Source of the DNA: Sulfurospirillaceae bacterium
GTDB lineage: Bacteria; Campylobacterota; Campylobacteria; Campylobacterales; Sulfurospirillaceae
Direction: 5' to 3'
Assembly: GCA_028684065.1 (NCBI GenBank)
Contig: JAQUGO010000009.1
Location: forward strand, 1 to 64,000
DNA length: 64,000 nucleotides
Part shown: positions 1-64,000 of the stretch, piece by piece
How the letters are laid out: every line of letters starts with the position of its first letter
How positions within the stretch are numbered: position 1 is the stretch's first letter
Program-made: the position numbers and the translations under genes
Notes under the pieces: model-generated
Seen by the model: only the letters and a program-made list of their open reading frames with translations
The model's database searches: none
What the model was told of the DNA's origin: nothing

Positions 1-1
1 A

Positions 2-124
2 GGACTGAGCAAAGCTCCTTTTATGCATTTAGCTTTTAGTGATGAAGAAATGGAACTCTTCCGTTCTATCAAGAAAGCCTTTGATCCTAACAATATCTTA
101 AATCCAGCCAAAATGGGCCTTTGA
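2..124 (+). CDS. FAD-linked oxidase, GlcD-like (3' end only)
   Basis: Only the last 40 codons are inside the window; the frame enters from the left edge and ends at TGA 122-124. The tail ends with F-D-P-N-N-I-L-N-P-A-K-M-G, the typical C-terminal signature of the glycolate oxidase GlcD / D-lactate dehydrogenase branch of FAD-binding oxidoreductases. The family oxidises 2-hydroxy acids and passes electrons to the quinone pool or to partner FeS subunits. In Campylobacter a glcD-like gene precedes the YihY gene (from memory), which agrees with the next gene starting two bases after this stop. The exact substrate cannot be told from the tail. Confidence 0.8.
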   Translation, partial: GLSKAPFMHLAFSDEEMELFRSIKKAFDPNNILNPAKMGL

Positions 125-125
125 G

Positions 126-938
126 GTGCTAACGCTTAAAGAGTGTGGAGATTTTTTCAAAAAACTAAGAGATGATGACTTAGCTCATTACGCCTCTTCT
201 CTTAGTTTCCACACTATTTTGGCGCTCATTCCTATCTTACTGATTACCTTTAGCCTCTTTACCAAAATGCCAAGTTTTAATGACTACTACGAAAAAGTAC
301 AATCTTTTATCTTTGGTTCACTTATCCCAACACAACAAGAAACAATGATAGACTATCTCAATCAGTTTATGGAAAACACGGGCAATATGGGAGCCATGGG
401 ACTTATCTTTGTGCTTTATATTTCGATTATGTTTTTTTTAGATTATGAAAAAATTATCAGTAAGATTTTTCAAACAAAAACCCGTTCTTTATGGGAAGCT
501 CTTTCAACCTATTGGACAATGATGACACTGATGCCCTTAGGTCTTGTTGTCTCATTTTATATCTCTGCACGCGCCCAAGAAATCCTTGCAAGTTCACACA
601 TGACAAGCTCTATCAATCTTTTATTGATTACTCCTTATTTTATTATTTGGCTCCTTTTCTTCATTATGTTTACTATCTCTGCTAAAATAAAAATCTATCC
701 TAAAAGTGCCTTCATCGCTTCGTTTGTTACATCTTTTGTCTGGTATGCTTCCAAAACACTTTTTGTCTATTACGTGACCTACAATAAAACCTATTTAAGT
801 ATTTATGGCTCTTTTAGTATTTTGCTCTTTTTCTTTTTATGGATTTACTTTTCATGGTTTATCTATCTGTATGGCATCAAACTTTGTTATATACTAAATG
901 AAGAAGAGAGACAAACAAAAGATACAAGCATTTCCTAA
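126..938 (+). CDS. YihY/BrkB (UPF0761) family inner-membrane protein
   Basis: This is a 270-residue protein with about six hydrophobic segments. The N-terminal pattern H-Y-A-S-S-L-S-F-H-T-I-L-A-L-I-P is the family hallmark (usually A-x-x-L-x-Y-x-x-x-x-x-x-x-P). The family was once annotated as ribonuclease BN (rbn), which is wrong; its real role is unknown, possibly transport or envelope integrity. It starts with GTG one base after the stop of the upstream FAD oxidase, so the two are probably co-transcribed. The C-terminus after residue 255 is short, charged and cytoplasmic. Family assignment is firm; no function is claimed. Confidence 0.85.
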   Translation: MLTLKECGDFFKKLRDDDLAHYASSLSFHTILALIPILLITFSLFTKMPSFNDYYEKVQSFIFGSLIPTQQETMIDYLNQFMENTGNMGAMGLIFVLYISIMFFLDYEKIISKIFQTKTRSLWEALSTYWTMMTLMPLGLVVSFYISARAQEILASSHMTSSINLLLITPYFIIWLLFFIMFTISAKIKIYPKSAFIASFVTSFVWYASKTLFVYYVTYNKTYLSIYGSFSILLFFFLWIYFSWFIYLYGIKLCYILNEEERQTKDTSIS

Positions 939-976
939 AAATAAACACATTTAACACCTGTTTTACGCTTACATAT

Positions 977-982
977 TATAAT
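977..982 (+). promoter_or_regulatory. -10 box of the 694-residue protein gene
   Basis: A perfect TATAAT lies 36 bases before the ATG at 1019, in AT-rich DNA, followed by the ribosome binding site AAAAGG at 1006-1011. No -35 element is obvious, which is normal for sigma-70 promoters in Campylobacterota. Confidence 0.5.
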
Positions 983-1018
983 AGCCTTCTTTGATAATTC
1001 AATGAAAAAGGTTTCATC

Positions 1019-3103
1019 ATGTTTGTATATGATTTCATTTTTATTTTCATGGGAGTATTAATACTACTTGTTTTACTTTTACATACTACTAAACTACTTC
1101 CCACCTTCAAGATAACCATCGCTTTAATGCTTCTAACCCTCTTGTGTTATTTGGGACGAAATAATTTACCTTCTCTTTTACAACTTCCTATCAATACCTT
1201 TTTTATTAGCTATCATAATGCAAACTTCACAGAACTCAAAGCCTTAGGTGGCACAGAAAAATTTACACTTGAAGAGCATATCGCACCCTCTTTTTACCTC
1301 GAAGGATTTGCAGGAAAAAAGCTCTTTTTTGATGAAGAAAAAGATTTTTATGTTTTAATGGAAGGCATAATTGTTACGCCAAGAAGTATGACTAAAACCT
1401 TTCACTTCAACATCACATGGGCAAAGGCTTATCTTATTATAGATGGTCAAACCATTCAAACAATAGACAGAACAAACTCTTACGATTACACCTTTTCGCC
1501 AGGGTTTCATTCTGTTAAAATCAAAGTCGTCAATACCAATGTTACCCCAACAAAAATGTATGTCAGCATGAGCGAGTATGAGCCTATTTTGAGTGATGAA
1601 AATATTACACAAAGTCTCAAACCTTATGTGCAAAACGATACCAATCTCTACTACGCCTTTGGCTATAAACGTAAAACCCTTGATGTTGTTGCCTCTAGTG
1701 CTCCCACCATTGCCTTTTTAAAATCAAGCGAAGGTGGAACAACAGAATGGGAAATCAATCATTGTAAAGAAGCCAATTTAAAAGCCATTGTTTATAATGG
1801 CGTGGGAGATACCATCAAAACGGATTGCGATAATGTGTTGATTTTACGGGCTAAGAAACTAACCCAATTGACAGAATTACCTACCTTATCACAATGCAAT
1901 GATTTTGCACCTATGGGATTTGCCTGCCAAAATGGTCCTCAAAAATTAAAAACACTCAATAAAGAAATCATACGCTACACAGGTATGAGCCTAACAGGAT
2001 TTAGCCCTTCTTCTAAATTTAACACCATAGCATTACCTGAAATTGTACTCACTAAAGACAAATACCTAGAGCTTGAGCAAATTGAGCGAAATATCAATGA
2101 GGCTAAAATAGTGGCCGAAAAACGACGCGTTAATCCTTTTTATGCGTTTGAGCAAACACGTTGGTCTGAAATAGTCAAAATCGATAAAGAACACATCCCT
2201 TTAAATAAATTTCGCGGTTATTTTATGCAATCCAATATGCCTACCTATGTGATGCATTTTGAAGATACTTCTAGTATTAGCGTGCATTATTCGGATAAAA
2301 AGAAGTTTTATCTTATTACGCCTGATCATTTTTTAGGGCTTTGGGTGGGTGATTTTACCTTTGATAAGCAAAGCACAAAACACATTACGCTCTCCATCAG
2401 TTGGGCAAAAGCCAAAGTCATCGTTGATGGAAATGTCATTTTTGAAGGCGAACATTCGACAACCTTACCGTATACTTTTAGCAAAGGAAAACACCGCATA
2501 GAAATTGAGTACACGAATAACTACGGACAAGTTGATTTTTTATGCGATATTCAAGATGCCACGCAGGAAATCGATGCTTCATTTAAAACACTCTTAACAC
2601 CTCAAACCAAAATATATATGGTCGGTTTATACGGCGGTTGGCGGAATGACCATGGCTTAGACCTTTGGTTGGCACAATCAAATGACCCTGTAGTATTGTT
2701 TGTTGCTTCATACCATGCAACCCATTGGAATATCAAAAATACTAAAAATCTCAAAGCTGTTGTCTATAACTCCCACAATCCTGGTAGCAGTGTCAAAACA
2801 GACAACCCTAAGGTTCAAATATTTCACGATGCTACTCTTCGATATGCATCAAGGTTAATGCCTTTTTGTTATGAAGGGCCTATTGTTCATTGTGAAAATA
2901 AAGATGCTTTTGCTCATAGTATTGCATATATCGAAAAACTCACGGGAAGAAAACCTGATGGCTTTAGCTCTATTGAAGAGCCTTCCTTCAGCACTGCAAA
3001 TCTTAAAAAATTGAACAACACCAAAGATATTACCGTGCCACAGATTCGCTTAGATACTTCAGTGTATGAAAAAATCAATGATGCGATGAAAGCGTTAAAA
3101 TAA
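1019..3103 (+). CDS. Membrane-anchored protein of unknown function with internal duplication
   Basis: I do not recognise a named family for this 694-residue protein. Residues 3-22 and about 32-46 are hydrophobic and should anchor it in the inner membrane; the rest is soluble and probably periplasmic. It consists of two related halves, roughly residues 85-345 and 418-676. Matching landmarks are ITWAKAYLIIDG (132-143) and ISWAKAKVIVDG (460-471); LKAIVYN and LKAVVYN, each followed by a K-T-D; and YTGMSLTGFS and LTGRKPDGFS near the end of each half. The segment from the W-A-K-A motif to the later G-x-H motif resembles a PA14-like beta sandwich (inference). It has its own promoter and converges on comEC. 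Confidence 0.7.
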   Translation: MFVYDFIFIFMGVLILLVLLLHTTKLLPTFKITIALMLLTLLCYLGRNNLPSLLQLPINTFFISYHNANFTELKALGGTEKFTLEEHIAPSFYLEGFAGKKLFFDEEKDFYVLMEGIIVTPRSMTKTFHFNITWAKAYLIIDGQTIQTIDRTNSYDYTFSPGFHSVKIKVVNTNVTPTKMYVSMSEYEPILSDENITQSLKPYVQNDTNLYYAFGYKRKTLDVVASSAPTIAFLKSSEGGTTEWEINHCKEANLKAIVYNGVGDTIKTDCDNVLILRAKKLTQLTELPTLSQCNDFAPMGFACQNGPQKLKTLNKEIIRYTGMSLTGFSPSSKFNTIALPEIVLTKDKYLELEQIERNINEAKIVAEKRRVNPFYAFEQTRWSEIVKIDKEHIPLNKFRGYFMQSNMPTYVMHFEDTSSISVHYSDKKKFYLITPDHFLGLWVGDFTFDKQSTKHITLSISWAKAKVIVDGNVIFEGEHSTTLPYTFSKGKHRIEIEYTNNYGQVDFLCDIQDATQEIDASFKTLLTPQTKIYMVGLYGGWRNDHGLDLWLAQSNDPVVLFVASYHATHWNIKNTKNLKAVVYNSHNPGSSVKTDNPKVQIFHDATLRYASRLMPFCYEGPIVHCENKDAFAHSIAYIEKLTGRKPDGFSSIEEPSFSTANLKKLNNTKDITVPQIRLDTSVYEKINDAMKALK

Positions 3104-3128
3104 GTATTAGACTTTTTGTAAAACTCTC

Positions 3129-4385
3129 TTATGTAATAAAAAAGAGGCTCGCAAGGCAAAGCGCTAAACAGACAAAAAGCACACTACGAAATCGAATGGC
3201 TAAAAGCGAAAGCCCAATATAACCCGCTAAAAACCATACAGGAAAACTGAGTGTAAAGCTTTGAATTTTTACATGTAAAAACGCCAACAGTGCCTTATCC
3301 AAAATGCCGCCTAAATGCATGACATGTAAGAGCATTTCGAGTGGATAAAACACAATAAATACTAAACTTGAAATCGGTGAAGTGAGTTGTAAAAAAGTAA
3401 AGACGGGGAAAAAAGTATGCACTATAGGAATCATCAGAAGAAAAACGCCGCCATCAATAACGCCAACCAATGCCCAGCTATTAAGATGTGCAAAGTGATG
3501 CATAAGCAAAAAGAGATAAAAAACACCCGCTACTGAAAACCAAAAAGAGAGTGAAAACATCAGTGATGGGAACAGAGCTAAAAGCGATACTGAAGTCAAC
3601 AGTAAATTTGAAAAACTTACAATTTTAACACCATGAGAAAAGAGTAAAAAGCCTAACACACTCATCACAAAAGCACGCATGAAAGAGGGCGTAAAGCCGA
3701 TTAATTCCATGTACATGTAAAGGAAAATAAAGACAAGCACACTCACATCTGCCATTTTATTGCGATACGGAAAATACCTATCTTGAAAAAAACGGTAAAA
3801 GGGGTTAAAAAATGCATAAAGGATAAAACTGAGCACGCCCAAATGAAACCCACTTATCGCCACCAAATGCGAAATACCCCATTTTTGGACATCTTCACGA
3901 AGCTCTTTTGAAAGTGGTGTTGCTAAAAAAAGTGCTTGAAATAAAGAGCTTATATCAGAATCACTGTGTTGCTCTGCTATCCATGAACTCAATTTTAACG
4001 CTATTGGTAAGTCATCTTGATAGAGTGCGTAAATATAAAAAGATGTCGCATAAAAACCTTTGAGGTATTCCAAAAAGGTAAGATTTTCAACGCTAAATTT
4101 GACTTTGACTTTTTCGTTAACACCTACTTTTAGAGGCTTCCAAGAAACAGTATAAAACGTTGTAGTATTGGGAAGTTTGAGTTTAAAAACATCATAAACT
4201 TTGCCCTTAGCATTACTTTTTTGATAGTGATTAACAACGATAGCTTCACTTTCATGTAAAGGCTCTTGGATGAAAGAACGGTACTGCATGTAGTCATACA
4301 CTAATGAAGAACTAGACAAAAAGAGTACCACCAAAAACGCTACAAAAATCTCTTTTTTTTGTGTAAAAAGTGGTACGGATAGCAT
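3129..4385 (-). CDS. comEC: ComEC/Rec2-family competence membrane protein
   Basis: A 418-residue polytopic membrane protein matching the competence domain of ComEC/Rec2, the channel that moves one DNA strand across the inner membrane during transformation. The hallmark HLVAISGFHLG lies at residues 173-183, after a soluble N-terminal part of about 100 residues (OB-fold region) and before many hydrophobic helices. It lacks the C-terminal metallo-beta-lactamase domain of the long Bacillus-type ComEC, as is usual in Helicobacter and Campylobacter. Its ATG is separated from the dnaB stop by one base, so it is the distal gene of an ispG-dnaB-comEC unit. This supports natural competence in the organism. 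Confidence 0.88.
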   Translation of the reverse strand: MLSVPLFTQKKEIFVAFLVVLFLSSSSLVYDYMQYRSFIQEPLHESEAIVVNHYQKSNAKGKVYDVFKLKLPNTTTFYTVSWKPLKVGVNEKVKVKFSVENLTFLEYLKGFYATSFYIYALYQDDLPIALKLSSWIAEQHSDSDISSLFQALFLATPLSKELREDVQKWGISHLVAISGFHLGVLSFILYAFFNPFYRFFQDRYFPYRNKMADVSVLVFIFLYMYMELIGFTPSFMRAFVMSVLGFLLFSHGVKIVSFSNLLLTSVSLLALFPSLMFSLSFWFSVAGVFYLFLLMHHFAHLNSWALVGVIDGGVFLLMIPIVHTFFPVFTFLQLTSPISSLVFIVFYPLEMLLHVMHLGGILDKALLAFLHVKIQSFTLSFPVWFLAGYIGLSLLAIRFRSVLFVCLALCLASLFFIT

Positions 4386-4386
4386 A

Positions 4387-5814
4387 TTAAAGTGGAGGCA
4401 TACTTATTTTGCCCTCTTTCATCTCCATTTTAGCCTCTTTATAGACAACCTCAATAGGAATACCACCACCATCGACAAAGCGTGTGCAGGCTTTTTGGAA
4501 AATAAGATTGGCAACGCCAACAGGACCATTTCTATTTTTACCCACGATAACCTCGGCAAACTCTTCAGGTTTTTCAAAAAAGTTACTTTTATACTCTTTA
4601 CCTTCGGTTCGTGCTTTTTGCTCTTTTTCTTTCTCTTCGCGCATCCGATACACATCATCGCGGTACACAAATAAAATCATATCGGCATCTTGCTCGATCG
4701 CGCCTGATTCTCTAAGGTCACTAAGCATTGGGCGTTTATCACCCCTGCTTTCAAGTCCACGATTGAGCTGTGAGAGTGCAATGATAGGGATGTTGAGCTC
4801 ACGTGCTAAAAGTTTAAGCCCACGACTAATATCACTGACTTCGATATGCCTATCCCTCGTTCCCCCTGATGACATCAACTGCAAATAATCAATAATCGCC
4901 ATCGAAATCTCAGGATGTTGTGTTTTAAGCTTTCGCAGTTTCGCCCTAACTTTGTGAATATCCACAGAGCCATTATCATCTACAAAAAATTTCTTCTTCG
5001 CCATCTCATCGGCGGCACTGGTGAGCCTGCTCCACTGTTCATCGTTCATATCACCGATTTTGAGCTTTTGTAAAGGAATCGATGTTTTCGCACTGAGCAT
5101 CCTAAGCATTAGCTGTTCAGCAGGCATTTCAAGGGAGAAAATTGCAACACCTCGACCACGGTCCAGTGCATTTTGAGCGAGGTTAAGACAAAAAGCCGTT
5201 TTTCCCATCGCAGGTCGTGCGGCAACTACGATTAAATCGCCCTCACCAAAACCAGATGTCAAACGGTTAATTTCAGCAAATCCACTATCAACACCTACAA
5301 CACCTGAATTACCACGTTTTTTCATCTCATGGATATGCGCAATCGTTGAATGAGTCATTTCTGGAGAAGCTCGAAACTCTTTACTACCATTGTCTTGGGT
5401 GATTTGATACAGCTTTTGTTGCACCAAATCCACGACATCGCTAGAAGGTAAATCTTTTTCAACAGCTATCTCTTTAATGTCACTGGTGAGCTGAACTAAT
5501 TCTCGCTTAATCGCTTTTTCACGTATCTCTTCAACATATGCCCGTGTGGCAGGAAGCGGATTTGTGGAGAGAATTTCAAGCATGGCGTCTTCATCAAAGC
5601 GCCCTTGTTGTCCTAACTTTTTCTTGATAAACTCTTCATCAATGGGTAAATCTTCCCTCTCACATGCTTCCATCGCTTCGTAAATATAACGATGACTTGG
5701 CAGGTAAAAATCCTTACCACTCACCACTGCCGCAACATCTTCAAAGGTCGCAGGATTAAATAAGATAGAACTCAGAACAGAGCGTTCAATGTTGATATTA
5801 TGCAGGTTACTCAC
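4387..5814 (-). CDS. dnaB: Replicative DNA helicase DnaB
   Basis: The 475-residue protein is the hexameric 5'-3' helicase at the replication fork. The N-terminal helical domain (residues 1-100) contains the family string [11 protein letters not shown]. The RecA-like C-terminal domain carries the Walker A motif ARPAMGKT at 199-206, a Walker B ending in I-I-D-Y-L-Q-L-M, the motif A-L-S-Q-L-N-R and the [13 protein letters not shown] segment. The length is normal. It starts with GTG, and this GTGA overlaps the ispG stop by four bases, indicating translational coupling. No intein or insertion is visible. Confidence 0.97.
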
Positions 5815-6875
5815 GCTTTATACTCCTTAGCGGCTAACTCAACAGCTTCTAAAAATTTATCGACCAAATCATCTTCTTTGAGCTTAGCAACCACTTCGCC
5901 TTTGACCATCACAAGCCCTTGTCCTTTGCCAAACGCAATCGCAACATCGGCATGTTTGGCTTCGCCTATGGCATTCACTACGCATCCCATAACCGAGATA
6001 TTTAAAGGGGCGGTAATGTGTTTGGTACGACGTTCAACTTCCGCCACTGCTTTGACTAAATTGGCTTCTAATCTTCCACATGTTGGACATGAGATGATGT
6101 TAAGCCCACTGCTTTCAACGCCACTATCTTTTAAAATCGCACGCCCTACTTTTATCTCTTCTTCAAGTTCTCCAGTGATGGAAACCCTTAATGTATCGCC
6201 GATACCATCGAGTAAAAGTGAGCCAAGCGCAATCGAGGATTTAACGGTTGAATGAAATAAAGTTCCCGCTTCCGTGACCCCTAAATGAAATGGATATTCT
6301 ACCAATGGACGAAGCATACGATACGCTTCAATGGTGCGCTGCACATCGCTTGCTTTAAGTGAAATCTTCATATTGGTAAAGCCCAAATCTTCAAGGTATT
6401 TAATGTTATACAGTGCTGATTCGACCATCCCTTTGGATGTTGGACCATATTTTTCATCAAATTCTTTTTCTAAACTTCCACTATTTACTCCTATACGAAT
6501 CGGGATATTACGTTCCGTACATGCCTTAACCACTTCTTTAACACGCTCTTTTGCCCCAATATTACCTGGATTGATGCGGATACAATCCACCACTTCTGCC
6601 GCAATTAACGCCAAGCGGTAGTTAAAATGAATATCAGCAACAAGAGGTAAGCTACTTTGCTCTTTGATAGCTTTAAGCGCATGCGCATCTTCATAATCAG
6701 GAACCGCCACACGCACGATGTCACATCCTGCAAAGTGCAAACGACGGATTTGCTCAACCGTCGCCTCTACATCACGTGTTTTGGAGAATGTCATCGACTG
6801 GACAGGTATTTTAGCATCACCCCCTATTGGGATATTGCCTACAAAAATTTGTTTAGTTGGGTATCTTTTTATCAT
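5811..6875 (-). CDS. ispG: 4-hydroxy-3-methylbut-2-enyl diphosphate synthase IspG (GcpE)
   Basis: IspG makes HMBPP from MEcPP, the penultimate step of the MEP isoprenoid pathway, using a [4Fe-4S] cluster. The 354-residue protein has the bacterial two-domain form: a TIM barrel starting at [10 protein letters not shown], then the cluster domain with Cys263 and Cys266 (CPTCGR) and Cys298 (MGC). The fourth ligand should be the Glu in N-A-I-G-E at about 305. It is first in an ispG-dnaB-comEC run. Another gene of the same pathway, ispE, is also in the window at 41.7 kb. Confidence 0.97.
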
Positions 6876-6959
6876 GTGTTACATCCGAAATAAATTCAAT
6901 ATTTTAAAAGACTTTTCAAAATTGGTTTTGAAAGAACTTTAATTATACAACGATAAGAT

Positions 6960-8795
6960 TTAAGAAAAGGAAAGTGGATCCATATCAACTTCTACATGTA
7001 AGGTTTTGACATGGTGAGCTAATTCTAAAAGTGCTTTAGTTGAATCACTGCGGGCAAGAAGTTCAAAGCGGTATTTATTGGCTATTTTTCCAATCGTTGA
7101 TTTTCCAAAACCTACGATTTCAACCTTTTTAAAATGTTTCGCATGCTCATTGACTTTTTCAATCAGTGCTTGTGCTTTTTCTTCTTTAACATGTGAGGCC
7201 ATTAAACGCATCATTTTTTTAAAAGGTGGGTACAACTGTTTTCGATATGCCAACTCATCACGTAAAAATTGTTCAAAATCACTTAAATAGGTTTGAAAAA
7301 ACTCTGTATTATGTGTTTGAACTAACACTTCGCCATGTCCTTTACGACCGGCTCGTCCTGCAATTTGTTGGACTAAGGAAAGTGCCTTTTCTCTAGCTCT
7401 AAAATCTGACATACTTAAAAGTGCATCAATGCCTAAAATAACAGCCAAACCGACACCATGATAATCATGCCCTTTACTAAGCATCTGTGTACCGACCAAA
7501 ATATCAATCTTTTTGTCATTAAAGCGTTCTAATATATCCGATAATTTTTTTTCCGTACTAACAACATCTCTATCAAACTGTTGCACGACAAAATCTTTAA
7601 AATACTCACTTAACCGGCTGCTGACCTCAGCGGTACCAATGCGTGTTGCGACGATCTCTTTACATCCACATTTTGGACACACTTGAGGAATCGCTTCGGT
7701 GTAGTTACAATAATGACATTTTAAAGCATGAGCATTTTGATGTAAACTCATCCCTACTGAGCAAAAAGGACATTCAATATTGCTTCCACACTCTTTACAT
7801 GTGATGTATTTAAAATTGGCACGTGTCGGTAAAAAAACAACGGCTTGTTGACCTTTATTCAATGTTTTTTGAATACGTTCCATCACCATAGCGCTTAATT
7901 CATTGTGATTATCGTCGTAAAAAAAGCTGTTTTTTGACGTATGGTAGGTACCTTTGAGTCTGACATAAGGCACTTTATAAAAACTTACTAAGCTAGGCGT
8001 TGCACTACCTAAAAGCACTTTAATTCCCTGCCTTTGACCAAATAGTAATGCTAAATCACGCGCATTGTAACGAGGACGTGAACTTGATTTGTAACTCTCA
8101 TCATGCTCTTCATCCACAACAATAAGTCCTAACTGCGCTATCGGTAAAAAAAGAGCGGAGCGCGTTCCCGCAATGATGGAAATCGTTCCCTCTTCAAGGC
8201 CTTTTAAAATCTCTGCTTTTTTCTTCGCACTCACTTTTGAATGCCAAATCGCTACATGTGAGCCAAAATGATGTTTGAGTCTGCGTTTCATTTGAGGTGT
8301 TAAGCCAATCTCTGGAAGTAAAAAAAGAGCTGATTTCCCTTTGTTGATACACGCTTCAAACAGTTTCATATAGATTTCTGTTTTACCACTACCCGTGTCT
8401 CCAAATAAAAGAGAACTCTCGTGGTGTTCTATAAAAGCATATGCCTTTTGCTGTTCAGATGAAAGCATAATGTCAATTTCTAACTTGTCTTTGATGCTAG
8501 TAGAAAGTTCAGAACATGGCACAAATAAAGCGAGAGCTTCACCGAGTGAACAAACATAATACTCTGCAATAAACTTAGCAATTTCCACTGTTTCATGTGG
8601 GAAAAATTCGTTACATGTAAGGGTTATCGCTTCACATGTAAAGCTAGGTCTCTCAACGCTTTCGAGAATAACTCCAAACATCTCTTTTTTATTGAGAGAA
8701 ACATGCACTAAAGCTCCTGTATTGAGCTTTTCACTGCTTTGATACGTAAGGGGATTAAGAGGAGATTTTAAAAGAGAAACGAGGTAATAAAACAC
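6960..8795 (-). CDS. priA: Primosomal replication restart helicase PriA
   Basis: PriA recognises stalled or repaired forks and reloads DnaB. At 611 residues it is shorter than the E. coli protein (about 730), mainly in the N-terminal DNA-binding part, as in other Campylobacterota. Walker A GDTGSGKT is at 132-139, followed by the DEEH box (V-V-D-E-E-H-D-E-S-Y) and the helicase motifs Q-Q-I-A-G-R-A-G-R. Between them are eight cysteines in CxxC pairs (C-K-E-C, C-P-F-C, C-H-Y-C, C-P-K-C) that bind two zinc ions. GTG start five bases after the stop of the upstream prepilin gene. Confidence 0.95.
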   Translation of the reverse strand: MFYYLVSLLKSPLNPLTYQSSEKLNTGALVHVSLNKKEMFGVILESVERPSFTCEAITLTCNEFFPHETVEIAKFIAEYYVCSLGEALALFVPCSELSTSIKDKLEIDIMLSSEQQKAYAFIEHHESSLLFGDTGSGKTEIYMKLFEACINKGKSALFLLPEIGLTPQMKRRLKHHFGSHVAIWHSKVSAKKKAEILKGLEEGTISIIAGTRSALFLPIAQLGLIVVDEEHDESYKSSSRPRYNARDLALLFGQRQGIKVLLGSATPSLVSFYKVPYVRLKGTYHTSKNSFFYDDNHNELSAMVMERIQKTLNKGQQAVVFLPTRANFKYITCKECGSNIECPFCSVGMSLHQNAHALKCHYCNYTEAIPQVCPKCGCKEIVATRIGTAEVSSRLSEYFKDFVVQQFDRDVVSTEKKLSDILERFNDKKIDILVGTQMLSKGHDYHGVGLAVILGIDALLSMSDFRAREKALSLVQQIAGRAGRKGHGEVLVQTHNTEFFQTYLSDFEQFLRDELAYRKQLYPPFKKMMRLMASHVKEEKAQALIEKVNEHAKHFKKVEIVGFGKSTIGKIANKYRFELLARSDSTKALLELAHHVKTLHVEVDMDPLSFS

Positions 8796-8800
8796 ACGGA

Positions 8801-9301
8801 TTATTCTGCCAAATCTTTACAGTTTTGATTTGTATGGTCACAATCGAAAGAGCCAGAAGTTGTATTGTAATCAAAGGCAACATTCGTATTGTTAAGATAA
8901 TATGCATAGGCGTTAGCCGCTGTTTTAGCCCATGAGCCATCATGGCTGACTTTTGAGTAGACAGGGTATTCTAAGATATTGGAGCTATTGCCATCGGCAT
9001 AATTAAAAAGACGCTGATTGTCAGCATTGTAGGTTGTAATGCTATCTAAACTAGTAGGGATAAAAGGCGTTGTTCCTTCCATCATACGTTTTGATTTCTG
9101 AAGAGAAATGCCACTGCGAATAGCAGAAACTTGTGATTTACCTTTGACAAGCACGGCATCATCACGGCTTGCCGCAAGTCTAGGAATCGCCACAGCAGAT
9201 AAAATGCCAAGTATCACAATCACAAAAATAAGTTCTATCATCGTAAATGCAGGACGAGATTCGCCCTGCATTAAGGTGTTAGCTTTAATACTAATTACCA
9301 T
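8801..9301 (-). CDS. Type IV prepilin-like / pseudopilin protein (copy 2)
   Basis: A 166-residue protein with a class III signal: a basic leader, then F-T-M-I-E-L-I-F-V-I-V-I-L-G-I-L, an N-methylated pilin-type helix, then a Cys-containing C-terminal domain ending in a C-D-H-T-N-Q-N-C pair. The residue before the cleavage point is alanine (R-P-A | F-T-M-I-E) rather than the usual glycine. The ATG at 9301 overlaps the end of the upstream prepilin by seven bases and has AAAGG five bases before it; a second Met ten codons in has no such site. It could belong to a type II secretion, type IV pilus or competence pseudopilus; no other assembly genes are nearby. Confidence 0.8.
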   Translation of the reverse strand: MVISIKANTLMQGESRPAFTMIELIFVIVILGILSAVAIPRLAASRDDAVLVKGKSQVSAIRSGISLQKSKRMMEGTTPFIPTSLDSITTYNADNQRLFNYADGNSSNILEYPVYSKVSHDGSWAKTAANAYAYYLNNTNVAFDYNTTSGSFDCDHTNQNCKDLAE

Positions 9302-9816
9302 TGAACCTTTTTTCCAGCCATTGTAATATTTTGCTCAGTTAATCCTAATTCATTCCAAAGAGCTTTACAAACAGTTCCTGTAGGAGAAGCATTAGCATCA
9401 TCTGTTTTTATAACTCTAAAGACAGGATCGTAAGAACCTTGCCATGCACCATTAGTTGAAGCATTAATATCTGTACTTGTAGCAACTCCATCACTAGCTC
9501 CACCAGTTGATGTATTTATATCCCAAACAGCAAGTGTTATACATACTTGACCTTCATCAGTCCACTCGTATGCTTCACCAGCTGCATTTTTCTTCCATGT
9601 ACTTGTATCAAGTGCAATACCTTGTAAAATTCTAGCGTCTTTTTGACCTTGGTACCATGCCGGTACAGCTTGAATAGCTGCTGCAACGTCTGTCTTAATA
9701 CCTACAGATTTTGCATCATCTCTGGTTGCTGCCAATTTTGGGATTGCAACTGCGGCCAAAATTCCTAGAATAACGATGACGAAAATTAATTCGATCATAG
9801 TAAAACCTTTTTTCAT
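9295..9816 (-). CDS. Type IV prepilin-like / pseudopilin protein (copy 1)
   Basis: A 173-residue prepilin with the classic signal M-K-K-G | F-T-M-I-E-L-I-F-V-I-V-I-L-G-I-L. The first 35 mature residues nearly equal those of the following gene, including P-K/R-L-A-A-T/S-R-D-D-A, so the two are tandem paralogues that diverged in their C-terminal domains. I chose ATG 9816 rather than the longer frame from 9846 because AAGGAGT stands about five bases upstream and the leader then has the canonical short KKG form. Two Cys residues (in Q-V-C and T-V-C-K) may form a disulfide. The mature protein should sit in the inner membrane or a pseudopilus. Confidence 0.85.
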   Translation of the reverse strand: MKKGFTMIELIFVIVILGILAAVAIPKLAATRDDAKSVGIKTDVAAAIQAVPAWYQGQKDARILQGIALDTSTWKKNAAGEAYEWTDEGQVCITLAVWDINTSTGGASDGVATSTDINASTNGAWQGSYDPVFRVIKTDDANASPTGTVCKALWNELGLTEQNITMAGKKVQW

Positions 9817-9892
9817 TTTCACTCCTTGTTTTTTTAGCCTATACACTTATAGACTTTGCTGTGATTCTAGTACAATCTTTTTAAAGCGTAAC

Positions 9893-10111
9893 TTAATCCC
9901 CATCTATCTTCGTAATTAAAGTTTGTATTTCCGTTTCCAATACAAAATTATCATAGCATTTACCTACATAGGCAAACAAGAGTTCTTTAGGGTCAATCGT
10001 ACTTTTGCCATTAAATTTGGTTTTAAAATCCGCTTCAAACTGTTCGGCAAAAGCACCTTCAAGTTTGATATCATAATCTTTACCGCCCAGTGTTACGGTT
10101 ATTTTACTCAT
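9893..10111 (-). CDS. Small conserved-looking protein, possibly ZapA-like
   Basis: A 72-residue acidic protein of unknown function. It opens with a beta-hairpin-like stretch (I-T-V-T-L-G-G-K-D-Y-D-I-K-L) and continues with helical segments ending in I-Q-T-L-I-T-K-I. The start recalls ZapA-type FtsZ regulators (V-x-I-x-G-x-x-Y), but the likeness is too weak to name it. Its ATG overlaps the stop of the upstream coiled-coil gene by four bases, so the two are translationally coupled. From memory, C. jejuni also has two small unknown genes next to uvrB. Confidence refers to its being a real gene. Confidence 0.65.
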   Translation of the reverse strand: MSKITVTLGGKDYDIKLEGAFAEQFEADFKTKFNGKSTIDPKELLFAYVGKCYDNFVLETEIQTLITKIDGD

Positions 10112-10341
10112 TTTCCAAGCACTGCCTCGATTTTACTCAGCAAATCATCAGAACCTATGCCTTTGTAAATTAAATCTTTCTCTAATTTGGCAATCTGAAT
10201 ATTTTTAGCTTCGGCTTCGGCTTTGGCTTTGATGACTTCTTGGCGCAGCATCTCATTTTCAGTTAATAAGCTTTGATATTTTTCGATCAGCTCAAGAACT
10301 TTTTGGCTGAGTGTGTCTATATTTTTTTCTTCTTGAAACAT
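10108..10341 (-). CDS. Small coiled-coil protein, possibly ZapB-like
   Basis: A 77-residue protein of unknown function. Residues about 8-55 form a heptad-rich coiled coil (L-S-Q-K-V-L-E-L-I, then L-L-x-E-N-E-x-L-R-Q-E-V, then I-A-K-L-E-K-D-L), followed by a short tail K-G-I-G-S-D-D-L-L-S-K-I-E. The size and pattern recall ZapB-like division factors, but coiled coils look alike, so this is only a suggestion. AGGAG stands eight bases before the ATG. It is divergent from uvrB and overlaps the next small gene by four bases. Confidence 0.65.
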   Translation of the reverse strand: MFQEEKNIDTLSQKVLELIEKYQSLLTENEMLRQEVIKAKAEAEAKNIQIAKLEKDLIYKGIGSDDLLSKIEAVLGK

Positions 10342-10367
10342 AACGGCTCCTATTTTGTCTAACCTGC

Positions 10368-10373
10368 TATAAT
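10368..10373 (+). promoter_or_regulatory. Extended -10 promoter of uvrB
   Basis: TGCTATAAT (TATAAT at 10368-10373) lies 24 bases before the uvrB ATG. I saw no LexA-type SOS palindrome nearby, as expected for Campylobacterota that lack LexA. A TACAAT on the opposite strand in the same gap could serve the divergent small genes. Confidence 0.55.
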
Positions 10374-10396
10374 TGTAACAAAATTATTTTAAAAGT

Positions 10397-12379
10397 ATGA
10401 ACATGAGCGAATTTAAATTACAAAGTCCCTACCAACCCTCTGGCGATCAGCCTCAAGCGATAGAAAAATTAACGGCGGCTATTAAAAAAGGAAGTCGCTA
10501 TCAAACACTTATCGGTGTGACGGGAAGTGGAAAAACGTACACCATGGCACAAATCATCCAAAAACTTCAAATGCCCGCCCTTGTCATGACACACAATAAA
10601 ACCTTGGCTGCTCAACTTTACAGTGAATTTAAAGGCTTTTTCCCTCACAATCATGTCGAATATTTTATCAGCTACTACGACTACTATCAACCTGAGGCTT
10701 ACATCCCACGTAGTGATTTATTTATCGAGAAGGACAGCTCCATCAATGAAGAATTAGAGCGTTTACGCCTTAGTGCCACGGCATCACTGCTGAGTTACGA
10801 TGATGTCATCTGCGTGGCGTCCGTTTCAGCCAATTATGGTTTGGGCGATCCTAGCGAATATAAACAAATGGTGCAAATCATAGAGATTGGTGCTTCTATC
10901 AATCAAAAAGCGCTTCTTCTACGTCTTGTCGATATGGGGTACAAACGTAACGATGTTTATTTTGATAGAGGCTCATTTCGTGTTAATGGCGATGTAATTG
11001 ACATTTACCCTGCGTACAGTGAAGAAGAAGCCGTACGAGTAGAATTTTTTGGCGATGAAGTAGAGAGTATCTACTATTTTGAAGTTTTACTCAATAAAAA
11101 GGTACAAACACTTGAAAAAATTGTTATTTATGCCGCCAATCAATTTATCGTAGGTCATGGACGACTTCAAAATGCAATGAAATCCATTGAAACCGAACTT
11201 GAAGAGCGCTTGGCTTTTTTCAAAAAAGAGGACAAACTTGTCGAACACCAACGCCTTAAACAACGGGTTGAATTTGATTTAGAAATGTTAGGTGCGACAG
11301 GAGCGTGTAAAGGGGTAGAAAACTATGCACGCTATCTTACGGGTATAGAACCGGGAAGCACACCTTATTCGCTTTTTGATTATTTTGAAGCAATGAATAA
11401 AGAGTATCTCGTTATTGTCGATGAATCGCATGTAAGCCTTCCACAATTTCGAGGTATGTTTGCAGGTGATCGTAGTCGTAAAGAAGTTTTAGTTGAATAT
11501 GGCTTTCGCCTTCCAAGTGCCTTGGATAATCGTCCTTTGATGTTTGATGAATTTATCAACAAAGCACCTCGTTACCTATTTGTCTCTGCTACACCTAAAG
11601 AACTTGAACTTAGTCTTAGTGGAGAAAATTTCGCAGAACAAGTCATTCGTCCAACGGGATTGCTTGACCCAGAAGTGGAGATTTTACGTAGTCATAATCA
11701 AGTTGAAACGCTTTTTGATGAGATAAAAAAGGTAACTAGTAAGGGTGAAAAAGTCCTTGTAACCGTGCTAACTAAAAAAATGGCCGAAGAGTTGACGCGT
11801 TATTATGCAGATTTGGGTATCAAAATTCGATACATGCACTCGGACATTGATGCGATTGAACGTAACCAAATCATCCGCTCCCTGCGAGTGGGTGAATTTG
11901 ATGTATTGGTAGGTATCAATCTTTTACGGGAAGGGTTGGACTTACCTGAAGTCTCTTTAGTTGCCATCCTTGATGCCGATAAAGAAGGATTCTTACGCTC
12001 CGAAACGAGCCTCATTCAAACGATGGGACGTGCAGCGCGTAATCTTAATGGTAAAGTAGTAATGTTTGCAGAAAAAATTACCGATTCGATGCAAAAAGCC
12101 ATTGATATCACTCTTAAAAGGCGTGCCATTCAAGAAGCTTACAATCAAGAGCATCATATTACACCAACGAGTACCACACGTAAAATGGATGAAAATCTCA
12201 AACTCGATGAGCATGCTGACATTTATAATACCTATGATAAAAAAGATAAAATTCCACCCTCTGAAAAGAAAAAAATTATTGCTGAACTAACCAAAGGAAT
12301 GCATGAGGCAGCAAAAATTCTTGAATTTGAAAAAGCAGCAAAATTACGCGATCAGATAGAAAAAATCAAAAAAATGTAA
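10397..12379 (+). CDS. uvrB: Excinuclease ABC subunit UvrB
   Basis: UvrB is the damage-verifying helicase of nucleotide excision repair, working with UvrA and UvrC. The 660-residue protein has Walker A TGSGKT near residue 43, the beta-hairpin region with the family signature [12 protein letters not shown], the motif D-E-S-H-V-S-L-P-Q, helicase motifs [14 protein letters not shown] and Q-T-M-G-R-A-A-R-N, and a C-terminal UVR motif ([17 protein letters not shown]) that contacts UvrC. ATGs at 10397 and 10403 are both possible starts; no clear Shine-Dalgarno sequence decides. Its partner in transcription-coupled repair, mfd, is at 21 kb. Confidence 0.97.
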
Positions 12380-12397
12380 GGATGGCATTAGTATTGC

Positions 12398-12407
12398 TTA
12401 CATGTAA
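12398..12407. repeat. TTACATGTAA palindrome in the uvrB downstream gap
   Basis: A perfect copy of the decamer that recurs through this window, here in the gap after uvrB and just upstream of a -10 box. See the finding on this motif. Confidence 0.7.
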
Positions 12408-12420
12408 AGAAGTTTTGTGC

Positions 12421-12426
12421 TAAAAT
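12421..12426 (+). promoter_or_regulatory. Extended -10 promoter of the CJM1_0395-family gene
   Basis: TGC followed by TAAAAT (12418-12426) stands 22 bases before the ATG at 12449; GGAG at 12438-12441 is the ribosome binding site. Confidence 0.4.
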
Positions 12427-12448
12427 AGGTTACTTATGGAGAAATACT

Positions 12449-12988
12449 ATGCAAATTGGTAGCTTTCTAAATGCATCTTACATTCATGTCAACGCACCTA
12501 CAACAACCAAGCAAGAAGATACTGCCACCTCAAAAAACAACTCCACTACAACTAAAGAAACAGAGACTTTAACCACATCTCAAAAAGCACTCATTACGCA
12601 ACTTCAAGCAAGTGATAGCGCAGTCAAAGCCCATGAACGAGCACACATCTCTGCTGGAGCTGGTGTTATTTTAAGCGGTGCCACCTTTGTTTACCAAGAA
12701 GCACCCGATAAAAAACTTTATGCCATTGGTGGCGAAGTCAGTATTGATACCTCAGAGGGAAATTCTCCTAGTGAAACCATCTCTAAAATGCAAATTGTAC
12801 GAACAGCCGCTCTTGCGCCCAGTGATCCTAGTAGCACGGACTATCAAGTAGCTGCTACGGCATCCATGCTTCAAATGCAAGCAAGGCTTGAAGAAAATAG
12901 GCAAAAACAAGCCGATTTACTTTCAAATGCTCACGAAAAATATGCGAATAATACCGATTCTACCTCTCTCTTTTCAAAATATGCCTAA
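12449..12988 (+). CDS. Putative metalloprotease, CJM1_0395 / SprA-related family
   Basis: A 179-residue protein. After about 45 Thr/Ser-rich, probably disordered residues comes a compact domain with VKAHERAHISAGAG near residues 59-72; H-E-R-A-H matches the HExxH zinc-protease pattern. This is followed by A-I-G-G-E-V-S-I-D and A-A-L-A-P-S-D-P-S-x-x-D-Y-x-V-A-A-x-A. This combination is the SprA-related family, annotated in Campylobacterota as putative metalloprotease CJM1_0395. Proteolysis has not been shown for the family as far as I know. There is no signal peptide. It has its own promoter between uvrB and ppk1. Confidence 0.82.
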   Translation: MQIGSFLNASYIHVNAPTTTKQEDTATSKNNSTTTKETETLTTSQKALITQLQASDSAVKAHERAHISAGAGVILSGATFVYQEAPDKKLYAIGGEVSIDTSEGNSPSETISKMQIVRTAALAPSDPSSTDYQVAATASMLQMQARLEENRQKQADLLSNAHEKYANNTDSTSLFSKYA

Positions 12989-13053
12989 AACGTAACTCTT
13001 TTATAACTTTTTTTTGATAAAATTAATATTTTAAACTTTAGAATTGCGAGGAT

Positions 13054-15171
13054 ATGGACGTGCCTGATTTAACTGACTCTAGCTACTATCTCAATCGAGA
13101 GCTTTCATGGCTAAAATTTAATACCAGAGTGCTCAGACAATCCATGAAAAAAGAGCTTCCTCTTTTTGAGCGATTGAAATTTTTAGCGATTTACATTACC
13201 AATTTAGATGAATTTTATATGATACGTGTTGCAGGTCTTAAACAACTTTTTGCAGCCGGTGTTGTCGAAACGGGAGCTGACCAGAAAACACCATTGGATC
13301 AATTACGTGAAATTAGAGCCTATCTTGCGAGTGAAAAAGAGGTCATTCAAGAGAGCTACCGTGAAGTTCTTCAAGATTTGGCTCAAGAAAATCTTTTTAT
13401 CAGAGAATATGAAGCCCTTAGTCCTGCTTTAGCAAAACTTGCAGATGATTACTTTTTTTCCAATATCTTACCTGTGATTGTTCCTATCGCTGTTAATGCA
13501 ACGCATCCTTTCCCTCATCTTAATAACCTAAGCTTTTCGTTGGCGGTTAAACTACAAGACAGTGAAAGTGAAGAAGATAGCAACTTCAAATTTGGAATGA
13601 TTCGTATTCCTCGAGTATTACCTCGCTTTTTTCAAGCAGCCGATAATATCTATGTACCTATCGAAACTATTGTTAAACGACATGTTGAAGAGATATTTCC
13701 AGGTTACAAACTCATCGCTTCAGCACCTTTTAGGGTTACGCGAAATGCAGATATGGTCATCGAAGAAGAAGAAGCCGATGATTTTATGATGATTATGGAG
13801 CAAGGTTTAAAATTACGACGTAAAGGAGCCTTTGTTCGTCTGAATATTCAAGACGGTGCAGATGAAGATATTCTTACTTTTTTAAATTCTCATATGCAAA
13901 TTTTTACCAAAGATATCTATACCTATACGATTCCTCTTAATCTTGGTGCTCTTTGGCAAATTGTGGCAAACAAAGATTTTTCCCATTTAAGTCTGCCTCC
14001 TTACAATCCTAAAACATTACCACCTTTTGATAGCCACGAATCAATATTTAAAGTCATTGATAAAAACGATGTCATTCTTTTTCATCCTTATGAAAGCTTT
14101 GACCCTGTTTTGAGACTTATTAGAGAAGCATCGAAGGACCCACAAGTTGTCTCTATACGTATGACATTGTATCGCGTTGAAAAAAATTCACAAATCGTTC
14201 AAGCGCTCATTGATGCCGCCAATGATGGAAAACAAGTTACTGCTGTTGTCGAACTCAAAGCACGTTTTGATGAAGAAAACAATCTTCATTGGGCCAAAGC
14301 GTTAGAGCAAGCAGGAGCGCATGTTGTTTATGGTATCACTGGCTTCAAAGTCCATGCCAAAGTGGCACAAGTCATTCGCCAAATGGAAGATGGAAAGCTG
14401 AAATTTTACATGCATTTTGGCACAGGTAATTACAATGGCTCAACAGCTAAAGTCTATACCGATGCGAGTTTCTTTACATGTAAAGAAGAATTTGCTAAAG
14501 ATAGTACAACCTTTTTCCACATTCTCTCAGGCTTTTCAAAAAATAAGCGCTTAGATACATTGTCTATGTCCCCAACACAAATTAAACCAAAAATTATAGG
14601 TCTTATCAATAATGAAGCCAGTGCGGGAAGTGAAGGACGTATTATTGTGAAAATGAACTCCTTGGTCGATCAAGATGTCATTCAAGCACTTTATTATGCC
14701 TCAATGAAAGGAGTCAAAATAGATATTATCGCGCGTGGTATTTGTTGTTTACGCCCAGGCGTTGAAGGTGTCAGTGAAAATATTCGCGTTAAATCTATTA
14801 TAGGCAAATACTTAGAACATGCACGGATTTTCTATTTTAAACACTCTGAACCCTCTATCTTTATCTCAAGTGCTGATTGGATGCCTCGAAACTTAGAGAG
14901 ACGATTAGAGCTTATGGCTCCTATATTTGATAAAGCTTTGCAACAAAAACTTTTTGAAATTTTACAACTTCAACTCAATGATAATGTTTTAAGTTGGACA
15001 CTAGACAGTGAAGGCAACTATACCGAGATATGTTCACCAGAAGAAGAGCGTGCTATCAATAACCATACCGTTTTGGAAGATTATATGAATAAAATCTATA
15101 AAGCCCAAAAGAGAGATACGACATCGCATAAAGCTGAAAAATTGGCTAAACGTCTCTTTAAGGAGAGTTAA
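13054..15171 (+). CDS. ppk1: Polyphosphate kinase 1
   Basis: PPK1 reversibly polymerises the gamma-phosphate of ATP into polyphosphate, which affects stress survival. The 705-residue protein has normal length and the four-domain order: N-terminal [10 protein letters not shown], the head domain, and two phospholipase-D-like C-terminal domains. The autophosphorylated histidine lies in [10 protein letters not shown], and the second active-site histidine in [16 protein letters not shown] precedes the ATG, and GATAAAAT upstream may be its -10. The stop is directly followed by the next ATG, so the carbonic anhydrase-like gene is co-transcribed. Confidence 0.97.
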
Positions 15172-15696
15172 ATGATTATGGCATATCAAGGAGTAAGTCC
15201 AAATATCGCTAATACTGTCTTTATAGCTCCCAGTGCTGATGTCATTGGAAATATTGTCATTGGCGAAAATAGTTCTATTTGGTTTGGTGTGGTTATCAGA
15301 GCCGATGTCAATAAAATACGCATCGGCAATAATACGAATATACAAGATATGAGTATGATACATGTCACGCATTACACTTTGCCCGATAAAAGTGATGGCA
15401 ATCCTACTATTATCGGCGATAATGTCACTATTGGGCATCATGTCATGTTGCATGGGTGCACCATAAAAGATGCGTGCTTGATAGGAATGAGTTCTACTAT
15501 CTTAGATGGAGCCATCATTGGGGAAGAATCTATTGTGGGAGCTGGCTCACTTGTCACTAAAAACAAAGTCTTTCCTCCACGCTCTCTTATTATGGGAAAC
15601 CCTGCTAAACTCGTTCGAGAGCTTACAAATGAAGAGATTGCTTCTTTATATCAATCTGCCGATAACTACATAAAATTTATGGCAACGTATCTTTAG
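15172..15696 (+). CDS. Gamma carbonic anhydrase-like hexapeptide-repeat protein
   Basis: A 174-residue left-handed beta-helix protein of the YrdA/Cam-like family. Hexapeptide repeats run from about residue 15 to 135 (V-I-G-N-I-V-I-G-E-N-S-S-I-W-F-G). The three zinc-binding histidines are visible in M-I-H-V-T-H and I-G-H-H-V-M-L-H. Many family members have weak or no carbonic anhydrase activity. It begins immediately after the ppk1 stop, and AAGGAGAG inside the ppk1 end serves as the ribosome binding site; a second ATG two codons in is also possible. Its 3' end overlaps the convergent exonuclease gene by 20 bases. Confidence 0.88.
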   Translation: MIMAYQGVSPNIANTVFIAPSADVIGNIVIGENSSIWFGVVIRADVNKIRIGNNTNIQDMSMIHVTHYTLPDKSDGNPTIIGDNVTIGHHVMLHGCTIKDACLIGMSSTILDGAIIGEESIVGAGSLVTKNKVFPPRSLIMGNPAKLVRELTNEEIASLYQSADNYIKFMATYL

Positions 15697-16501
15697 AAAA
15701 TAAAGAAGGTGTTTGAAGCGCTTTGAGCGCTTTTTTCTCCTTTTTTTTCTGCTGTTGTGGCTTACTAAATGCAATTAAAGCTTCAGCGGTAATGATTTCA
15801 GCAGGTAAATTTTCCAAAGACTTAGCAAAGACAAGTGCTGTTGCTTGAGCATCGCACAATGCTCTATGATGATGCTCAAAAGGGATATGAAGATACTCTG
15901 TTAAGGCACTTAAACCATATTTGGGTGCTTCTAATGTTTTACGGGCTAAATCAATCGTGCATAAACGACGATTGAGTAGTGGCCCAAACCCTGCACGTTC
16001 CATCGCATATGAGATAAAATAATAATCAAAATTGACATTATGTGCTATAAAAATGGCATCTTTTAAAAAAAGCCTAAATTCAGCTAAAACACTCTTTAAT
16101 GGTGGTGCCTTTTCAAGTTCCGCTAACGTAATTCCAGTCAGTTGATGAATCGAGTCCGGTAAAATATCGGTATATGCAAGAGAATTAAATGTCCCTATCT
16201 CTTTGCCATTTTTAATCATAACTGCACCAATTTCAATAATTTGATGCAGTGTTGGCTTGCTGCCATTGGTTTCAATATCGACTATACAAAATTTTTGATC
16301 GGCAATACTCTGTGTCGTTGTCGTCAATGTAAAAGAGTGGTCAGAATATTTAACAATAGGAAGTCCTAAAAATTGAAGTGTCTTTAAATCTTCGACATCC
16401 ATATCTTCCAGTTCAGGGAAAGTCTGCATTTTGGCAAAAAATTCTTTATGAAAAATAGGCCTTTGCGCTAATTTGTGAATAAAAGTATCCATGGGCCTCA
16501 C
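15677..16501 (-). CDS. DEDDh 3'-5' exonuclease (DnaQ / PolIII epsilon-like)
   Basis: A 274-residue protein: an extra N-terminal helical part of about 70 residues, then an exonuclease fold with Exo I (C-I-V-D-I-E-T-N-G), Exo II (F-I-A-H-N-V-N-F-D) and Exo III (H-H-R-A-L-C-D-A-Q-A-T-A), giving the acidic D-E-D-D quartet plus His. It could be the proofreading subunit of DNA polymerase III or a stand-alone nuclease; the sequence does not decide. The GTG start overlaps the trpF stop by four bases and has AAAGG seven bases upstream, so it is coupled to trpF. The lysine-rich C-terminus overlaps the convergent gene. Confidence 0.88.
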   Translation of the reverse strand: MRPMDTFIHKLAQRPIFHKEFFAKMQTFPELEDMDVEDLKTLQFLGLPIVKYSDHSFTLTTTTQSIADQKFCIVDIETNGSKPTLHQIIEIGAVMIKNGKEIGTFNSLAYTDILPDSIHQLTGITLAELEKAPPLKSVLAEFRLFLKDAIFIAHNVNFDYYFISYAMERAGFGPLLNRRLCTIDLARKTLEAPKYGLSALTEYLHIPFEHHHRALCDAQATALVFAKSLENLPAEIITAEALIAFSKPQQQKKKEKKALKALQTPSLFSKDTLP

Positions 16502-17085
16502 GCTTTCGCCTTTGCAATAAATGCTTCTACTTTAGCTTTATCTTTAATACCTTTAGACTGCTCCACGCCACTGCTAATATCTAGTCCATAAAAACCTAAA
16601 GGTTTGAGCTCATCCACATTATCAACACTTAATCCACCTGCCAAAATAATCTGTGAATTATCACGATGGTCAAACCATGACAGTGGTAGACGTTCACCTT
16701 TGCCACCATAGCCTTCTACAAAAGCATCTATTAAGCGAAGTGTGCCTTCATGCTGTTGAATATTCTCTCGCTTTTCTGCTCGAATAACACGTAAAAAAGG
16801 TATTTCTAAAGCTTTGAAGAAAACCTCATCTGCTTCAAAATGAATTTGTGCCATATCCATTCCAGATGCTTTACATGTAAGGTTTATTTCTTCTGCTGTG
16901 ACATCAACAAACAAACCTATTTTCTTGACATGTAAAGGCAGTTTAACAACTATATCCAAAGCTTTTAAGGGATCAATATAGCGAGGAGACTTTGGGTAAA
17001 AGACAAAACCTAAAGCATCTGCCCCGCATTTGCAAGCATGCAAGGCATCTTCAAGATTTGTAATTCCACAGATTTTAACCCACAT
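16498..17085 (-). CDS. trpF: Phosphoribosylanthranilate isomerase TrpF
   Basis: TrpF converts phosphoribosylanthranilate to CdRP in tryptophan synthesis. The 195-residue TIM barrel opens with W-V-K-I-C-G-I-T (catalytic Cys) and has G-F-V-F-Y-P-K-S-P-R-Y-I, G-L-F-V-D-V, the catalytic Asp region near F-D-H-R-D-N, L-A-G-G-L and the phosphate-binding end G-L-D-I-S-S-G-V-E. No other trp gene is nearby; it sits between rpe and an exonuclease gene in one transcription unit. Two ACATGTAA motifs lie inside the gene and encode L-T-C-K and L-H-V-K. Confidence 0.95.
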   Translation of the reverse strand: MWVKICGITNLEDALHACKCGADALGFVFYPKSPRYIDPLKALDIVVKLPLHVKKIGLFVDVTAEEINLTCKASGMDMAQIHFEADEVFFKALEIPFLRVIRAEKRENIQQHEGTLRLIDAFVEGYGGKGERLPLSWFDHRDNSQIILAGGLSVDNVDELKPLGFYGLDISSGVEQSKGIKDKAKVEAFIAKAKA

Positions 17086-17088
17086 GCC

Positions 17089-17736
17089 TTAAACTTTGAG
17101 GGAGTCAATTGCGACTTTATAGTTGTGTGAGCCAAAAACATAATTACCTGCTACGACAATATCAACACCTGCATCACGAAGCATTAAAATATTTTTATTA
17201 TTGACGCCTCCATCAACTTCAATCAGCGTATTCGCATTTTTTTTCTCAATCATCTCTTTAAGCTTAGATGCTTTTTCAAGAACACTTGGGATAAATTTTT
17301 GTCCACCAAAACCAGGATTGACACTCATTAAAAGCACCATATCGAGATCTTCCAAAAGATACTCTATCGATGAAGGTGAGGTATGAGGATTAAGCACAAT
17401 TGCGGGAGAAATACCATAATCTCTAATTTTTTGGATTAAACGATGGGGATGCTTTTCTTCTTCAATGTGAAATGAAATATATTTTGGCTTGATAGGTGCA
17501 AAAAGATCCACAAAAAAAGTGTTATTTTCGACCATTAAATGAATATCTAAAGGTTTTGTAGCCACTTTAGCTACAGCATTAACAACAACAGGTCCTATTG
17601 TTAAATTAGGGACAAAGTGCCCATCCATAACATCTACATGAACTAAATCACAGCCTGCTGAACAAATTGCAATTATTTCATCATTTAACGTACCAAAATC
17701 AGCAGAAAGAATACTAGGAGCAACTAACATCATCAA
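17089..17736 (-). CDS. rpe: Ribulose-phosphate 3-epimerase
   Basis: Rpe interconverts ribulose 5-phosphate and xylulose 5-phosphate in the pentose phosphate pathway. The 215-residue TIM barrel shows A-P-S-I-L-S-A-D-F at the start, H-V-D-V-M-D-G-H-F-V-P-N with metal-binding His and Asp, H-L-M-V-E, M-S-V-N-P-G-F-G-G-Q-K-F and V-D-G-G-V-N. Three ATG codons in a row begin the frame after AAAGG. An extended -10 (TGCTACAAT, 17757-17765) on this strand lies just upstream. It leads an rpe-trpF-exonuclease unit. Confidence 0.96.
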   Translation of the reverse strand: MMMLVAPSILSADFGTLNDEIIAICSAGCDLVHVDVMDGHFVPNLTIGPVVVNAVAKVATKPLDIHLMVENNTFFVDLFAPIKPKYISFHIEEEKHPHRLIQKIRDYGISPAIVLNPHTSPSSIEYLLEDLDMVLLMSVNPGFGGQKFIPSVLEKASKLKEMIEKKNANTLIEVDGGVNNKNILMLRDAGVDIVVAGNYVFGSHNYKVAIDSLKV

Positions 17737-17756
17737 CCTTTAAAAAAATTACTGAA

Positions 17757-17762
17757 ATTGTA
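17757..17762 (-). promoter_or_regulatory. Extended -10 promoter of rpe
   Basis: Read on the minus strand, TGC-TACAAT ends about 20 bases before the rpe start. It is back to back with the rpmB promoter. Confidence 0.45.
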
Positions 17763-17784
17763 GCAAAATTTATAAAATTTTAGG

Positions 17785-17790
17785 TATAAT
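17785..17790 (+). promoter_or_regulatory. -10 box of rpmB
   Basis: A perfect TATAAT preceded by T-rich DNA, 75 bases before the rpmB start. A second TACAAT at about 17834-17839 is a weaker alternative. Confidence 0.5.
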
Positions 17791-17864
17791 CATCGGCTCA
17801 ACTCAATTAAGCGGTTATTTTGCTTCTTTGGTGTACAATTCACAAAAATTTTAAGGATATTGAT

Positions 17865-18053
17865 ATGGCAAGAAAATGCGCAATTACTGGAAAAGGCCCT
17901 ATGTCTGGAAACAATGTAAGCCATGCTAACAACAAAACTAAAAGAAGATTTCTTCCAAATCTAAGAACTGTTAGAGTTACTTTAGAAGATGGAACAACTC
18001 AAAAAATTAGAATTGCTGCTTCAACACTTCGTACAATGAAGAAAAACGACTAA
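17865..18053 (+). CDS. rpmB: 50S ribosomal protein L28
   Basis: A 62-residue protein with [12 protein letters not shown] at the start and K-R-R-F-L-P-N-L-R in the middle, typical of bacterial L28. I chose ATG 17865 because AAGGA at 17853-17857 precedes it and the family begins exactly here; the 15 codons open upstream are not conserved-looking. Monocistronic: own promoter and a terminator right after the stop. Confidence 0.96.
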
Positions 18054-18056
18054 AAA

Positions 18057-18086
18057 CCTCCCCCTAATTCTTTAGGGGATTTTTTA
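18057..18086 (+). terminator. Rho-independent terminator of rpmB
   Basis: CCCCTAA-TTCT-TTAGGGG (18061-18078) forms a seven-base-pair stem with a four-base loop, followed by ATTTTTT. Confidence 0.85.
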
Positions 18087-18146
18087 GTTCTCAATACATC
18101 AACTCTCTACTCAAATTCACATACTAAAATCTAAAAGGTTTCGACC

Positions 18147-19337
18147 ATGTTTTCGATATTTCCCCTCAAAAATGGTTTGAATAATGTTGCTGGTTTCTTT
18201 ACACAAGGCGTATCGGCTGGATTTAAACCTAATGGTAAAGAAGACGTAGCTTTTATTCGCTCTGATGAGCCTTGCGATATTGCCGCACGTTTTACGACAA
18301 ACGTTTTTCAAGCCGCTCCTATTAAACATTATCTTAAATACCCACAAGGCTTTCAAACTAATTTTATTTTAATGAACGCCAAAAATGCCAATGCTATGAC
18401 GGGAGCTGACGGAATTAGCGATATTGAGGCACTATTTGAACGACTACGCACATTTTACCCAACACTTCATAATCCAATTATGAGCTCAACGGGTGTGATT
18501 GGGTATCGTTTAAATGTCGATAAACTCTCAACTGCATTTGAAAAATTTGATTTTCAAGCCCATGATTCACATGCCACGGCCTCCGCTATTATGACAACCG
18601 ATAGTTTTAAAAAAGAGCTCTGCTTTAAAGTAGAATTGGATGATGGAAAAGCATTTCATATCGCTGCTATTTGTAAAGGTGCAGGAATGATTAATCCTGC
18701 TATGGCTACGATGCTCTGTTTTATTCTCACCGATGCAGACATTCCAAAATCTGACATGGAAGAGCTTCTTACACCAGCTGTCGAACACTCATTTAATGCT
18801 GTTAGTGTGGATGGTGATACATCTACCAATGATACCGTGATTCTTATGGCCTCTAAAAAAAGCGGTGCTTATGCGAAAAAAGCATTCCAAGAAGCCCTTA
18901 ATCGTATCACAAAGGAGCTCAGTCTTATGCTCGTCCGTGATGGAGAAGGTTCAACCAAAGTGGTTGCTTTTGAAGTAAGTGGTGCCAAGAGTATAGCCGA
19001 AGCTGAAAAAGCAGCGAAAGCACTGAGTAATTCACTGCTGGTAAAAACAGCTATTTTTGGGGAAGACCCAAACTGGGGACGCATCGCTTCAACTATTGGG
19101 GCAAGCGGTATCACATGTAGTGAAGAGAGTCTCGTTATTCATTATGATGATGTACTCATTTACTGCAATGAAAAACGCTCTTTAGATGAAGTTACAGAAA
19201 AAAAAGCTGCTGCTGTTATGCAAAAAGAGTCTTATAGAATACATTGTGATTTAGGTATTGGAGAGGCTTCCTTTACAGCCTATGGTTGCGACTTAGGGCA
19301 TGAGTACGTTAAAATCAATGCAGATTATCGCACCTAA
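18147..19337 (+). CDS. argJ: Bifunctional ornithine acetyltransferase / N-acetylglutamate synthase ArgJ
   Basis: ArgJ transfers acetyl from N-acetylornithine to glutamate, closing the acetyl cycle of arginine synthesis. The 396-residue precursor has the conserved K-G-A-G-M-I-N-P-A-M-A-T-M-L segment; self-cleavage should occur between Ala187 and Thr188 to give alpha and beta chains with Thr188 as nucleophile. Other matches are S-S-T-G-V-I-G, D-T-S-T-N-D-T and G-E-D-P-N-W-G-R-I. AAAAGG precedes the ATG. Whether it is mono- or bifunctional cannot be told from sequence. No other arg gene is nearby. Confidence 0.95.
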   Translation: MFSIFPLKNGLNNVAGFFTQGVSAGFKPNGKEDVAFIRSDEPCDIAARFTTNVFQAAPIKHYLKYPQGFQTNFILMNAKNANAMTGADGISDIEALFERLRTFYPTLHNPIMSSTGVIGYRLNVDKLSTAFEKFDFQAHDSHATASAIMTTDSFKKELCFKVELDDGKAFHIAAICKGAGMINPAMATMLCFILTDADIPKSDMEELLTPAVEHSFNAVSVDGDTSTNDTVILMASKKSGAYAKKAFQEALNRITKELSLMLVRDGEGSTKVVAFEVSGAKSIAEAEKAAKALSNSLLVKTAIFGEDPNWGRIASTIGASGITCSEESLVIHYDDVLIYCNEKRSLDEVTEKKAAAVMQKESYRIHCDLGIGEASFTAYGCDLGHEYVKINADYRT

Positions 19338-19399
19338 AACAATTAGTTACAAATTAAGCACCTTTTAGATAAAATAAACTAAACACGTAAGGAGAAAAA

Positions 19400-19627
19400 A
19401 TGCTACACGAATACAGAGAAGTTATCTCAAAAATTAAAGTTGATAATGCACACTTTGCAAAAATTTTTGAAAGACATAATGAATTGGATAAAAAAATCAC
19501 AGATGCCGAAGAAGGTCGTGAGCACATTACAGATGTAGATCTCGATACCATGAAAAAAGAAAAATTACGCTTGAAAGATGAAGCGTATACGATGATTATT
19601 GCTTACAAAAAAGAGAATAATCTCTAA
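19400..19627 (+). CDS. YdcH family (DUF465) small helical protein
   Basis: A 75-residue helical protein matching YdcH/DUF465: H-x-F-x-K-I-F-E-R-H-N-E-L-D-K-K-I at residues about 19-33 and the C-terminal L-K-K/R-E-K-L-R-L-K-D-E-A-Y segment, ending with a short helix. The family is widespread and small, and its function is not known. AAGGAG precedes the ATG, and GATAAAAT at about 19370 may be its -10. A strong hairpin follows the stop. Confidence 0.85.
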   Translation: MLHEYREVISKIKVDNAHFAKIFERHNELDKKITDAEEGREHITDVDLDTMKKEKLRLKDEAYTMIIAYKKENNL

Positions 19628-19632
19628 AACTT

Positions 19633-19653
19633 GTTTGGGCTATAAGCCCAAAC
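19633..19653. terminator. Bidirectional hairpin between the DUF465 gene and magIII
   Basis: GTTTGGGCT-ATA-AGCCCAAAC gives a nine-base-pair stem with a three-base loop, between two convergent genes and overlapping the last bases of magIII. T-rich DNA follows on the plus strand about ten bases later. Confidence 0.6.
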
Positions 19654-20302
19654 TCTCACTTTCTACTTTTTTCCCTCGGCTATTTTCTTTACAAAATTCT
19701 ACAATCTTACCATGAAACCTAGCATAAACTTCATTGAATTCCTTTTCATGCCCATAAACACTAACCAAGCGATGCTGATTTGCCACAATACCTTCAACCA
19801 TCCACTCTTGCAATGCATCATACGACTCAAATTGGTATCCAAAGGACTCCAATAATCTAGCCGTATAAGCATCCACTACCATTGCCTCTTTACCACATGC
19901 ATAGCAAAGGATTGAATCTGCACTCTCAGGACCAATACCTTTTTGTTCTAATAGCCAATCCCGAGTTACTTCTTCACAAAATAGCTCAAAACTCTTAAAG
20001 TCTTCGAGAATTGCCAAACAAAGTTTTTTAAGGTTGTTTGCTTTCGTATTATAAAACCCACTGGGCTTAATAAACTCTACTAAACGATCAAGTGAACATT
20101 TCGCAATACCTTCAAGGGTCTTAATTCCCGCTACCTCCAAATTGTGTATACTCTGTTCAACCTTTTCCCATTTGCTCTGCTGTGTTAAAACCGCACCCAC
20201 AATAACCCAAAAAGTTTTAGACCGTGGCCACCACAAGACATCTCTTTTTGTTTTAATATAACCCTTCGCTTTCAGAGCGAGTAATAAATCAAAACTATTC
20301 AC
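19640..20302 (-). CDS. 3-methyladenine DNA glycosylase, MagIII type (HhH-GPD)
   Basis: A 220-residue member of the endonuclease III superfamily that should excise alkylated bases such as 3-methyladenine. The helix-hairpin-helix motif is in L-E-Q-K-G-I-G-P-E-S-A-D-S-I-L-C-Y-A, followed by the catalytic Asp in V-V-D-A-Y-T. The four-cysteine iron-sulfur loop of true endonuclease III is absent, as in H. pylori MagIII, and the tail A-R-F-H-G-K-I-V-E-F also matches MagIII. It overlaps ymdB by eight bases and ends the long minus-strand run that begins with yajC. Confidence 0.88.
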   Translation of the reverse strand: MNSFDLLLALKAKGYIKTKRDVLWWPRSKTFWVIVGAVLTQQSKWEKVEQSIHNLEVAGIKTLEGIAKCSLDRLVEFIKPSGFYNTKANNLKKLCLAILEDFKSFELFCEEVTRDWLLEQKGIGPESADSILCYACGKEAMVVDAYTARLLESFGYQFESYDALQEWMVEGIVANQHRLVSVYGHEKEFNEVYARFHGKIVEFCKENSRGKKVESESLGL

Positions 20303-21104
20303 GCAAGGCCTGTTGGGTTAAGACTTCATCTTTATCATCAAAAACTCTTATTTTTTGAGCTTCAAGGCAATGACCATCTTCGATTTCACAAATCACCATT
20401 TGCAATATTTTTCTGCATTTTTTTGGAATATCAAGTGAAGCAGGAAGTCCTGTTAAAAAACGCTTAAGTGGTGCTTCTTTTGCCATGCCAATAACATTAT
20501 CACGACATCCACTTAGTCCCACATCGCTGACATAACATGTTCCATTTTCAATCAATAAATCATCTGTTCCAACATGTGTATGAGTTCCAAATATAGCACT
20601 CACCTGCCCTTTAAGCATCATATGAAGCGCTCGTTTTTCCGATGTTGCCTCTGCGTGAAAGTCAATCACAATGGTACTAATACCCTGTTCTTGTAACCCT
20701 TTAACTGCTTTTTGAACGGCAATAAAAGGGTTATCCACCATAGGCATACTAAAATGGCCCATTACGTTAATCACGGCAATATCCGTACCCTTTACATGTA
20801 AGATACCAAGTCCTCGCCCTGGCACCCCTTCTGGATAGTTAAGAGGTCTTAAAATTGGTAGTGTATCGAGTAATGGAATAATCTCTTTTTTATCCCACGA
20901 ATGATTGCCACCTGTGAGCATATCGACCCCACATTTCAAAAGCTCTTTGGCATTTTCAGTATTTAAGCCAAAACCATGACTTGCATTTTCACCATTGGCT
21001 ATCACAATATCTAAGGCATATTGCATTTTGAGTTTTTTAAGGTGTGACTCCAACATCATACGTCCTGGTTTTCCTACAATGTCCCCAATAAATCCAATTT
21101 TCAT
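20295..21104 (-). CDS. YmdB family metallophosphoesterase (TIGR00282)
   Basis: A 269-residue calcineurin-like phosphoesterase. The dimetal ligands are visible in G-F-I-G-D-I-V-G-K-P-G-R, N-G-E-N-A-S-H-G-F-G, G-G-N-H-S-W-D-K, D-F-H-A-E-A-T-S-E-K and G-T-H-T-H-V-G-T-D-D, all in family order. Bacillus YmdB hydrolyses cyclic nucleotides in vitro and affects biofilm and RNA decay; the role here is unknown. The ATG overlaps the mfd stop by four bases (ATGA). Confidence 0.9.
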   Translation of the reverse strand: MKIGFIGDIVGKPGRMMLESHLKKLKMQYALDIVIANGENASHGFGLNTENAKELLKCGVDMLTGGNHSWDKKEIIPLLDTLPILRPLNYPEGVPGRGLGILHVKGTDIAVINVMGHFSMPMVDNPFIAVQKAVKGLQEQGISTIVIDFHAEATSEKRALHMMLKGQVSAIFGTHTHVGTDDLLIENGTCYVSDVGLSGCRDNVIGMAKEAPLKRFLTGLPASLDIPKKCRKILQMVICEIEDGHCLEAQKIRVFDDKDEVLTQQALRE

Positions 21105-24073
21105 TTTTTATCCCTCAACTGTGCCAAAACAGTAGCGATTATGTCATCATCATCTTTACTACGCGACATGAGCGTTATTTTTTTATCGCCTTCATATTTT
21201 ATAGTAATATTTTGCCCATAATTTGAAATCAATACAATACCTTTGCATGTTGCTAAAATTTTAATCTGTATTAGTTCTAAAAATTGTTTGGTTGGCATAT
21301 CGATTTTTCCAAATCGATCGACCATCTCTGCTTCTATTTCTAAGACATCTTGTACACTTTCGCATTTGCTTAAACGTCTGTATAACTCTAAGCGAATACG
21401 GTCTTCAGGAATATAAGAATCACTAATAAAAGCACTAATAGAGAGTTTTATATCCACTTCTTTAGAAGCAATTGGTGCCTTTCCCAAAAGTACATTGATC
21501 GCATCTTCTAGCATTTTGAGGTAAAGTGAATAACCAATATTTTTAATATGCCCACTTTGAGCCTCTCCAACCAAGTTTCCTCCACCTCTAATTTCCAAAT
21601 CATGGTACGCTAAAATAGAGCCACTTCCTAAAAAGGAATTTGCCTCAAGTGCAATTAAACGTTTTTTTGCAGACTCGCTGAGTTCTTCTTTATCTTTCAC
21701 CAAATAATAGCAATAGCCTTGACGACGGGAGCGCCCTACGCGGCCTCTTAGTTGGTGTAAATCCGCCATTCCAAAATAATCAGCGGCATCAATGATAATC
21801 GTATTGACATTAGGGATATGAATACCAGATTCTATGATGGACGTACTTAAAAGAACATCATACGCTTTTTCTTCAAACTGTAACATCTCTTTTTCGGTTA
21901 TAGTTGCACTGATTTCGGAGTGTAATGTAAGAATGCGCAAATGTGGCATCATAGAGAGAAGTTCTTTTTTCTTCGCTTCAATAGTAGCGATACGATTATG
22001 TACAAAAAAGACTTGCCCACCACGCCTTGTTTCACGTAAAATAGCCTCTTTAATCACCTTTTCATCATACTCTTTCACAAAGGTTCGTACATCTTCACGA
22101 TCATTTGGAGGTGTAAGCAATTGTGAATACTGTTTAATGGAACTCAGCGCCATATTAAGACTTCGAGGAATGGGTGTAGCACTCATCGAGAGGATATGAA
22201 CATTTTCACGTAAGTTCTTAAGTTTTTCTTTTTGTTTGACACCAAATTTATGCTCTTCATCCAAAACCACTAAGGCGGGATTATGCAAAGGCACATCAAA
22301 AAGAGCATGTGTTCCAACACACACTTTAAGCACCCCATTTTGTAAATCATGCAAAATAGCACTTTTTTGCTTTGCAGGTGTAAATCGGTCTAATTGCTCT
22401 ACACGAATATTGTACTTGGCAAAACGCTCTTGTAAGCTTTTGTAGTGTTGGGAACAGAGTAATGTCGTAGGGGCGATTAAAATCGCTTGGAAGCCATTAT
22501 AGACCGTTGCAAAGATAGCATTCATAGCCACTTCTGTTTTTCCAAAGCCAACATCACCACTTAAAAGTCTATCCATCATTTTTCCACTTGAAAAATCATG
22601 CAAAATTTCTTGCACTACTCTTTTTTGATCATCCGTATAGGCAAAACCTGCATCATTTTCAAACGTCTCAACGACATCAAAAGGAATTTTTATCTGCATA
22701 GCATCCACCATCTCGCGCTTGGCTGCAATGGCGATAATCTCACTAGCAATTTCTAATAAACGCTCCCGTGTCTTAGCCTTAAGCTTTTGGAAACTTCCTT
22801 TTCCAAGCCTATCGACGCTGACCATGCCACCACTTTCCCCAATGTATCGCTCAATGACATGTAGATTTTCAACAGGTAATAAAAGCCTATCATCCCCTAA
22901 ATACTCAATAACAACAAAATCTTTCGTGGCGCCTAAAACTGTCGTATTCAGCAAACCTTTAAAAATACCAATACCATAATGTTCATGAACGACATAATCG
23001 CCATTTTTAAGTTCATCGAGAATAATGCTTAATCGTCGTGGCTTCACTTTAGGAATAGGTTTATTCAGTGAATATAAAATTTCATCACTACTCATCAGAT
23101 TGATAATTAAATCGCTCTTTACGTAGGTATATGACAAATCATCTAGCTCTGCAATTTTCATTAAAACATCGTTTTTGGCTAATATTTTAATTTTTTTGTG
23201 TTGATGCACACTGAGGAAACTTTTGATATTGCTAGTTTGAATCTCTTTATAAACTTTGGCTTCGGGTAAAATAGGAAGCAATGAAAGCTTTTGCACGTCG
23301 GAAGTTTCTAAAAAATCAAGCTCTGGTATTTCCAAAGAGGCATCAAGGGAAAGGTACGTTTTAAAAGTATCAAGATACTTTTTAGCATAATTACCCAAAG
23401 CCCACAAGCCAAGAGAATGTATATCTTTATTGAAACTATCACTTTTAAGACGTAGGACTTCTGTTTCAATCGTTTCATAGTGTTGCTGGTCTAAAGCAAA
23501 AAGTGCTGGAAAAAGTTCAACATTTTCTAACTCTTCTTGGATACTCTTTTGCGTTTGAACATCAAAATAGCGAATACTTTCTACCTCATCATCAAACAAA
23601 CTGACGCGAATGGCATGCGGTGTGTTGGGAGGATAAATATCTACAATATCGCCTCGAACGGATATTTCGCCAGGGGCCTGCACGACATCACTACTATGGT
23701 ACCCCCAATAAAACATTTGCTCTTTAAACTCTATTTGGGGTAAACGCATCCCAAATTCAATTATTTTTGTCGTGAAAAGCTCTTCATTAGGAAGAGGTGT
23801 TAAGAGTGTACGAAGAGGTACAATGAGAATTTTTTTAGTTGAATGGTCTTTATAAAAAGCATGCAATGTCCGTAAAAGCTCACTCATTTCTTCGTTAAAA
23901 GAGAGTAAATCATCACCTTCTCTTGCTCTAAGATCGGGTAATACATAACTTTTTTTGCCTAAAAACAAAGCTACTTGAGAGGCTAAAAAAGCCTCTTTAT
24001 CATTTAAAACACCTAAAAGTTGAAGCGTATTATTTTTATCATTAAAAAATTCATAACAGGAAGCTTGTATCAG
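21101..24073 (-). CDS. mfd: Transcription-repair coupling factor Mfd
   Basis: Mfd removes stalled RNA polymerase from lesions and recruits UvrA. It has a UvrB-like N-terminal module, the RNA polymerase-binding domain (D-Y-V-V-H-E-H-Y-G-I-G-I-F-K-G), a RecG-like translocase with Walker A GDVGFGKT, D-E-E-H and Q-L-R-G-R-V-G-R-S, and a C-terminal TRCF domain. The first ATG/GTG/TTG-type codon is TTG 23968, but it lacks a ribosome binding site and cuts into the N-terminal module. The frame stays open to CTG 24071-24073, which has AAGGG seven bases before it and begins L-I-Q-A-S-C-Y-E-F-F, so I start there (990 residues). Confidence 0.9.
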   Translation of the reverse strand: MIQASCYEFFNDKNNTLQLLGVLNDKEAFLASQVALFLGKKSYVLPDLRAREGDDLLSFNEEMSELLRTLHAFYKDHSTKKILIVPLRTLLTPLPNEELFTTKIIEFGMRLPQIEFKEQMFYWGYHSSDVVQAPGEISVRGDIVDIYPPNTPHAIRVSLFDDEVESIRYFDVQTQKSIQEELENVELFPALFALDQQHYETIETEVLRLKSDSFNKDIHSLGLWALGNYAKKYLDTFKTYLSLDASLEIPELDFLETSDVQKLSLLPILPEAKVYKEIQTSNIKSFLSVHQHKKIKILAKNDVLMKIAELDDLSYTYVKSDLIINLMSSDEILYSLNKPIPKVKPRRLSIILDELKNGDYVVHEHYGIGIFKGLLNTTVLGATKDFVVIEYLGDDRLLLPVENLHVIERYIGESGGMVSVDRLGKGSFQKLKAKTRERLLEIASEIIAIAAKREMVDAMQIKIPFDVVETFENDAGFAYTDDQKRVVQEILHDFSSGKMMDRLLSGDVGFGKTEVAMNAIFATVYNGFQAILIAPTTLLCSQHYKSLQERFAKYNIRVEQLDRFTPAKQKSAILHDLQNGVLKVCVGTHALFDVPLHNPALVVLDEEHKFGVKQKEKLKNLRENVHILSMSATPIPRSLNMALSSIKQYSQLLTPPNDREDVRTFVKEYDEKVIKEAILRETRRGGQVFFVHNRIATIEAKKKELLSMMPHLRILTLHSEISATITEKEMLQFEEKAYDVLLSTSIIESGIHIPNVNTIIIDAADYFGMADLHQLRGRVGRSRRQGYCYYLVKDKEELSESAKKRLIALEANSFLGSGSILAYHDLEIRGGGNLVGEAQSGHIKNIGYSLYLKMLEDAINVLLGKAPIASKEVDIKLSISAFISDSYIPEDRIRLELYRRLSKCESVQDVLEIEAEMVDRFGKIDMPTKQFLELIQIKILATCKGIVLISNYGQNITIKYEGDKKITLMSRSKDDDDIIATVLAQLRDKK

Positions 24074-24085
24074 ATGAAATCCCTT

Positions 24086-24466
24086 TTAATTTTCGTAACT
24101 CAAAAGTTGATTATCAACTTTAATTTTGCTCTCGCCCTCGAAAATCGCTTTGGCTTCAATGACCAATTCTTTAGAAATGACTTTTCCTAAAAACTTACCA
24201 CCCTCAAGGACTTCAACATTATCACAATTAGCACTACCTTCAAATAAACCATTAATAATCAAACGACTAGCATTGATTTCACCGCTTATATGACCCTGTT
24301 TTCCAATAGTAACAATACTCTCAGAGATAATTTTACCAACAATCTCACCATCAACATGTAACCGTGTTTGGCAATTAAAAATACCTTCTACTTTAGCACC
24401 ACTTGCTACGATGGTAGTTTCGGAAGAGGGTATTGCGCATTGATCAGCTTTATTAAAGATTCCCAT
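24086..24466 (-). CDS. ccmA: Bactofilin CcmA (cell-shape cytoskeletal protein)
   Basis: A 126-residue bactofilin: a short polar N-terminal tail, then a right-handed beta-helix of repeating short strands (G-E-I-V-G-K-I, G-H-I-S-G-E-I-N-A, G-L-F-E-G-S-A), then a short tail. In Helicobacter CcmA polymers organise peptidoglycan hydrolases to set helical curvature. The gene overlaps the 3' end of the M23 peptidase gene by 61 bases in another frame; AAGGAG precedes the ATG. Its stop (TAA 24086-24088) lies next to the mfd ribosome binding site. The mfd-ccmA-csd-folC order matches H. pylori HP1541-HP1545 (from memory). Confidence 0.9.
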   Translation of the reverse strand: MGIFNKADQCAIPSSETTIVASGAKVEGIFNCQTRLHVDGEIVGKIISESIVTIGKQGHISGEINASRLIINGLFEGSANCDNVEVLEGGKFLGKVISKELVIEAKAIFEGESKIKVDNQLLSYEN

Positions 24467-25305
24467 GTGACTCGTTTCTCCTTTTTAAATATTGTAATAA
24501 AATTTGAACCCTTCCAATTAACAAATGTTTCTGGGTCCAATGAACGTCCTATAAACTTTACTTCGTAATGCAAATGTGGTCCTGTTGACATACCGCTGTT
24601 TCCAGAGTAAGCAATCAAATCACCTTTTTTGACAAATTGACCTTCTTTAACCACACGTCTATTTTGTAAATGAGCATAACTACTTTCAAAACCATAATTA
24701 TGACTTAAAGATACGACATTACCATAACCACTATTTTGATTGTACTCGGTAAATTTCACAACACCATCTGCTGGAGCTAAGATAGGCGTACCCGGATTGG
24801 CTCTCAAATCAAGGCCAGTATGAAACTCTTTGCGTTTTAAAATAGGATTTTCTCGCCAACCAAATTTCGAGGTAACTTCACTATAGGCCATTACATCACC
24901 ACTAGGAATATTATCAAAAAAGATTTTCTGCTGTACAATAGTTAAGTCAATTTCATCTAACCTAGTATCGATAGTGTCTTCTTCATTGGTTCTAAGACCT
25001 ACCATCTCTTCCATACTAGCAATTTTATCTCTAATATTTTCATATTCTTGTGCTTTTTCTGAAATTTTTGTCTGTAACTCTTCATTTTGAATTAAAAGAG
25101 TATTGCGCTCTTGAATGGCAACTTCTTTTTTTGCATCTAGTGTGGAAACTTCTTTAACCAAAAACGAAATGACTATGCTTCCTATAACAATCACTAAAAT
25201 GACAAACAATGTAAAATAAACTAAAAACTTCTTAATCAGCTGATGTAATAAAAAATGACGTGAACCATTAACATCAGAAATAGTAACTGTAAACTTATTT
25301 TTCAC
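24406..25305 (-). CDS. M23 family peptidoglycan endopeptidase, Csd1/Csd2-like
   Basis: A 299-residue inner-membrane protein: a basic N-terminus, one membrane helix at about residues 30-52, a coiled coil at about 60-100, and a C-terminal LytM/M23 domain. Zinc ligands are in E-F-H-T-G-L-D and H-L-H-Y-E-V, so it looks catalytically complete. It should trim peptide crosslinks to create cell curvature together with CcmA. H. pylori has two such genes (csd1, csd2) at this site; here there is one. It overlaps folC by 11 bases and ccmA by 61. Confidence 0.9.
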   Translation of the reverse strand: MKNKFTVTISDVNGSRHFLLHQLIKKFLVYFTLFVILVIVIGSIVISFLVKEVSTLDAKKEVAIQERNTLLIQNEELQTKISEKAQEYENIRDKIASMEEMVGLRTNEEDTIDTRLDEIDLTIVQQKIFFDNIPSGDVMAYSEVTSKFGWRENPILKRKEFHTGLDLRANPGTPILAPADGVVKFTEYNQNSGYGNVVSLSHNYGFESSYAHLQNRRVVKEGQFVKKGDLIAYSGNSGMSTGPHLHYEVKFIGRSLDPETFVNWKGSNFITIFKKEKRVTWESLIKLINAQYPLPKLPS

Positions 25306-26449
25306 ATCTACCCTTTAAAAATGCTTCAACAACAGAGAATGAACCAAAGATCAAATACTCTTTATCCTCTTTTATATCACTAAAAATATCTACTTTAATA
25401 CCCAAAGCGATAGCCGTTTCTTTTAATGCCTCTTGATTCACTGCCCTTGGGCTTTCAATTGCAATTATTTCCAGTGAGAGAAGTATAGGTTTTAAAACGC
25501 TCAAAATTTCATTATACGCTTTATCACTGTAACAATTGTAGACTAATATAACTTTTTTTTCGCCAAAATGCTTTACTAATGCATGAGCAGCCATGACATT
25601 GTGTCCTACATCAATGGTAACATTCTGTAAAAAACGTTGACACCGACCTTGCAATAAGGGTGCATCAAAATTTTGCAATACAATATCATACCCAAGAACC
25701 GTTAATGCACAAAGGGCTGCTTTAAAATTTTCTCCTAAAAAAGAGGAATAACCATGCTGTAATACAAAAAGGTCTATTTCTTTTTCTTTTTTTGCATCAA
25801 AAAAACCATCAACATAAAAAATTTTTTTGTCTATTTCACATGCTTTTTGAAGTGCTAGACCATACACTTCAGCTTCATATTGTTTTGCTAACACAAAATT
25901 TGTTGTGACACTATTCAGTTTTGTTTGAGTAATAGCTCCAATAGTATTGCCTAAAAAAGCCTGATGGTCATAGCCAATAGGTGTGATTAGAGAGAGTATT
26001 TTAGGAAAAACTGTTGTTGCATCATACTCACCTCCCATGCCAGCTTCCAAAACAACATAATCACAGTGCTCACTAAAAATGACCATCGCTAATAATGTCG
26101 TGTATTCAAAATAAGAGAGTGATTGAGAATCTTCATGGCTCAGCCAAATCATTAATTGCATGTGTGCATTTTCTAAGGAAAAATGGCTTACATCCTTACC
26201 ATCTACCCAAATGCGTTCATTAAATGTCATAATATGAGGAGAGGTATAATGGCCGACATGTAAGCCTTGTTGATAAAGCATATGGGCAAGAAACCGTCCT
26301 GTTGTTCCTTTGCCATTAGTGCCTACAACTTGAATTATTTTGGGTATTTTTAGATGATGCGTTATACTTGCATAAATTTTAGGCATACGTTTTGTATCTA
26401 TCACATCGTAAAAAAGTGGCTTATTGGCTAAAAAATCAAAAAGTGACAT
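25295..26449 (-). CDS. folC: Folylpolyglutamate synthase / dihydrofolate synthase FolC
   Basis: FolC adds glutamate to dihydropteroate and to folates. The 384-residue Mur-ligase-like enzyme has the P-loop V-V-G-T-N-G-K-G-T-T near residues 42-51, Y-T-S-P-H-I-M-T-F-N-E-R-I, V-L-E-A-G-M-G-G-E-Y-D-A-T and the C-terminal D-V-G-H-N-V-M-A-A segment. It is slightly shorter than E. coli FolC (about 420), which is usual in the phylum. Its ATG shares one base with the stop of the GGDEF gene (TAATG), so the two are translationally coupled. Confidence 0.94.
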   Translation of the reverse strand: MSLFDFLANKPLFYDVIDTKRMPKIYASITHHLKIPKIIQVVGTNGKGTTGRFLAHMLYQQGLHVGHYTSPHIMTFNERIWVDGKDVSHFSLENAHMQLMIWLSHEDSQSLSYFEYTTLLAMVIFSEHCDYVVLEAGMGGEYDATTVFPKILSLITPIGYDHQAFLGNTIGAITQTKLNSVTTNFVLAKQYEAEVYGLALQKACEIDKKIFYVDGFFDAKKEKEIDLFVLQHGYSSFLGENFKAALCALTVLGYDIVLQNFDAPLLQGRCQRFLQNVTIDVGHNVMAAHALVKHFGEKKVILVYNCYSDKAYNEILSVLKPILLSLEIIAIESPRAVNQEALKETAIALGIKVDIFSDIKEDKEYLIFGSFSVVEAFLKGRCEK

Positions 26450-27993
26450 TAGGCAGAGGGCATTACTCGATTTCGTCCCGCCTCTTTTGCTTTATACAAA
26501 AGTGCATCTGCCGCGCTTACAGTTTCTTCCCCACTCTTATGACCTGAGCGTTGGGCAAGACCGCTACTGATTGTTAAATTAATACGTTCATTTTTATATA
26601 AAAATTTAAATTGCTCTATAATGGAACGAATTTTATCCGCAAAATGAATTCCTTGTGCTAAATCTGTACTCGGCAAAATCACTAAAAATTCTTCTCCACC
26701 ATAACGCCCTGCAAAATCAACTTGACGGATATACTTACGTAAAATCTTACCAACCGTTGAGAGAATAACATCACCTGCTTCATGTCCATACGTATCATTA
26801 ACCATTTTAAAATGGTCAATATCAATAAAACAGAGTGTGTAATCTATTTTATATCGATTATACGCATCTTCAACACGAGCTAGTTCATCAACCAGTGCTC
26901 TTTTGGTAGCAACATGCGTTAAATAATCCTCTTTAACTTCTTGTTTTGCAACCATTAAAGCGGATTCTAATTTATTGATACGACTTTGCAATTTTCCAAT
27001 CGTCTCTTGGTTGGCAGACATCTTTTCACTTAAGGATCTTGTCTCATTTTCTAAAGATGAGGCAATATGCAATAGCTTGACTTGAACTGATTCAAAACTA
27101 TCTTGTGAAAAATCAATTTTTTGAAGGTCAGCTTTAATCTCTTTCACTTGATCATGACTGAAGTTACTACTATTGATGAGATCAATAATTTTTTTATTAA
27201 TCTCATCTAAAATTTTATCAAGAGTGGCTACTTTTTTTTGCACTTCTGCTTTATCTAAGGCAATGCGTTTTGAAATCAACTGTTTAATCTCTTTTTGAAG
27301 ACCTTGAGAATTTAATGATTCGGGTGAATTACGCAACTCATAGCTAATATTAGCTAATTCATCATTCATACCTGAAGCAATAGAAGGGACTAAAGATGCA
27401 ATAATTAAGGGGGCAAGAATTTTGTAAGCCTCTAAACTGCTATCTTTCCCAAGAATTTTCAGAATATCTCGAACCATCATTTCTAAGTCATCTTTATTAA
27501 TAGAGCCATATTCATCTAGTTTTTTAAGATAGTTATCATCATAATTTGAAATAAAATCAAACCATTTTTCTTTAACCAAATCTATAGACTGTAAATTTTG
27601 ATGAAAATCAAGTCGTTCGATTGAAGCGTGGGCTAAATTACTCGCTTTTGCATCATGCAAAAGAGAAATGGCTTGTAATACTCTCTTAGATAGGATGACT
27701 AAAGAATTAAGCATTTTGCTTGCATCTCCCTCATTGGCGCGGTTAAGTTTCGCTACGAAAAAAGAGAGCAACTCATCAATGCTACTAACGTTAAAACGTT
27801 TTAAATCACTTGCAATGGAAGGATCCAGTTTTTTAATATATTTATCAACTTTTTGGCAATCTTCAACAATGACACCTTTTTGTTTAGCCACTTTGCAAAA
27901 TACTTTGGCATAATTATCGGGTGTTAAATTAAGGTGCTCCGCCTTGATCATTTCCAAACTATCGCGTATTATTTCATTGATTGTTGTTGCCAT
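26449..27993 (-). CDS. Diguanylate cyclase with long helical N-terminal region
   Basis: A 514-residue protein that should make cyclic di-GMP. The C-terminal GGDEF domain (about 355-510) has the active motif GGEEF at 432-436 and an RxxD inhibitory site (RQVD, 423-426) exactly five residues before it, so product inhibition is expected. The first 350 residues are helical, with strong coiled coil at about 235-350; no known sensor domain or membrane segment is visible. It lies between lptE (20-base overlap) and folC (TAATG) in a housekeeping operon, so its expression is tied to envelope and folate genes. Confidence 0.92.
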   Translation of the reverse strand: MATTINEIIRDSLEMIKAEHLNLTPDNYAKVFCKVAKQKGVIVEDCQKVDKYIKKLDPSIASDLKRFNVSSIDELLSFFVAKLNRANEGDASKMLNSLVILSKRVLQAISLLHDAKASNLAHASIERLDFHQNLQSIDLVKEKWFDFISNYDDNYLKKLDEYGSINKDDLEMMVRDILKILGKDSSLEAYKILAPLIIASLVPSIASGMNDELANISYELRNSPESLNSQGLQKEIKQLISKRIALDKAEVQKKVATLDKILDEINKKIIDLINSSNFSHDQVKEIKADLQKIDFSQDSFESVQVKLLHIASSLENETRSLSEKMSANQETIGKLQSRINKLESALMVAKQEVKEDYLTHVATKRALVDELARVEDAYNRYKIDYTLCFIDIDHFKMVNDTYGHEAGDVILSTVGKILRKYIRQVDFAGRYGGEEFLVILPSTDLAQGIHFADKIRSIIEQFKFLYKNERINLTISSGLAQRSGHKSGEETVSAADALLYKAKEAGRNRVMPSA

Positions 27994-28495
27994 TTTGGAG
28001 TCCTTTAATTGCTATCTTAGAAACAAACTCATCAATTGCATCTAAAGAAGAGTATTTAATTGCATTAAATCTGCTAGTATCAGAGATAACACTATTGGCT
28101 TCAATAGAGAAGTCATATTCCCCACTTGTTGATACTTTCTCACTTTTGCCATTGCTGTCTTGATAAGTGATACTCAATTTGACAAGTGCCTTATACGCAA
28201 TAACATAACCATATTGGTCATAAACTGTTGGACTAAAAGTTACTGATCCAATAGAGACATTAAGCACTGTATCAGCTTCTTCTTTACTCACAATTTTTGC
28301 ACCAAAGCGGCTTACGATAGCTTCATTAACAGCATCTTTAATTAAAACACTGTTACGAGGATCTTTTCTTGAAATAATGACTTCTGCATAAATTTTTTGC
28401 CCAAGCATTTCTCTCGCATAATGCGACGTTGGTTTATATCCACATCCACTGAGCATAATCATACATAGCACGATTCCAAGAAAAAATTGTCTCAT
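27974..28495 (-). CDS. lptE: LPS-assembly lipoprotein LptE
   Basis: A 173-residue lipoprotein: the signal peptide ends in a lipobox L-S-G-C (Cys18), followed by G-Y-K-P-T-S. The position after leuS is the same as in E. coli, where lptE also follows leuS. LptE plugs the LptD barrel that inserts lipopolysaccharide into the outer membrane. The body has the expected alternating beta/alpha pattern but low identity to E. coli LptE, so the call rests on lipobox, size and gene order. It starts one base after the leuS stop. Confidence 0.8.
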   Translation of the reverse strand: MRQFFLGIVLCMIMLSGCGYKPTSHYAREMLGQKIYAEVIISRKDPRNSVLIKDAVNEAIVSRFGAKIVSKEEADTVLNVSIGSVTFSPTVYDQYGYVIAYKALVKLSITYQDSNGKSEKVSTSGEYDFSIEANSVISDTSRFNAIKYSSLDAIDEFVSKIAIKGLQNGNNNQ

Positions 28496-28496
28496 T

Positions 28497-30944
28497 TTAT
28501 TTTACCACCAAGTTAATAAGTTTATTCGGCACATAAATCTCTTTAATAAGTGTTGCATTTTCCAGCCATTTTGCAACACTCTCTTTACCAATGCATAAAG
28601 CCTCTTCTTTTGAGATAGAAGCGCTTACTTCAACTTCAGAGCGTTTTTTTCCATTGATAGTAACTGCTAAGACCATTGTATCTTCAACAAAAACTTCAGC
28701 TTTAAGCACAATAGGTACAAAGTTTGATAGGCCAAATAAGGACTCACTCATTTCCCAACAAATATGAGGAACAATAGGTTCTAAGACATTTAAAAGAATA
28801 AAATACCCTTCACTCCAAACACTCTTATCATCTTGGTCACTAAGGGCATTTAACGCTTCCATACATGCTGCAATCAATGTATTAAAGGTATAATTTCCCT
28901 CATAAATTTCATGAGATTTTTTGAGGGCTTCATACACTTTTTTACGTGCATACCTTGACTCTTTGGTTAAACTATCGTGATTAATCTGAGGTATTTGTTT
29001 GCATGCAAAAGCATTTTCACTTTTAAAAGCTAGTTTTTTTAAAAATCTAAAAGCACCTTCTACAGCACTATCATTCCACTCTAACTCTTTTTGAGGAGGA
29101 GCGGCAAAAAGGATAAATAAACGTGCTGTATCAGCCCCATATTCTTTAATAATGGCATCAGGGTCAACCGTATTGCCTTTACTTTTGCTCATCTTGGAGC
29201 CATCTTTAAGAACCATTCCTTGTGTTAAAAGATTGGTGAAGGGCTCATCGCAATTAACATATCCCAAATCTCTTAAAACCTTTGTAAAAAAGCGTGAATA
29301 TAAAAGGTGCAAAATAGCATGTTCAATACCGCCTACATATTGATCAACACTCATCCAATAATTAGCGCTTTCTTTATCAAAAGGCACAGCATCCCACAAA
29401 GATGGGTCCGTCGTATAACGTAAAAAATACCAACTTGATTGAAAAAAGGTATCCATTGTATCGGTTTCACGGATGGCATCAGCATTACATGTAGGACATG
29501 TTGTGTATTTCCATGTTGGATGCTTATCTAAAGGATTACCTTCTCCTTTAATTTCGACATCTTCAGGTAAGGCAACAGGTAGGTTTTCAATTTTTTCAGG
29601 CACAAGCCCACATTTTGGACAATGTACCATAGGAATAGGTGCACCCCAATAACGTTGTCGGCTAATCCCCCAATCTCTAAGTTTGTAATTGACAACTTTT
29701 GTCCCGATTTGATTGACTTCAAAGTGAGCAATAATTGCTTTTTGAGCACTTTTAGAATCTAGTCCACTAAATTCTCCTGAATTAACAAGAGTGCCATACT
29801 CTGTCGTTGCACAACTTCCGTCAAATAGTGTGGATGATTCAATACTTTGAACAATAGATAAATCATATTTCTTAGCGAATTCAAAATCCCGTTCATCGTG
29901 TGCCGGTACAGCCATAACTGCTCCACCACCATACTCTACTAAAACAAAATTAGCTACCCATACTGGTACACTTTTGCCCGTTAGTGGATGAATCACATCA
30001 AGTTCTAAGGCCAAACCTTCTTTATCCGCTTGTGCGCGCTCTCGTGAACCTACACTTTGCATTTTTTTAATACTTGCTATTTTTTCATCACTGAGAAGTT
30101 TATGTTCTATTAAATACTTAACAATAGCATGTTCAGGGGCCAAAGCCGTGTACGTCACACCGAAAATAGTATCAGGTCTGGTTGTAAAAACTTTATATCC
30201 ATCAAATTGATGGTTTAATTTCGCTTTTGAAGTCTCACTTAATGAAAAAGAAAACTCTAAACCCTCACTTCGTCCTATCCAATTCTCTTGCATCGTTAAA
30301 ACTTGATTTGGCCACCCCTCTTTTAACGTAGCACAGTCATCCAATAGCTCTTGTGCATATTGTGTGATTTTAAGGTAATAACCTGGCATTAGTCGTTGCT
30401 CGACAGGATTATCACATCGCCAGCAACAGCCTTCTTCTACTTGTTCATTCGCCAAAACAGTCTGACATGTATTACACCAATTCAGTGTTGCATTTTTTTG
30501 ATAAACCAAGCCCTTTTCAAACATTTCAATAAAAATACGCTGTTCATGCTTCGTATACAACACATCACTTGCTGCAAACTCTCGTGTTTTTGAAAAAGAC
30601 AACCCTAGAGATGCGAGCTCTTTACGCATATAATCAATATTTTCATAGGTCCATTTTTTAGGATGTATCCCGTGTTTAATGGCAGCATTTTCCGCTGGCA
30701 TACCAAAGCTATCCCAACCAATAGGATGTAACACATTAAAACCGTGTTTACGGTGATGTCTAGCGATAGCATCGCCAATGGTATAATTACGCACATGTCC
30801 CATATGAATCCGTCCACTAGGATAAGGGAACATACTTAAAATATATTTTTTCTTTTGCGAAAAATCTAAACTTGGTTCAAACGCATTGGTTTGATCCCAA
30901 TACGCTTGCCATTTCTTTTCAACATCTACTGGACTATAAAGCAT
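28497..30944 (-). CDS. leuS: Leucyl-tRNA synthetase
   Basis: LeuRS charges tRNA-Leu. The 815-residue class I enzyme has the HIGH-type motif as H-M-G-H (in [11 protein letters not shown]), the CP1 editing domain with [11 protein letters not shown] and D-E-R-D-F-E-F-A, zinc-type Cys pairs (C-x2-C and C-W-R-C), and KMSKS ([11 protein letters not shown]). The length matches the short bacterial form. It follows secF and precedes lptE in the same run. Confidence 0.97.
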
Positions 30945-30985
30945 TCAAAACTCCGTTTACAATATATTTCTTACGAATACCACTT

Positions 30986-31957
30986 TCACACTGTCCCTTT
31001 TTCATATTGGGAGCGCATCTTTTCTTTTTCTATTCTATTTTTTTCTTTAAGGGCTTGCTTGTTTTTATACGATTCTATATCAAACCCAAACCATTTAAGT
31101 AAAGGTGCTGCCACAAAAATAGAACTATAGGTACCAATAATAACACCAAATAAAAGGGTAAAACTAAACCCATGAATAATTTCTCCACCAAAAAGGAAAA
31201 GAGTCAGTACAACCAAAAGCACCGTCAGCGATGTTAATGTGGTCCGTGATAATGTTTTGGAAACAGAAAGATTAATTACGTCAAACAAATCAAAATTCTT
31301 AGTATTTTTGACTTCTTCACGAATTCTATCAAAAACGATAATCGTATCATTAATAGAATATCCTATGAGCGTTAATATTGCAGCGAGCACATCCAAGCTC
31401 ATATCAATATCAAAGAGAATAATGGCACCCAAAGTAATAGAAACATCATGGACTAACGCTATAATAGAAGCCACAGCAAAGCGCCATTCAAAACGAAATG
31501 CAATGTACATTAAAATACCAATAATACACAGAATCGTTGAAGCCAACCCTTTTGCACGGAGTTCACCTCCTACTTTTGGGCCAACAATATCAACTTTACG
31601 AATATCAAAGTTTCCTGTGCCTACCAACAATGTTCTAATCTTATCACCTAAATCTTGCCCTACACTATCAGTTGCAGTAGCAAAACGGATCACTATTTCA
31701 TCAGGTGAGCCAAACTCAGTAATTTGTGCATTTGCAAATAACTCATCTTGAGAAATTTGCTCTCTGATCTTCTCTATTGGGGCTTTAGTATCATACTTTA
31801 CTTGGACTAATGTCCCACCTGAAAAATCAATCCCATAACTCAGCCCTTTGGTAAACAATAATACATAAGAAACCAATATCAAAATAATTGATGCAGTAAT
31901 TAAATGTTTACTTTGTGACATGAAATCATATATCTTACTCTTTGAAAAAATTTCCAT
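30986..31957 (-). CDS. secF: Protein translocase subunit SecF
   Basis: SecF with SecD uses proton motive force to help finish Sec export. The 323-residue protein has six membrane helices, the first periplasmic domain starting after G-I-D-F-S-G-G-T, and the conserved helix-4/5 region Y-S-I-N-D-T-I-I-V-F-D-R-I-R-E. Its ATG shares one base with the secD stop (TAATG). The C-terminal tail is charged and cytoplasmic. Confidence 0.97.
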   Translation of the reverse strand: MEIFSKSKIYDFMSQSKHLITASIILILVSYVLLFTKGLSYGIDFSGGTLVQVKYDTKAPIEKIREQISQDELFANAQITEFGSPDEIVIRFATATDSVGQDLGDKIRTLLVGTGNFDIRKVDIVGPKVGGELRAKGLASTILCIIGILMYIAFRFEWRFAVASIIALVHDVSITLGAIILFDIDMSLDVLAAILTLIGYSINDTIIVFDRIREEVKNTKNFDLFDVINLSVSKTLSRTTLTSLTVLLVVLTLFLFGGEIIHGFSFTLLFGVIIGTYSSIFVAAPLLKWFGFDIESYKNKQALKEKNRIEKEKMRSQYEKGTV

Positions 31958-33537
31958 TAGTTACTCCTCTTTATGCCAAACCAAAAGGACAGGTTTTTAC
32001 TTTTCTCAATACGTGGCATTAAGAAATCATAGATACCATGGGTGCCTAAAATCGCTGTTAACATTGAAACTAAGATACCAATGCTCATACTCACAGCAAA
32101 GCCTTTAATAGGTCCCGTACCATAGACATAAAGAATAATAGAGGTAATAAGCGTTGTCAAGTTTCCATCAATAATAGCACTCATAGCATTTTCATAACCA
32201 TGTTCAACCGCTTGTTTAATATTTGAGCCTTTACGAAGTAACTCTCGTATCCGTTCATTAATAATAACATTTGCATCCACAGCCATACCAATGGTCAAAA
32301 CAATTCCTGCCATACCAGGAAGTGTCAATGTTGCACCAAAGATAGCCATCACAGCTATTAATAACAAGAGATTTACCAACAAAGCAATATTAGCAATAAT
32401 ACCGGCCATACCATAATAAACGATCATAAAGCCAACAACCAAAGAAAATCCTGAGATCAAAGCAATTAAACTCGCTTGGATACTATCAGCACCTAATGAT
32501 GGACCAACACTGCGTTTTTCAAGTAAAACAACAGGAGCTAAAAGCGCCCCACTTCGAAGTGCAATCGCTACATCGTGAGCCTCTTTGACACTAAAACCAC
32601 CACTGATTTGGCCACTACCACCACCAATGCGTTCACGAATAACTGGGTCTGAATAAACATGATTATCAAGAACTATAGCAAGGTGATTACCTACATTACT
32701 AGCCGTAAAATCACCAAAAATTTTAGCACCCTCTGAATTGAGTGTGAAATTTATAACAGGTTGTTGCATATCACTATAGCCAACTTTAGCATCTGTTAGC
32801 ATGCTACCATCCAGAACAGGAATCTCTTTTAAAACATGACGAATGTTATCCCCTCTAGCATCCGGTAAAATTACATCACCGTATTGGCTTGCTTCCATAG
32901 GGCTCATTGTATTGGCACGATCACGGCGTTTTTCATCAACGGCCATTAATTGCAAATGTGCCGCTTTAGCAATTAATTCACGTGCTCTTTGTTCATCTTC
33001 TGCCGTTTTAATACCAGGAAGCTCCACTAAAATTTTATCACTTCCTTGTTTAGCAACATTAGGCTCAGCTAAACCGAATTGATCCAAACGATTTCGAATT
33101 GTTTCAACAGCTTGAGTAATAGCGTACTCTTTAATAAACTCTTTTTCTTTAGCATCAAGGCTCAAGGTAAAATTCAAAGCTTCTTTCGAAACTTTTAAGC
33201 CATTAATTTTTTTAAGCATAGCATCAATTTTTTTCTCTTCATTTTTATCAAGAAGCGTAAAGGTAATGCCTTCTTCTTGAATACGAAGTTCATCAATAAT
33301 GATGTCTTCACTTTGTGTGAAAAATTTAATACTCGATGCAATCGATTTTATTTTTGATTTAATTGCCTCATCCGTTTTAACACCTAGAAGCATGTGAAGT
33401 CCGCCTTGCAAATCAAGACCTAAAGAAATTTTAGCTCCCTTTTCACTCTGTAAAAAAGTGGGCATTGACATACCCACTCCGAATACAATAGCGATAAAAA
33501 AAATGATAAGGCGGTAGTTAAAACCACCACTATTCAT
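31957..33537 (-). CDS. secD: Protein translocase subunit SecD
   Basis: SecD is the large partner of SecF. The 526-residue protein has a first membrane helix, the G-L-D-L-Q-G-G-L-H motif, a large periplasmic domain (P1 head and base) and five more helices with G-M-A-V-D-A-N-V-I-I-N-E-R-I-R-E. I start at ATG 33537, which overlaps the yajC stop region and fits the usual SecD N-terminus; the 18 codons open upstream lie inside yajC. Order yajC-secD-secF is the standard operon. Confidence 0.95.
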   Translation of the reverse strand: MNSGGFNYRLIIFFIAIVFGVGMSMPTFLQSEKGAKISLGLDLQGGLHMLLGVKTDEAIKSKIKSIASSIKFFTQSEDIIIDELRIQEEGITFTLLDKNEEKKIDAMLKKINGLKVSKEALNFTLSLDAKEKEFIKEYAITQAVETIRNRLDQFGLAEPNVAKQGSDKILVELPGIKTAEDEQRARELIAKAAHLQLMAVDEKRRDRANTMSPMEASQYGDVILPDARGDNIRHVLKEIPVLDGSMLTDAKVGYSDMQQPVINFTLNSEGAKIFGDFTASNVGNHLAIVLDNHVYSDPVIRERIGGGSGQISGGFSVKEAHDVAIALRSGALLAPVVLLEKRSVGPSLGADSIQASLIALISGFSLVVGFMIVYYGMAGIIANIALLVNLLLLIAVMAIFGATLTLPGMAGIVLTIGMAVDANVIINERIRELLRKGSNIKQAVEHGYENAMSAIIDGNLTTLITSIILYVYGTGPIKGFAVSMSIGILVSMLTAILGTHGIYDFLMPRIEKSKNLSFWFGIKRSN

Positions 33538-33805
33538 CGATTTTCTTTGCAATATAATCTCTAGAAATTTTAACCATTGTTCCTTCATCATTAAGCTTTA
33601 CTTTGATAAAATCATCCTCAGGTTTTACAATTTCACAGATAAGTCCGCCATTGGTAATAATTTTATCACCCTTTTTTAAGGCAGTTAACATCTCTTTGTG
33701 CTTTTTAACCTGTTTTTGTTGTGGTCTAATGACCAAAAAGTAAAAAATCGCGAAAAGCACCACAAGTGGGAGTAATGAAGAAATTAAGTTCGAAGAACCT
33801 TGCAT
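33530..33805 (-). CDS. yajC: Preprotein translocase subunit YajC
   Basis: A 91-residue single-span membrane protein that joins SecDF. The membrane helix is at about residues 10-26, then V-I-R-P-Q-Q-K-Q-V-K-K-H (family hallmark), K-G-D-K-I-I-T-N-G-G and the C-terminal beta domain. AAAGGATT stands before the ATG, so the start is secure. It opens the long minus-strand run down to magIII. Its 5' end overlaps the divergent lnt gene. Confidence 0.95.
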   Translation of the reverse strand: MQGSSNLISSLLPLVVLFAIFYFLVIRPQQKQVKKHKEMLTALKKGDKIITNGGLICEIVKPEDDFIKVKLNDEGTMVKISRDYIAKKIDE

Positions 33806-35046
33806 GGGAATCCTTTAGAAAAATTTTTTTAAGTAATTATTTTAGCGTTACTTATCTAATAAAAGCCTTTTTTATTGCTTTTTGTCTCTCTGCATTTATT
33901 TATAGTGCTTATTTTGAAATAACGTCATTCGTGCTTAATTCCCTTTTGGCAGTCATAGGGTTTTATCTCTTGATAGGCGAAAATAGAATTGTTTGGTTTT
34001 GGAGTGGTTTTTTTATAGGTCTTTTATGGTTTTATTGGATAAGTTTTAGTTTTGTTTATTACGACTTAGACTATCTTATTCCCCTTATTATTTTAGGTGT
34101 CGCCCTATCCTATGGTCTTTTGTTTTGGGTGATTGGAAGATTAAGCACCAATGCTTTTGTACAAACAGTATTACTATTTTCTCTTAGCTACATTGCGCCT
34201 TTTGGTTTCAATTGGTTTAAGCCTGAGCTCATTTTACTCAATACTTATTTTTCACCTAATACTCTTCTGTTCGCTCTCTTTTTAAACGGTATTACCCTAG
34301 TCAAAACAGTACCAAACTATTATAAGTTCATAGGCATTGCGATGATACTTTTTTCATTTCATATGCCACATGTACCTACACAGCAAACCTCTTTACATGT
34401 GAATATCCCCTCTATGCATATTGAACAATCTAAGCGTTGGGATAAAGCATATCAACATGATGCTATTATGCTCAATTTTTCACTTATTGAAGAGGCTATT
34501 AAAAAAGGAGATTCTCTTATCATCTTGCCTGAAAGTGCATTTCCTCTTTATCTAAATCGCGAAAATCAACTGATTGCAAAACTAAAAATGTATTCCACGC
34601 AGATTGCGATAGTCGCTGGTTCTTTAACATACGAAAATGAAAATTTTTATAACTCTTCCTACCTTTTTACACAAGGAGAAATGCAGATTGCACATAAAGT
34701 TATTTTGGTTCCTTTTGGTGAAGAAATTCCTTTTCCTGCATTGATTACTAACTTTATCAATCGCATCTTTTTTGATGGTGCAAAGGACTATCAAAAAGCA
34801 AAAGAGCCTCAAGATTTTACAATTTCTGGAGAGATTTTTAGAAGTGCCATCTGTTTTGAAGCAACCACAGATTTACTGTATCAAGGTAAGCCTAAACAGA
34901 TGATTGCCATTAGCAACAATGCATGGTTTACACCATCGATTGAACCAACATTACAGCATTTATTGTTACAACTTTATGCGAGAAAATACAATACAATTAT
35001 ATATCACTCCGCTAATGCTGGCATTAGTGGAGTGATAGTACCGTAA
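33775..35046 (+). CDS. lnt: Apolipoprotein N-acyltransferase Lnt
   Basis: Lnt adds the third acyl chain to lipoproteins. About seven membrane helices come first, then a nitrilase-like domain with the triad Glu in L-P-E-S-A, Lys in H-K-V-I-L-V-P-F-G-E-E, and Cys in S-A-I-C-F-E. At 423 residues it stops right after N-A-G-I-S-G-V-I-V-P, so it lacks the last part of the E. coli enzyme (about 510), including the final membrane helix; Helicobacter Lnt is similarly short. The start is uncertain: ATG 33775 lies inside the 5' end of divergent yajC, and the next in-frame codons offer no ATG. Confidence 0.88.
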   Translation: MKKLSSKNLAWESFRKIFLSNYFSVTYLIKAFFIAFCLSAFIYSAYFEITSFVLNSLLAVIGFYLLIGENRIVWFWSGFFIGLLWFYWISFSFVYYDLDYLIPLIILGVALSYGLLFWVIGRLSTNAFVQTVLLFSLSYIAPFGFNWFKPELILLNTYFSPNTLLFALFLNGITLVKTVPNYYKFIGIAMILFSFHMPHVPTQQTSLHVNIPSMHIEQSKRWDKAYQHDAIMLNFSLIEEAIKKGDSLIILPESAFPLYLNRENQLIAKLKMYSTQIAIVAGSLTYENENFYNSSYLFTQGEMQIAHKVILVPFGEEIPFPALITNFINRIFFDGAKDYQKAKEPQDFTISGEIFRSAICFEATTDLLYQGKPKQMIAISNNAWFTPSIEPTLQHLLLQLYARKYNTIIYHSANAGISGVIVP

Positions 35047-35067
35047 AGGTAGTGCATCTACCTTTAC
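35043..35067. terminator. Hairpin between convergent lnt and metK
   Basis: GTAAAGGTAG-TGCAT-CTACCTTTAC forms a ten-base-pair stem with a five-base loop, starting at the lnt stop. A TTACATGTAA copy (35064-35073) overlaps its right arm and TTTTTT follows ten bases later. It probably ends both transcripts. Confidence 0.7.
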
Positions 35068-35074
35068 ATGTAAG

Positions 35075-36289
35075 CTATTTTTTAAGGGCTAAAAACAACT
35101 CTAAGCTATCCAATTTTTCCCATGGATAATCACTCTGTCCTACTTGTCCACGTGCGGCAACATCAGCATACAAAAATGTCTCATTGCTTGGTTTATCAAG
35201 ATTAAATTTATTGGTAATCCAACGTGGTGTTAAGCTAAATGTTTCCAAGACAAAGTTTGAGAGTTCATCATCACTAACACTGGTAAATGTTCCGAACGTA
35301 TCAACCGAAATCGATACAGGTTTGGCGACACCAATGGCGTAAGAAAGTTGGACGGAACATTTTTTAGCAAGTCCAGAAGCAACAATGTGTTTAGCTATCC
35401 AACGTCCTGCATATAAGCCGCTACGATCAACTTTGGTATAATCTTTACTTGACTGTGCCCCTCCACCAATAGGTGAATAACCGCCGAAACTATCTACAAT
35501 TAATTTTCGACCCGTTAAGCCTGAATCATGTAATGAGCTGTGATTGACATAGCGTCCTGTTGGGTTGATATGGATAATCGTATCATTTGGATTATAAAGC
35601 TCAGGAGGAAGTCCCGTATCATCAATCAAACCTTTAATTAAGGTTCTAACCTCTTCGATTGGCATGTTTTCATTTGATGGAGCAGAGACAACAATCGTGT
35701 GGATTTTTTGAGGACAACACTCTTCAAAATTTTTCTTAGTACCATAATCCACCGTCACTTGCGTTTTTATATCAACACCAAGTTTGTGATTGTGCGCTAA
35801 GGCATAATTATACACTTTATCACAGAGCATTCGAGCGTACATAATCGCCGCTGGCATCAAATCAGCCGTCTCAGATGAGGCAAAGCCAAACATAATACCT
35901 TGATCCCCAGCACCTATTTCACCACTACTTTGATCAACACCTTGGTTAATATCACTGCTTTGTTGATTTAATAGAACTTGCACTTTAACTTCATCAGGAT
36001 AAAGACATTGCTCTTTGGTAAAAGCTGATTTGCCATCATAACCAATTTTAATCAACGCATCTTTCACAATTTTTTCATAATCTGAAAAAGAGAGAATGCT
36101 TTTAGTAGCAACTTCACCACCAATAATAACGTGCTTTCCAGCAACGAACACTTCACTAGCAACACGTGAATTACTATCGGCAATAAGTAAGGCATCCACA
36201 ATGCTATCGGCGATAATATCAGCACATTTATCGGGGTGTCCTGGGCTTACAACTTCACTTGTAAATAAATAATGAGGGAGTTTTTCCAT
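35075..36289 (-). CDS. metK: S-adenosylmethionine synthetase
   Basis: MetK makes SAM from methionine and ATP. The 404-residue protein starts L-F-T-S-E-V-V-S-P-G-H-P-D-K and has the family signatures G-A-G-D-Q-G-I-M-F-G and G-G-G-A-Q-S-S-K-D (usual form G-G-G-A-F-S-G-K-D, so the Phe and Gly positions differ here). I start at ATG 36289 because homologues begin with this segment; the frame is open 41 codons further up but that part is low-complexity and repeat-derived. The upstream gap of about 200 bases holds unusual short repeats (separate entry). Confidence 0.95.
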   Translation of the reverse strand: MEKLPHYLFTSEVVSPGHPDKCADIIADSIVDALLIADSNSRVASEVFVAGKHVIIGGEVATKSILSFSDYEKIVKDALIKIGYDGKSAFTKEQCLYPDEVKVQVLLNQQSSDINQGVDQSSGEIGAGDQGIMFGFASSETADLMPAAIMYARMLCDKVYNYALAHNHKLGVDIKTQVTVDYGTKKNFEECCPQKIHTIVVSAPSNENMPIEEVRTLIKGLIDDTGLPPELYNPNDTIIHINPTGRYVNHSSLHDSGLTGRKLIVDSFGGYSPIGGGAQSSKDYTKVDRSGLYAGRWIAKHIVASGLAKKCSVQLSYAIGVAKPVSISVDTFGTFTSVSDDELSNFVLETFSLTPRWITNKFNLDKPSNETFLYADVAARGQVGQSDYPWEKLDSLELFLALKK

Positions 36290-36290
36290 T

Positions 36291-36382
36291 TTTGTTTTCC
36301 ATTTCTTTGTTTTCCTATTTACACATACATTTTGTACTGAAACATCATGTTTGTAAACTTGTTTTCCATCCTTTTGTTTTCC
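36291..36382 (-). repeat. Four GGAAAACAA repeats in the metK leader
   Basis: On the minus strand GGAAAACAA occurs four times (plus-strand positions 36291-36300, 36306-36315, 36359-36368, 36373-36382), three of them preceded by T. A partial fifth copy overlaps the metK start codon. The stretch may be a regulatory leader; I could not match it to any SAM riboswitch. Confidence 0.6.
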
Positions 36383-36491
36383 ACTTATGGTTTCTGAGCG
36401 AGAATGAAACATAAAATAAAAGTTAAAAGATTGAACCTAAGACTTTAAAAAAGTCCGCCTAATTTTGACAAGCATTATCATATCCTTTTTT

Positions 36492-37385
36492 TTATAAAAT
36501 TACCATATTCCAAAGCCCAATACTCACAAATGAGAAAAGTATTCCCAAAGCTAACGCATTGATGGCCAAATCTTTATTGAGACCACCACGAATGGCAAGA
36601 ACAACTGCCATCGTCATAGGAGGCATTGCTGTCTCTAAAAACGTTACTTTGAGCCAGTCTTGCGATAAATCGGCAAAAAGATATAAAAGAATCAATACGA
36701 TAAAAGGCGTAATAATCATTTTAATACTTAAAGCAACCATGTTTTCTTTAAAATGTGTACGGAGTGCTCTAATATCTAATTTCATACCTACAATCGTTGT
36801 CACTAAGGGAATCAATGTTGCCTGAAATTTATCAAGCATCGCTTCGATAAAAGGTGGGAAAATGGTTCCATGAAAATAAATAGCAGCCCCTATTGCAATC
36901 AAAGGAGGAGAAGTAAACATCTGCTTAGCAACATTTTTCACACTACGACTCTCTCCACTTCCCCATGCGATAATCACAACCCCAAACGTCAAAAGTGCCA
37001 CAAAACTTGCCATTTGATCATACACCAAAGCATACACCACATGATCGAGTGAATAAAGCGATTCAATATAAGAGAAACCTACAAAAGCTGTATTGCCAAA
37101 TACTGCAACTACCATTAAAGTAGCGATGTCTTTACGAGAGAGTTTCAACACTTTACCTGCCCCATATGCAAGGAAAGAAGCAATACCCATCGTTAAATAC
37201 CCAATAAAAATAATACGCATTATATCGGCATTAAAATCTAAATTTCGTATCTTTGCAAGCGCTAATGCAGGTAATGAAAAATAAATAACAAATTCTGTTA
37301 AAGCCTCAGAAATATCATGCTTGATAATCTTAAACATGTACCCTAAAAGCACAAAAACGAATACTGGAGCAATCTGTTCAATCAT
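36492..37385 (-). CDS. AEC family transporter (auxin efflux carrier fold)
   Basis: A 297-residue polytopic membrane protein of the AEC family, which exports or imports organic acids such as malate or malonate. About ten membrane helices are visible; family marks are F-V-L-L-G-Y-M-F, the early Y-F-S-L-P-A-L region, the central G-N-T-A-F-V-G-F-S and the late motif A-M-P-P-M-T-M-A-V-V-L-A. ATG 37385 is preferred: it lies one base after the aat stop and directly precedes the first helix, while the 16 codons upstream lie within aat. Substrate unknown. Confidence 0.88.
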   Translation of the reverse strand: MIEQIAPVFVFVLLGYMFKIIKHDISEALTEFVIYFSLPALALAKIRNLDFNADIMRIIFIGYLTMGIASFLAYGAGKVLKLSRKDIATLMVVAVFGNTAFVGFSYIESLYSLDHVVYALVYDQMASFVALLTFGVVIIAWGSGESRSVKNVAKQMFTSPPLIAIGAAIYFHGTIFPPFIEAMLDKFQATLIPLVTTIVGMKLDIRALRTHFKENMVALSIKMIITPFIVLILLYLFADLSQDWLKVTFLETAMPPMTMAVVLAIRGGLNKDLAINALALGILFSFVSIGLWNMVIL

Positions 37386-37386
37386 A

Positions 37387-38058
37387 TTAGTGTTTCCAAT
37401 CCTTGTGCACTGATTTTTCAAGGGCTTTTTCAAGAATCGTTAAAAAAATATCGCGTTTTATTTCCACAGCACCCATTGATTTTAAATGAGCTGTTGGAAT
37501 TTGGCAATCGATAAAATCGCCTTCCAATTCCTTTATTTTATGACACAAGCCTACTAAGGCTGCTTTTGAGGCATCTCTTTTGAGAGAAAACATCGATTCA
37601 CCACAAAAGACACCACCTAAATATAATCCGTATAAACCTCCGACTAATTCACCCTCGCAGTAACACTCTACACTATGCGCGAATCCCTTGACATGTAAAC
37701 TAAGGTACGCATCAATAATAGCATCAAATATCCAACTATTTTCACCTTTTTGGATACGCGTATCGCGACACAACCGTATAACAGCTTCAAAATTACTATC
37801 ATACGCTATTGTAAAATGGTGCATACTTTTTCGCAGACTAGTAGAAACTTTAATAGCATCAGGGAAGAGTATTAAACGAGGATCTGGTGACCACCATAAA
37901 ATGGGGTCACTTGGATTAAACCATGGGAAGATTCCTCGCTCGTACGCACTTAAGATACGCCCTTCACTTAAATCGCCTCCCCATGCCAACAATCCTTCTT
38001 TGCCCGCTTTTTTGGGATTTGGAAAGATATGGTTAGAGTCACTTAGTTTTGGAATCAA
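37387..38058 (-). CDS. aat: Leucyl/phenylalanyl-tRNA-protein transferase Aat
   Basis: Aat puts Leu or Phe onto proteins with N-terminal Lys or Arg, marking them for ClpS-ClpAP (N-degron pathway). The 223-residue protein has F-P-N-P-x-x-A-G-K-E-G-L-L-A-W-G-G-D-L, Y-E-R-G-I-F-P-W-F, W-W-S-P-D-P-R and the C-terminal D-C-Q-I-P-T-A-H-L-x-S-M-G-A. It lies three bases after the clpA stop, with clpS upstream of clpA, so the whole pathway is one unit. Confidence 0.96.
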   Translation of the reverse strand: MIPKLSDSNHIFPNPKKAGKEGLLAWGGDLSEGRILSAYERGIFPWFNPSDPILWWSPDPRLILFPDAIKVSTSLRKSMHHFTIAYDSNFEAVIRLCRDTRIQKGENSWIFDAIIDAYLSLHVKGFAHSVECYCEGELVGGLYGLYLGGVFCGESMFSLKRDASKAALVGLCHKIKELEGDFIDCQIPTAHLKSMGAVEIKRDIFLTILEKALEKSVHKDWKH

Positions 38059-38061
38059 AGA

Positions 38062-40260
38062 TTATAAACCACCGGTATAATTAATAACCAATTTTTTTGA
38101 TTTATAATCAATTTTTGCCACCCCACCCTCTTTGAGCGCCCCAAAGAGAACCTCTTCACTCAATGGTGTTTTAATGCGTTCTTGAATAACACGTTTCATC
38201 ACACGCGCACCCATTTCTTTACTGTAACCCTCACTGGCAAGATATTTTTTAGCATTTAAAGTCGCTTCAACGCGTACTTTTTTATCAGCTAATTGCTCGT
38301 TTAACTCGCGTAAAAACTTCTCAACGACATGTATCATAACTTCTTCACTCAAGCTTGAAAAATGGATAATTTCATCTAACCTATTTCTAAATTCAGGAGA
38401 GAAGAACTCTTTAACTGCATGATCAGTTTGTGAGTGTTCATTTTTCGTAAAGCCCATGGTTGGTGCTTCTTTCGTACCCAAGTTTGATGTCATGATGATA
38501 ATAACGTTGCGAAAATCTATCTTAGCCCCATTATTGTCGGTTAAGGTTGCGCTATCAAAAATTTGCAATAAGATGTTAAGCATATCAGGATGTGCTTTTT
38601 CAATTTCATCGAGCAAGAGTACCGTAAATGGATGTTTTTTAATTGCCTCGCTGAGCTGTCCACCCTCTTCATATCCAACATAGCCAGGAGGGGCACCAAT
38701 CAAACGACTCACCGTATGTTTTTCCATATATTCACTCATATCGTAACGCTCAAAATGAATTCCTAATTCAACGGCAAGCTGTTTAGCCACTTCTGTTTTT
38801 CCCACACCCGTTGGACCTGTAAATAAAAAAGAGCCTATAGGCGCTGTTGGATTTCCAAGTCCTGCTCGGCTTCGCTTAATGGCTTGAACCAATGCTTCAA
38901 TGGCTTTATCTTGTCCAAAAACATTGGCTTTAAGTTTATCTTCCAAATGGAACATGAGTGCATTTTCATCACTGGCTACTGTTCGGCTTGGAATATTAGC
39001 AATTTTGGCAAGAATTCCTTCAATATCTGCCATTTCAACAACTTTTTTCTTTTTCTTAAGGAGATGAAAAGAGGCACCTACCTCATCAATTAAATCAATT
39101 GCAGAATCCGGCAAAAACTTATCATTGATATATTTTTTAGCTAATTCTACAGAGGATCGAATCACATTTAATGGATATTTAACCCCATGGTGCTTTTCAT
39201 AACTCCCTTTAAGCCCTTTTAAAATCAAATAGGAATCTTCAATGCTAGGCTCTAAGATATCAATTTTTGCAAAACGACGACTTAGTGCTTTATCTTTATC
39301 AAAAAAGTTACGAAACTCGCCATATGTTGTAGCACCGATACAACGAATTTTTCCTGAAGCAAGGGCAGGTTTGAGTAAATTGGACAAATCCATCGATCCA
39401 CCACTTGTCGCACCCGCACCTACAATAGTGTGAATTTCATCAATAAAGAGAATAGAGTTTTCTTCAGCTTCTAACTCACTTAAAATATCTTTGAGACGTT
39501 TTTCAAAATCTCCTCGATATTTTGTTCCTGAGAGTAAAGCACCCATATCAAGAGCGTGCAACGATGCATTGGCTAATAAAGCAGGTACCTCTTTTTGAGC
39601 AATTTTTTGAGCTAATCCTTCGACAATGGCTGTTTTACCCACGCCTGGTTCGCCCACTAAAAGAGGGTTGTTTTTTTTACGACGGCATAACACTTGCATC
39701 AAACGATTTGTCTCGTCTATTCTTCCAATCAACGGATCTATCTGCTTCTTCTCAGCTAAGGCAATCAAATCAAGTGTATATTTTCTTAATGCACTTTCAT
39801 TTTCATCACTACCATTAGACTCTTTATCATGGGGGCTACTCTCAGCCGTTACCTCTTCAAGCACTTGTAAACGCTCAATGCCTTGTTGCATCAAAAGAGA
39901 AACGCAAAAGGTATTGGTTTCATCCAAAATAGCAACTAATAAATCTAAAACACTGGCTTCTTGCTTCCCCGCACTCTTGACATGTAACATCATTGTTTCA
40001 ATGACACGAGAAAGAGCAACTGTTTCAAGTGGTTCATACGTTTCGCTTTGTGGTACTATCTGAGGGTTAGCAATAAAATATTTCTCTAATGAGCGGTATA
40101 AAAACGGAACACTGGCCCCACAATTGGTTAAGATTTTGGCAACATTCTCATTATTTAAAAGGGCGAAGAAAACATGATCTATCGTAATATATTCATATCG
40201 GTGCTTTCGAACAAAAGCAACTGCATCATTAAAAACATAATTTAATTCTTGACTTACCAT
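38062..40260 (-). CDS. clpA: ATP-dependent Clp protease ATP-binding subunit ClpA
   Basis: ClpA unfolds substrates and feeds them to ClpP. The 732-residue protein has the N-terminal repeat domain that binds ClpS (residues 1-150), AAA module 1 with GEPGVGKT, the sensor region, and AAA module 2 with GPTGVGKT and L-L-D-E-I-E-K-A-H-P-D. The order and length match ClpA, not ClpB (no long middle coiled coil) or ClpC. An ACATGTAA motif inside encodes L-H-V-K at the end of the N-domain. It is flanked by clpS and aat. Confidence 0.96.
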   Translation of the reverse strand: MVSQELNYVFNDAVAFVRKHRYEYITIDHVFFALLNNENVAKILTNCGASVPFLYRSLEKYFIANPQIVPQSETYEPLETVALSRVIETMMLHVKSAGKQEASVLDLLVAILDETNTFCVSLLMQQGIERLQVLEEVTAESSPHDKESNGSDENESALRKYTLDLIALAEKKQIDPLIGRIDETNRLMQVLCRRKKNNPLLVGEPGVGKTAIVEGLAQKIAQKEVPALLANASLHALDMGALLSGTKYRGDFEKRLKDILSELEAEENSILFIDEIHTIVGAGATSGGSMDLSNLLKPALASGKIRCIGATTYGEFRNFFDKDKALSRRFAKIDILEPSIEDSYLILKGLKGSYEKHHGVKYPLNVIRSSVELAKKYINDKFLPDSAIDLIDEVGASFHLLKKKKKVVEMADIEGILAKIANIPSRTVASDENALMFHLEDKLKANVFGQDKAIEALVQAIKRSRAGLGNPTAPIGSFLFTGPTGVGKTEVAKQLAVELGIHFERYDMSEYMEKHTVSRLIGAPPGYVGYEEGGQLSEAIKKHPFTVLLLDEIEKAHPDMLNILLQIFDSATLTDNNGAKIDFRNVIIIMTSNLGTKEAPTMGFTKNEHSQTDHAVKEFFSPEFRNRLDEIIHFSSLSEEVMIHVVEKFLRELNEQLADKKVRVEATLNAKKYLASEGYSKEMGARVMKRVIQERIKTPLSEEVLFGALKEGGVAKIDYKSKKLVINYTGGL

Positions 40261-40271
40261 TATCTCTCCTT

Positions 40272-40580
40272 TTACGCTTCTTCCATCACAGCTCTGAGAG
40301 GAAATCCAGCCTCTTTTGCTGATTTGCGTACATGCGATACTTTTGTTTCAGCTATCTCATACGTATATATTCCACACAAGCCTCGTCCTTTGTCATGAAC
40401 ACTCAGCATAATATCCATTGCTTTCTCATAACTATGATGAAAAATCTGCATTAAAACACTAATCACAAAATCCATACTGCTGTAATCATCATTGAGCAAC
40501 AAAACCTTAAAAAGCCTAGGCTCTTTAATATCATTTAATTCAAGTGTATCGTTTTCAAATTCATGCTCTAGCTTATGCAA
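40272..40580 (-). CDS. clpS: ClpS adaptor (N-degron recognin)
   Basis: A 102-residue adaptor that binds N-terminal Leu, Phe, Tyr or Trp and delivers proteins to ClpA. Visible marks are the flexible acidic N-terminus, V-L-L-L-N-D-D-Y-S-S-M-D-F-V (the Asn-Asp pair at the pocket), H-x-x-G-x-G-L-C-G-I-Y-T-Y-E-I-A-E-T-K-V and the end G-F-P-L-R-A. It starts the clpS-clpA-aat unit; the thioredoxin-like lipoprotein gene upstream ends nine bases before. Confidence 0.95.
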   Translation of the reverse strand: MHKLEHEFENDTLELNDIKEPRLFKVLLLNDDYSSMDFVISVLMQIFHHSYEKAMDIMLSVHDKGRGLCGIYTYEIAETKVSHVRKSAKEAGFPLRAVMEEA

Positions 40581-40589
40581 ACTAAACCC

Positions 40590-41192
40590 TTATTTTGATG
40601 CAATAGCATCAATGTCTTTTTGAATAATCTCTAATCCAACTTTGCCAATGTAAAATTTATTGTTGGGATTTGATGCATAAATATCGGTTATTTTTTGATA
40701 AATACCATCTTTTAAAACCACTTTAAAAGGAACTTGCAACGCTGATTTATACTCTATATCAGTGGTTATTGTATCCACTATTTTTTTATTCACAGGAGAA
40801 TTGCTGATGAAATAATACGCATTGTATTTGGATGCAAAATTTTCCACAACATACTCATCACTTACTTCTTCAAGAAAATTGAGCCCTATAAGTATGACAT
40901 CGTCACTGTTTTGCAATTGAAAATCCATTAAAGAAGGAGCTTCTTCTTGGCACGGGGCACAAAAAGTACCAAAAATATCAATGACGATAATTTTTGAAGG
41001 ATCATCTTGAATGACAAAACCTTCCTTTTGACGAACCAGAACTAATTTACTTCCTGCAATACTTTTCAGTTCTATTTTATCGCCTTCTTTGTAAACCTCT
41101 TTGAGGATACTAACTTCTTTTGGTGCTTCACTGGTACATCCAGTTAAAAATATGAATGCTAGAAGACTTAGTAACAAAAATATTTTCTTCAT
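40590..41192 (-). CDS. TlpA-like thioredoxin-fold lipoprotein
   Basis: A 200-residue exported lipoprotein: signal peptide with lipobox L-T-G-C (Cys19), then a TlpA/ResA-type thioredoxin fold with the redox pair in F-G-T-F-C-A-P-C-Q-E-E-A-P-S. The residues between the Cys are Ala-Pro. It probably reduces disulfides in periplasmic proteins such as apocytochromes; the target is not known. It sits between smpB and clpS with a 56-base gap to smpB. Confidence 0.88.
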   Translation of the reverse strand: MKKIFLLLSLLAFIFLTGCTSEAPKEVSILKEVYKEGDKIELKSIAGSKLVLVRQKEGFVIQDDPSKIIVIDIFGTFCAPCQEEAPSLMDFQLQNSDDVILIGLNFLEEVSDEYVVENFASKYNAYYFISNSPVNKKIVDTITTDIEYKSALQVPFKVVLKDGIYQKITDIYASNPNNKFYIGKVGLEIIQKDIDAIASK

Positions 41193-41248
41193 TATTCACC
41201 TCAAATAATTTGTTTTATTTTATCTATTTTAAATAAATGCTTTTTAAA

Positions 41249-41713
41249 CTACTCTTTATACATATGATTTTTAATAGCAATCTTGGCTTCTCTTATAGCA
41301 TCTTTTTCTTTCAATGTTTCACGCTTATCATGTAGATTCTTACCTCTTGCCAAAGCAATTTCTAGTTTGACAAGATTTCGGGCATTAAAATACATCGATA
41401 GAGGAACGATAGTTAAACCATCCTTTGCTACTTTTGCATCCAATTTAAAAATCTCTTTGGCATGCATTAATAGTTTTCTATCGGTTCGCTCACCTCGTGC
41501 AAAATGCATATTGGCTGTGCTCAAATGTGAAATATGAGCATTCAGTAAAAACGCTTCACCTTTTATGATACGTACAAAAGAGTCTTTTAAATTAACGCGT
41601 CCTTGACGGATAGCTTTCACTTCACTACCTTGAAGAACGATACCCACTTCATACTTTTCAAGTATTTCATAATCATGAAATGCCTTTTTATTTCTTGCTA
41701 CCGGTTCACCCAT
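41249..41713 (-). CDS. smpB: SsrA (tmRNA)-binding protein SmpB
   Basis: SmpB brings tmRNA to stalled ribosomes so that the nascent chain is tagged for proteolysis. The 154-residue protein has [27 protein letters not shown], and the end L-A-R-G-K-x-x-H-D-K-R-E-x-x-K-x-K-D. The ATG overlaps the ispE stop by eight bases with AGGAT upstream. The tmRNA gene itself is not in this window. Confidence 0.97.
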
Positions 41714-42482
41714 TCTTTATCCTAAAAAAACTACTTCCACTGCCACTAAAAAACCAACCTTCTTTCACATAGGCCTCTAATTCAGGATACACTTTGAGAC
41801 ATGCCGCATAAAGGTCATTGAGCTCTTCGATACGATAAGTGCTTAATAAAACTTCACTGGCCATGTTGCCCATAGCAAAAGCCGTATCTATCTCAGACAC
41901 TTTATGCAAAAAGTGCTCCCTATACATTTTGTACACAAGGGCGGTGTTGCATTCAAGTGGGGGAGTAAACACTTCAATGTCCAATATGGGCTCATCATAA
42001 AGCGTTACAATTTCACCAATACCACTGACATTCGCACTTTCGTAGCCTGAGATAAAAAAAGCCACATCTGCACCAATCACTTGTGCAAATTGTATCATTT
42101 GCTCTTCACAAAGTCCAAGATTTGCTTGCTCATTGACCATTTTTAAAAAGGTTGCACAATCACTACTTCCACCACCTAAACCAGCCCCTGTCGGGATATT
42201 TTTCTTTACATGTAAAGCAACATTCTCAAATAATTCATCAACTTGTTCCACATAGCCACGCGTTCTTAAAAGTTGGTACATTTTGTAAATCGTATTACTC
42301 TGTATTGAGCAATTAAAATCACCGACCAATTCAAATGCCTCATGTGTTTTTTTCGGACAAAATCCTAGTACGTCATACAGATTCTTAACCAGCATAAAGC
42401 GTGATTGAATTTCATGGTAATTCTTACGAGTCCCCACAATCTTTAAAAAAACATTAACTTTAGCATATGCCTTATAAACCAT
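41706..42482 (-). CDS. ispE: 4-diphosphocytidyl-2-C-methyl-D-erythritol kinase IspE
   Basis: IspE phosphorylates CDP-ME in the MEP isoprenoid pathway. The 258-residue GHMP kinase has [10 protein letters not shown] at the start, the phosphate loop [12 protein letters not shown] at about 95-106 and a C-terminal S-G-S-G-S-S-F-F. It is a little shorter than E. coli IspE (283). A perfect TTACATGTAA just before the phosphate loop encodes L-H-V-K. It is one base from csrA and overlaps smpB. Confidence 0.93.
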
Positions 42483-42710
42483 CTATTTTAACTTCCTACT
42501 TAAATCTGAGAGCAAGCCTTCACTCACACTTTTACTCGCTTCAATATTGGCTTCTTTAACAGCACGTTGGAGTTCTTCACGTAGAATAAGCATATCTTTT
42601 GGCGCTTCAAACCCTAATTTAACCACACCTTTGGATATTTCGACAATACGTACAGTAACATTTTCATTTAAAACAACGCCCTCGCCAACTTTTCGTGTAA
42701 GTATGAGCAT
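42483..42710 (-). CDS. csrA: Carbon storage regulator CsrA
   Basis: A 75-residue RNA-binding dimer protein that controls translation by binding GGA sites. It begins M-L-I-L-T-R-K-V-G-E-G-V and has K-L-G-F-E-A-P-K-D-M-x-I-x-R-E-E-L, with key Arg residues at each end of the fold. In Campylobacter CsrA controls flagellin and biofilm genes together with FliW. It is coupled to truB (one base between stop and ATG) with AAGG as the binding site. Confidence 0.97.
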   Translation of the reverse strand: MLILTRKVGEGVVLNENVTVRIVEISKGVVKLGFEAPKDMLILREELQRAVKEANIEASKSVSEGLLSDLSRKLK

Positions 42711-42711
42711 A

Positions 42712-43539
42712 TTATGACCTTAATGATATTTTATTGAGTAGATATTCTACTCTTTTCTCTTTAATTTCAACGATACTTAACCATTCATCGTTGATAATTT
42801 TATAAATACCCTCTTCTTGTATAGTAAAATTTTCAACCTCTAACACACGCCCTAGCTCAATATCATCTTCTCTTCCCATGTAGACATTCTCAGGCATACT
42901 AAGATAATCGAGTGGATTTAATGCTTTTTCATTATCGTACACAAACAAGCCTTCATTGAGTCTTTCTAAAGCACTCAAGCATCCATCAAATCCAAGCTTT
43001 TGCGCGATGATTGCACCCATACTCCGCACATAGCCTCCTTCTGAAATTGTAATTTCAAAGGTTAAAAAAGGATGTGCATAATGAATCAATTTACAATCAT
43101 AAACATGGCTGGTAATCTTGGCTAACTCAAATTCTTTATCCGCTCTAGCCATTGCATAGGCACGCTGCCCATCTATTTTTTTTGCACTGTATCGTGGAGG
43201 CAGATAGCTTATTTCACCTATTAAACTTTTAAGCGCAATTTCTACCGATATGGGAGCAAAGGGCATAACGGTTTCGACGCGTTCTATTTTTTCACTATCG
43301 AGTGTTGGACTTGTTGCTCCTATCCAAAGCGTTGCACGATAGGTTTTAGGTACTTTATCTAAAAAACGAAATAACTTTGTAAATTGTCCCAAAGCAATAA
43401 TGAGAACACCTTTTGCAAAAGGATCAAGTGTGCCTGAAAAACCTGCTTTTTTGGTTCCATATTTACGCTTCAGTCGACTTAAAAAAAAGTTTGATGGCAA
43501 GTTAGCAGGCTTATAGCCCACAAAAAGGCGATTTTCCAT
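42712..43539 (-). CDS. truB: tRNA pseudouridine-55 synthase TruB
   Basis: TruB forms pseudouridine 55 in tRNA. The 275-residue protein has N-F-F-L-S-R-L-K-R-K-Y-G-x-K-K-A-G-F-S-G-T-L-D-P-F-A-K-G-V-L with the catalytic Asp at about 39, Y-L-P-P-R-Y-S-A-K-K-I-D-G-Q-R-A-Y and G-G-Y-V-R-S. The first residues V-G-Y-K-P-A-N-L-P-S are divergent from E. coli, as in other epsilonproteobacteria. It starts right after the uvrD stop. Confidence 0.95.
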   Translation of the reverse strand: MENRLFVGYKPANLPSNFFLSRLKRKYGTKKAGFSGTLDPFAKGVLIIALGQFTKLFRFLDKVPKTYRATLWIGATSPTLDSEKIERVETVMPFAPISVEIALKSLIGEISYLPPRYSAKKIDGQRAYAMARADKEFELAKITSHVYDCKLIHYAHPFLTFEITISEGGYVRSMGAIIAQKLGFDGCLSALERLNEGLFVYDNEKALNPLDYLSMPENVYMGREDDIELGRVLEVENFTIQEEGIYKIINDEWLSIVEIKEKRVEYLLNKISLRS

Positions 43540-45588
43540 TTAAATCTTCTCAACAAATGAAGCTAAAATATCCCTTTTAGTACCACTAAAATTAATCTGT
43601 AATTTAAACTCTCTACCTACCTTGCTCACTTCTGTAATACGTCCGATACCAAAAATTTTATGTTTAACTAAATCACCTTTTTTAAAAGAAGTTGTTTTTT
43701 CTAAAATCAAACTTCCCTCGCAAACACCTGCTTCTTTTAAAAATCTACTTTTGGTTAACTCCGTTCGCCTTCCTTTGTAAAAACGACTTCCTGAAAAACT
43801 AAGCGTTAATTCTTTTTTAGCACGCGTTATTGCAACATAACCCAGTCTGCGCTCTTCTTCGATATCGCTTCCATCACCAATGAGCGGGAAAAATCCCTCT
43901 TCAAGTCCAATAACAAAAAGATACTCAAATTCTAAACCCTTACTGGCATGAATACTCATAATAGAGATATTTTCCGTATCAATTTGGTCTTGGTCACTTT
44001 GAAGGGCTAATTCATTTAAGAAATCGTCTACTCCCATCTGTGGATTTTGCTTGACATAATCTCTAAAAAGTCCATAAAATTCATCAATATTTGAAATACG
44101 TTCTAACGAATCTGGCTGGTTAGAATAATACGCTTTGAGTGAAAAGCACGCATCAATAGCATCAATCATATCATAGGTTGAATGTTCTTGAATCTCTTGC
44201 ATGTGAGCAATATTATACGCAAATTCCTTAAGTGAAAGGGCTGCTTTTTTGGTCGCATCTGCTTCAATTTGTACTTCATTTTTAGTGATATATTCATAAA
44301 TAGATTGATGGCTATCATAAGCCGATTTGATAATTTTATCAATAGTCACTTTACCCAACCCACGTTTTGGACGGTTGATAATACGTTTTATGGAAAAATC
44401 ATCATGGGGATTGGCAATAACCCGTAAATAACTAATCACATCTTTGACTTCGGCTCTTTCATAAAACTTTACACCACCCACCATATTGTAAGGAATTTGT
44501 TCTTTATTAAGCCCCTCTTCTAAAGATCGGCTCAGTGCATTGATACGGTATAAAACAGCAATATCTCTAGGGTTTACGCCATTTTGAATGAGCTTTTTAA
44601 TACGTTTGGCGATATGAAGAGCCTCAATATTTTCATCATGTGAATCCATGACTTCTATCACAGACCCATCGCCTTTTGTGCTTTCTAATATCTTGCCTAT
44701 ACGACCACGATTATGTTCTATAAGTTCATTGGCAGCTTTGAGAATTTGATTGGTAGAGCGATAATTTTTCTCTAATTTGACTATTTTGACATTTTTAAAA
44801 GACTCATGAAATTCTAAAATATTTTTAATATTGGCCCCGCGCCAACCATAAATACTCTGGTCATCATCACCCACTACACAAAGATTTTCATGCGTTGAAC
44901 ACAATTGGCGTAAAAGTTTATATTGCAATTCATTGGTATCTTGGTACTCATCGACCATAATATATTTATAACGCTCACTCGTACTTTTACACAGTTCTTC
45001 ATTGCTACATAAAATTTGATACGGTAACACCAATAAATCATCAAAATCAACCAAATTATTCATGGCAATATAACTCTCGTACTGCTCGTATAATTTTGCA
45101 ATCACTTGATAACTTTTTTGTTCCGCCTTTTCCCATGCCTCTTTTGGGTTTATCAATGAAGTTTTATAACGTGAGATTTCACTGGCAATCATTCCAGTAG
45201 AAATATCCGTTGTCGTTGCCAAACTTTTTAAAATTCTTTTTTTATCGTCAGTATCAATAACTACAAAACTATTTTTCCGACCTAATTTTTCGATATGAAA
45301 CTTCAAGAATAACAAACCAAATTTGTGAAAGGTACAGAGTAAAGGAGGATAGCTACTTTCCTGTATCATACCTATAGCACGTTCTCGCATTTCACTGGCT
45401 GCTTTATTGGTAAATGTCAATGTTAAAGTATTAGCGGGATCGATACCTAAAGAAATAAGATATGCTAAGCGGGTAGTTATTGTCTTTGTTTTACCACTAC
45501 CCGCCCCAGCCAAAATCAAAATGGGGCCATCAACACACATTGCAGCATCCCTTTGTGCTTCATTCAGTGATTCTAAAATCTGTTTCAT
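43540..45588 (-). CDS. uvrD: UvrD/PcrA/Rep family DNA helicase
   Basis: A 682-residue superfamily 1A helicase. Visible motifs are L-N-x-A-Q-R-D-A (Q motif), the Walker A region A-G-A-G-S-G-K-T near 29-36, D-E-Y-Q-D-T-N, G-D-D-D-Q-S-I-Y-G-W-R-G-A, L-E-K-N-Y-R-S-T, S-I-H-A-S-K-G-L-E-F and V-A-I-T-R-A. The C-terminal 60 residues (K-K-G-D-L-V-K-H-K-I-F-G-I-G) are the Tudor-like RNA polymerase-binding domain of UvrD/PcrA. It serves excision and mismatch-type repair and replication. Symbol uvrD is used in related genomes, though PcrA or Rep are possible names. Confidence 0.94.
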   Translation of the reverse strand: MKQILESLNEAQRDAAMCVDGPILILAGAGSGKTKTITTRLAYLISLGIDPANTLTLTFTNKAASEMRERAIGMIQESSYPPLLCTFHKFGLLFLKFHIEKLGRKNSFVVIDTDDKKRILKSLATTTDISTGMIASEISRYKTSLINPKEAWEKAEQKSYQVIAKLYEQYESYIAMNNLVDFDDLLVLPYQILCSNEELCKSTSERYKYIMVDEYQDTNELQYKLLRQLCSTHENLCVVGDDDQSIYGWRGANIKNILEFHESFKNVKIVKLEKNYRSTNQILKAANELIEHNRGRIGKILESTKGDGSVIEVMDSHDENIEALHIAKRIKKLIQNGVNPRDIAVLYRINALSRSLEEGLNKEQIPYNMVGGVKFYERAEVKDVISYLRVIANPHDDFSIKRIINRPKRGLGKVTIDKIIKSAYDSHQSIYEYITKNEVQIEADATKKAALSLKEFAYNIAHMQEIQEHSTYDMIDAIDACFSLKAYYSNQPDSLERISNIDEFYGLFRDYVKQNPQMGVDDFLNELALQSDQDQIDTENISIMSIHASKGLEFEYLFVIGLEEGFFPLIGDGSDIEEERRLGYVAITRAKKELTLSFSGSRFYKGRRTELTKSRFLKEAGVCEGSLILEKTTSFKKGDLVKHKIFGIGRITEVSKVGREFKLQINFSGTKRDILASFVEKI

Positions 45589-45759
45589 TGCATTTCTACT
45601 TTTTTGATGAGTTAATATGTAAATTGTATTTTATTATATCTAAAAATATTTAAGGCAAGCTCTAAAAATAAACTATTGTTTTTACTATTATTTTTAGTTA
45701 TAATAATGAACATTTTTTATGAAAATTCAAAAAAGATTATTTCGTCAAAGGACCACACA

Positions 45760-46671
45760 ATGCTTAAGGATTTCTCAAAAATAGAAACTTTTTTAACTGT
45801 CGTTAGAGAAAAAAGTTTTTCTAAAGCCTCTAAAAAATTAGGAATCAGTCAACCTGCTGTCACGCAACAAATTAAGTTGCTTGAAGAGTATCTTGACACA
45901 CAAATTGTTGATCGTAAAAAAAATGGAATCAAGCTTACAACAGCAGGTGAAGAACTTTATAAAGTGGCTTTGAAATTGGAGAAATATATTCTCTCTGCAG
46001 AACGAGAAATGCTAAGACTTGTCAATAAAGAGGTTATTTTTATTTTAGGAGCATCTCCTGTGATTGGAAACTATATCCTACCCGATTTTCTAAACGATAT
46101 TCAAGAGGGCATTAAAAATAAAGTTATGCTACGCGTCGATAATGCAAACGAAATAACAGAAAAGCTCGTTGATAAAAAAGTCGACTTAGCTTTATTAGAA
46201 GCTCCAAACTTTAATGAAAACTTAATTTATAGAGAATGGATGGAAGATGAATTAGTTATCGCAAGTCGTACTCCTCTTCCTAAAATTATCAAAAAAGAAG
46301 ATCTTTTTACATTTAATTGGATTTGTAGAGAAGAAGAATCTAGCACACGAAAAATTATTCATGAATCTTTTGAAAAAATAGATGTCGATTGCAAAAGTTT
46401 TAACATTAAAAGTATTGTAACCAGTTCAACAGCCGTCAAACAAACTCTACTTAAAGCAAGTGATGAAGGGGTGCCTACTGTTTCTATTCTGTCTAAATAT
46501 ATTATTGCAGATGAAGTTGAAAATGGTCAGCTATTTACCTCAAAACTTAAAGGGCTAAAACTTACACGGATGCTTTATCTATGTTATATTAAAGATAGAA
46601 AGCATGATGCCCTGATTGATAATGTTATTAATTTTATTATGAGTAAGCAAGCCCCAAAACCTTCTTTATAA
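45760..46671 (+). CDS. LysR-family transcription regulator
   Basis: A 303-residue regulator with an N-terminal winged helix-turn-helix (F-L-T-V-V-R-E-K-S-F-S-K-A-S-K-K-L-G-I-S-Q-P-A-V-T-Q-Q-I) and a C-terminal substrate-binding fold (I-L-G-A-S-P-V-I-G-N-Y). The start ATG 45760 has AAAGGA eight bases upstream and gives the normal N-terminus; the longer frame from 45676 adds a hydrophobic stretch that is not LysR-like. It is divergent from uvrD across about 170 bases of AT-rich DNA and no obvious target gene is divergent to it, so the effector and regulon are unknown. Confidence 0.93.
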   Translation: MLKDFSKIETFLTVVREKSFSKASKKLGISQPAVTQQIKLLEEYLDTQIVDRKKNGIKLTTAGEELYKVALKLEKYILSAEREMLRLVNKEVIFILGASPVIGNYILPDFLNDIQEGIKNKVMLRVDNANEITEKLVDKKVDLALLEAPNFNENLIYREWMEDELVIASRTPLPKIIKKEDLFTFNWICREEESSTRKIIHESFEKIDVDCKSFNIKSIVTSSTAVKQTLLKASDEGVPTVSILSKYIIADEVENGQLFTSKLKGLKLTRMLYLCYIKDRKHDALIDNVINFIMSKQAPKPSL

Positions 46672-46674
46672 GAT

Positions 46675-47127
46675 TTAGCGTTTTAATAGCTTTTGGTTCT
46701 CAGGATTAGCCATTAATGCATCCATTGAACGCTTAACTCCCTCTTGAGTAGGTTTTTTTTCTTCTATTTTAGGGGGTGTACTTAAATTAATAAAAACAGG
46801 AATTTCTTCAACAATTATTTGCAAAATAGCATGCATAGGTACATTCACAATAGAGCCAAAATTTTCACTTCCAAAACCTGCTTCAAAACTCATTGTTTCA
46901 CTACTAAGTTGCGTACTTTCAAAAGTATATCCTGCTAAAAAAAACATTGTAATAGGTTTGAAGTTTTGACTAATCTCAACAGGAAGGATGGGGTCAAACT
47001 CTACATCTGCGATATTCGTTAAAATAGAAAAATTGATACCCTCTTTCAGTAAAAAAGAAACTACTTCATTAGCATGTTTTTTCATAAGCTGATTAAAATT
47101 ATTATGACCTAGTAGTGATTCAAGCAT
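46675..47127 (-). CDS. SspB-like protein (candidate ClpX adaptor)
   Basis: A 150-residue protein usually left as hypothetical. Residues about 15-115 resemble the SspB fold: an N-terminal helix (V-V-S-F-L-L-K-E-G-I-N-F), strands, then M-S-F-E-A-G-F-G-S followed by V-N-V-P-M-H-A-I-L-Q-I-I-V-E-E. E. coli SspB has F-N-A-R-F-G-G followed by V-P-L-A-A-V-L-A-I-Y-A-R-E here (from memory). After about 115 comes a Pro/Lys/Glu-rich linker and a basic end L-L-K-R, like the flexible tail and ClpX-binding end of SspB. ATG 47127 has AAGGA seven bases before it; it overlaps the pepF end. Function is inferred, not shown. Confidence 0.6.
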   Translation of the reverse strand: MLESLLGHNNFNQLMKKHANEVVSFLLKEGINFSILTNIADVEFDPILPVEISQNFKPITMFFLAGYTFESTQLSSETMSFEAGFGSENFGSIVNVPMHAILQIIVEEIPVFINLSTPPKIEEKKPTQEGVKRSMDALMANPENQKLLKR

Positions 47128-48841
47128 CACTCATTCCTTGAAATTCTTCTAATATACCTTTCACTTCTGTGATTCCTAGATTCCAAAACCCTTCATCTTC
47201 AATATCAAAATTAAATTTTTCAATCAATGCTTTAGGACTTTGACTTCCACCTGCCGATAAAAAGCTAATATAATTTTTGACAAACTCCTCTTTATTACTT
47301 TTTTTATAAAGTCCATACAAAGCTAGAACCAAGAGTTGTCCATAACTATAGGCATAGCAATAAAAAGGGGAATGAATAAAATGGGGAATGTAACTCCACC
47401 AAACTTTATAATTTTCGCTCAAAGCAATACTCGAACCAAACATTTTCGTACTCTCTTGCATCCAATACGTATTAAACGTTTCAAGAGAAAGTTCGCCATC
47501 ATGGGAGTGAACACGTCTTTCAAAAGTTGTAAAATTGATTTGACGATAGAGCGTCGAAAAAATATCTTCGATCTTAGATGCGTATAAAGAAAGTTTTTCC
47601 TTACCAGACAAGGTTCCTTTAATATAATCAAATACCAACATTTCTGCAAAAACTGAAGCCGTCTCTGAAGTCGTTAAAGGTGTATCACTGCCCAAATAAC
47701 CCACATCAGAAGAGAGATGTTGATGAATAGCATGTCCTAGCTCATGGGCTAATGTGAAGAGATCACGTCGCGTATTTGTATGATTTAATAGCACATAAGG
47801 ATGTGTATCTGGTGTTGCTGGATGCGAAAATGCACCGCCTCTTTTTTTATTTTTTGGAAGCACATCAATCCAACCTTCATTAAAAGCACGTAATGCAATT
47901 TCATAGAATTTTGGACTAAACTGATAAAAAGCATCCAAAACAATTGCTTTTGCAGTAGGAAAATCATACTCCGTTTTACTTTCATCTAAAGGGGCATATC
48001 TATCATATTCATACAATGTTTCAAGGCCTAATAATTGTGCTTTCTTTTTATAATATAAATGGACTAAATCAAAGCTATCCTCAGCACTTTTTATTAAAGC
48101 GTCTACACTTTTTTGTGTTATTTTATTGTCCATATGGCGTGATTGTTCTGCATTTTTATACCCTCTTAGTTCACAATCATTGGCAAGATCTGCTTTAATC
48201 ATATTAAAGATATACCCAAGCAGTGGTTGGTGAGGTTTCAATCCTTTGGTAAAAATATCAGCTGCTTTTTTACGTACTTCCCGTGAACTATCTTGTAGCT
48301 TACTCAGAATTTCCTCTTCAGATATTTTTTTACCATCATAATTGAATTTTAAGAGGCTAAAGTGTTCATCAAATAATCGGCTAAAGGCAGAAGCCGAAGT
48401 CATCTCTTTTTTCAATAAAATACGTTCTTCTTTTTGACTTAACTGATAAGGTTTTTCTTCTGCTAGTGAACTTAAAAAATAAGAATAGCGTGAACAATGA
48501 CCAATTAATTCATCTTGTTTAACTTTAGTTAATTTATTAAACTCTAATTCAAAAAAAAGTAAGTGCTCTGCAATATGCGCTTGTTTTTGTTGATACTTTG
48601 CGTAGAATGCACCATTCTCACTATTTTCAGCAAACTTCAAAAAAGCATATGTCATCATTTTGCCTAAGACTTGATTGATGGCTTCATACTCCATAATAGC
48701 TTCTGAAAATTCTCGAGAAGAAACTTCTTTAAGCTTTCCTTTGTAAACAGTTTCAAAACCTATGGCACGTTGTGCCACATCATTAGAATCTTGTTCCAAG
48801 AAGGTTTCATTTTTATATAATGCTGTTAAATCCCAATTCAA
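47120..48841 (-). CDS. pepF: Oligoendopeptidase F (M3 family)
   Basis: A 573-residue cytoplasmic zinc peptidase that degrades short peptides. The zinc motif is F-T-L-A-H-E-L-G-H-A-I-H-Q-H (HExxH) with the downstream Glu in T-T-S-E-T-A-S-V-F-A-E. The N-terminal W-D-L-T-A-L-Y matches the family. It starts with TTG: an in-frame TGA lies a few codons upstream, AAAGGG is six bases before the TTG, and there is no ATG near. An extended -10 box lies at 48899-48907. Confidence 0.93.
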   Translation of the reverse strand: MNWDLTALYKNETFLEQDSNDVAQRAIGFETVYKGKLKEVSSREFSEAIMEYEAINQVLGKMMTYAFLKFAENSENGAFYAKYQQKQAHIAEHLLFFELEFNKLTKVKQDELIGHCSRYSYFLSSLAEEKPYQLSQKEERILLKKEMTSASAFSRLFDEHFSLLKFNYDGKKISEEEILSKLQDSSREVRKKAADIFTKGLKPHQPLLGYIFNMIKADLANDCELRGYKNAEQSRHMDNKITQKSVDALIKSAEDSFDLVHLYYKKKAQLLGLETLYEYDRYAPLDESKTEYDFPTAKAIVLDAFYQFSPKFYEIALRAFNEGWIDVLPKNKKRGGAFSHPATPDTHPYVLLNHTNTRRDLFTLAHELGHAIHQHLSSDVGYLGSDTPLTTSETASVFAEMLVFDYIKGTLSGKEKLSLYASKIEDIFSTLYRQINFTTFERRVHSHDGELSLETFNTYWMQESTKMFGSSIALSENYKVWWSYIPHFIHSPFYCYAYSYGQLLVLALYGLYKKSNKEEFVKNYISFLSAGGSQSPKALIEKFNFDIEDEGFWNLGITEVKGILEEFQGMSDA

Positions 48842-49082
48842 TGTTTTCCCTTTATAATCTGTACATTTTCATTATTATTAATCCGCTAAGGAGGATTCAT
48901 TATAGCAAATTTATCTATATTTTTTCTATGGATTAGTGATTAAATATTCAATGCAAAAATAGTATTCTATTCTCTTTATAGTTATGGAAACCATAGAAAA
49001 TAAGGCTTCTTTGCTACTATAACAATGCCGTAGACATTTATTTTTTTATTCACTTTGTTCAAAATATTTCATACCGAACAGC
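48842..49082. other. AT-rich intergenic region between pepF and pyrB
   Basis: This 241-base gap holds the pepF promoter at its left end, the palindrome TATGG-AAA-CCATA at 48983-48995, and a leader with CCTCCTT on the minus strand. I see no gene in it. No convincing terminator follows pyrB. Confidence 0.6.
48899..48904 (-). promoter_or_regulatory. Extended -10 promoter of pepF
   Basis: On the minus strand TGC-TATAAT places a transcription start about 50 bases before the pepF TTG. The leader contains a small inverted repeat AATCC...GGATT. Confidence 0.6.
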
Positions 49083-49955
49083 TTAACGTCCAATCAATTT
49101 TTCCAATACTGCCATTCTTACAGCTACCCCATTTTTGACTTGATCTAGTATCTTAGAACGAGGATCTTTCATCATCATATCATCCACATCTACATTTCGA
49201 TGAACAGGGCCTGGATGTAGAACTATAATATTTCTATCTCCCATAAGTTTTGACGTAATACAAAAATCATTCGCATAATCTTTGAGTGATGCATAAATTT
49301 GATTCGCATGACGTTCTGTTTGTGTCCGTAAACTCATAATAATATCCACTTCATCAATAACTTCTCGTATATTATGAGAAGTACGCAATGTAGTTTTAGG
49401 CAAAAAGTGTGGTGGTGCTACTAAAATCACCTCTAGTCCTGCACGCCCTAACAATTCAATATTACTATTAGCAACTCTGGAATTTTTAATATCTCCGACA
49501 ATCGCAATTTTTTTACCTTTTACACTACCAAAATGTTTTTTAATCGTAAACAAATCAAGTAACGCTTGTGTAGGGTGAGCATGACTTCCATCCCCTCCGT
49601 TGACAATTGGGCAATTTACATAATTAGCTAAGATATGTGGAACGCCTGAACTTTTATGACGCACGACGATAGCATCGGGCCCCATAGCATCAAGATTGGC
49701 AGCAGTATCAAACAATGTTTCACCTTTGCTGGATGAACTTTTAGAAACATCCAAACTAACCACATGTGCACCTAGGCGCTTAGCTGCAATTTCAAAACTA
49801 CTACGTGTACGTGTAGAATTTTCAAAAAAAATCGTGATAACCGATCTATTTTGTAAAATATTTCTTGGCTTTTCATCTAAAAACTCTGCGGCTCTCTCAA
49901 AAAGCTGTTCAATTTCAAGAAGAGAAAAATCTCTGGTATTGATTAGATGATTCAC
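49083..49955 (-). CDS. pyrB: Aspartate carbamoyltransferase catalytic subunit
   Basis: PyrB joins carbamoyl phosphate and aspartate, the first committed step of pyrimidine synthesis. The 290-residue protein has the carbamoyl phosphate motif [12 protein letters not shown], the [15 protein letters not shown] segment and H-P-G-P-V-H-R. It is slightly shorter than the usual 305-310. GTG start with AAAGGAG upstream. No pyrI regulatory gene is adjacent. A TATTAT in T-rich DNA about 30 bases upstream could be the -10. Confidence 0.96.
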
Positions 49956-50065
49956 GCATGACTCCTTTAGATATTTGTAAAAATAATACCAAATTTAGAC
50001 TGTAATTTTTGTTAACATTTCATTATCTTGGATATGATAAACTTCAAAAATATAAGGAGTTCCCA

Positions 50066-50596
50066 ATGAAAAAATTATCTTTTTTAACATGTACATTACT
50101 TTTAAGTTCTTTTCTTGGTGCTGAAACGCTCTCCTTTCAAGAAGAAGTCAGAGTCATTACCAGTAAACCGGAATACAGAATGGTCACCACACGTACCCCC
50201 TATCAAGAATGCTGGGATGAACAAGTGGAAGTTCGTTATCAACCACAACCAAATAGTGATGGTAGTAGTACCGTTGGCGCACTTATTGGTGGTGTTGCAG
50301 GAGGAATATTGGGGCATCAAGTAGGTGGTGGAAGTGGAAAAACAGCAGCAACCGTAGGGGGGGCTATTGTTGGTACTTTGGTGGGCAAGAATTTAGCAGA
50401 ACAAAATAATAACAATTACGCTCCACCACCATCTAATTATAGGACAGAGCGACGTTGTACCACACGGTATGAAGAAAAAAGTTCTGAAAAATTTATAGGC
50501 TACCGAAATACCGCTAACTATAAAAATCAGACGATCGTCAAATACTCGGATAAACCTTTAGAGTACATCCATATCAATGTCACGGCAGGGTACTAA
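50066..50596 (+). CDS. Exported glycine-zipper 2TM-domain protein
   Basis: A 176-residue envelope protein. A cleavable signal peptide (M-K-K-L-S-F-L-T-C-T-L-L-L-S-S-F-L-G-A | E) is followed by a polar part with paired Cys and a glycine-zipper segment at about residues 72-110 (G-A-L-I-G-G-V-A-G-G-I-L-G, G-G-A-I-V-G-T-L-V-G-K), as in Rickettsia 17-kDa-type proteins, then a Cys-containing C-terminal domain. ATG 50066 has AAGGAG upstream and gives the signal peptide at the very start. TATGAT at 50033-50038 may be the -10. Function unknown; it overlaps bioD tail-to-tail. Confidence 0.85.
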   Translation: MKKLSFLTCTLLLSSFLGAETLSFQEEVRVITSKPEYRMVTTRTPYQECWDEQVEVRYQPQPNSDGSSTVGALIGGVAGGILGHQVGGGSGKTAATVGGAIVGTLVGKNLAEQNNNNYAPPPSNYRTERRCTTRYEEKSSEKFIGYRNTANYKNQTIVKYSDKPLEYIHINVTAGY

Positions 50597-51232
50597 ACTT
50601 TTAATAATCTCATCAAGATTGTCTTGAACACTCAACACTCTGCCAAACAAAGAAATAAAAAATGGCAGAGTAATTTTATCAAAGTTATCTCGACTCTCCT
50701 TAAAATTGATACACCATTCATAATCATCAACACCTAGGGCATCAAGCAAATGTAAGGAAAGTAATACATCATTAATACACCCAAGTTCTCCATGTCCAAC
50801 AAGAAGCGTTCTGGCATTAAAAAGCCTAATAAAATCATACATGTACAAATCATCTTCAATAGGAACCAATAACCCACCTGCACCTTCGATTAAAACAATA
50901 TCGCAAAGTTCTTCAATCTTGGCATACGCTGTTTCTAAAAGCTCCAAGTTAATTTTTTTCTTCCCTTTTGCCACATAAGGAGCGGCAGGTAAAGTGAATT
51001 GATAGGGAACTATATCTTTAAGTTTAAGCACTTCAAGTGCTGGGTTGTAACGTTTAGCTGTTTCAAAAAGGAGGTTAGCATCATGTGCAATATCTTCAAC
51101 ACCTGTTTCAATGGGTTTCATGACACCTACTTTAAGACCTTGTAAGCTTAATGCCTCCAGTAGCTTTAGCGTTGTATGTGTTTTGCCAACATTCGTATTA
51201 GTCGCTGTTATAAATAACGGTTTAAATTTCAT
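50558..51232 (-). CDS. bioD: Dethiobiotin synthetase BioD
   Basis: BioD closes the ureido ring of dethiobiotin from DAPA, CO2 and ATP in biotin synthesis. The 224-residue P-loop enzyme has I-T-A-T-N-T-N-V-G-K-T-H (usual T-D-T-x-V-G-K-T), M-K-P-I-E-T-G-V and I-E-G-A-G-G-L-L-V-P-I. No other bio gene is in the window. Its 3' end overlaps the convergent glycine-zipper gene by 39 bases. No typical promoter is visible in the 27-base gap to the regulator upstream, so it may be read from there. Confidence 0.92.
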   Translation of the reverse strand: MKFKPLFITATNTNVGKTHTTLKLLEALSLQGLKVGVMKPIETGVEDIAHDANLLFETAKRYNPALEVLKLKDIVPYQFTLPAAPYVAKGKKKINLELLETAYAKIEELCDIVLIEGAGGLLVPIEDDLYMYDFIRLFNARTLLVGHGELGCINDVLLSLHLLDALGVDDYEWCINFKESRDNFDKITLPFFISLFGRVLSVQDNLDEIIKSLVPCRDIDMDVL

Positions 51233-51258
51233 TTGGGACTCTTTTTCGCAAATTGTAT

Positions 51259-52122
51259 CTATTTAAATCTTACAGGAACACAAAAATCAAGATTAAAATG
51301 TCCACTTTCATTCACAAAATGGTTTTCCTCATAAAGAGCGAATGAAGGCAATGCTACTTTTTCATAGGCACTCTGAGGCAGCCATTCATGGTAAATAACA
51401 TCCATATATTTTTTCAAATCTCCGTAAACACCTTGTAAATTAAAAACAGCACAAAACATTTCAGGAATTTTCATAATACCAATTTCGCCATGGCGATAAA
51501 ACTTCTTTTCTTTTGGCAATTCTAAGCATGCCACATAATGGCAATGATCGGATTCTACAAAACGTGGATTGCTATGGTGAAGTCCTATCATTTTTTGTTC
51601 ATTAAAATCGAAATGATTTGTCATCGCCCATACGTGCAATTTTTGCCATGCTATTTTAATACTACGATCATACCCTTTATGCCTTACATATGCTACTTCT
51701 TTAGCAGGTTGCACCATCATCTTTACATGTAAAGGCATTTGGGCAAAAGAAAAATCTTGACGAATATTGGCTTTGTCGACTTCTCTCCATTTTGTAGGCG
51801 TAACACCAAAGGCATCTTTAAAGGCCTGAGTAAAAGAGGCATTGGAACTAAATCCAACTTCTTGTAAAATATGTGTAATCGTTGCTCCGGGATTAAAAAT
51901 TAAAGCATTGGCCGCATGCTCTAATTTCACACGCTTAATATATTCATGCACACTTTCACCTACAATCTCTTTAAAAATACGGTTAAAATGAAAAGGTGAC
52001 ATCGCTACATGGGAAGCCAAAATATCTACTTTATAGTTTTGTTGAATATCTTGATGAATTAAAAAAAGGACTTCATTCACCCTCTCTTGATGATCGTATG
52101 ACGTTGTTTGCTTGTGTTTCAT
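51259..52122 (-). CDS. AraC-family regulator with GyrI-like effector domain
   Basis: A 287-residue regulator. The N-terminal double helix-turn-helix (V-D-I-L-A-S-H-V-A-M-S-P-F-H-F-N-R-I-F-K, then T-H-I-L-Q-E-V-G-F-S-S-N-A-S-F-T-Q-A-F-K) is of the Rob/SoxS type, followed by a GyrI-like small-molecule-binding domain (about 130-287, with R-H-K-G-Y-D at its start). Such proteins often control multidrug or stress responses. ATG 52122 is chosen because TGC-TATAAT overlaps the six codons before it, which suggests a leaderless mRNA. It is divergent from an aminotransferase gene that may be its target. Confidence 0.9.
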   Translation of the reverse strand: MKHKQTTSYDHQERVNEVLFLIHQDIQQNYKVDILASHVAMSPFHFNRIFKEIVGESVHEYIKRVKLEHAANALIFNPGATITHILQEVGFSSNASFTQAFKDAFGVTPTKWREVDKANIRQDFSFAQMPLHVKMMVQPAKEVAYVRHKGYDRSIKIAWQKLHVWAMTNHFDFNEQKMIGLHHSNPRFVESDHCHYVACLELPKEKKFYRHGEIGIMKIPEMFCAVFNLQGVYGDLKKYMDVIYHEWLPQSAYEKVALPSFALYEENHFVNESGHFNLDFCVPVRFK

Positions 52123-52128
52123 AACTAC

Positions 52129-52134
52129 ATTATA
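52129..52134 (-). promoter_or_regulatory. Extended -10 promoter at the start of the AraC-type gene
   Basis: On the minus strand TGC-TATAAT ends six bases before the ATG at 52122, so transcription should start at or within a base or two of the start codon. Confidence 0.55.
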
Positions 52135-52191
52135 GCACAAATGGACAAATATTTTCCCTATTTTCTAGTAGCATAAAAATTGTAAAATCTT

Positions 52192-52197
52192 TATAAT
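52192..52197 (+). promoter_or_regulatory. -10 box of the aminotransferase gene
   Basis: A perfect TATAAT 26 bases before the ATG at 52223, followed by the ribosome binding site CAAAGG. It is divergent from the AraC gene promoter with about 60 bases between. Confidence 0.5.
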
Positions 52198-52222
52198 TCA
52201 TTATATTTTTCAAAGGCTCACT

Positions 52223-53386
52223 ATGCAATCAAAATTTGCTTCTCGTATTACAAATGCTTCTCGTTCTTTTACAAGAACCATCCTTGATTTAACAGCACAA
52301 AATACTATTATTTCCTTCGCTGGAGGCCTGCCAGATGCTTCTTTATTCCCAAGAGCAGCTATTGAAAAGCATGCTAAACATCTTTTTGAAACTCAAGATA
52401 ATCGTCTTTTTCAATACAGTAATGCCACAGGTGTAGAAGCTCTTAAGTGTGAAATTGCTAAAAAATATCATGAGACACAATCAACCAATATTTTATTAAC
52501 TAACGGTTCACAACAAGGGTTAGACTTAGTATGTAAAGCCTTTTTGGATGAAAGCGATTGTATTATTGTTGAAGATCCAAGTTACCTTGCAGCACTTGGG
52601 CTTTTCCACATGTATAATGTTGATATTAAAGCAGCTCCTCTCACCAAAGATGGGGTCGATACAATTGTTCTAGAAAGTTTATTTAAAACATATGCTCCAA
52701 AGTTTTTCTACACGATTCCAATTTTCCAAAACCCAACAGGCTATTCATATACACTTGAAACACGTAAAGAAGTCGTACGCTTAGCCCAAAAATATCATGT
52801 TATTTTATTGGAAGACAGTCCCTATGAGGCCCTTCGTTATGATGGAACACAAACAACATCATTTGCAGATCTTTTACCTCAATGGACAATTGCTCTAGGA
52901 ACATTTTCTAAGACCTTAGCACCAGATTTTCGCATCGGTTGGATAAAGGCTCCACAAAATGTACTCAGTGCCTTAACCCTTTGTAAAGAGAGTACAGATT
53001 TACAAAATTCAAAGTTTTTTCAATATATTTGTGCAATGATGATGCAATCAGGTGAATTGCAAGTACATACGAAAACGCTCATCGATTGTTATCGTTCAAA
53101 ACGTGATGCTATGGTGCAAGCTCTCAAAAAATATTTTAATGATAGTATAGAGTTTATTGTACCTGAAGGAGGCATGTTTATTTGGATTAATTTTAAAGCA
53201 TGTGAAGATAGTATGAAACTTTTTGACAGTGCCATCAAGAAAAATGTTGCTTTTGTCCCTGGTAGTGTTTTCTTTGCCGATAAGCGTGTTACATCTTATG
53301 GAAGACTCAATTATACAAACTCTTCCTTAGAACAAATTGACCAAGGTATTAAAGCACTTTATGAGGCGTATAAAGAGTTTATTTAA
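52223..53386 (+). CDS. PLP-dependent class I aminotransferase
   Basis: A 387-residue fold-type I aminotransferase. It begins with R-I-T-N-A-S-R-S-F-T-R-T-I-L and I-S-F-A-G-G-L-P-D-A-S-L-F-P, typical of the 2-aminoadipate/LysN and MocR-type branch, has I-P-I-F-Q-N-P-T-G, D-S-P-Y-E and the PLP lysine in G-T-F-S-K-T-L-A-P-D-F-R-I-G-W. There is no helix-turn-helix domain, so it is an enzyme, not a MocR regulator. Substrate could be 2-aminoadipate, branched or aromatic amino acids. It overlaps the convergent DUF89 gene by eight bases. Confidence 0.9.
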   Translation: MQSKFASRITNASRSFTRTILDLTAQNTIISFAGGLPDASLFPRAAIEKHAKHLFETQDNRLFQYSNATGVEALKCEIAKKYHETQSTNILLTNGSQQGLDLVCKAFLDESDCIIVEDPSYLAALGLFHMYNVDIKAAPLTKDGVDTIVLESLFKTYAPKFFYTIPIFQNPTGYSYTLETRKEVVRLAQKYHVILLEDSPYEALRYDGTQTTSFADLLPQWTIALGTFSKTLAPDFRIGWIKAPQNVLSALTLCKESTDLQNSKFFQYICAMMMQSGELQVHTKTLIDCYRSKRDAMVQALKKYFNDSIEFIVPEGGMFIWINFKACEDSMKLFDSAIKKNVAFVPGSVFFADKRVTSYGRLNYTNSSLEQIDQGIKALYEAYKEFI

Positions 53387-54242
53387 ACCCTTGTTTACAA
53401 ACAATATCCCCAAGTTGTGCGCCAATAGCATTGGCCACAACATGACACTTCACTTTGAGTAAGAAAAAAATTGGTAACCTTTTTTCTTCTCCTAAACATT
53501 CATAATTGCCCATTCCTTTAGAAATAATACAATCAGCCTGCTCAAAAATATGCTTTGCTTCGTCACACATAAGTTCACGTGTAAGTCCAGGTGTGGGGAC
53601 ACCACTATTGACTATTTCAGCCACTTCATTCATTCCAGATTTAAGGGCATCCTCATAGGTAAGGTCATTAATGATAGGTTTGCCTCGTACAAAATAATAA
53701 ATTTTAAGACTAGGAAAAAGCTTTCTTAGCGTTTGAATATAAAGCTTATCAAAAATTTCCTCTCCAGCATTATCAGCCAAATAGACAATTTTCTTGCTCG
53801 CATGTAAGGATTTTTCCAATGCTGTAAAATCATCAATTGCAAAAGGCATATCATAGATTTTATGCAACTCTTCTTCCAAATCATACATCATAACGGAAGC
53901 TAAATCAATAACGTTGCCGGCTACAGCTGTTTTCGTTGCACTCAGTAGAGGATAGGAACTTTTAGCAATTTCATCTTCACACAAAGAAATAAATGATTTA
54001 GCCTTTTTGGATGACTCTTTTTTAACGTCAGCATATAGATCTCTTACATTCAAATGATTGGCTATGGATTCATACAAAGGGGTAGCATTATGAGGAGGTG
54101 TAAGTGAAAAATCAAACTGTGCAATATGCTTCTGAGTAAGACTAATAATCGCTTCACGTGTTTTGATATCAAGTGAGAGAATATCACAAACTCTGTGAGC
54201 TTGATTTTCTATACATTCTAAGCAATCATTATGAATTTTCAT
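53379..54242 (-). CDS. DUF89 / ARMT1-like metal-dependent phosphatase
   Basis: A 287-residue protein of the DUF89 damage-control phosphatase family. Visible marks are the N-terminal C-L-E-C-I pair, A-G-N-V-I-D, the metal-binding D-N-A-G-E-E-I-F-D-K-L and a later D-A; relatives remove phosphate from damaged sugar phosphates. The prokaryotic subgroup with an N-terminal CxxC is usually annotated ARMT1-like domain protein. The substrate is not known. It is convergent with the aminotransferase gene and read away from the rplS operon; no clear Shine-Dalgarno is seen. Confidence 0.85.
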   Translation of the reverse strand: MKIHNDCLECIENQAHRVCDILSLDIKTREAIISLTQKHIAQFDFSLTPPHNATPLYESIANHLNVRDLYADVKKESSKKAKSFISLCEDEIAKSSYPLLSATKTAVAGNVIDLASVMMYDLEEELHKIYDMPFAIDDFTALEKSLHASKKIVYLADNAGEEIFDKLYIQTLRKLFPSLKIYYFVRGKPIINDLTYEDALKSGMNEVAEIVNSGVPTPGLTRELMCDEAKHIFEQADCIISKGMGNYECLGEEKRLPIFFLLKVKCHVVANAIGAQLGDIVCKQGFK

Positions 54243-54283
54243 ATACTTTTGATAATACGATAGTATGAAGATACTAAGAGGAG

Positions 54284-54312
54284 TGGCAATGATAAAGAGG
54301 TTATCATTGCCA
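54284..54312. terminator. Long hairpin downstream of rplS
   Basis: TGGCAATGATAA-AGAGG-TTATCATTGCCA pairs over twelve bases with a five-base loop, nine bases after the rplS stop. The run of six T on the minus strand lies before the stem rather than after it, so it may be an RNA-stabilising or partial terminator. Confidence 0.55.
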
Positions 54313-54320
54313 AAAAATAG

Positions 54321-54677
54321 TTATTTTCTAAGTTCTCTAATTTTTGCAGATTTACCACGTCTATCTCTAAGATAGAAGAGTTTAGCACGTCTTACAACAC
54401 CACGTCTAAGAACAACAATTTCATCAATACTATCAGAGTAAATTGGAAAAATTCTCTCAACACCTACACTGTTTGCACCAATTTTACGTACCATAAATGT
54501 CTCACCCGTACCTTGACCACGTCTAGCGATACACATACCTTCAAAATTTTGAATACGTTGTTTGTCGCCTTCTTTAATCTTAACAGCAACTCTTAATGTA
54601 TCACCTGCTCTAAATTCTGGAACGCTCTTCGCAGCAATCTGTCCTGCTTCAAAAGCCTCGATAAATTTATTTCTCAT
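54321..54677 (-). CDS. rplS: 50S ribosomal protein L19
   Basis: A 118-residue ribosomal protein at the subunit interface. Marks are [22 protein letters not shown][11 protein letters not shown] and [16 protein letters not shown]. It ends the rpsP-khpA-rimM-trmD-rplS operon, 19 bases after trmD. AAAAGGATAAT precedes the ATG. Confidence 0.98.
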
Positions 54678-54696
54678 TTATTATCCTTTTTCATTG

Positions 54697-55392
54697 TCAA
54701 TGCTTCGCTTTAAAGCGAGAAAACAGATCTGGCCTGAAGTATTGCGTCTTCATTTCAGACATTTTGTTTTTTAAGCTTGTGATTTTAGCGTGATTTCCCT
54801 TTAAAAACTCTGAGGGAATAGATTTATTTTCATAAATTGGTGGTTTTGAAAAACAAGGCGCTTCTAAAACTATATTTTCAAAACTCTCCATACTCAAAGA
54901 TTCAGAATTTCCGAGCACACCATCAACATTGCGGCTAATGGCATCACTCATGACTAAACTTGGAAGCTCTCCACCTGTTAATACATAATCACCAATGGAA
55001 AAAAGCTCATCCGCATAGGTTTCAATAACTCTCTCATCAATGCCTTCATAACGTCCACAGACAAATACAAGATACTCTTTTTGTGCTAAACGTTTAGCAT
55101 CAATTTGACGAAAAGGTTTGCCAGCAGGTACAGGAAAGATGATATAAGTGTTTGGGTGTTCTTTTTTGATAACTTCAAGTGTATCGTAGAGTGGTTGAGG
55201 AAAAAGAACCATGCCTGCTCCACCACTCGCTTGCGTATCATCTACTTTATGATGCTTATTGGCCGTAAAATCACGTGGATTATAAAAATCAATCGTGAGT
55301 AATTTTTTGTCAAGCGCTCGTTTTAGAATGGAGTCTTCAAAATAAGAGGAAATAAGATTAGGAAAAAGTGTGACATAGCTAAAATGCATCAC
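54697..55392 (-). CDS. trmD: tRNA (guanine-37-N1)-methyltransferase TrmD
   Basis: TrmD methylates G37 of tRNA with SAM to prevent frameshifting. The 231-residue SPOUT enzyme has the trefoil-knot motifs [13 protein letters not shown] and [13 protein letters not shown], and H-x-V-D-D x Q A-S-G-G-A-G-M-V in the N-terminal part. Its start overlaps the rimM stop by four bases, a common arrangement. Confidence 0.97.
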
Positions 55393-55925
55393 GAATTCTC
55401 CAATATACCCAAACCATCCTGTGTGATTATCTCTTTTACATCTTTATCAAAGGAAACGATATAGCGTTCAATATACGGTATGTAAAAACTTTTCACATGT
55501 CCTTCTTTGACTAATTTCTCATCGGTATGAACCACTAAATAATCACAATGAGCGATGCGTTCAATTTCTTCTACAACTCCCAGACATTGTCCATTATCTA
55601 TGATGCGTGCACCTATTAAGTCAAACCAAAAAAATTCGCCTTCTTGAAGATGACACTCTTTTTGAGAGTTTTCTTCGGTGGTAAATAAAAGAGTATTGAC
55701 AAGTTTTGCGGCGATTTCTCTACTTTGATAACCTACAAACGAGACAAGCTCTCGTGCACTATTGTAAGAGAATATTTCTAATGTTTCATTTTTTGAAGTT
55801 AAAAAGGTTTTGCCTTTTTTAAATTGCTCAGGGAAGTCACAATGAAGGTGTAGTTTAAGTTCACCCTTCAAACCCACGAGTCGCCCTACTTGAGCGACCT
55901 CAATGAGTGAGTTCGTATTATTCAT
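55389..55925 (-). CDS. rimM: 16S rRNA processing protein RimM
   Basis: RimM helps mature the 30S head by working with S19. The 178-residue protein has [13 protein letters not shown] at the start (usual G-x-x-x-G-x-x-G), then the PRC-barrel with E-F-F-W-F-D-L-I-G. It overlaps the KH-domain gene by eight bases and trmD by four, so the three are coupled. Confidence 0.94.
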
Positions 55926-56163
55926 CGTTAGCTTTAACGGTTACTCTATAAGATTTACCATCTTTTGCTTTGCAACCAGAGATCAGTGTTTTAAGGGAGT
56001 TAATCATTTTGCCATCTTTGCCAATTAATTTACCCGTATCTATTTTATCTGCAAAAATAACAACTTCACAAAATGTCTCATCAACATCACTTCTCTCAAC
56101 TCTGACACCACTTGGATTGTCAACCAAAAGTTTGGCAAACTCTTCTAGAAATTTGTCAATCAT
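55918..56163 (-). CDS. KH-domain RNA-binding protein KhpA-like
   Basis: An 81-residue single KH domain protein, with the GxxG loop in L-I-G-K-D-G-K-M-I-N-S-L-K. Its place between rpsP and rimM matches KhpA (YlqC) in many bacteria, where it binds RNA and can partner with KhpB/Jag. It starts two bases after the rpsP stop. Confidence 0.92.
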   Translation of the reverse strand: MIDKFLEEFAKLLVDNPSGVRVERSDVDETFCEVVIFADKIDTGKLIGKDGKMINSLKTLISGCKAKDGKSYRVTVKANDE

Positions 56164-56165
56164 GA

Positions 56166-56396
56166 TTATTTTCCAGTAATTTTAGCAACCCTGTCACTTA
56201 GCTTTGCGCCAACGCTTGTCCAATATGCAAGTCTTTCTGCATCAAATTTGATGGTTTGTGGCTCTGTTAATGGATTATAGTAACCAAGTGTTTCGATTGA
56301 ACCACCATCACGTTTTTTTCTACTGTCTGTTACGACGATTCTGTAAAATGGAGTTTTATTTCTACCCATTCTTGTTAATCTTACAACTGTTGCCAT
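56166..56396 (-). CDS. rpsP: 30S ribosomal protein S16
   Basis: A 76-residue ribosomal protein: V-V-R-L-T-R-M-G-R[14 protein letters not shown] and [15 protein letters not shown] nine bases before the ATG. It begins the classic rpsP-khpA-rimM-trmD-rplS order; ffh lies just upstream in the same direction. Confidence 0.98.
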
Positions 56397-56443
56397 TTCT
56401 ATGGTCTCCTTAAATTTTCTTTTATTTGTGTTTACGACTTAGA

Positions 56444-56468
56444 TTTACATGTAAAGCTTACATGTAAA
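56444..56468. repeat. Inverted pair of TTACATGTAA between ffh and rpsP
   Basis: TTTACATGTAA-AGC-TTACATGTAAA: two copies of the decamer form an eleven-base-pair hairpin with a three-base loop, about 20 bases after the ffh stop. No T run follows, so as a terminator it would be weak. Confidence 0.75.
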
Positions 56469-56485
56469 TATAAATCGTCACTTAC

Positions 56486-57826
56486 CTAACGAGGTCTTTG
56501 TGACTGTTTTGCTTGAGAGAGCATGTTTTGCAAATCTTGCATTCCACGCTTTCCTGAGAATTTTTTTGCCATTTTAGCGGCATTTCCAAATTGTTTTAAA
56601 AAACGATTAACCTCTTGTTGTGAAAGTCCAGCACCCTCAGCAATTCTTCGCTTACGGCTATTATTGAGTAAATCAGGTGTTTCACGCTCTTTTTTGGTCA
56701 TTGAACCAATCATAGCTTTGATTCTCTTCATTTCAACCGAATTTTCTAAATCAACATCTTTAAGCTGACCTGCCATTGAAGAGAGACCAGGAATCATACC
56801 AATCAAAGATTTCATGCTTCCAAGCTTTTTCATCTGCTCCATTTGCTCTAAAAAATCATTAAAGTTAAACTCACCTTTTTTGATTTTCTGGGTCATTGCC
56901 TTAGCTTTTTTCTCATCAATAATCGAGCTTGTTTTCTCAGCTAAGGTCTCAAGGTCACCTTCGCCCATTAAACGACCTACAATACGATCAGGTATAAAAT
57001 GTTCTAGATCAGCAACTTTTTCACCGATACCCACAAAACGTAAAGGAACGCCTGTTTGCTCAGCAATACCTAAAGCAACGCCACCTTTTCCATCACCATC
57101 ATACTTACTTAAAATTACACCACTAAGAGTAACTTTTTCATGAAAGCTCACAGCACTTCGTACCGCATCTTGACCTGTCATTGAATCGGCGACGTAAAAA
57201 ACTTCATCCGGATTCACAGCACTTTTAATAGATTCTAGTTGCTGCATTAATTCTGCATCAATGGCCAATCGGCCTGCCGTATCAATCAATACAACATCAT
57301 AGAGGCCGTCTTTTGCTTTTTTCATTGCATTTTTAGCAATAATTACTGGCTCATTACCTTCTTCTGCGTATAAATCAATTTCATTGGCAGAACATAATTG
57401 ACGTAACTGCTCAACTGCGGCTAAACGCTGTAAATCACAGGCTACGACTAAGACTTTTTTTTGTCTTAATTTTAAATAATTAGCGAGTTTAACCGTAGTT
57501 GTGGTTTTACCACTTCCTTGCAAACCAACCATTAAAACAGTCGTTGGAGGCTTGGGTGAAAATACAAATCCTTGCTTGCCTTGCGTGGTTAGGATCGTTG
57601 TTAAATTTGATTTTAAAGAACGTAAAAAATTGACTTGTCCAATGCCTTTGGCTTTTGTTTCGATTTCAACTTGACGCAATAAATCTCGTACAATTTTGTG
57701 ATGAACATCCGCTTTAAGTAACGCTTTTTTTAAATTTTCAAGTGCACTTTTTAATGACTTTTCATCATCACTAAAACGAATTTTGTTAATTGCTACTTTA
57801 AACGAATCGGTTAAAACCTCGAACAC
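56486..57826 (-). CDS. ffh: Signal recognition particle protein Ffh
   Basis: Ffh binds signal peptides of membrane proteins with 4.5S RNA and docks with FtsY. The 446-residue protein has an N-domain, the G-domain with G-L-Q-G-S-G-K-T, D-T-A-G-R and T-K-Y-D-type motif (S-K-Y-D-G-D), and a methionine-rich M-domain (M-K-S-L-I-G-M-I-P-G, S-R-K-R-R-I-A-E-G-A-G). I start at GTG 57826 (M-F-E-V-L-T) since AAGGAT lies six bases before it; the TTG six codons upstream would place that site inside the gene. Confidence 0.96.
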   Translation of the reverse strand: MFEVLTDSFKVAINKIRFSDDEKSLKSALENLKKALLKADVHHKIVRDLLRQVEIETKAKGIGQVNFLRSLKSNLTTILTTQGKQGFVFSPKPPTTVLMVGLQGSGKTTTTVKLANYLKLRQKKVLVVACDLQRLAAVEQLRQLCSANEIDLYAEEGNEPVIIAKNAMKKAKDGLYDVVLIDTAGRLAIDAELMQQLESIKSAVNPDEVFYVADSMTGQDAVRSAVSFHEKVTLSGVILSKYDGDGKGGVALGIAEQTGVPLRFVGIGEKVADLEHFIPDRIVGRLMGEGDLETLAEKTSSIIDEKKAKAMTQKIKKGEFNFNDFLEQMEQMKKLGSMKSLIGMIPGLSSMAGQLKDVDLENSVEMKRIKAMIGSMTKKERETPDLLNNSRKRRIAEGAGLSQQEVNRFLKQFGNAAKMAKKFSGKRGMQDLQNMLSQAKQSQRPR

Positions 57827-57918
57827 TAAACTATCCTTATTCAAAATGCCCCATTACAGAGGAATGCAATAATACAGAAAAAATACTTTAAACTAAATAA
57901 ATTCTTAAATTTTACCTT

Positions 57919-58647
57919 TTATAAGACAAATCTTTTGAAATCCGTTGGCTCTGGACATGTAAAGGTATAACCCAATAATGCGATTTTAGAGGCGTGTAAC
58001 ATCAAACGCTTAAAAGGACGCCCACCATACTCTGTATCGCCTTGAATGGAGGCACCAATACTACGCAAATGCACCCTAATCTGATGCGTTCTTCCTGTTT
58101 CAATGACGACTTTGACTTTGGTTCGCTTACCCTCAACCATCAATGGCGTCACAATACTAATGGCTTCTTTTCCATCATCGCTGATTTTGCTGTAAGCGGT
58201 ATTGCCTTTTTTAATGGTCAAAATCGGCGCATTAATCGTTACTTCTTCGGCAATTCGCGATTCAACGATAGCGATATACTCTTTGTAAACCTCTTTTTTC
58301 TTAAAAGCCTCGACTGCTTTTTTACGAAACGCATCATCTTTAGTGAGCAATAAAACCCCACTGGTTTCTTTATCTAAACGGTGCAACAGCGGTAAATTCA
58401 TCTGCAACGCTACCTCTTCTGAAGTCACAAACGCTGGTTTATCCACGGCAACTATCATATCATCTTCAAACAAGGTTTTAATATCGGCTATTTTTTCGAC
58501 TTTAAAATTCACGCTATCACTCAGCTCGCCTCTGGCAACTGTGACTTTTTTGCCACCTGAGTAAACGACACCTCGATCAATTAAATCTTTGGCTGCGCGG
58601 TTTGATATCCCTTCTTGCAACGCTAAAAGCTTATAGGCTTTTTCCAT
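57919..58647 (-). CDS. RluA-family pseudouridine synthase
   Basis: A 242-residue pseudouridine synthase for rRNA or tRNA. An S4-like N-terminal part (I-S-N-R-A-A-K-D-L-I-D-R-G-V-V) precedes the catalytic domain with H-R-L-D-K-E-T-S-G-V-L-L-L-T-K (catalytic Asp) and G-R-T-H-Q-I-R-V-H-L. It is shorter than RluC/RluD of E. coli (about 320). The exact target base cannot be told. Its ATG (AGGAAAAAAGA before it) overlaps the waaA end by 17 bases. Confidence 0.93.
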   Translation of the reverse strand: MEKAYKLLALQEGISNRAAKDLIDRGVVYSGGKKVTVARGELSDSVNFKVEKIADIKTLFEDDMIVAVDKPAFVTSEEVALQMNLPLLHRLDKETSGVLLLTKDDAFRKKAVEAFKKKEVYKEYIAIVESRIAEEVTINAPILTIKKGNTAYSKISDDGKEAISIVTPLMVEGKRTKVKVVIETGRTHQIRVHLRSIGASIQGDTEYGGRPFKRLMLHASKIALLGYTFTCPEPTDFKRFVL

Positions 58648-59803
58648 TCTTTTTTCCTAAAATTTCTTGTATTAGTGGCTCAATCTGTCCACTATTGATA
58701 ATAACACTGTTTTTAAGGCTATCAGCCTTTTCAAAAACTTCTCTTAAATTCTCTTCGTCGCATATTTTAATATTTTCAATACATTTAAAAAGTACTTTTT
58801 GATTAAATATATAGGGACCACTGATGATTTTAACACCAAAAAAAGCAGGTTCCAGCGGATTATGCCCACCAATCCCATTGATAAACGAGCCCCCTAAAAT
58901 CACGATATCTGCAATCGCATATAAATTAACCAATTCTCCCATTGTATCGCACAAAATGATATCTGCGTGCATTGTATCATCTTGCGTCATACGCGTATAC
59001 GTACGCTGGTTTTTCATAGCATAGCTATGCACGTAGTGATGCACCTTTTCAAAACGCTCAGGGTGCCTTGGCACAACGATAAGCTGGTCATTTACATGTA
59101 AGCTTATGTGGCTTAGTATCAGCTCTTCTTCTTTTTCGTGCGTACTGGCAACCACGATCACCCTCGTATCAGCTCTTTTTGGATACTGCTTTGTAAGGGT
59201 AAGTTGTTGAAATGTTTTAATATTGCCACCCACGCGTACATCACGAGCACCCAAATTAACTAAACGCTCTTTATCACTCTGGCTTTGAGCAAAAACTACA
59301 TCAACATATCTAAATATCCATCGGTAGACAAACCAAAACCTGCGATACGAGGCATACGATTTATCCGAAATACGTGCATTCATCAATATTGTTTTCATCC
59401 CCTTTGCTTTTGCCACGATAAAAAGCATCGGCCATAATTCTGCTTCCATGACTACAAGCACCTTAGCCTTGCTTATCCAAAAGGGAAGAAAAACCTCAAA
59501 AGGAAGATAACGAACATCCGCATTTTTAATTTTACACGCCTCGTTAAACCCAGTTTGCGTTATCACGCTGACGTGCACACGTTCCGTCGTGATATTTTCA
59601 ATCAAAGGCTTAAGAGAACGTACTTCACCAAGGGAACATGCATGAAACCAAACACCACCTAGTGGAAAGGGAGTATTTGAGCTTAGAAAAAAACGTGCGG
59701 GAAGTGAATCTTTATATTTTGGCTTAAAACGAAGATAAACTAAAAAAGGCGATGCAACGATATAAAGAAGCACCGCCGTAACATAATAAAGGGCTGCAAT
59801 CAA
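58631..59803 (-). CDS. waaA: 3-deoxy-D-manno-octulosonic acid (Kdo) transferase WaaA
   Basis: WaaA adds Kdo to lipid A in lipopolysaccharide synthesis at the inner membrane. The 390-residue GT30 protein has an N-terminal anchor (L-Y-Y-V-T-A-V-L-L-Y-I-V-A-S-P-F-L), W-F-H-A-C-S-L-G-E-V-R, the N-A-R-I-S-D-K-S segment, V-P-R-H-P-E-R-F and the UDP-like site G-G-S-F-I-N-G-I-G-G-H-N-P-L-E-P-A. I start at TTG 59803, just after the stop of the zinc-ribbon gene; the frame upstream lies inside that gene and does not look like WaaA. The start is not certain. Confidence 0.93.
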   Translation of the reverse strand: MIAALYYVTAVLLYIVASPFLVYLRFKPKYKDSLPARFFLSSNTPFPLGGVWFHACSLGEVRSLKPLIENITTERVHVSVITQTGFNEACKIKNADVRYLPFEVFLPFWISKAKVLVVMEAELWPMLFIVAKAKGMKTILMNARISDKSYASYRRFWFVYRWIFRYVDVVFAQSQSDKERLVNLGARDVRVGGNIKTFQQLTLTKQYPKRADTRVIVVASTHEKEEELILSHISLHVNDQLIVVPRHPERFEKVHHYVHSYAMKNQRTYTRMTQDDTMHADIILCDTMGELVNLYAIADIVILGGSFINGIGGHNPLEPAFFGVKIISGPYIFNQKVLFKCIENIKICDEENLREVFEKADSLKNSVIINSGQIEPLIQEILGKKNGKSL

Positions 59804-59807
59804 TGCA

Positions 59808-60527
59808 TTACGCCTGAACTTCCTCAAACTCTTTAAACAAAATTCGTCCACAATGTGGGCATGTGATAATGTCATCTTGCTTTAAGACACTTGCATATGT
59901 TTTATCATTGATACGCATAAAACAGCCATAACATGCTTGTTTACGAACAGGAACAACCGTTGTATTCTCAGCCCATTTTCTAATTTTTTGGTAAAACGTT
60001 AAGATTTTTTGGCTCATATCAGCGACTAACACATCTTTAGCACCATAAATATCTTTTCGTTCTTGTTCAATTTTTTGAATCTCTGAATCAATTGAAAGTT
60101 TAATCTCTGCTGCTTCCGCTGTTGCTAATGCAATTTTTTCATTAATTTGAGCAATTGTAGTTTGCTTAAGGTCAATAATTTTATCTAAACGAGCAATTTC
60201 TTCATTGGCAAAATCACATTGTTCTTTTGAAATCTCTTCTTCTAATTGAAGCGCTTTAATCTCTTTCGCGGTTTTTACAATGGCACTTTTTTTTGTCAAC
60301 TCTTTTAATTTTGAAGACAACTCAGCTAAATGTGCTTCATTTTTTGCTTTTTTGAGTTTTGACTCTGCAATATCAGCTTGAAATACCTCAACTTGCAATT
60401 GTAACTCTTTCTCTTTATCCAGAGAAAGCTTTAACATCTTCTCAACTTTAATAATTCTTGGTCCAAAATCGTCAATTTCTTTGTCGAATTTTGAAAGATC
60501 AATCAACTGCTCTAAATATTTATTCAT
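59808..60527 (-). CDS. HP0958-like coiled-coil zinc-ribbon protein
   Basis: A 239-residue protein with a long antiparallel coiled coil (about residues 20-170) and a C-terminal C4 zinc ribbon (C-Y-G-C, 30 residues later C-P-H-C-G). It matches H. pylori HP0958 well in the tail (R-K-W-A-E-N-T, K-Q-A-C-x-G-C-F, I-T-C-P-x-C-G-R-I-L). HP0958 stabilises RpoN, binds flaA mRNA and is needed for flagella. The neighbours (Nif3-like, glyQ) are the same as HP0959-HP0960. A role in flagellar regulation is inferred from the homologue. Confidence 0.9.
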   Translation of the reverse strand: MNKYLEQLIDLSKFDKEIDDFGPRIIKVEKMLKLSLDKEKELQLQVEVFQADIAESKLKKAKNEAHLAELSSKLKELTKKSAIVKTAKEIKALQLEEEISKEQCDFANEEIARLDKIIDLKQTTIAQINEKIALATAEAAEIKLSIDSEIQKIEQERKDIYGAKDVLVADMSQKILTFYQKIRKWAENTTVVPVRKQACYGCFMRINDKTYASVLKQDDIITCPHCGRILFKEFEEVQA

Positions 60528-60541
60528 CTCTTGTGTGTCCT

Positions 60542-61264
60542 CTATTTATACTCAAACGGATTTTTAGAATTTGACATTATAACCTTTAATGACATTTTTT
60601 TCAAATGTTCACTCAAACATGCCGAGAAATAGCGCTCGCTCTCAAAATGTCCAATGTCAATTAAACTCAGTTTATTTTCTTTTGCCTCTAAAGCTTGATG
60701 ATATTTAAAGTCACCACTCAAGAAACAATCTGCCTCTATTTTACCTATTAAATCGCCACCAGAACCTGTCGTTAATGCACATCTTTTGACAAAAGGATTT
60801 GCACAAACACAGCGTATATTTTCTAAACCAAAAGATTTCTTTACATGTGATGTAAAATCATCAAAAGATTGATTGACATCGAAGTAACATACAAAGTCTG
60901 TACATTCTATTGATTTGCACCCTAGGACATTTTTAGCCACATAAGCATTGAGATGACTTAAGTCAAAATTTGTATGCATAGCGATAAGTGAACATTGTTT
61001 TGCCATCATGTCGTGAATTAAATTTGAAGGATAACGCTCAAAATCTAACTTCTTTAACCCACTGAAAATTAATGGATGATGGCTAATTACCAAAGAATTA
61101 GGTTCAAGCGTTTGAACCAAATCCGTATCTATATCAAGGCTCAGATAAATCCGCTCTACTGTAGTATCAGAACTGCCGATTAAAAGGCCACTATTATCCC
61201 AACTTGCTTGCGTCACAAAAGGGCTAAGAGTATCAAGATAGTTGTATATCTCACGAACGAGCAT
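60542..61264 (-). CDS. Nif3-like dinuclear metal centre protein
   Basis: A 240-residue Nif3/YbgI family protein that forms hexameric rings with a two-metal site. Metal ligands are visible in [15 protein letters not shown] and D-I-G-H-F-E-S-E; the opening W-D-N-S-G-L-L-I-G is a family hallmark. Possible roles are GTP cyclohydrolase-like or NAD-related, unproven. ATG 61264 overlaps the glyQ end by 14 bases. Confidence 0.92.
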
Positions 61265-62117
61265 CAACGACTTCTTTGTACTTTATGGCACACCCTTTCG
61301 CTAGTTCTCGAATCTTTAAAATGTAATTTTGTCGTTGTGTAACCGAAATAGCTTTACGTGCATCTAAAACATTGAATGTATGAGACGCTTTTAAACAATA
61401 ATCATACGCAGGCAAAGGTAGATTTTCTTCTAAACAACGTTTGCATTCCACGCGTGCATTTTCAAACTCTTCAAGGAGCATTGCTACATCTGCTACTTCA
61501 AAATTATAGCGGCTAAACTCATACTCACTTTGTTTATGAACATCGCCATACGTTGTCACACCGAACTTATTTTCATTCCAAACTAAATCAAATACTGATT
61601 CTTTTTCTTGGAGATACATTGCTAAACGCTCAACGCCATAAGTTATTTCAACAGAAATTGGATTACATGGAATTCCCCCAACTTGTTGAAAGTAAGTAAA
61701 CTGCGTAACTTCCATGCCATCTAACCAAACTTCCCAACCTAATCCCCAAGCACCAAGGGTGGGTGATTCCCAATTGTCCTCTACAAAACGAATGTCATGT
61801 TTATGTAAATCAAGCCCTAACATCTCTAAGCTTTTTAGATAAAGTTCTTGAATATTGTCTGGACTTGGTTTAATCAGCACTTGAAACTGGTAGTAACTTC
61901 CTAATCGGTTAGGATTTTCACCATATCGTCCATCAGTTGGACGGCGACTTGGCGCAACATATGCTGTTGCCCATGGCTTTGAGCTTAGGCTTCGTAAAAA
62001 TGTCGCATTATGAAACGTTCCAGCTCCTGCTGGCATATCATATGGCTGGACAATGGTACAACCTTGATCTTGCCAAAACGTTTGTAAATTTAAAAGCATT
62101 TGACTAAAAGTTAACAC
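61251..62117 (-). CDS. glyQ: Glycyl-tRNA synthetase alpha subunit
   Basis: The 288-residue alpha chain of the alpha2-beta2 glycine-tRNA ligase. It has [13 protein letters not shown]-x-x-Q-G-C, [28 protein letters not shown] and [19 protein letters not shown]. The beta subunit gene glyS is not adjacent, as in other Campylobacterota. It lies upstream of the Nif3-like gene with an overlap. Confidence 0.98.
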
Positions 62118-62145
62118 TGTTTCTTCCTTCTTCTACATGTAAAAT

Positions 62146-62637
62146 TTATTTATTTGGTGGCGGAGTATAACCTTCCACCGCCTTGTTCCACATCATTTTA
62201 TATTTGCGTTTGGTGAATTCTAACTCATCTTGTATGAGTGCTAATTGTTTAGTTAATGTTTCGATCGTTTTTCGATCTTCATCATAAAGTTCTTGCATCG
62301 AAAAAAGGGCCTCTTTTAAAAAGCGATTTTCCCCTTTTAAGGCATCCAAAGTCTCTTCTTTAGCATCTAAAACTTTTTCATGTAAACTTAAAATAGCCCC
62401 TACCGTTTTTTCAACGAAATCACTTCCTATCATAACACCGCCATGTCCCATCTCTTCCTTAAGGACAACACCTTGAGAGGAAGGGATAATAGCATAGGCA
62501 TTACGATTGACTTCAATATAACATTGGTTGGCTTCACTTTTTGATGTCAATTTTCCTTCATCAATCATAGATTGAATTACAGAAAGATCTAAGTCAACAA
62601 GTGTACTAAATTCTTCTATCGCCAACCATGTTTGCAT
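62146..62637 (-). CDS. DUF3972 domain protein
   Basis: A 163-residue protein of the DUF3972 family, found mainly in Campylobacterota. An N-terminal part with a MerR/excisionase-like helix-turn-helix look (W-L-A-I-E-E-F-S-T-L-V-D-L-D-L-S-V-I-Q-S-M-I-D-E-G-K-L) is followed by a coiled coil at about 75-145 (L-K-G-E-N-R-F-L-K-E-A-L, L-T-K-Q-L-A-L-I-Q-D-E-L). It could bind DNA or act as a scaffold; function unknown. It sits between purE and glyQ, as in C. jejuni (from memory). Confidence 0.85.
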   Translation of the reverse strand: MQTWLAIEEFSTLVDLDLSVIQSMIDEGKLTSKSEANQCYIEVNRNAYAIIPSSQGVVLKEEMGHGGVMIGSDFVEKTVGAILSLHEKVLDAKEETLDALKGENRFLKEALFSMQELYDEDRKTIETLTKQLALIQDELEFTKRKYKMMWNKAVEGYTPPPNK

Positions 62638-62648
62638 TATTTACCCTT

Positions 62649-63143
62649 TTAGATAATCACTTCAATACCCATTGAATCTGTTTCAACTTTTTTTGCTTTT
62701 AAAATACGATCTTCCTTGAGTTTGGCACTTAATTCTTCATCCCCAATAGCTAAAATTTGCATGGCAAGATAAGCACTGTTAATAGCTCCAGCCGAACCAA
62801 TAGCAACTGTTCCAACGGGCATACCACCTGGCATTTGTACAGTACTCAAAAGAGCATCCATCCCATCCATAATACCACCCTTCATAGGCACGCCAATGAC
62901 AGGTTTCGTTGTAAGAGAGGCAACAACACCCGCTAAGTGTGCCGCCATTCCTGCCGCGGCAATGAAAACCTTAGCCCCTTTTTCTTCTGCTTCTTTAACA
63001 TATTTATGCGTTCGCTCTGGGCTTCGATGTGCTGAAGAAACAATCACTTCATACATAACACCAAATTTTTCCAGTGTTTTTGCGCACTCTTCCATCACAC
63101 CATAATCGCTTTTACTACCCATGAGAATAGAAACAAATTTCAT
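62649..63143 (-). CDS. purE: N5-carboxyaminoimidazole ribonucleotide mutase PurE
   Basis: Class I PurE converts N5-CAIR to CAIR in purine synthesis. The 164-residue protein has I-L-M-G-S-K-S-D-Y, S-A-H-R-S-P-E-R-T (catalytic His), A-A-A-G-M-A-A-H-L-A-G-V and G-V-P-M-K-G-G. The partner purK is not in the window. It begins two bases after the U32 gene stop. Confidence 0.97.
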   Translation of the reverse strand: MKFVSILMGSKSDYGVMEECAKTLEKFGVMYEVIVSSAHRSPERTHKYVKEAEEKGAKVFIAAAGMAAHLAGVVASLTTKPVIGVPMKGGIMDGMDALLSTVQMPGGMPVGTVAIGSAGAINSAYLAMQILAIGDEELSAKLKEDRILKAKKVETDSMGIEVII

Positions 63144-63145
63144 TT

Positions 63146-64000
63146 TTATCCTTTGATTTTATTTCTTAAAAATGTATATGAAGGAAGTTTTACAGGAAGT
63201 ACCATAGCATTCGTATTGCCACTGTGAATCTCCTCAAAACTCTTTCCGTTTTCTGTCCTTAATACATTAAATTCAATGTACCATGCGCCTTCATCTTTGA
63301 AGATTTTACCAATATCATTCGATATTTCTACTACGCAAGCATGCTCTTGTGGTAGAACCAACTCATAACTGACATGTAAACTTAGTTTGTCTTTACAAAG
63401 GCATGTTAATCCATCTTCACTGACTTCAGCAACCACTTGGTGCGTACCTTCACTAATAGAATGCGCTAAATTTTGAGTATCATTTTTTTCATATGGGCGA
63501 TTTACCAAATAACCATCGCTAAAGCCTCTATTTTTAGTCGTATCGAGTTCTTGCATATATTTTGAGGCATCGAAAGCATCAGCATAATAATCATCAATTG
63601 CTTGGCGATATGTTTTTGTAGTGATCCCCACATAATAAGAGCTTTTAGTGCGCCCTTCAATTTTAAGAGAATCAATAATCCCTGCATCTAAAATATCTTT
63701 AACATGAGCACTCAAATTTAGGTCTTTGGCATTCATAATATGTGTGCCTTCTTCGCTCTCTTCTACTCTAAAAAGTGTTCCACTTTCTTCATTATGGGCA
63801 TAAAGCGTATAAGGGAAACGACAATCATTGGCACAACTTCCACGGTTTGATACTCGTCCACTTTGAACAGAACTGATTAGGCAGCGACCACTATAGGCAA
63901 AACACATAGATCCGTGTACAAAGACCTCAAGTTCTAGTTCAGGCAAATGTGTTTTGATCTGTGCTAAGTCTTTCAAACTAACTTCACGAGCTGCAATAAT
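63146..64000 (-). CDS. U32 family peptidase-like protein (5' end outside the window)
   Basis: The last 284 residues of a U32 family protein; the frame runs off the right edge with A-R-E-V-S-L-K as its first visible part. The family signature E-V-F-V-H-G-S-M-C-F-A-Y-S-G-R-C is present, followed by the Cys cluster N-R-G-S-C-A-N-D-C-R-F-P-Y and the substrate-side region L-K-I-E-G-R-T-K-S-S-Y-Y-V. Members include E. coli TrhP (tRNA uridine hydroxylation) and RlhA; old annotations as collagenase are doubtful. It is the first gene of the U32-purE-DUF3972-glyQ run within this window. Confidence 0.92.
   Translation of the reverse strand: MIAAREVSLKDLAQIKTHLPELELEVFVHGSMCFAYSGRCLISSVQSGRVSNRGSCANDCRFPYTLYAHNEESGTLFRVEESEEGTHIMNAKDLNLSAHVKDILDAGIIDSLKIEGRTKSSYYVGITTKTYRQAIDDYYADAFDASKYMQELDTTKNRGFSDGYLVNRPYEKNDTQNLAHSISEGTHQVVAEVSEDGLTCLCKDKLSLHVSYELVLPQEHACVVEISNDIGKIFKDEGAWYIEFNVLRTENGKSFEEIHSGNTNAMVLPVKLPSYTFLRNKIKG

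Follow-up and report, generated by a model that had tools for sequence, protein, structure and literature searches.

The window, a stretch of 64,000 nt from a Sulfurospirillaceae bacterium (contig JAQUGO010000009.1, assembly GCA_028684065.1), carries at 19640-27993 seven minus-strand genes, running from a GGDEF protein gene to an HhH-GPD base-excision repair gene. They form a chain of overlaps, with lengths that rest on longest-ORF starts, in which the 12 nt between the bactofilin gene and mfd constitute the sole gap. In 5′ to 3′ order on the coding strand, the features of the locus are:

26449..27993, minus strand: GGDEF protein gene (PF00990); 1-nt overlap with the next gene
25295..26449, minus strand: Mur-ligase-like gene (PF08245 barely above the cut-off, PF02875 below it), which we take to be folC-like; 11-nt overlap with the M23 gene
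24406..25305, minus strand: M23 peptidase gene (PF01551); 61-nt overlap with the bactofilin gene
24086..24466, minus strand: bactofilin gene (PF04519); stop in frame with mfd, 12 nt from the CTG
24081..24085, minus strand: Shine-Dalgarno (SD)-like AAGGG; 7 nt (24080-24074) between it and the CTG
24071..24073, minus strand: probable CTG start codon of mfd, aligned with NTG in relatives (33/33 readable genomes of three genera; CTG in 14)
23966..23968, minus strand: TTG, the first standard in-frame start (codon 36), rejected as the mfd start
21101..24073, minus strand: mfd coding sequence read from the CTG, 990 codons plus stop (TIGR00580 and domains)
20295..21104, minus strand: YmdB-like phosphoesterase gene (PF13277); 4-nt overlap between its ATG and the mfd stop
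19640..20302, minus strand: HhH-GPD base-excision repair gene (PF00730); 8-nt overlap with the ymdB-like gene

The product of mfd scores 1031.7 bits against the equivalog profile TIGR00580 (cut-off 800). A profile search recovers UvrB_inter, CarD_TRCF_RID, DEAD, Helicase_C and TRCF, with the UvrB-like, RNAP-interaction, DEAD/Helicase_C and TRCF domains all present in the window Mfd. The stop codon of the gene lies at 21101-21103 on the minus strand, and upstream its frame is open as far as TAA 24088-24086, which is the bactofilin stop. A sequence-only reading of this DNA had proposed that mfd starts with CTG 24073, 35 codons upstream of TTG 23968, noting that the frame is open between the two without ATG, GTG or another TTG, that the codon after the CTG is ATA, that AAGGG lies exactly seven bases 5′ of the CTG, and that the TTG lacks a ribosome binding site. 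Each of these observations agrees with the sequence: codons 2-35 hold no standard start, so that none would yield the full-length product, and a scan for a set of SD-like motifs at 4-10 nt upstream of TTG 23968 came up empty. The usual gene-finder setting admits only ATG, GTG and TTG, and gene finders limited to these codons would shorten the window Mfd by 35 residues.

A scan of a genome collection yielded 61 mfd loci, named Sulfurospirillum genomes among them. The mfd genes of S. diekertiae (L012) and S. cavolei (L028) start with TTG, and that of L005, whose protein is 92% identical to the window Mfd, starts with CTG; L005 is apparently the same record as L066 and was counted once. Whole-genome searches of the genus and family with 5′ stretches covered 44 genomes and left 41 with a readable start, G016 being dropped for lack of a match and G023/L086 and G040 because their 5′ end is missing. 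Across three genera with 33 readable genomes, the aligned start position holds NTG only, namely CTG in 14, TTG in 17 and ATG in two. By genus, the counts are CTG 3, TTG 17 and ATG 2 in that of the window (22 readable of 24 searched), CTG in 10/10 of a second genus and CTG in the single genome of a third. The fourth and fifth genera begin mfd with TTG one codon later (5/5 readable of six searched, and 3/3, respectively), and the position-1 codon of these eight genomes is AGT or AAA (two each), AAG, GAT, CTT or TAA. As this codon is arbitrary in genomes whose start is shifted by one codon, the NTG of the three genera is not a by-product of neighboring sequence. An SD-like motif precedes the CTG by 6-9 nt in all 14 CTG genomes, reduced to GAG in L122 and to GAGG in L091. 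One draft assembly, L087 (G021), has an mfd match that begins at residue 169 even though that locus also contains the 5′ part and its TTG start; hence its frame seems to be broken.

The alignment of start regions thus supports the proposed start, and mfd of this bacterium very probably begins at the rare codon CTG. The sequence-only reading had also raised the prospect that related strains carry ATG at this position, as two congeners indeed do, and that a base error in the assembly conceals a standard codon. While a single base change would suffice to turn the CTG into TTG or ATG, the same CTG recurs in 13 other genomes, one per species, the nearest being 92% identical in protein, and such an error is therefore practically excluded.

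A second way of dispensing with the CTG is a shortened Mfd translated from TTG 23968, which is, after all, the first standard start in the frame. Beyond its want of an SD-like motif, the window is alone among the 41 family genomes in having a standard start at codon 36. A comparison of the window with L066 gives a dN/dS of 0.11 for codons 2-35 (four synonymous and two other changes) and of 0.07 for codons 36-140; though the changes are few, this indicates that codons 2-35 evolve as protein, under purifying selection. An AlphaFold model of residues 1-300, built with 24 sequences, has a mean pLDDT of 89.7, with 10-residue means of 81-95 across residues 1-40, and places a helix at 2-11, a strand at 19-22 and a helix at 25-37. 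It matches the E. coli Mfd structures 2b2n (Z 18.5, rmsd 3.9, 259 aligned), 3hjh (Z 17.8, rmsd 4.8, 290 aligned) and 2eyq (Z 17.4, rmsd 5.0, 291 aligned), with residue 1 of the window Mfd aligning to residues 23-26 of these. Residues 1-35 accordingly lie within the folded UvrB-like domain, and a start at the TTG would cut it, with loss of helix 2-11, strand 19-22 and most of helix 25-37, much as the sequence-only reading had anticipated for the N-terminal end of that module. We hence regard a start at TTG 23968 as very improbable.

Translation might instead begin one codon later, at ATA 24070, with the CTG being merely part of the leader. ATA can serve, weakly, as a start codon and might act here as a feeble one; moreover, the more distant relatives often start at aligned codon 2 with TTG, GTG or ATG. 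Against this, codon 2 is TTA in 19 of the 33 genomes of the three genera, two CTG genomes included, and TCC in both genomes with ATG at position 1. An ATA start would also have an SD spacing of 10 and would leave the invariance of the CTG at position 1 unexplained. This option, although the least remote of the alternatives, is thus improbable, and we retain CTG 24073 as the start.

In a tree of residues 3-150 of the 41 family proteins, the 17 TTG genomes form a clade that, like the pair with ATG, falls within the group formed by the three genera. Branch support is good for the three genera (97/91) and lower for the TTG clade (89/77) and the clade of the window, L066 and L067 (92/86). The fewest changes of start state on this tree are three, and taking the fourth and fifth genera for the outgroup makes CTG the simplest ancestral state of the three genera.

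Outside the family there were 106 matches, from which 92 loci of the order were tabulated (G063 contributing two) and 14 left out, these being nine matches that begin far inside the protein together with G138, G149, G134, G044 and G060. Taking the nearest standard codon at most 12 codons above or eight below as the start, a rule applied without curation, these loci show ATG in 42, GTG in 29 and TTG in 20, while one (L115) has no standard start. The latter, from another family of the order, carries a CTG (L115:1501-1503) 5 nt after AAGGAGG with no standard start near the 5′ end of mfd, and this CTG falls within the apparent end of an overlapping upstream frame; it probably represents a further case of a CTG-started mfd, of independent origin. 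Weak starts are common for mfd: within the family, ATG starts account for 2/41 mfd genes as against 278/391 first starts in a sample of the window genome. Since the family genomes are related to one another, a Fisher p-value for this contrast does not amount to a true probability. Separately, G063 (C39, C47) has two mfd-like genes with 54% and 52% identity to the window Mfd; as this genome is listed at 8% contamination, they may reflect a mixed bin.

The sample of the window genome comprised 428,693 bases with 391 ORFs of at least 100 codons, and that of a second-genus genome 399,999 bases with 340 ORFs. A CTG preceded by an SD-like motif and lying at least 15 codons above the first standard start was found in 1/391 ORFs of the former, namely mfd, and in 2/340 of the latter, namely mfd and an apparent frame break; the scan is blind to CTG starts that have a standard codon close by. 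The same scan run with seven other codons returned 0 to 2 ORFs each. Lowering the limit to at least 6 codons gave 1/391 and 3/340, respectively, and at a distance of 5 codons the window genome offers one further CTG candidate. On the counts at the limit of at least 15 codons, we reject, for these samples, the idea that CTG starts are common in these genomes. The mfd CTG, the sole such case in the window-genome sample and conserved in relatives, goes beyond coincidence. The apparent frame break (G033 C1 202452-203117, L259) has the semblance of a CTG start and looks like an interrupted gene resembling those of periplasmic substrate-binding proteins.

We then consider the gene upstream, which is identified as a bactofilin in the window alone. 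With a criterion of at least 60 codons, or 40 where the available stretch ends, 39 of the 41 family genomes have a long upstream ORF that stops near the mfd start; L067 and L122 have no such frame by this criterion, and in L077 and L078 a second frame, with its end deeper inside, was disregarded. Relative to the first base of the mfd start, the upstream stop ends at most 16 nt to the 5′ side or 4 nt to the 3′ side in 38/41 genomes, and 38 nt to the 5′ side in L088. The distance in the window (12 nt) lies within the roughly 15 nt considered for such a stop and start. In 15 of 22 window-genus genomes the stop abuts the TTG, and in four of ten second-genus genomes it overlaps the start as CTGA. 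The latter arrangement could have been thought to preserve the CTG, a notion we reject as a general cause since the overlap is limited to those 4/10 genomes and is absent from the window.

In 18/22 window-genus genomes, that of the window among them, mfd shares its frame with the upstream stop, which leaves room for a bactofilin-Mfd fusion made by readthrough of that stop. In each of the nine second-genus genomes (of ten) where an upstream frame was found, however, that frame differs from the one of mfd, and the CTG is kept nevertheless; moreover, a fusion gives no need for a conserved NTG. We therefore consider readthrough highly unlikely. Rather, the position of the upstream stop at the mfd start in 38/41 genomes makes coupled re-initiation likely, and ribosomes ending the bactofilin gene 12 bases upstream of the CTG would probably supply much of the initiation on mfd.

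How the CTG might be read can be outlined from the same features. The ordinary initiator tRNA would decode CUG as formyl-methionine with a mismatch at the first position, and AAGGG seven bases upstream would place the ribosome at the codon. Of 37 tRNA matches, 30 were examined, and the initiator tRNA, by reading of its sequence, has C1:A72, three G-C pairs in the anticodon stem (GGG/CCC) and a CAT anticodon; as these are the usual initiator marks (taken from excerpts of PMC11497404), a changed initiator tRNA is rejected as the cause of a relaxed start choice. A leader structure hiding the start is likewise rejected, two 80-nt window folds being no stabler than shuffled sequences (z 0.79 and 1.48). 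In E. coli reporters, expression from CUG reaches roughly 0.86% of that from AUG (work of Hecht et al. cited in excerpts of PMC11497404), and Mfd output from such a start could therefore be very low unless coupling helps. Termination-reinitiation, as the spacing suggests, likely helps this very weak codon. All told, we hold it highly probable that Mfd is made from CTG 24073 by the ordinary initiator tRNA, with AAGGG positioning the ribosome, probable coupling to the bactofilin gene and a weak start that should yield little Mfd.

The conservation of the codon bears on whether that weakness is itself maintained. In 14/14 CTG genomes, C, T and G are each invariant, and every one of the 18 columns upstream varies. 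Among the 68 all-leucine columns in the 10 of these genomes that have a full-length mfd, the start alone keeps a single codon and the other 67 vary. Just two of the 32 internal leucine columns with C as the first base in the window retain that C throughout, and CTG makes up 9/264 leucine codons over codons 3-140. This control is approximate, since, among the CTN codons, only CTA and CTG still encode leucine after a first-base change from C to T, and one- and two-step changes are hence mixed in it. One might expect frequent drift to TTG; the simplest history shows one such change. Codon invariance thus argues for a constraint on the CTG itself, within the bounds of this approximate leucine control, and lends some support to the suggestion of the sequence-only reading that the CTG could hold Mfd at a low level, which is plausible. 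The presence of the same CTG across three genera suggests that a low rate of Mfd synthesis may be favored. Conversely, the 17 congeners with TTG and the two with ATG signify that a stronger mfd start is tolerated, and they count against selection for the CTG itself. Both the low output and the selection for it are what we infer from these comparisons. More tentatively, the CTG may have been maintained by selection as a throttle ever since a time before the three genera split, whereby only ribosomes finishing the preceding gene would restart often enough at it, keeping Mfd low and tied to the operon; we see this as possible, albeit with more doubt than confidence.

The rarity of CTG starts, also claimed by the sequence-only reading, accords with published figures as well as with the single case among the 391 ORFs: CUG accounts for 0.024% of annotated bacterial starts (Hecht et al. 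2017, as quoted in excerpts of PMC11497404 and PMC11983097). Excerpts of PMC5622118 record four switches into CUG among 68,906 reconstructed ancestral AUG/GUG/UUG starts, arising from AUG in 2/61,358, GUG in 1/5,080 and UUG in 1/2,468. The mfd start shares with these rare annotated cases the codon and the initiator tRNA; what sets it apart from the four switch events is that one CTG is common to three genera. Titles and abstract openings of open-licence PMC papers, among the matches listed, do not name a CTG start of mfd.

The nearest counterpart is rep of the FIB replicon of F-like plasmids, which, according to excerpts of PMC11983097, starts with CTG, is often annotated at a later standard codon and loses replication when the CTG is mutated to CTC. 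Its authors consider that CTG with a good ribosome-binding site sets expression just high enough and that misannotation is frequent. In that plasmid replication gene the start was tested by mutation and N-terminal analysis, whereas mfd, a repair gene on the chromosome, immediately follows another gene and has its CTG supported by genome comparison. Termination-reinitiation by proximity of stop and start was tested in PMC10666635 (as excerpted), and PMC5972666, in the part available, reviews re-initiation mostly in eukaryotes and their viruses. The pairs of PMC10666635 and mfd alike have a stop and a start that overlap or lie a few bases apart, but mfd has CTG or TTG in place of ATG, and its coupling is deduced from the spacing. 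The mfd gene joins a small set of CTG-started genes, in which it stands out as chromosomal and common to three genera. In its codon-invariant CTG it provides a naturally occurring example with which to ask two things: do bacteria retain very weak starts by design, and does CUG become usable through re-initiation downstream of another gene?

Follow-up and report, generated by a model that had tools for sequence, protein, structure and literature searches.

SspB hands tmRNA-tagged proteins to ClpXP. Does the phylum Campylobacterota encode such an adaptor? The question is raised by one gene on contig JAQUGO010000009.1 of a Sulfurospirillaceae bacterium, of which we analysed positions 1 to 64,000 (the window). 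A first-pass annotation had proposed that this gene encodes a diverged SspB-like protein, and that an SspB-type adaptor had not been described in the phylum. The latter statement stands as far as the literature could be searched: we found no paper on SspB in Campylobacterota, and SspB is predicted to be absent from Helicobacter pylori (PMC2584231). The closest named relatives are Sulfurospirillum and Sulfurospirillaceae, in line with an origin of the window in that family.

The gene and its neighbourhood

The protein had been described as 150 residues long and encoded between pepF and a LysR gene, with smpB about 5 kb away; the open reading frame, both neighbours (Pfam) and the position of smpB were all verified. 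The genes and the putative ribosome-binding site are as follows.

46675..47127, minus strand: SspB-like coding sequence of 150 codons, ATG at 47127, stop codon at 46675-46677 (open reading frame)
47135..47139, minus strand: AAGGA, a Shine-Dalgarno-like site 7 nt before the ATG (direct sequence reading)
47120..48841, minus strand: pepF, oligopeptidase F (Peptidase_M3, Pfam); upstream neighbour in several families (synteny)
45676..46671, plus strand: LysR-type regulator (Pfam), convergent downstream neighbour
41249..41713, minus strand: smpB, the tmRNA partner (PF01668, E=2e-54), ~5 kb from the SspB-like gene and in the same conserved block (synteny)
40272..40580, minus strand: clpS adaptor (PF02617)
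38062..40260, minus strand: clpA unfoldase (AAA_2 and Clp_N domains)

An alternative GTG start one codon upstream of the ATG would give 151 residues. There is an 8-bp overlap between the end of pepF and the start of the gene, probably a sign of translational coupling. The LysR-type gene converges on the SspB-like gene across a 3-bp gap, an arrangement kept across several families; synteny places this neighbour in both Sulfurospirillaceae and Sulfurimonadaceae. Beyond it, the order on the minus strand is uvrD, truB, csrA, ispE, smpB, a thioredoxin-fold gene, clpS and clpA. Conservation of the smpB/clp neighbourhood is not universal, which counts against reading the gene product as a ClpXP adaptor. 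The sspA-sspB operon is typical of gammaproteobacteria; the neighbours found here by synteny are instead pepF, lysR, uvrD and pyrB. ClpS, the ClpA adaptor for N-degrons, shares with the SspB-like protein a role as Clp adaptor and the gene block, but belongs to a different family and fold.

Kinship to SspB in sequence and predicted fold

The sole Pfam match of the protein was SspB (PF04386; E=0.087, 13.3 bits against a gathering cut-off of 27), and the sole NCBIfam match was likewise an SspB model (E=0.021). The score lies well under the Pfam cut-off, hence the annotation 'hypothetical'. Among 68 homologues, SspB recurred in 11 in the Pfam scan (best E 0.0029) and the next family in 2, while each of the six commonest NCBIfam models bore the name 'ClpXP protease specificity-enhancing factor' (matched in up to 14/68, best E 1.9e-4). 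As hhalign against nine gamma/beta SspB sequences returned a probability of just 31%, we used a column-shuffle test instead of relying on that value; the profile-profile domain score was 26.5, against a maximum of 22.7 in 200 column-shuffled controls. The alignment places FEAGFG on FNARFG and VPMHAILQI on VPLAAVLAI, so that, by hhalign and with a score above all 200 shuffles, the FxAxFG ... VP..A core of SspB is present. In this comparison the FEAGFG...VPMHAILQIIVEE stretch (residues 81-108), which had first been aligned with the SspB core by eye, lies on SspB FNARFG...VPLAAVLAIYARE.

PF04386 scored above its gathering cut-off in 0 of 200 Campylobacterota genomes. Searched directly on genome DNA it gave no match in the gene's own genome, and the few sub-threshold matches in the DNA of other genomes fell mostly in long unrelated frames. 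Profiles built from the family itself were used instead. Neither the single protein nor profiles retrieved SspB when the PDB was searched by sequence; the low E-values of the wide profile there were rejected as matches to repeated short helices of designed repeat proteins. A scan of viral contigs with E. coli SspB gave no match.

The AF2 model of the protein, built with 63 homologues, had a pLDDT of 87 and a pTM of 0.72, with pLDDT >90 over most of residues 1-115; that of a distant homologue (44% identical) had a pLDDT of 82 and a pTM of 0.69, the two runs having many alignment rows in common and not being fully independent. With both models, the first 19 Foldseek matches were all SspB chains of the PDB (probability 0.99-1.00, E down to 9e-5), from E. 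coli, H. influenzae, Caulobacter and Agrobacterium, and the next non-SspB match had an E of 0.23-0.24. VIA-align gave Z scores for SspB entries of 9.0-11.2 (the protein) and 8.7-11.1 (the distant homologue) over 101-115 residues; below them came a designed SH3-like barrel, at Z 7.4 and 6.8 respectively, and then Hfq at a Z close to 5. The predicted fold is clearly separated from other folds. A profile search and a structure prediction against SspB had been set in the first-pass annotation as the check that could refute it; both returned SspB and no unrelated fold, and the SspB-like identity is supported by the weak Pfam and NCBIfam matches, the scans of 68 homologues and the two AF2 models.

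The protein is laid out as follows, all on the minus strand.

46783..47127, minus strand: residues 1-115, globular SspB-fold domain, a long N-terminal helix followed by a small beta barrel (AF2, fold search)
46870..46887, minus strand: residues 81-86, F-E-A-G-F-G signature, on SspB F-N-A-R-F-G (hhalign)
46804..46842, minus strand: residues 96-108, V-P-M-H-A-I-L-Q-I-I-V-E-E strand, on SspB V-P-L-A-A-V-L-A-I-Y-A-R-E (hhalign)
46729..46782, minus strand: residues 116-133, variable Pro/charged linker (low conservation; pLDDT <50 at residues 122-126)
46678..46728, minus strand: residues 134-150, conserved C-terminal tail SMDALMANPENQKLLKR, a proposed ClpX-docking peptide (conservation)

This succession of domain, linker and tail, noticed at first in the one protein, holds across the 68 homologues. 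Among these, F33, F44, P46, L48, P49, F62, Y67, F81-G86, N89, V94, P97, Q103 and N114 are nearly or fully invariant (F81 and G84 without exception, P97 and Q103 in no less than 90%). The tail has the consensus S-M-x-A-[FL]-x-x-N-P-x-N-x-K-[FL]-[LFI]-K, with S134 in 64/68, N141 in 62/68, P142 in 60/68 and N144 in 64/68, despite the freely varying linker before it; it is shortened in a few lineages (for example L140 and L154).

SspB of gamma- and betaproteobacteria (E. coli b3228, H. influenzae; PF04386; PDB 1ox9, 1ou8, 8et3) has the same predicted fold over ~100 residues, the FxAxFG...VP..A core in register, a flexible linker, a conserved C-terminal peptide and a similar length (165 residues against 150). 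The Campylobacterota protein differs from it in having 9-20% identity in structural alignment and a score under the Pfam cut-off, in its gene neighbour (pepF rather than sspA) and in its tail, which reads SMxAFLSNPxNxKLLK where gamma/beta SspB has RPxLRVVK. In addition, the Arg of FNARFG is replaced by a Gly that is invariant in the Campylobacterota family. The best structural Z scores, 11.2 and 11.0, were obtained with the alphaproteobacterial orthologue (Caulobacter 2qas/2qaz; Agrobacterium 2nys), an already accepted, strongly diverged SspB that is ~9% identical to the protein. We file the family as an SspB-like homologue rather than as a member of PF04386, because its score is below the Pfam cut-off and its tail, though conserved and preceded by a linker, lacks the R-P-x-L-x-V-V-K docking (XB) motif of SspB.

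Distribution and co-variation with the tmRNA tag

A homologue is present in 42 of 44 genomes of the host family. The first profile found the gene in 385 of 397 genomes of the phylum and in 66 of 68 genera, at one copy per genome, and a wider profile recovered 2 of the 12 missed genomes (387/397). Four drafts (G009, G011, G230 and G378) gave no family match and have an intact tmRNA tag motif, which counts against the adaptor reading; assembly gaps are a possible cause. The gene is absent from G370, a genome of one of the two gene-less genera described below. This single contig has uvrD directly after pepF, the matched ends being 15 bp apart, and its whole sequence has no family-profile match with E<0.19; in relatives of its family (L130, L131, L146) the SspB-like gene lies exactly in the pepF-uvrD gap. 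G370 (L336-L431) also shows no clpS match (E<=1e-5) in the presence of clpA, and may have lost both Clp adaptors. The copies in G038 and G032 carry in-frame stops or frame breaks and are possibly recent pseudogenes or assembly errors. One homologue, annotated 'hypothetical protein', occurs in Sulfurovum mangrovi, where the record is that of a plasmid of 395 kb (NZ_CP087125.1:233971-234321).

The part of the E. coli tag bound by SspB is AANDENY (PMC8512704). The tmRNA tag of the gene's own genome is ANNSNYRPAYAVA, with the N-terminal segment ANNSNY; together with the alanine of tmRNA, A-A-N-N-S-N-Y agrees with AANDENY at 5 of 7 positions, and the host tag thus has an SspB-type N-terminal segment. 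The tag survey took in 70 genomes, with one misreading (G204). Where the gene is present, the tag is [AV]-N-N-x-[NDKS]-[YF] phylum-wide. In the 57 genomes with both the gene and a readable tag, the Tyr7 position is Y or F in all 57 and the Asn3 position is Asn in 56, the exception being an Asp in G216, from a genus with among the most diverged copies.

The tags of the gene-less genera are different. Genus g31 (4 genomes) has AN[NT][NK]KLAPAYARAA and genus g54 (3 genomes) has ANKKELAPAYAYAA, which starts ANKKEL; in both, the aromatic residue is replaced by Leu. The two genera belong to different families, indicating two separate loss events. Fisher's test gave p ~7e-7 when genomes were counted (58 were used, not 57), a value that is overstated because the genomes are related, and the co-variation draws on only two clear loss lineages. 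Separately, G339 (L323), in which no gene was detectable, has the tag AKNTNYSPAYALAA, with Asn3 changed to Lys and the aromatic residue kept, while its congener G178, which has the gene, has ANNTNYRPAYAVA; judged from these sequences, G339 is a possible third case of loss with tag change.

H. pylori cannot do without trans-translation, and its stress resistance and DNA uptake are influenced by tagging. Its tmRNA has the resume codon GUA at 84-86 and a tag ending in AKAA (PMC2584231), and papers from one group describe the tag as being without the SspB recognition motif (PMC2584231, PMC2862035). The genomes of genus g19 that we read encode a tmRNA of 386 nt, with a tag that begins with Val (nt 84) and finishes in AKAA (VNNTDYAPAYAKAA in G085). 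These features match the H. pylori tmRNA as published, and on that basis g19 is probably the genus of this species. The SspB-like gene is present in g19, and (A)VNNTDY has A1, N3 and Y7 in common with AANDENY. In Campylobacter jejuni, the counterpart is, from gene order, probably Cj1100, a hypothetical protein of unknown function encoded between PepF (Cj1099) and UvrD (Cj1101) (PMC4004267). We consider it likely that this family is an unrecognised, phylum-wide SspB that brings ANNxNY-tagged proteins to ClpXP, in H. pylori and probably in C. jejuni as well, by a new C-terminal docking motif. The matter is of weight since SspB was reported missing from H. pylori. If SspB is what this family is, an entire phylum gains a single-copy gene for the delivery step that it was missing, the SspB docking motif proves replaceable, and the joint change of tag and adaptor is a natural experiment on tag recognition.

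Proposed docking on ClpX and competing readings

What computation supports is the predicted fold, the sequence conservation, the domain layout and the tag changes at gene loss. With good confidence we regard the gene product as a distant SspB homologue that acts as a ClpXP delivery adaptor; tag binding, ClpX docking and stimulated degradation are what we infer for it. The small beta-barrel domain would grip the tmRNA tag by its N-terminal half (in the host, ANNSNY), the flexible linker would allow the conserved tail to reach ClpX and dock there on the zinc domain at the N-terminus, and docking would lead to the C-terminal end of the tag being fed into the ClpX pore.

No match to the ClpX N-domain profile (PF06689, E<=0.01) was obtained in 27 of 397 genomes, among them all seven genomes of g31 and g54; the seven genomes unlisted in this survey were deduced by comparison with the gene-distribution list. 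The set takes in 20 of the 387 gene-bearing genomes, mostly Helicobacter-type; the Helicobacter-type genera in it have an SspB-like copy that is diverged. Loss of the domain in the adaptor-less genera was considered and rejected on reading the ClpX proteins, in which the diverged domain keeps its cysteines. The divergence of this domain agrees with a partnership of SspB and ClpX, though by itself it is a weak sign.

It is possible, but unlikely, that the SspB-fold protein delivers tagged or other cargo to another unfoldase (such as ClpA, encoded nearby, or Lon) via its unusual tail. The difference of the tail from the XB motif, the presence of clpA and clpS in the same block as the SspB-like gene in Sulfurospirillaceae, and the divergence of C4-type ClpX N-domains in gene-bearing Helicobacter-type genera would all fit such a role. 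However, a C4 zinc-type ClpX N-terminus is kept in the genomes examined, the genera in which the ClpX N-domain has diverged most include the adaptor-less ones, and the linkage of the SspB-like gene to clpA is not general.

We give somewhat less credence still to an SspB-fold adaptor for untagged regulatory substrates, in the way that E. coli SspB handles RseA, in which tag binding would have become secondary or disappeared. According to the title of PDB 1yfn, there is more than one mode of peptide binding by the barrel of E. coli SspB, and the invariant Gly in place of the FxARFG Arg means that the groove must differ from that of SspB. Against this, the Asn3 and Tyr7 tag positions are kept in 56-57 of 57 gene-bearing genomes, and the two gene-less genera are precisely those without Tyr7. 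An unrelated small barrel of Sm/Hfq or WYL type, binding RNA or other nucleic acid and merely resembling SspB, is very improbable and was set aside on the gap in Z, as Hfq- and WYL-type barrels do appear lower in the fold list (Z 4.6-6.3) but all SspB chains are far higher (Z 8.7-11.2, in alignments of >100 residues that take in the N-terminal helix), and the sequence profiles are independent evidence for SspB.

As to the proposed partner of the SspB-like adaptor, many genomes of Sulfurimonadaceae and Arcobacteraceae encode two proteins with a ClpX-type zinc N-domain, that is, two ClpX-like paralogues (for example G156, L236 and L264).
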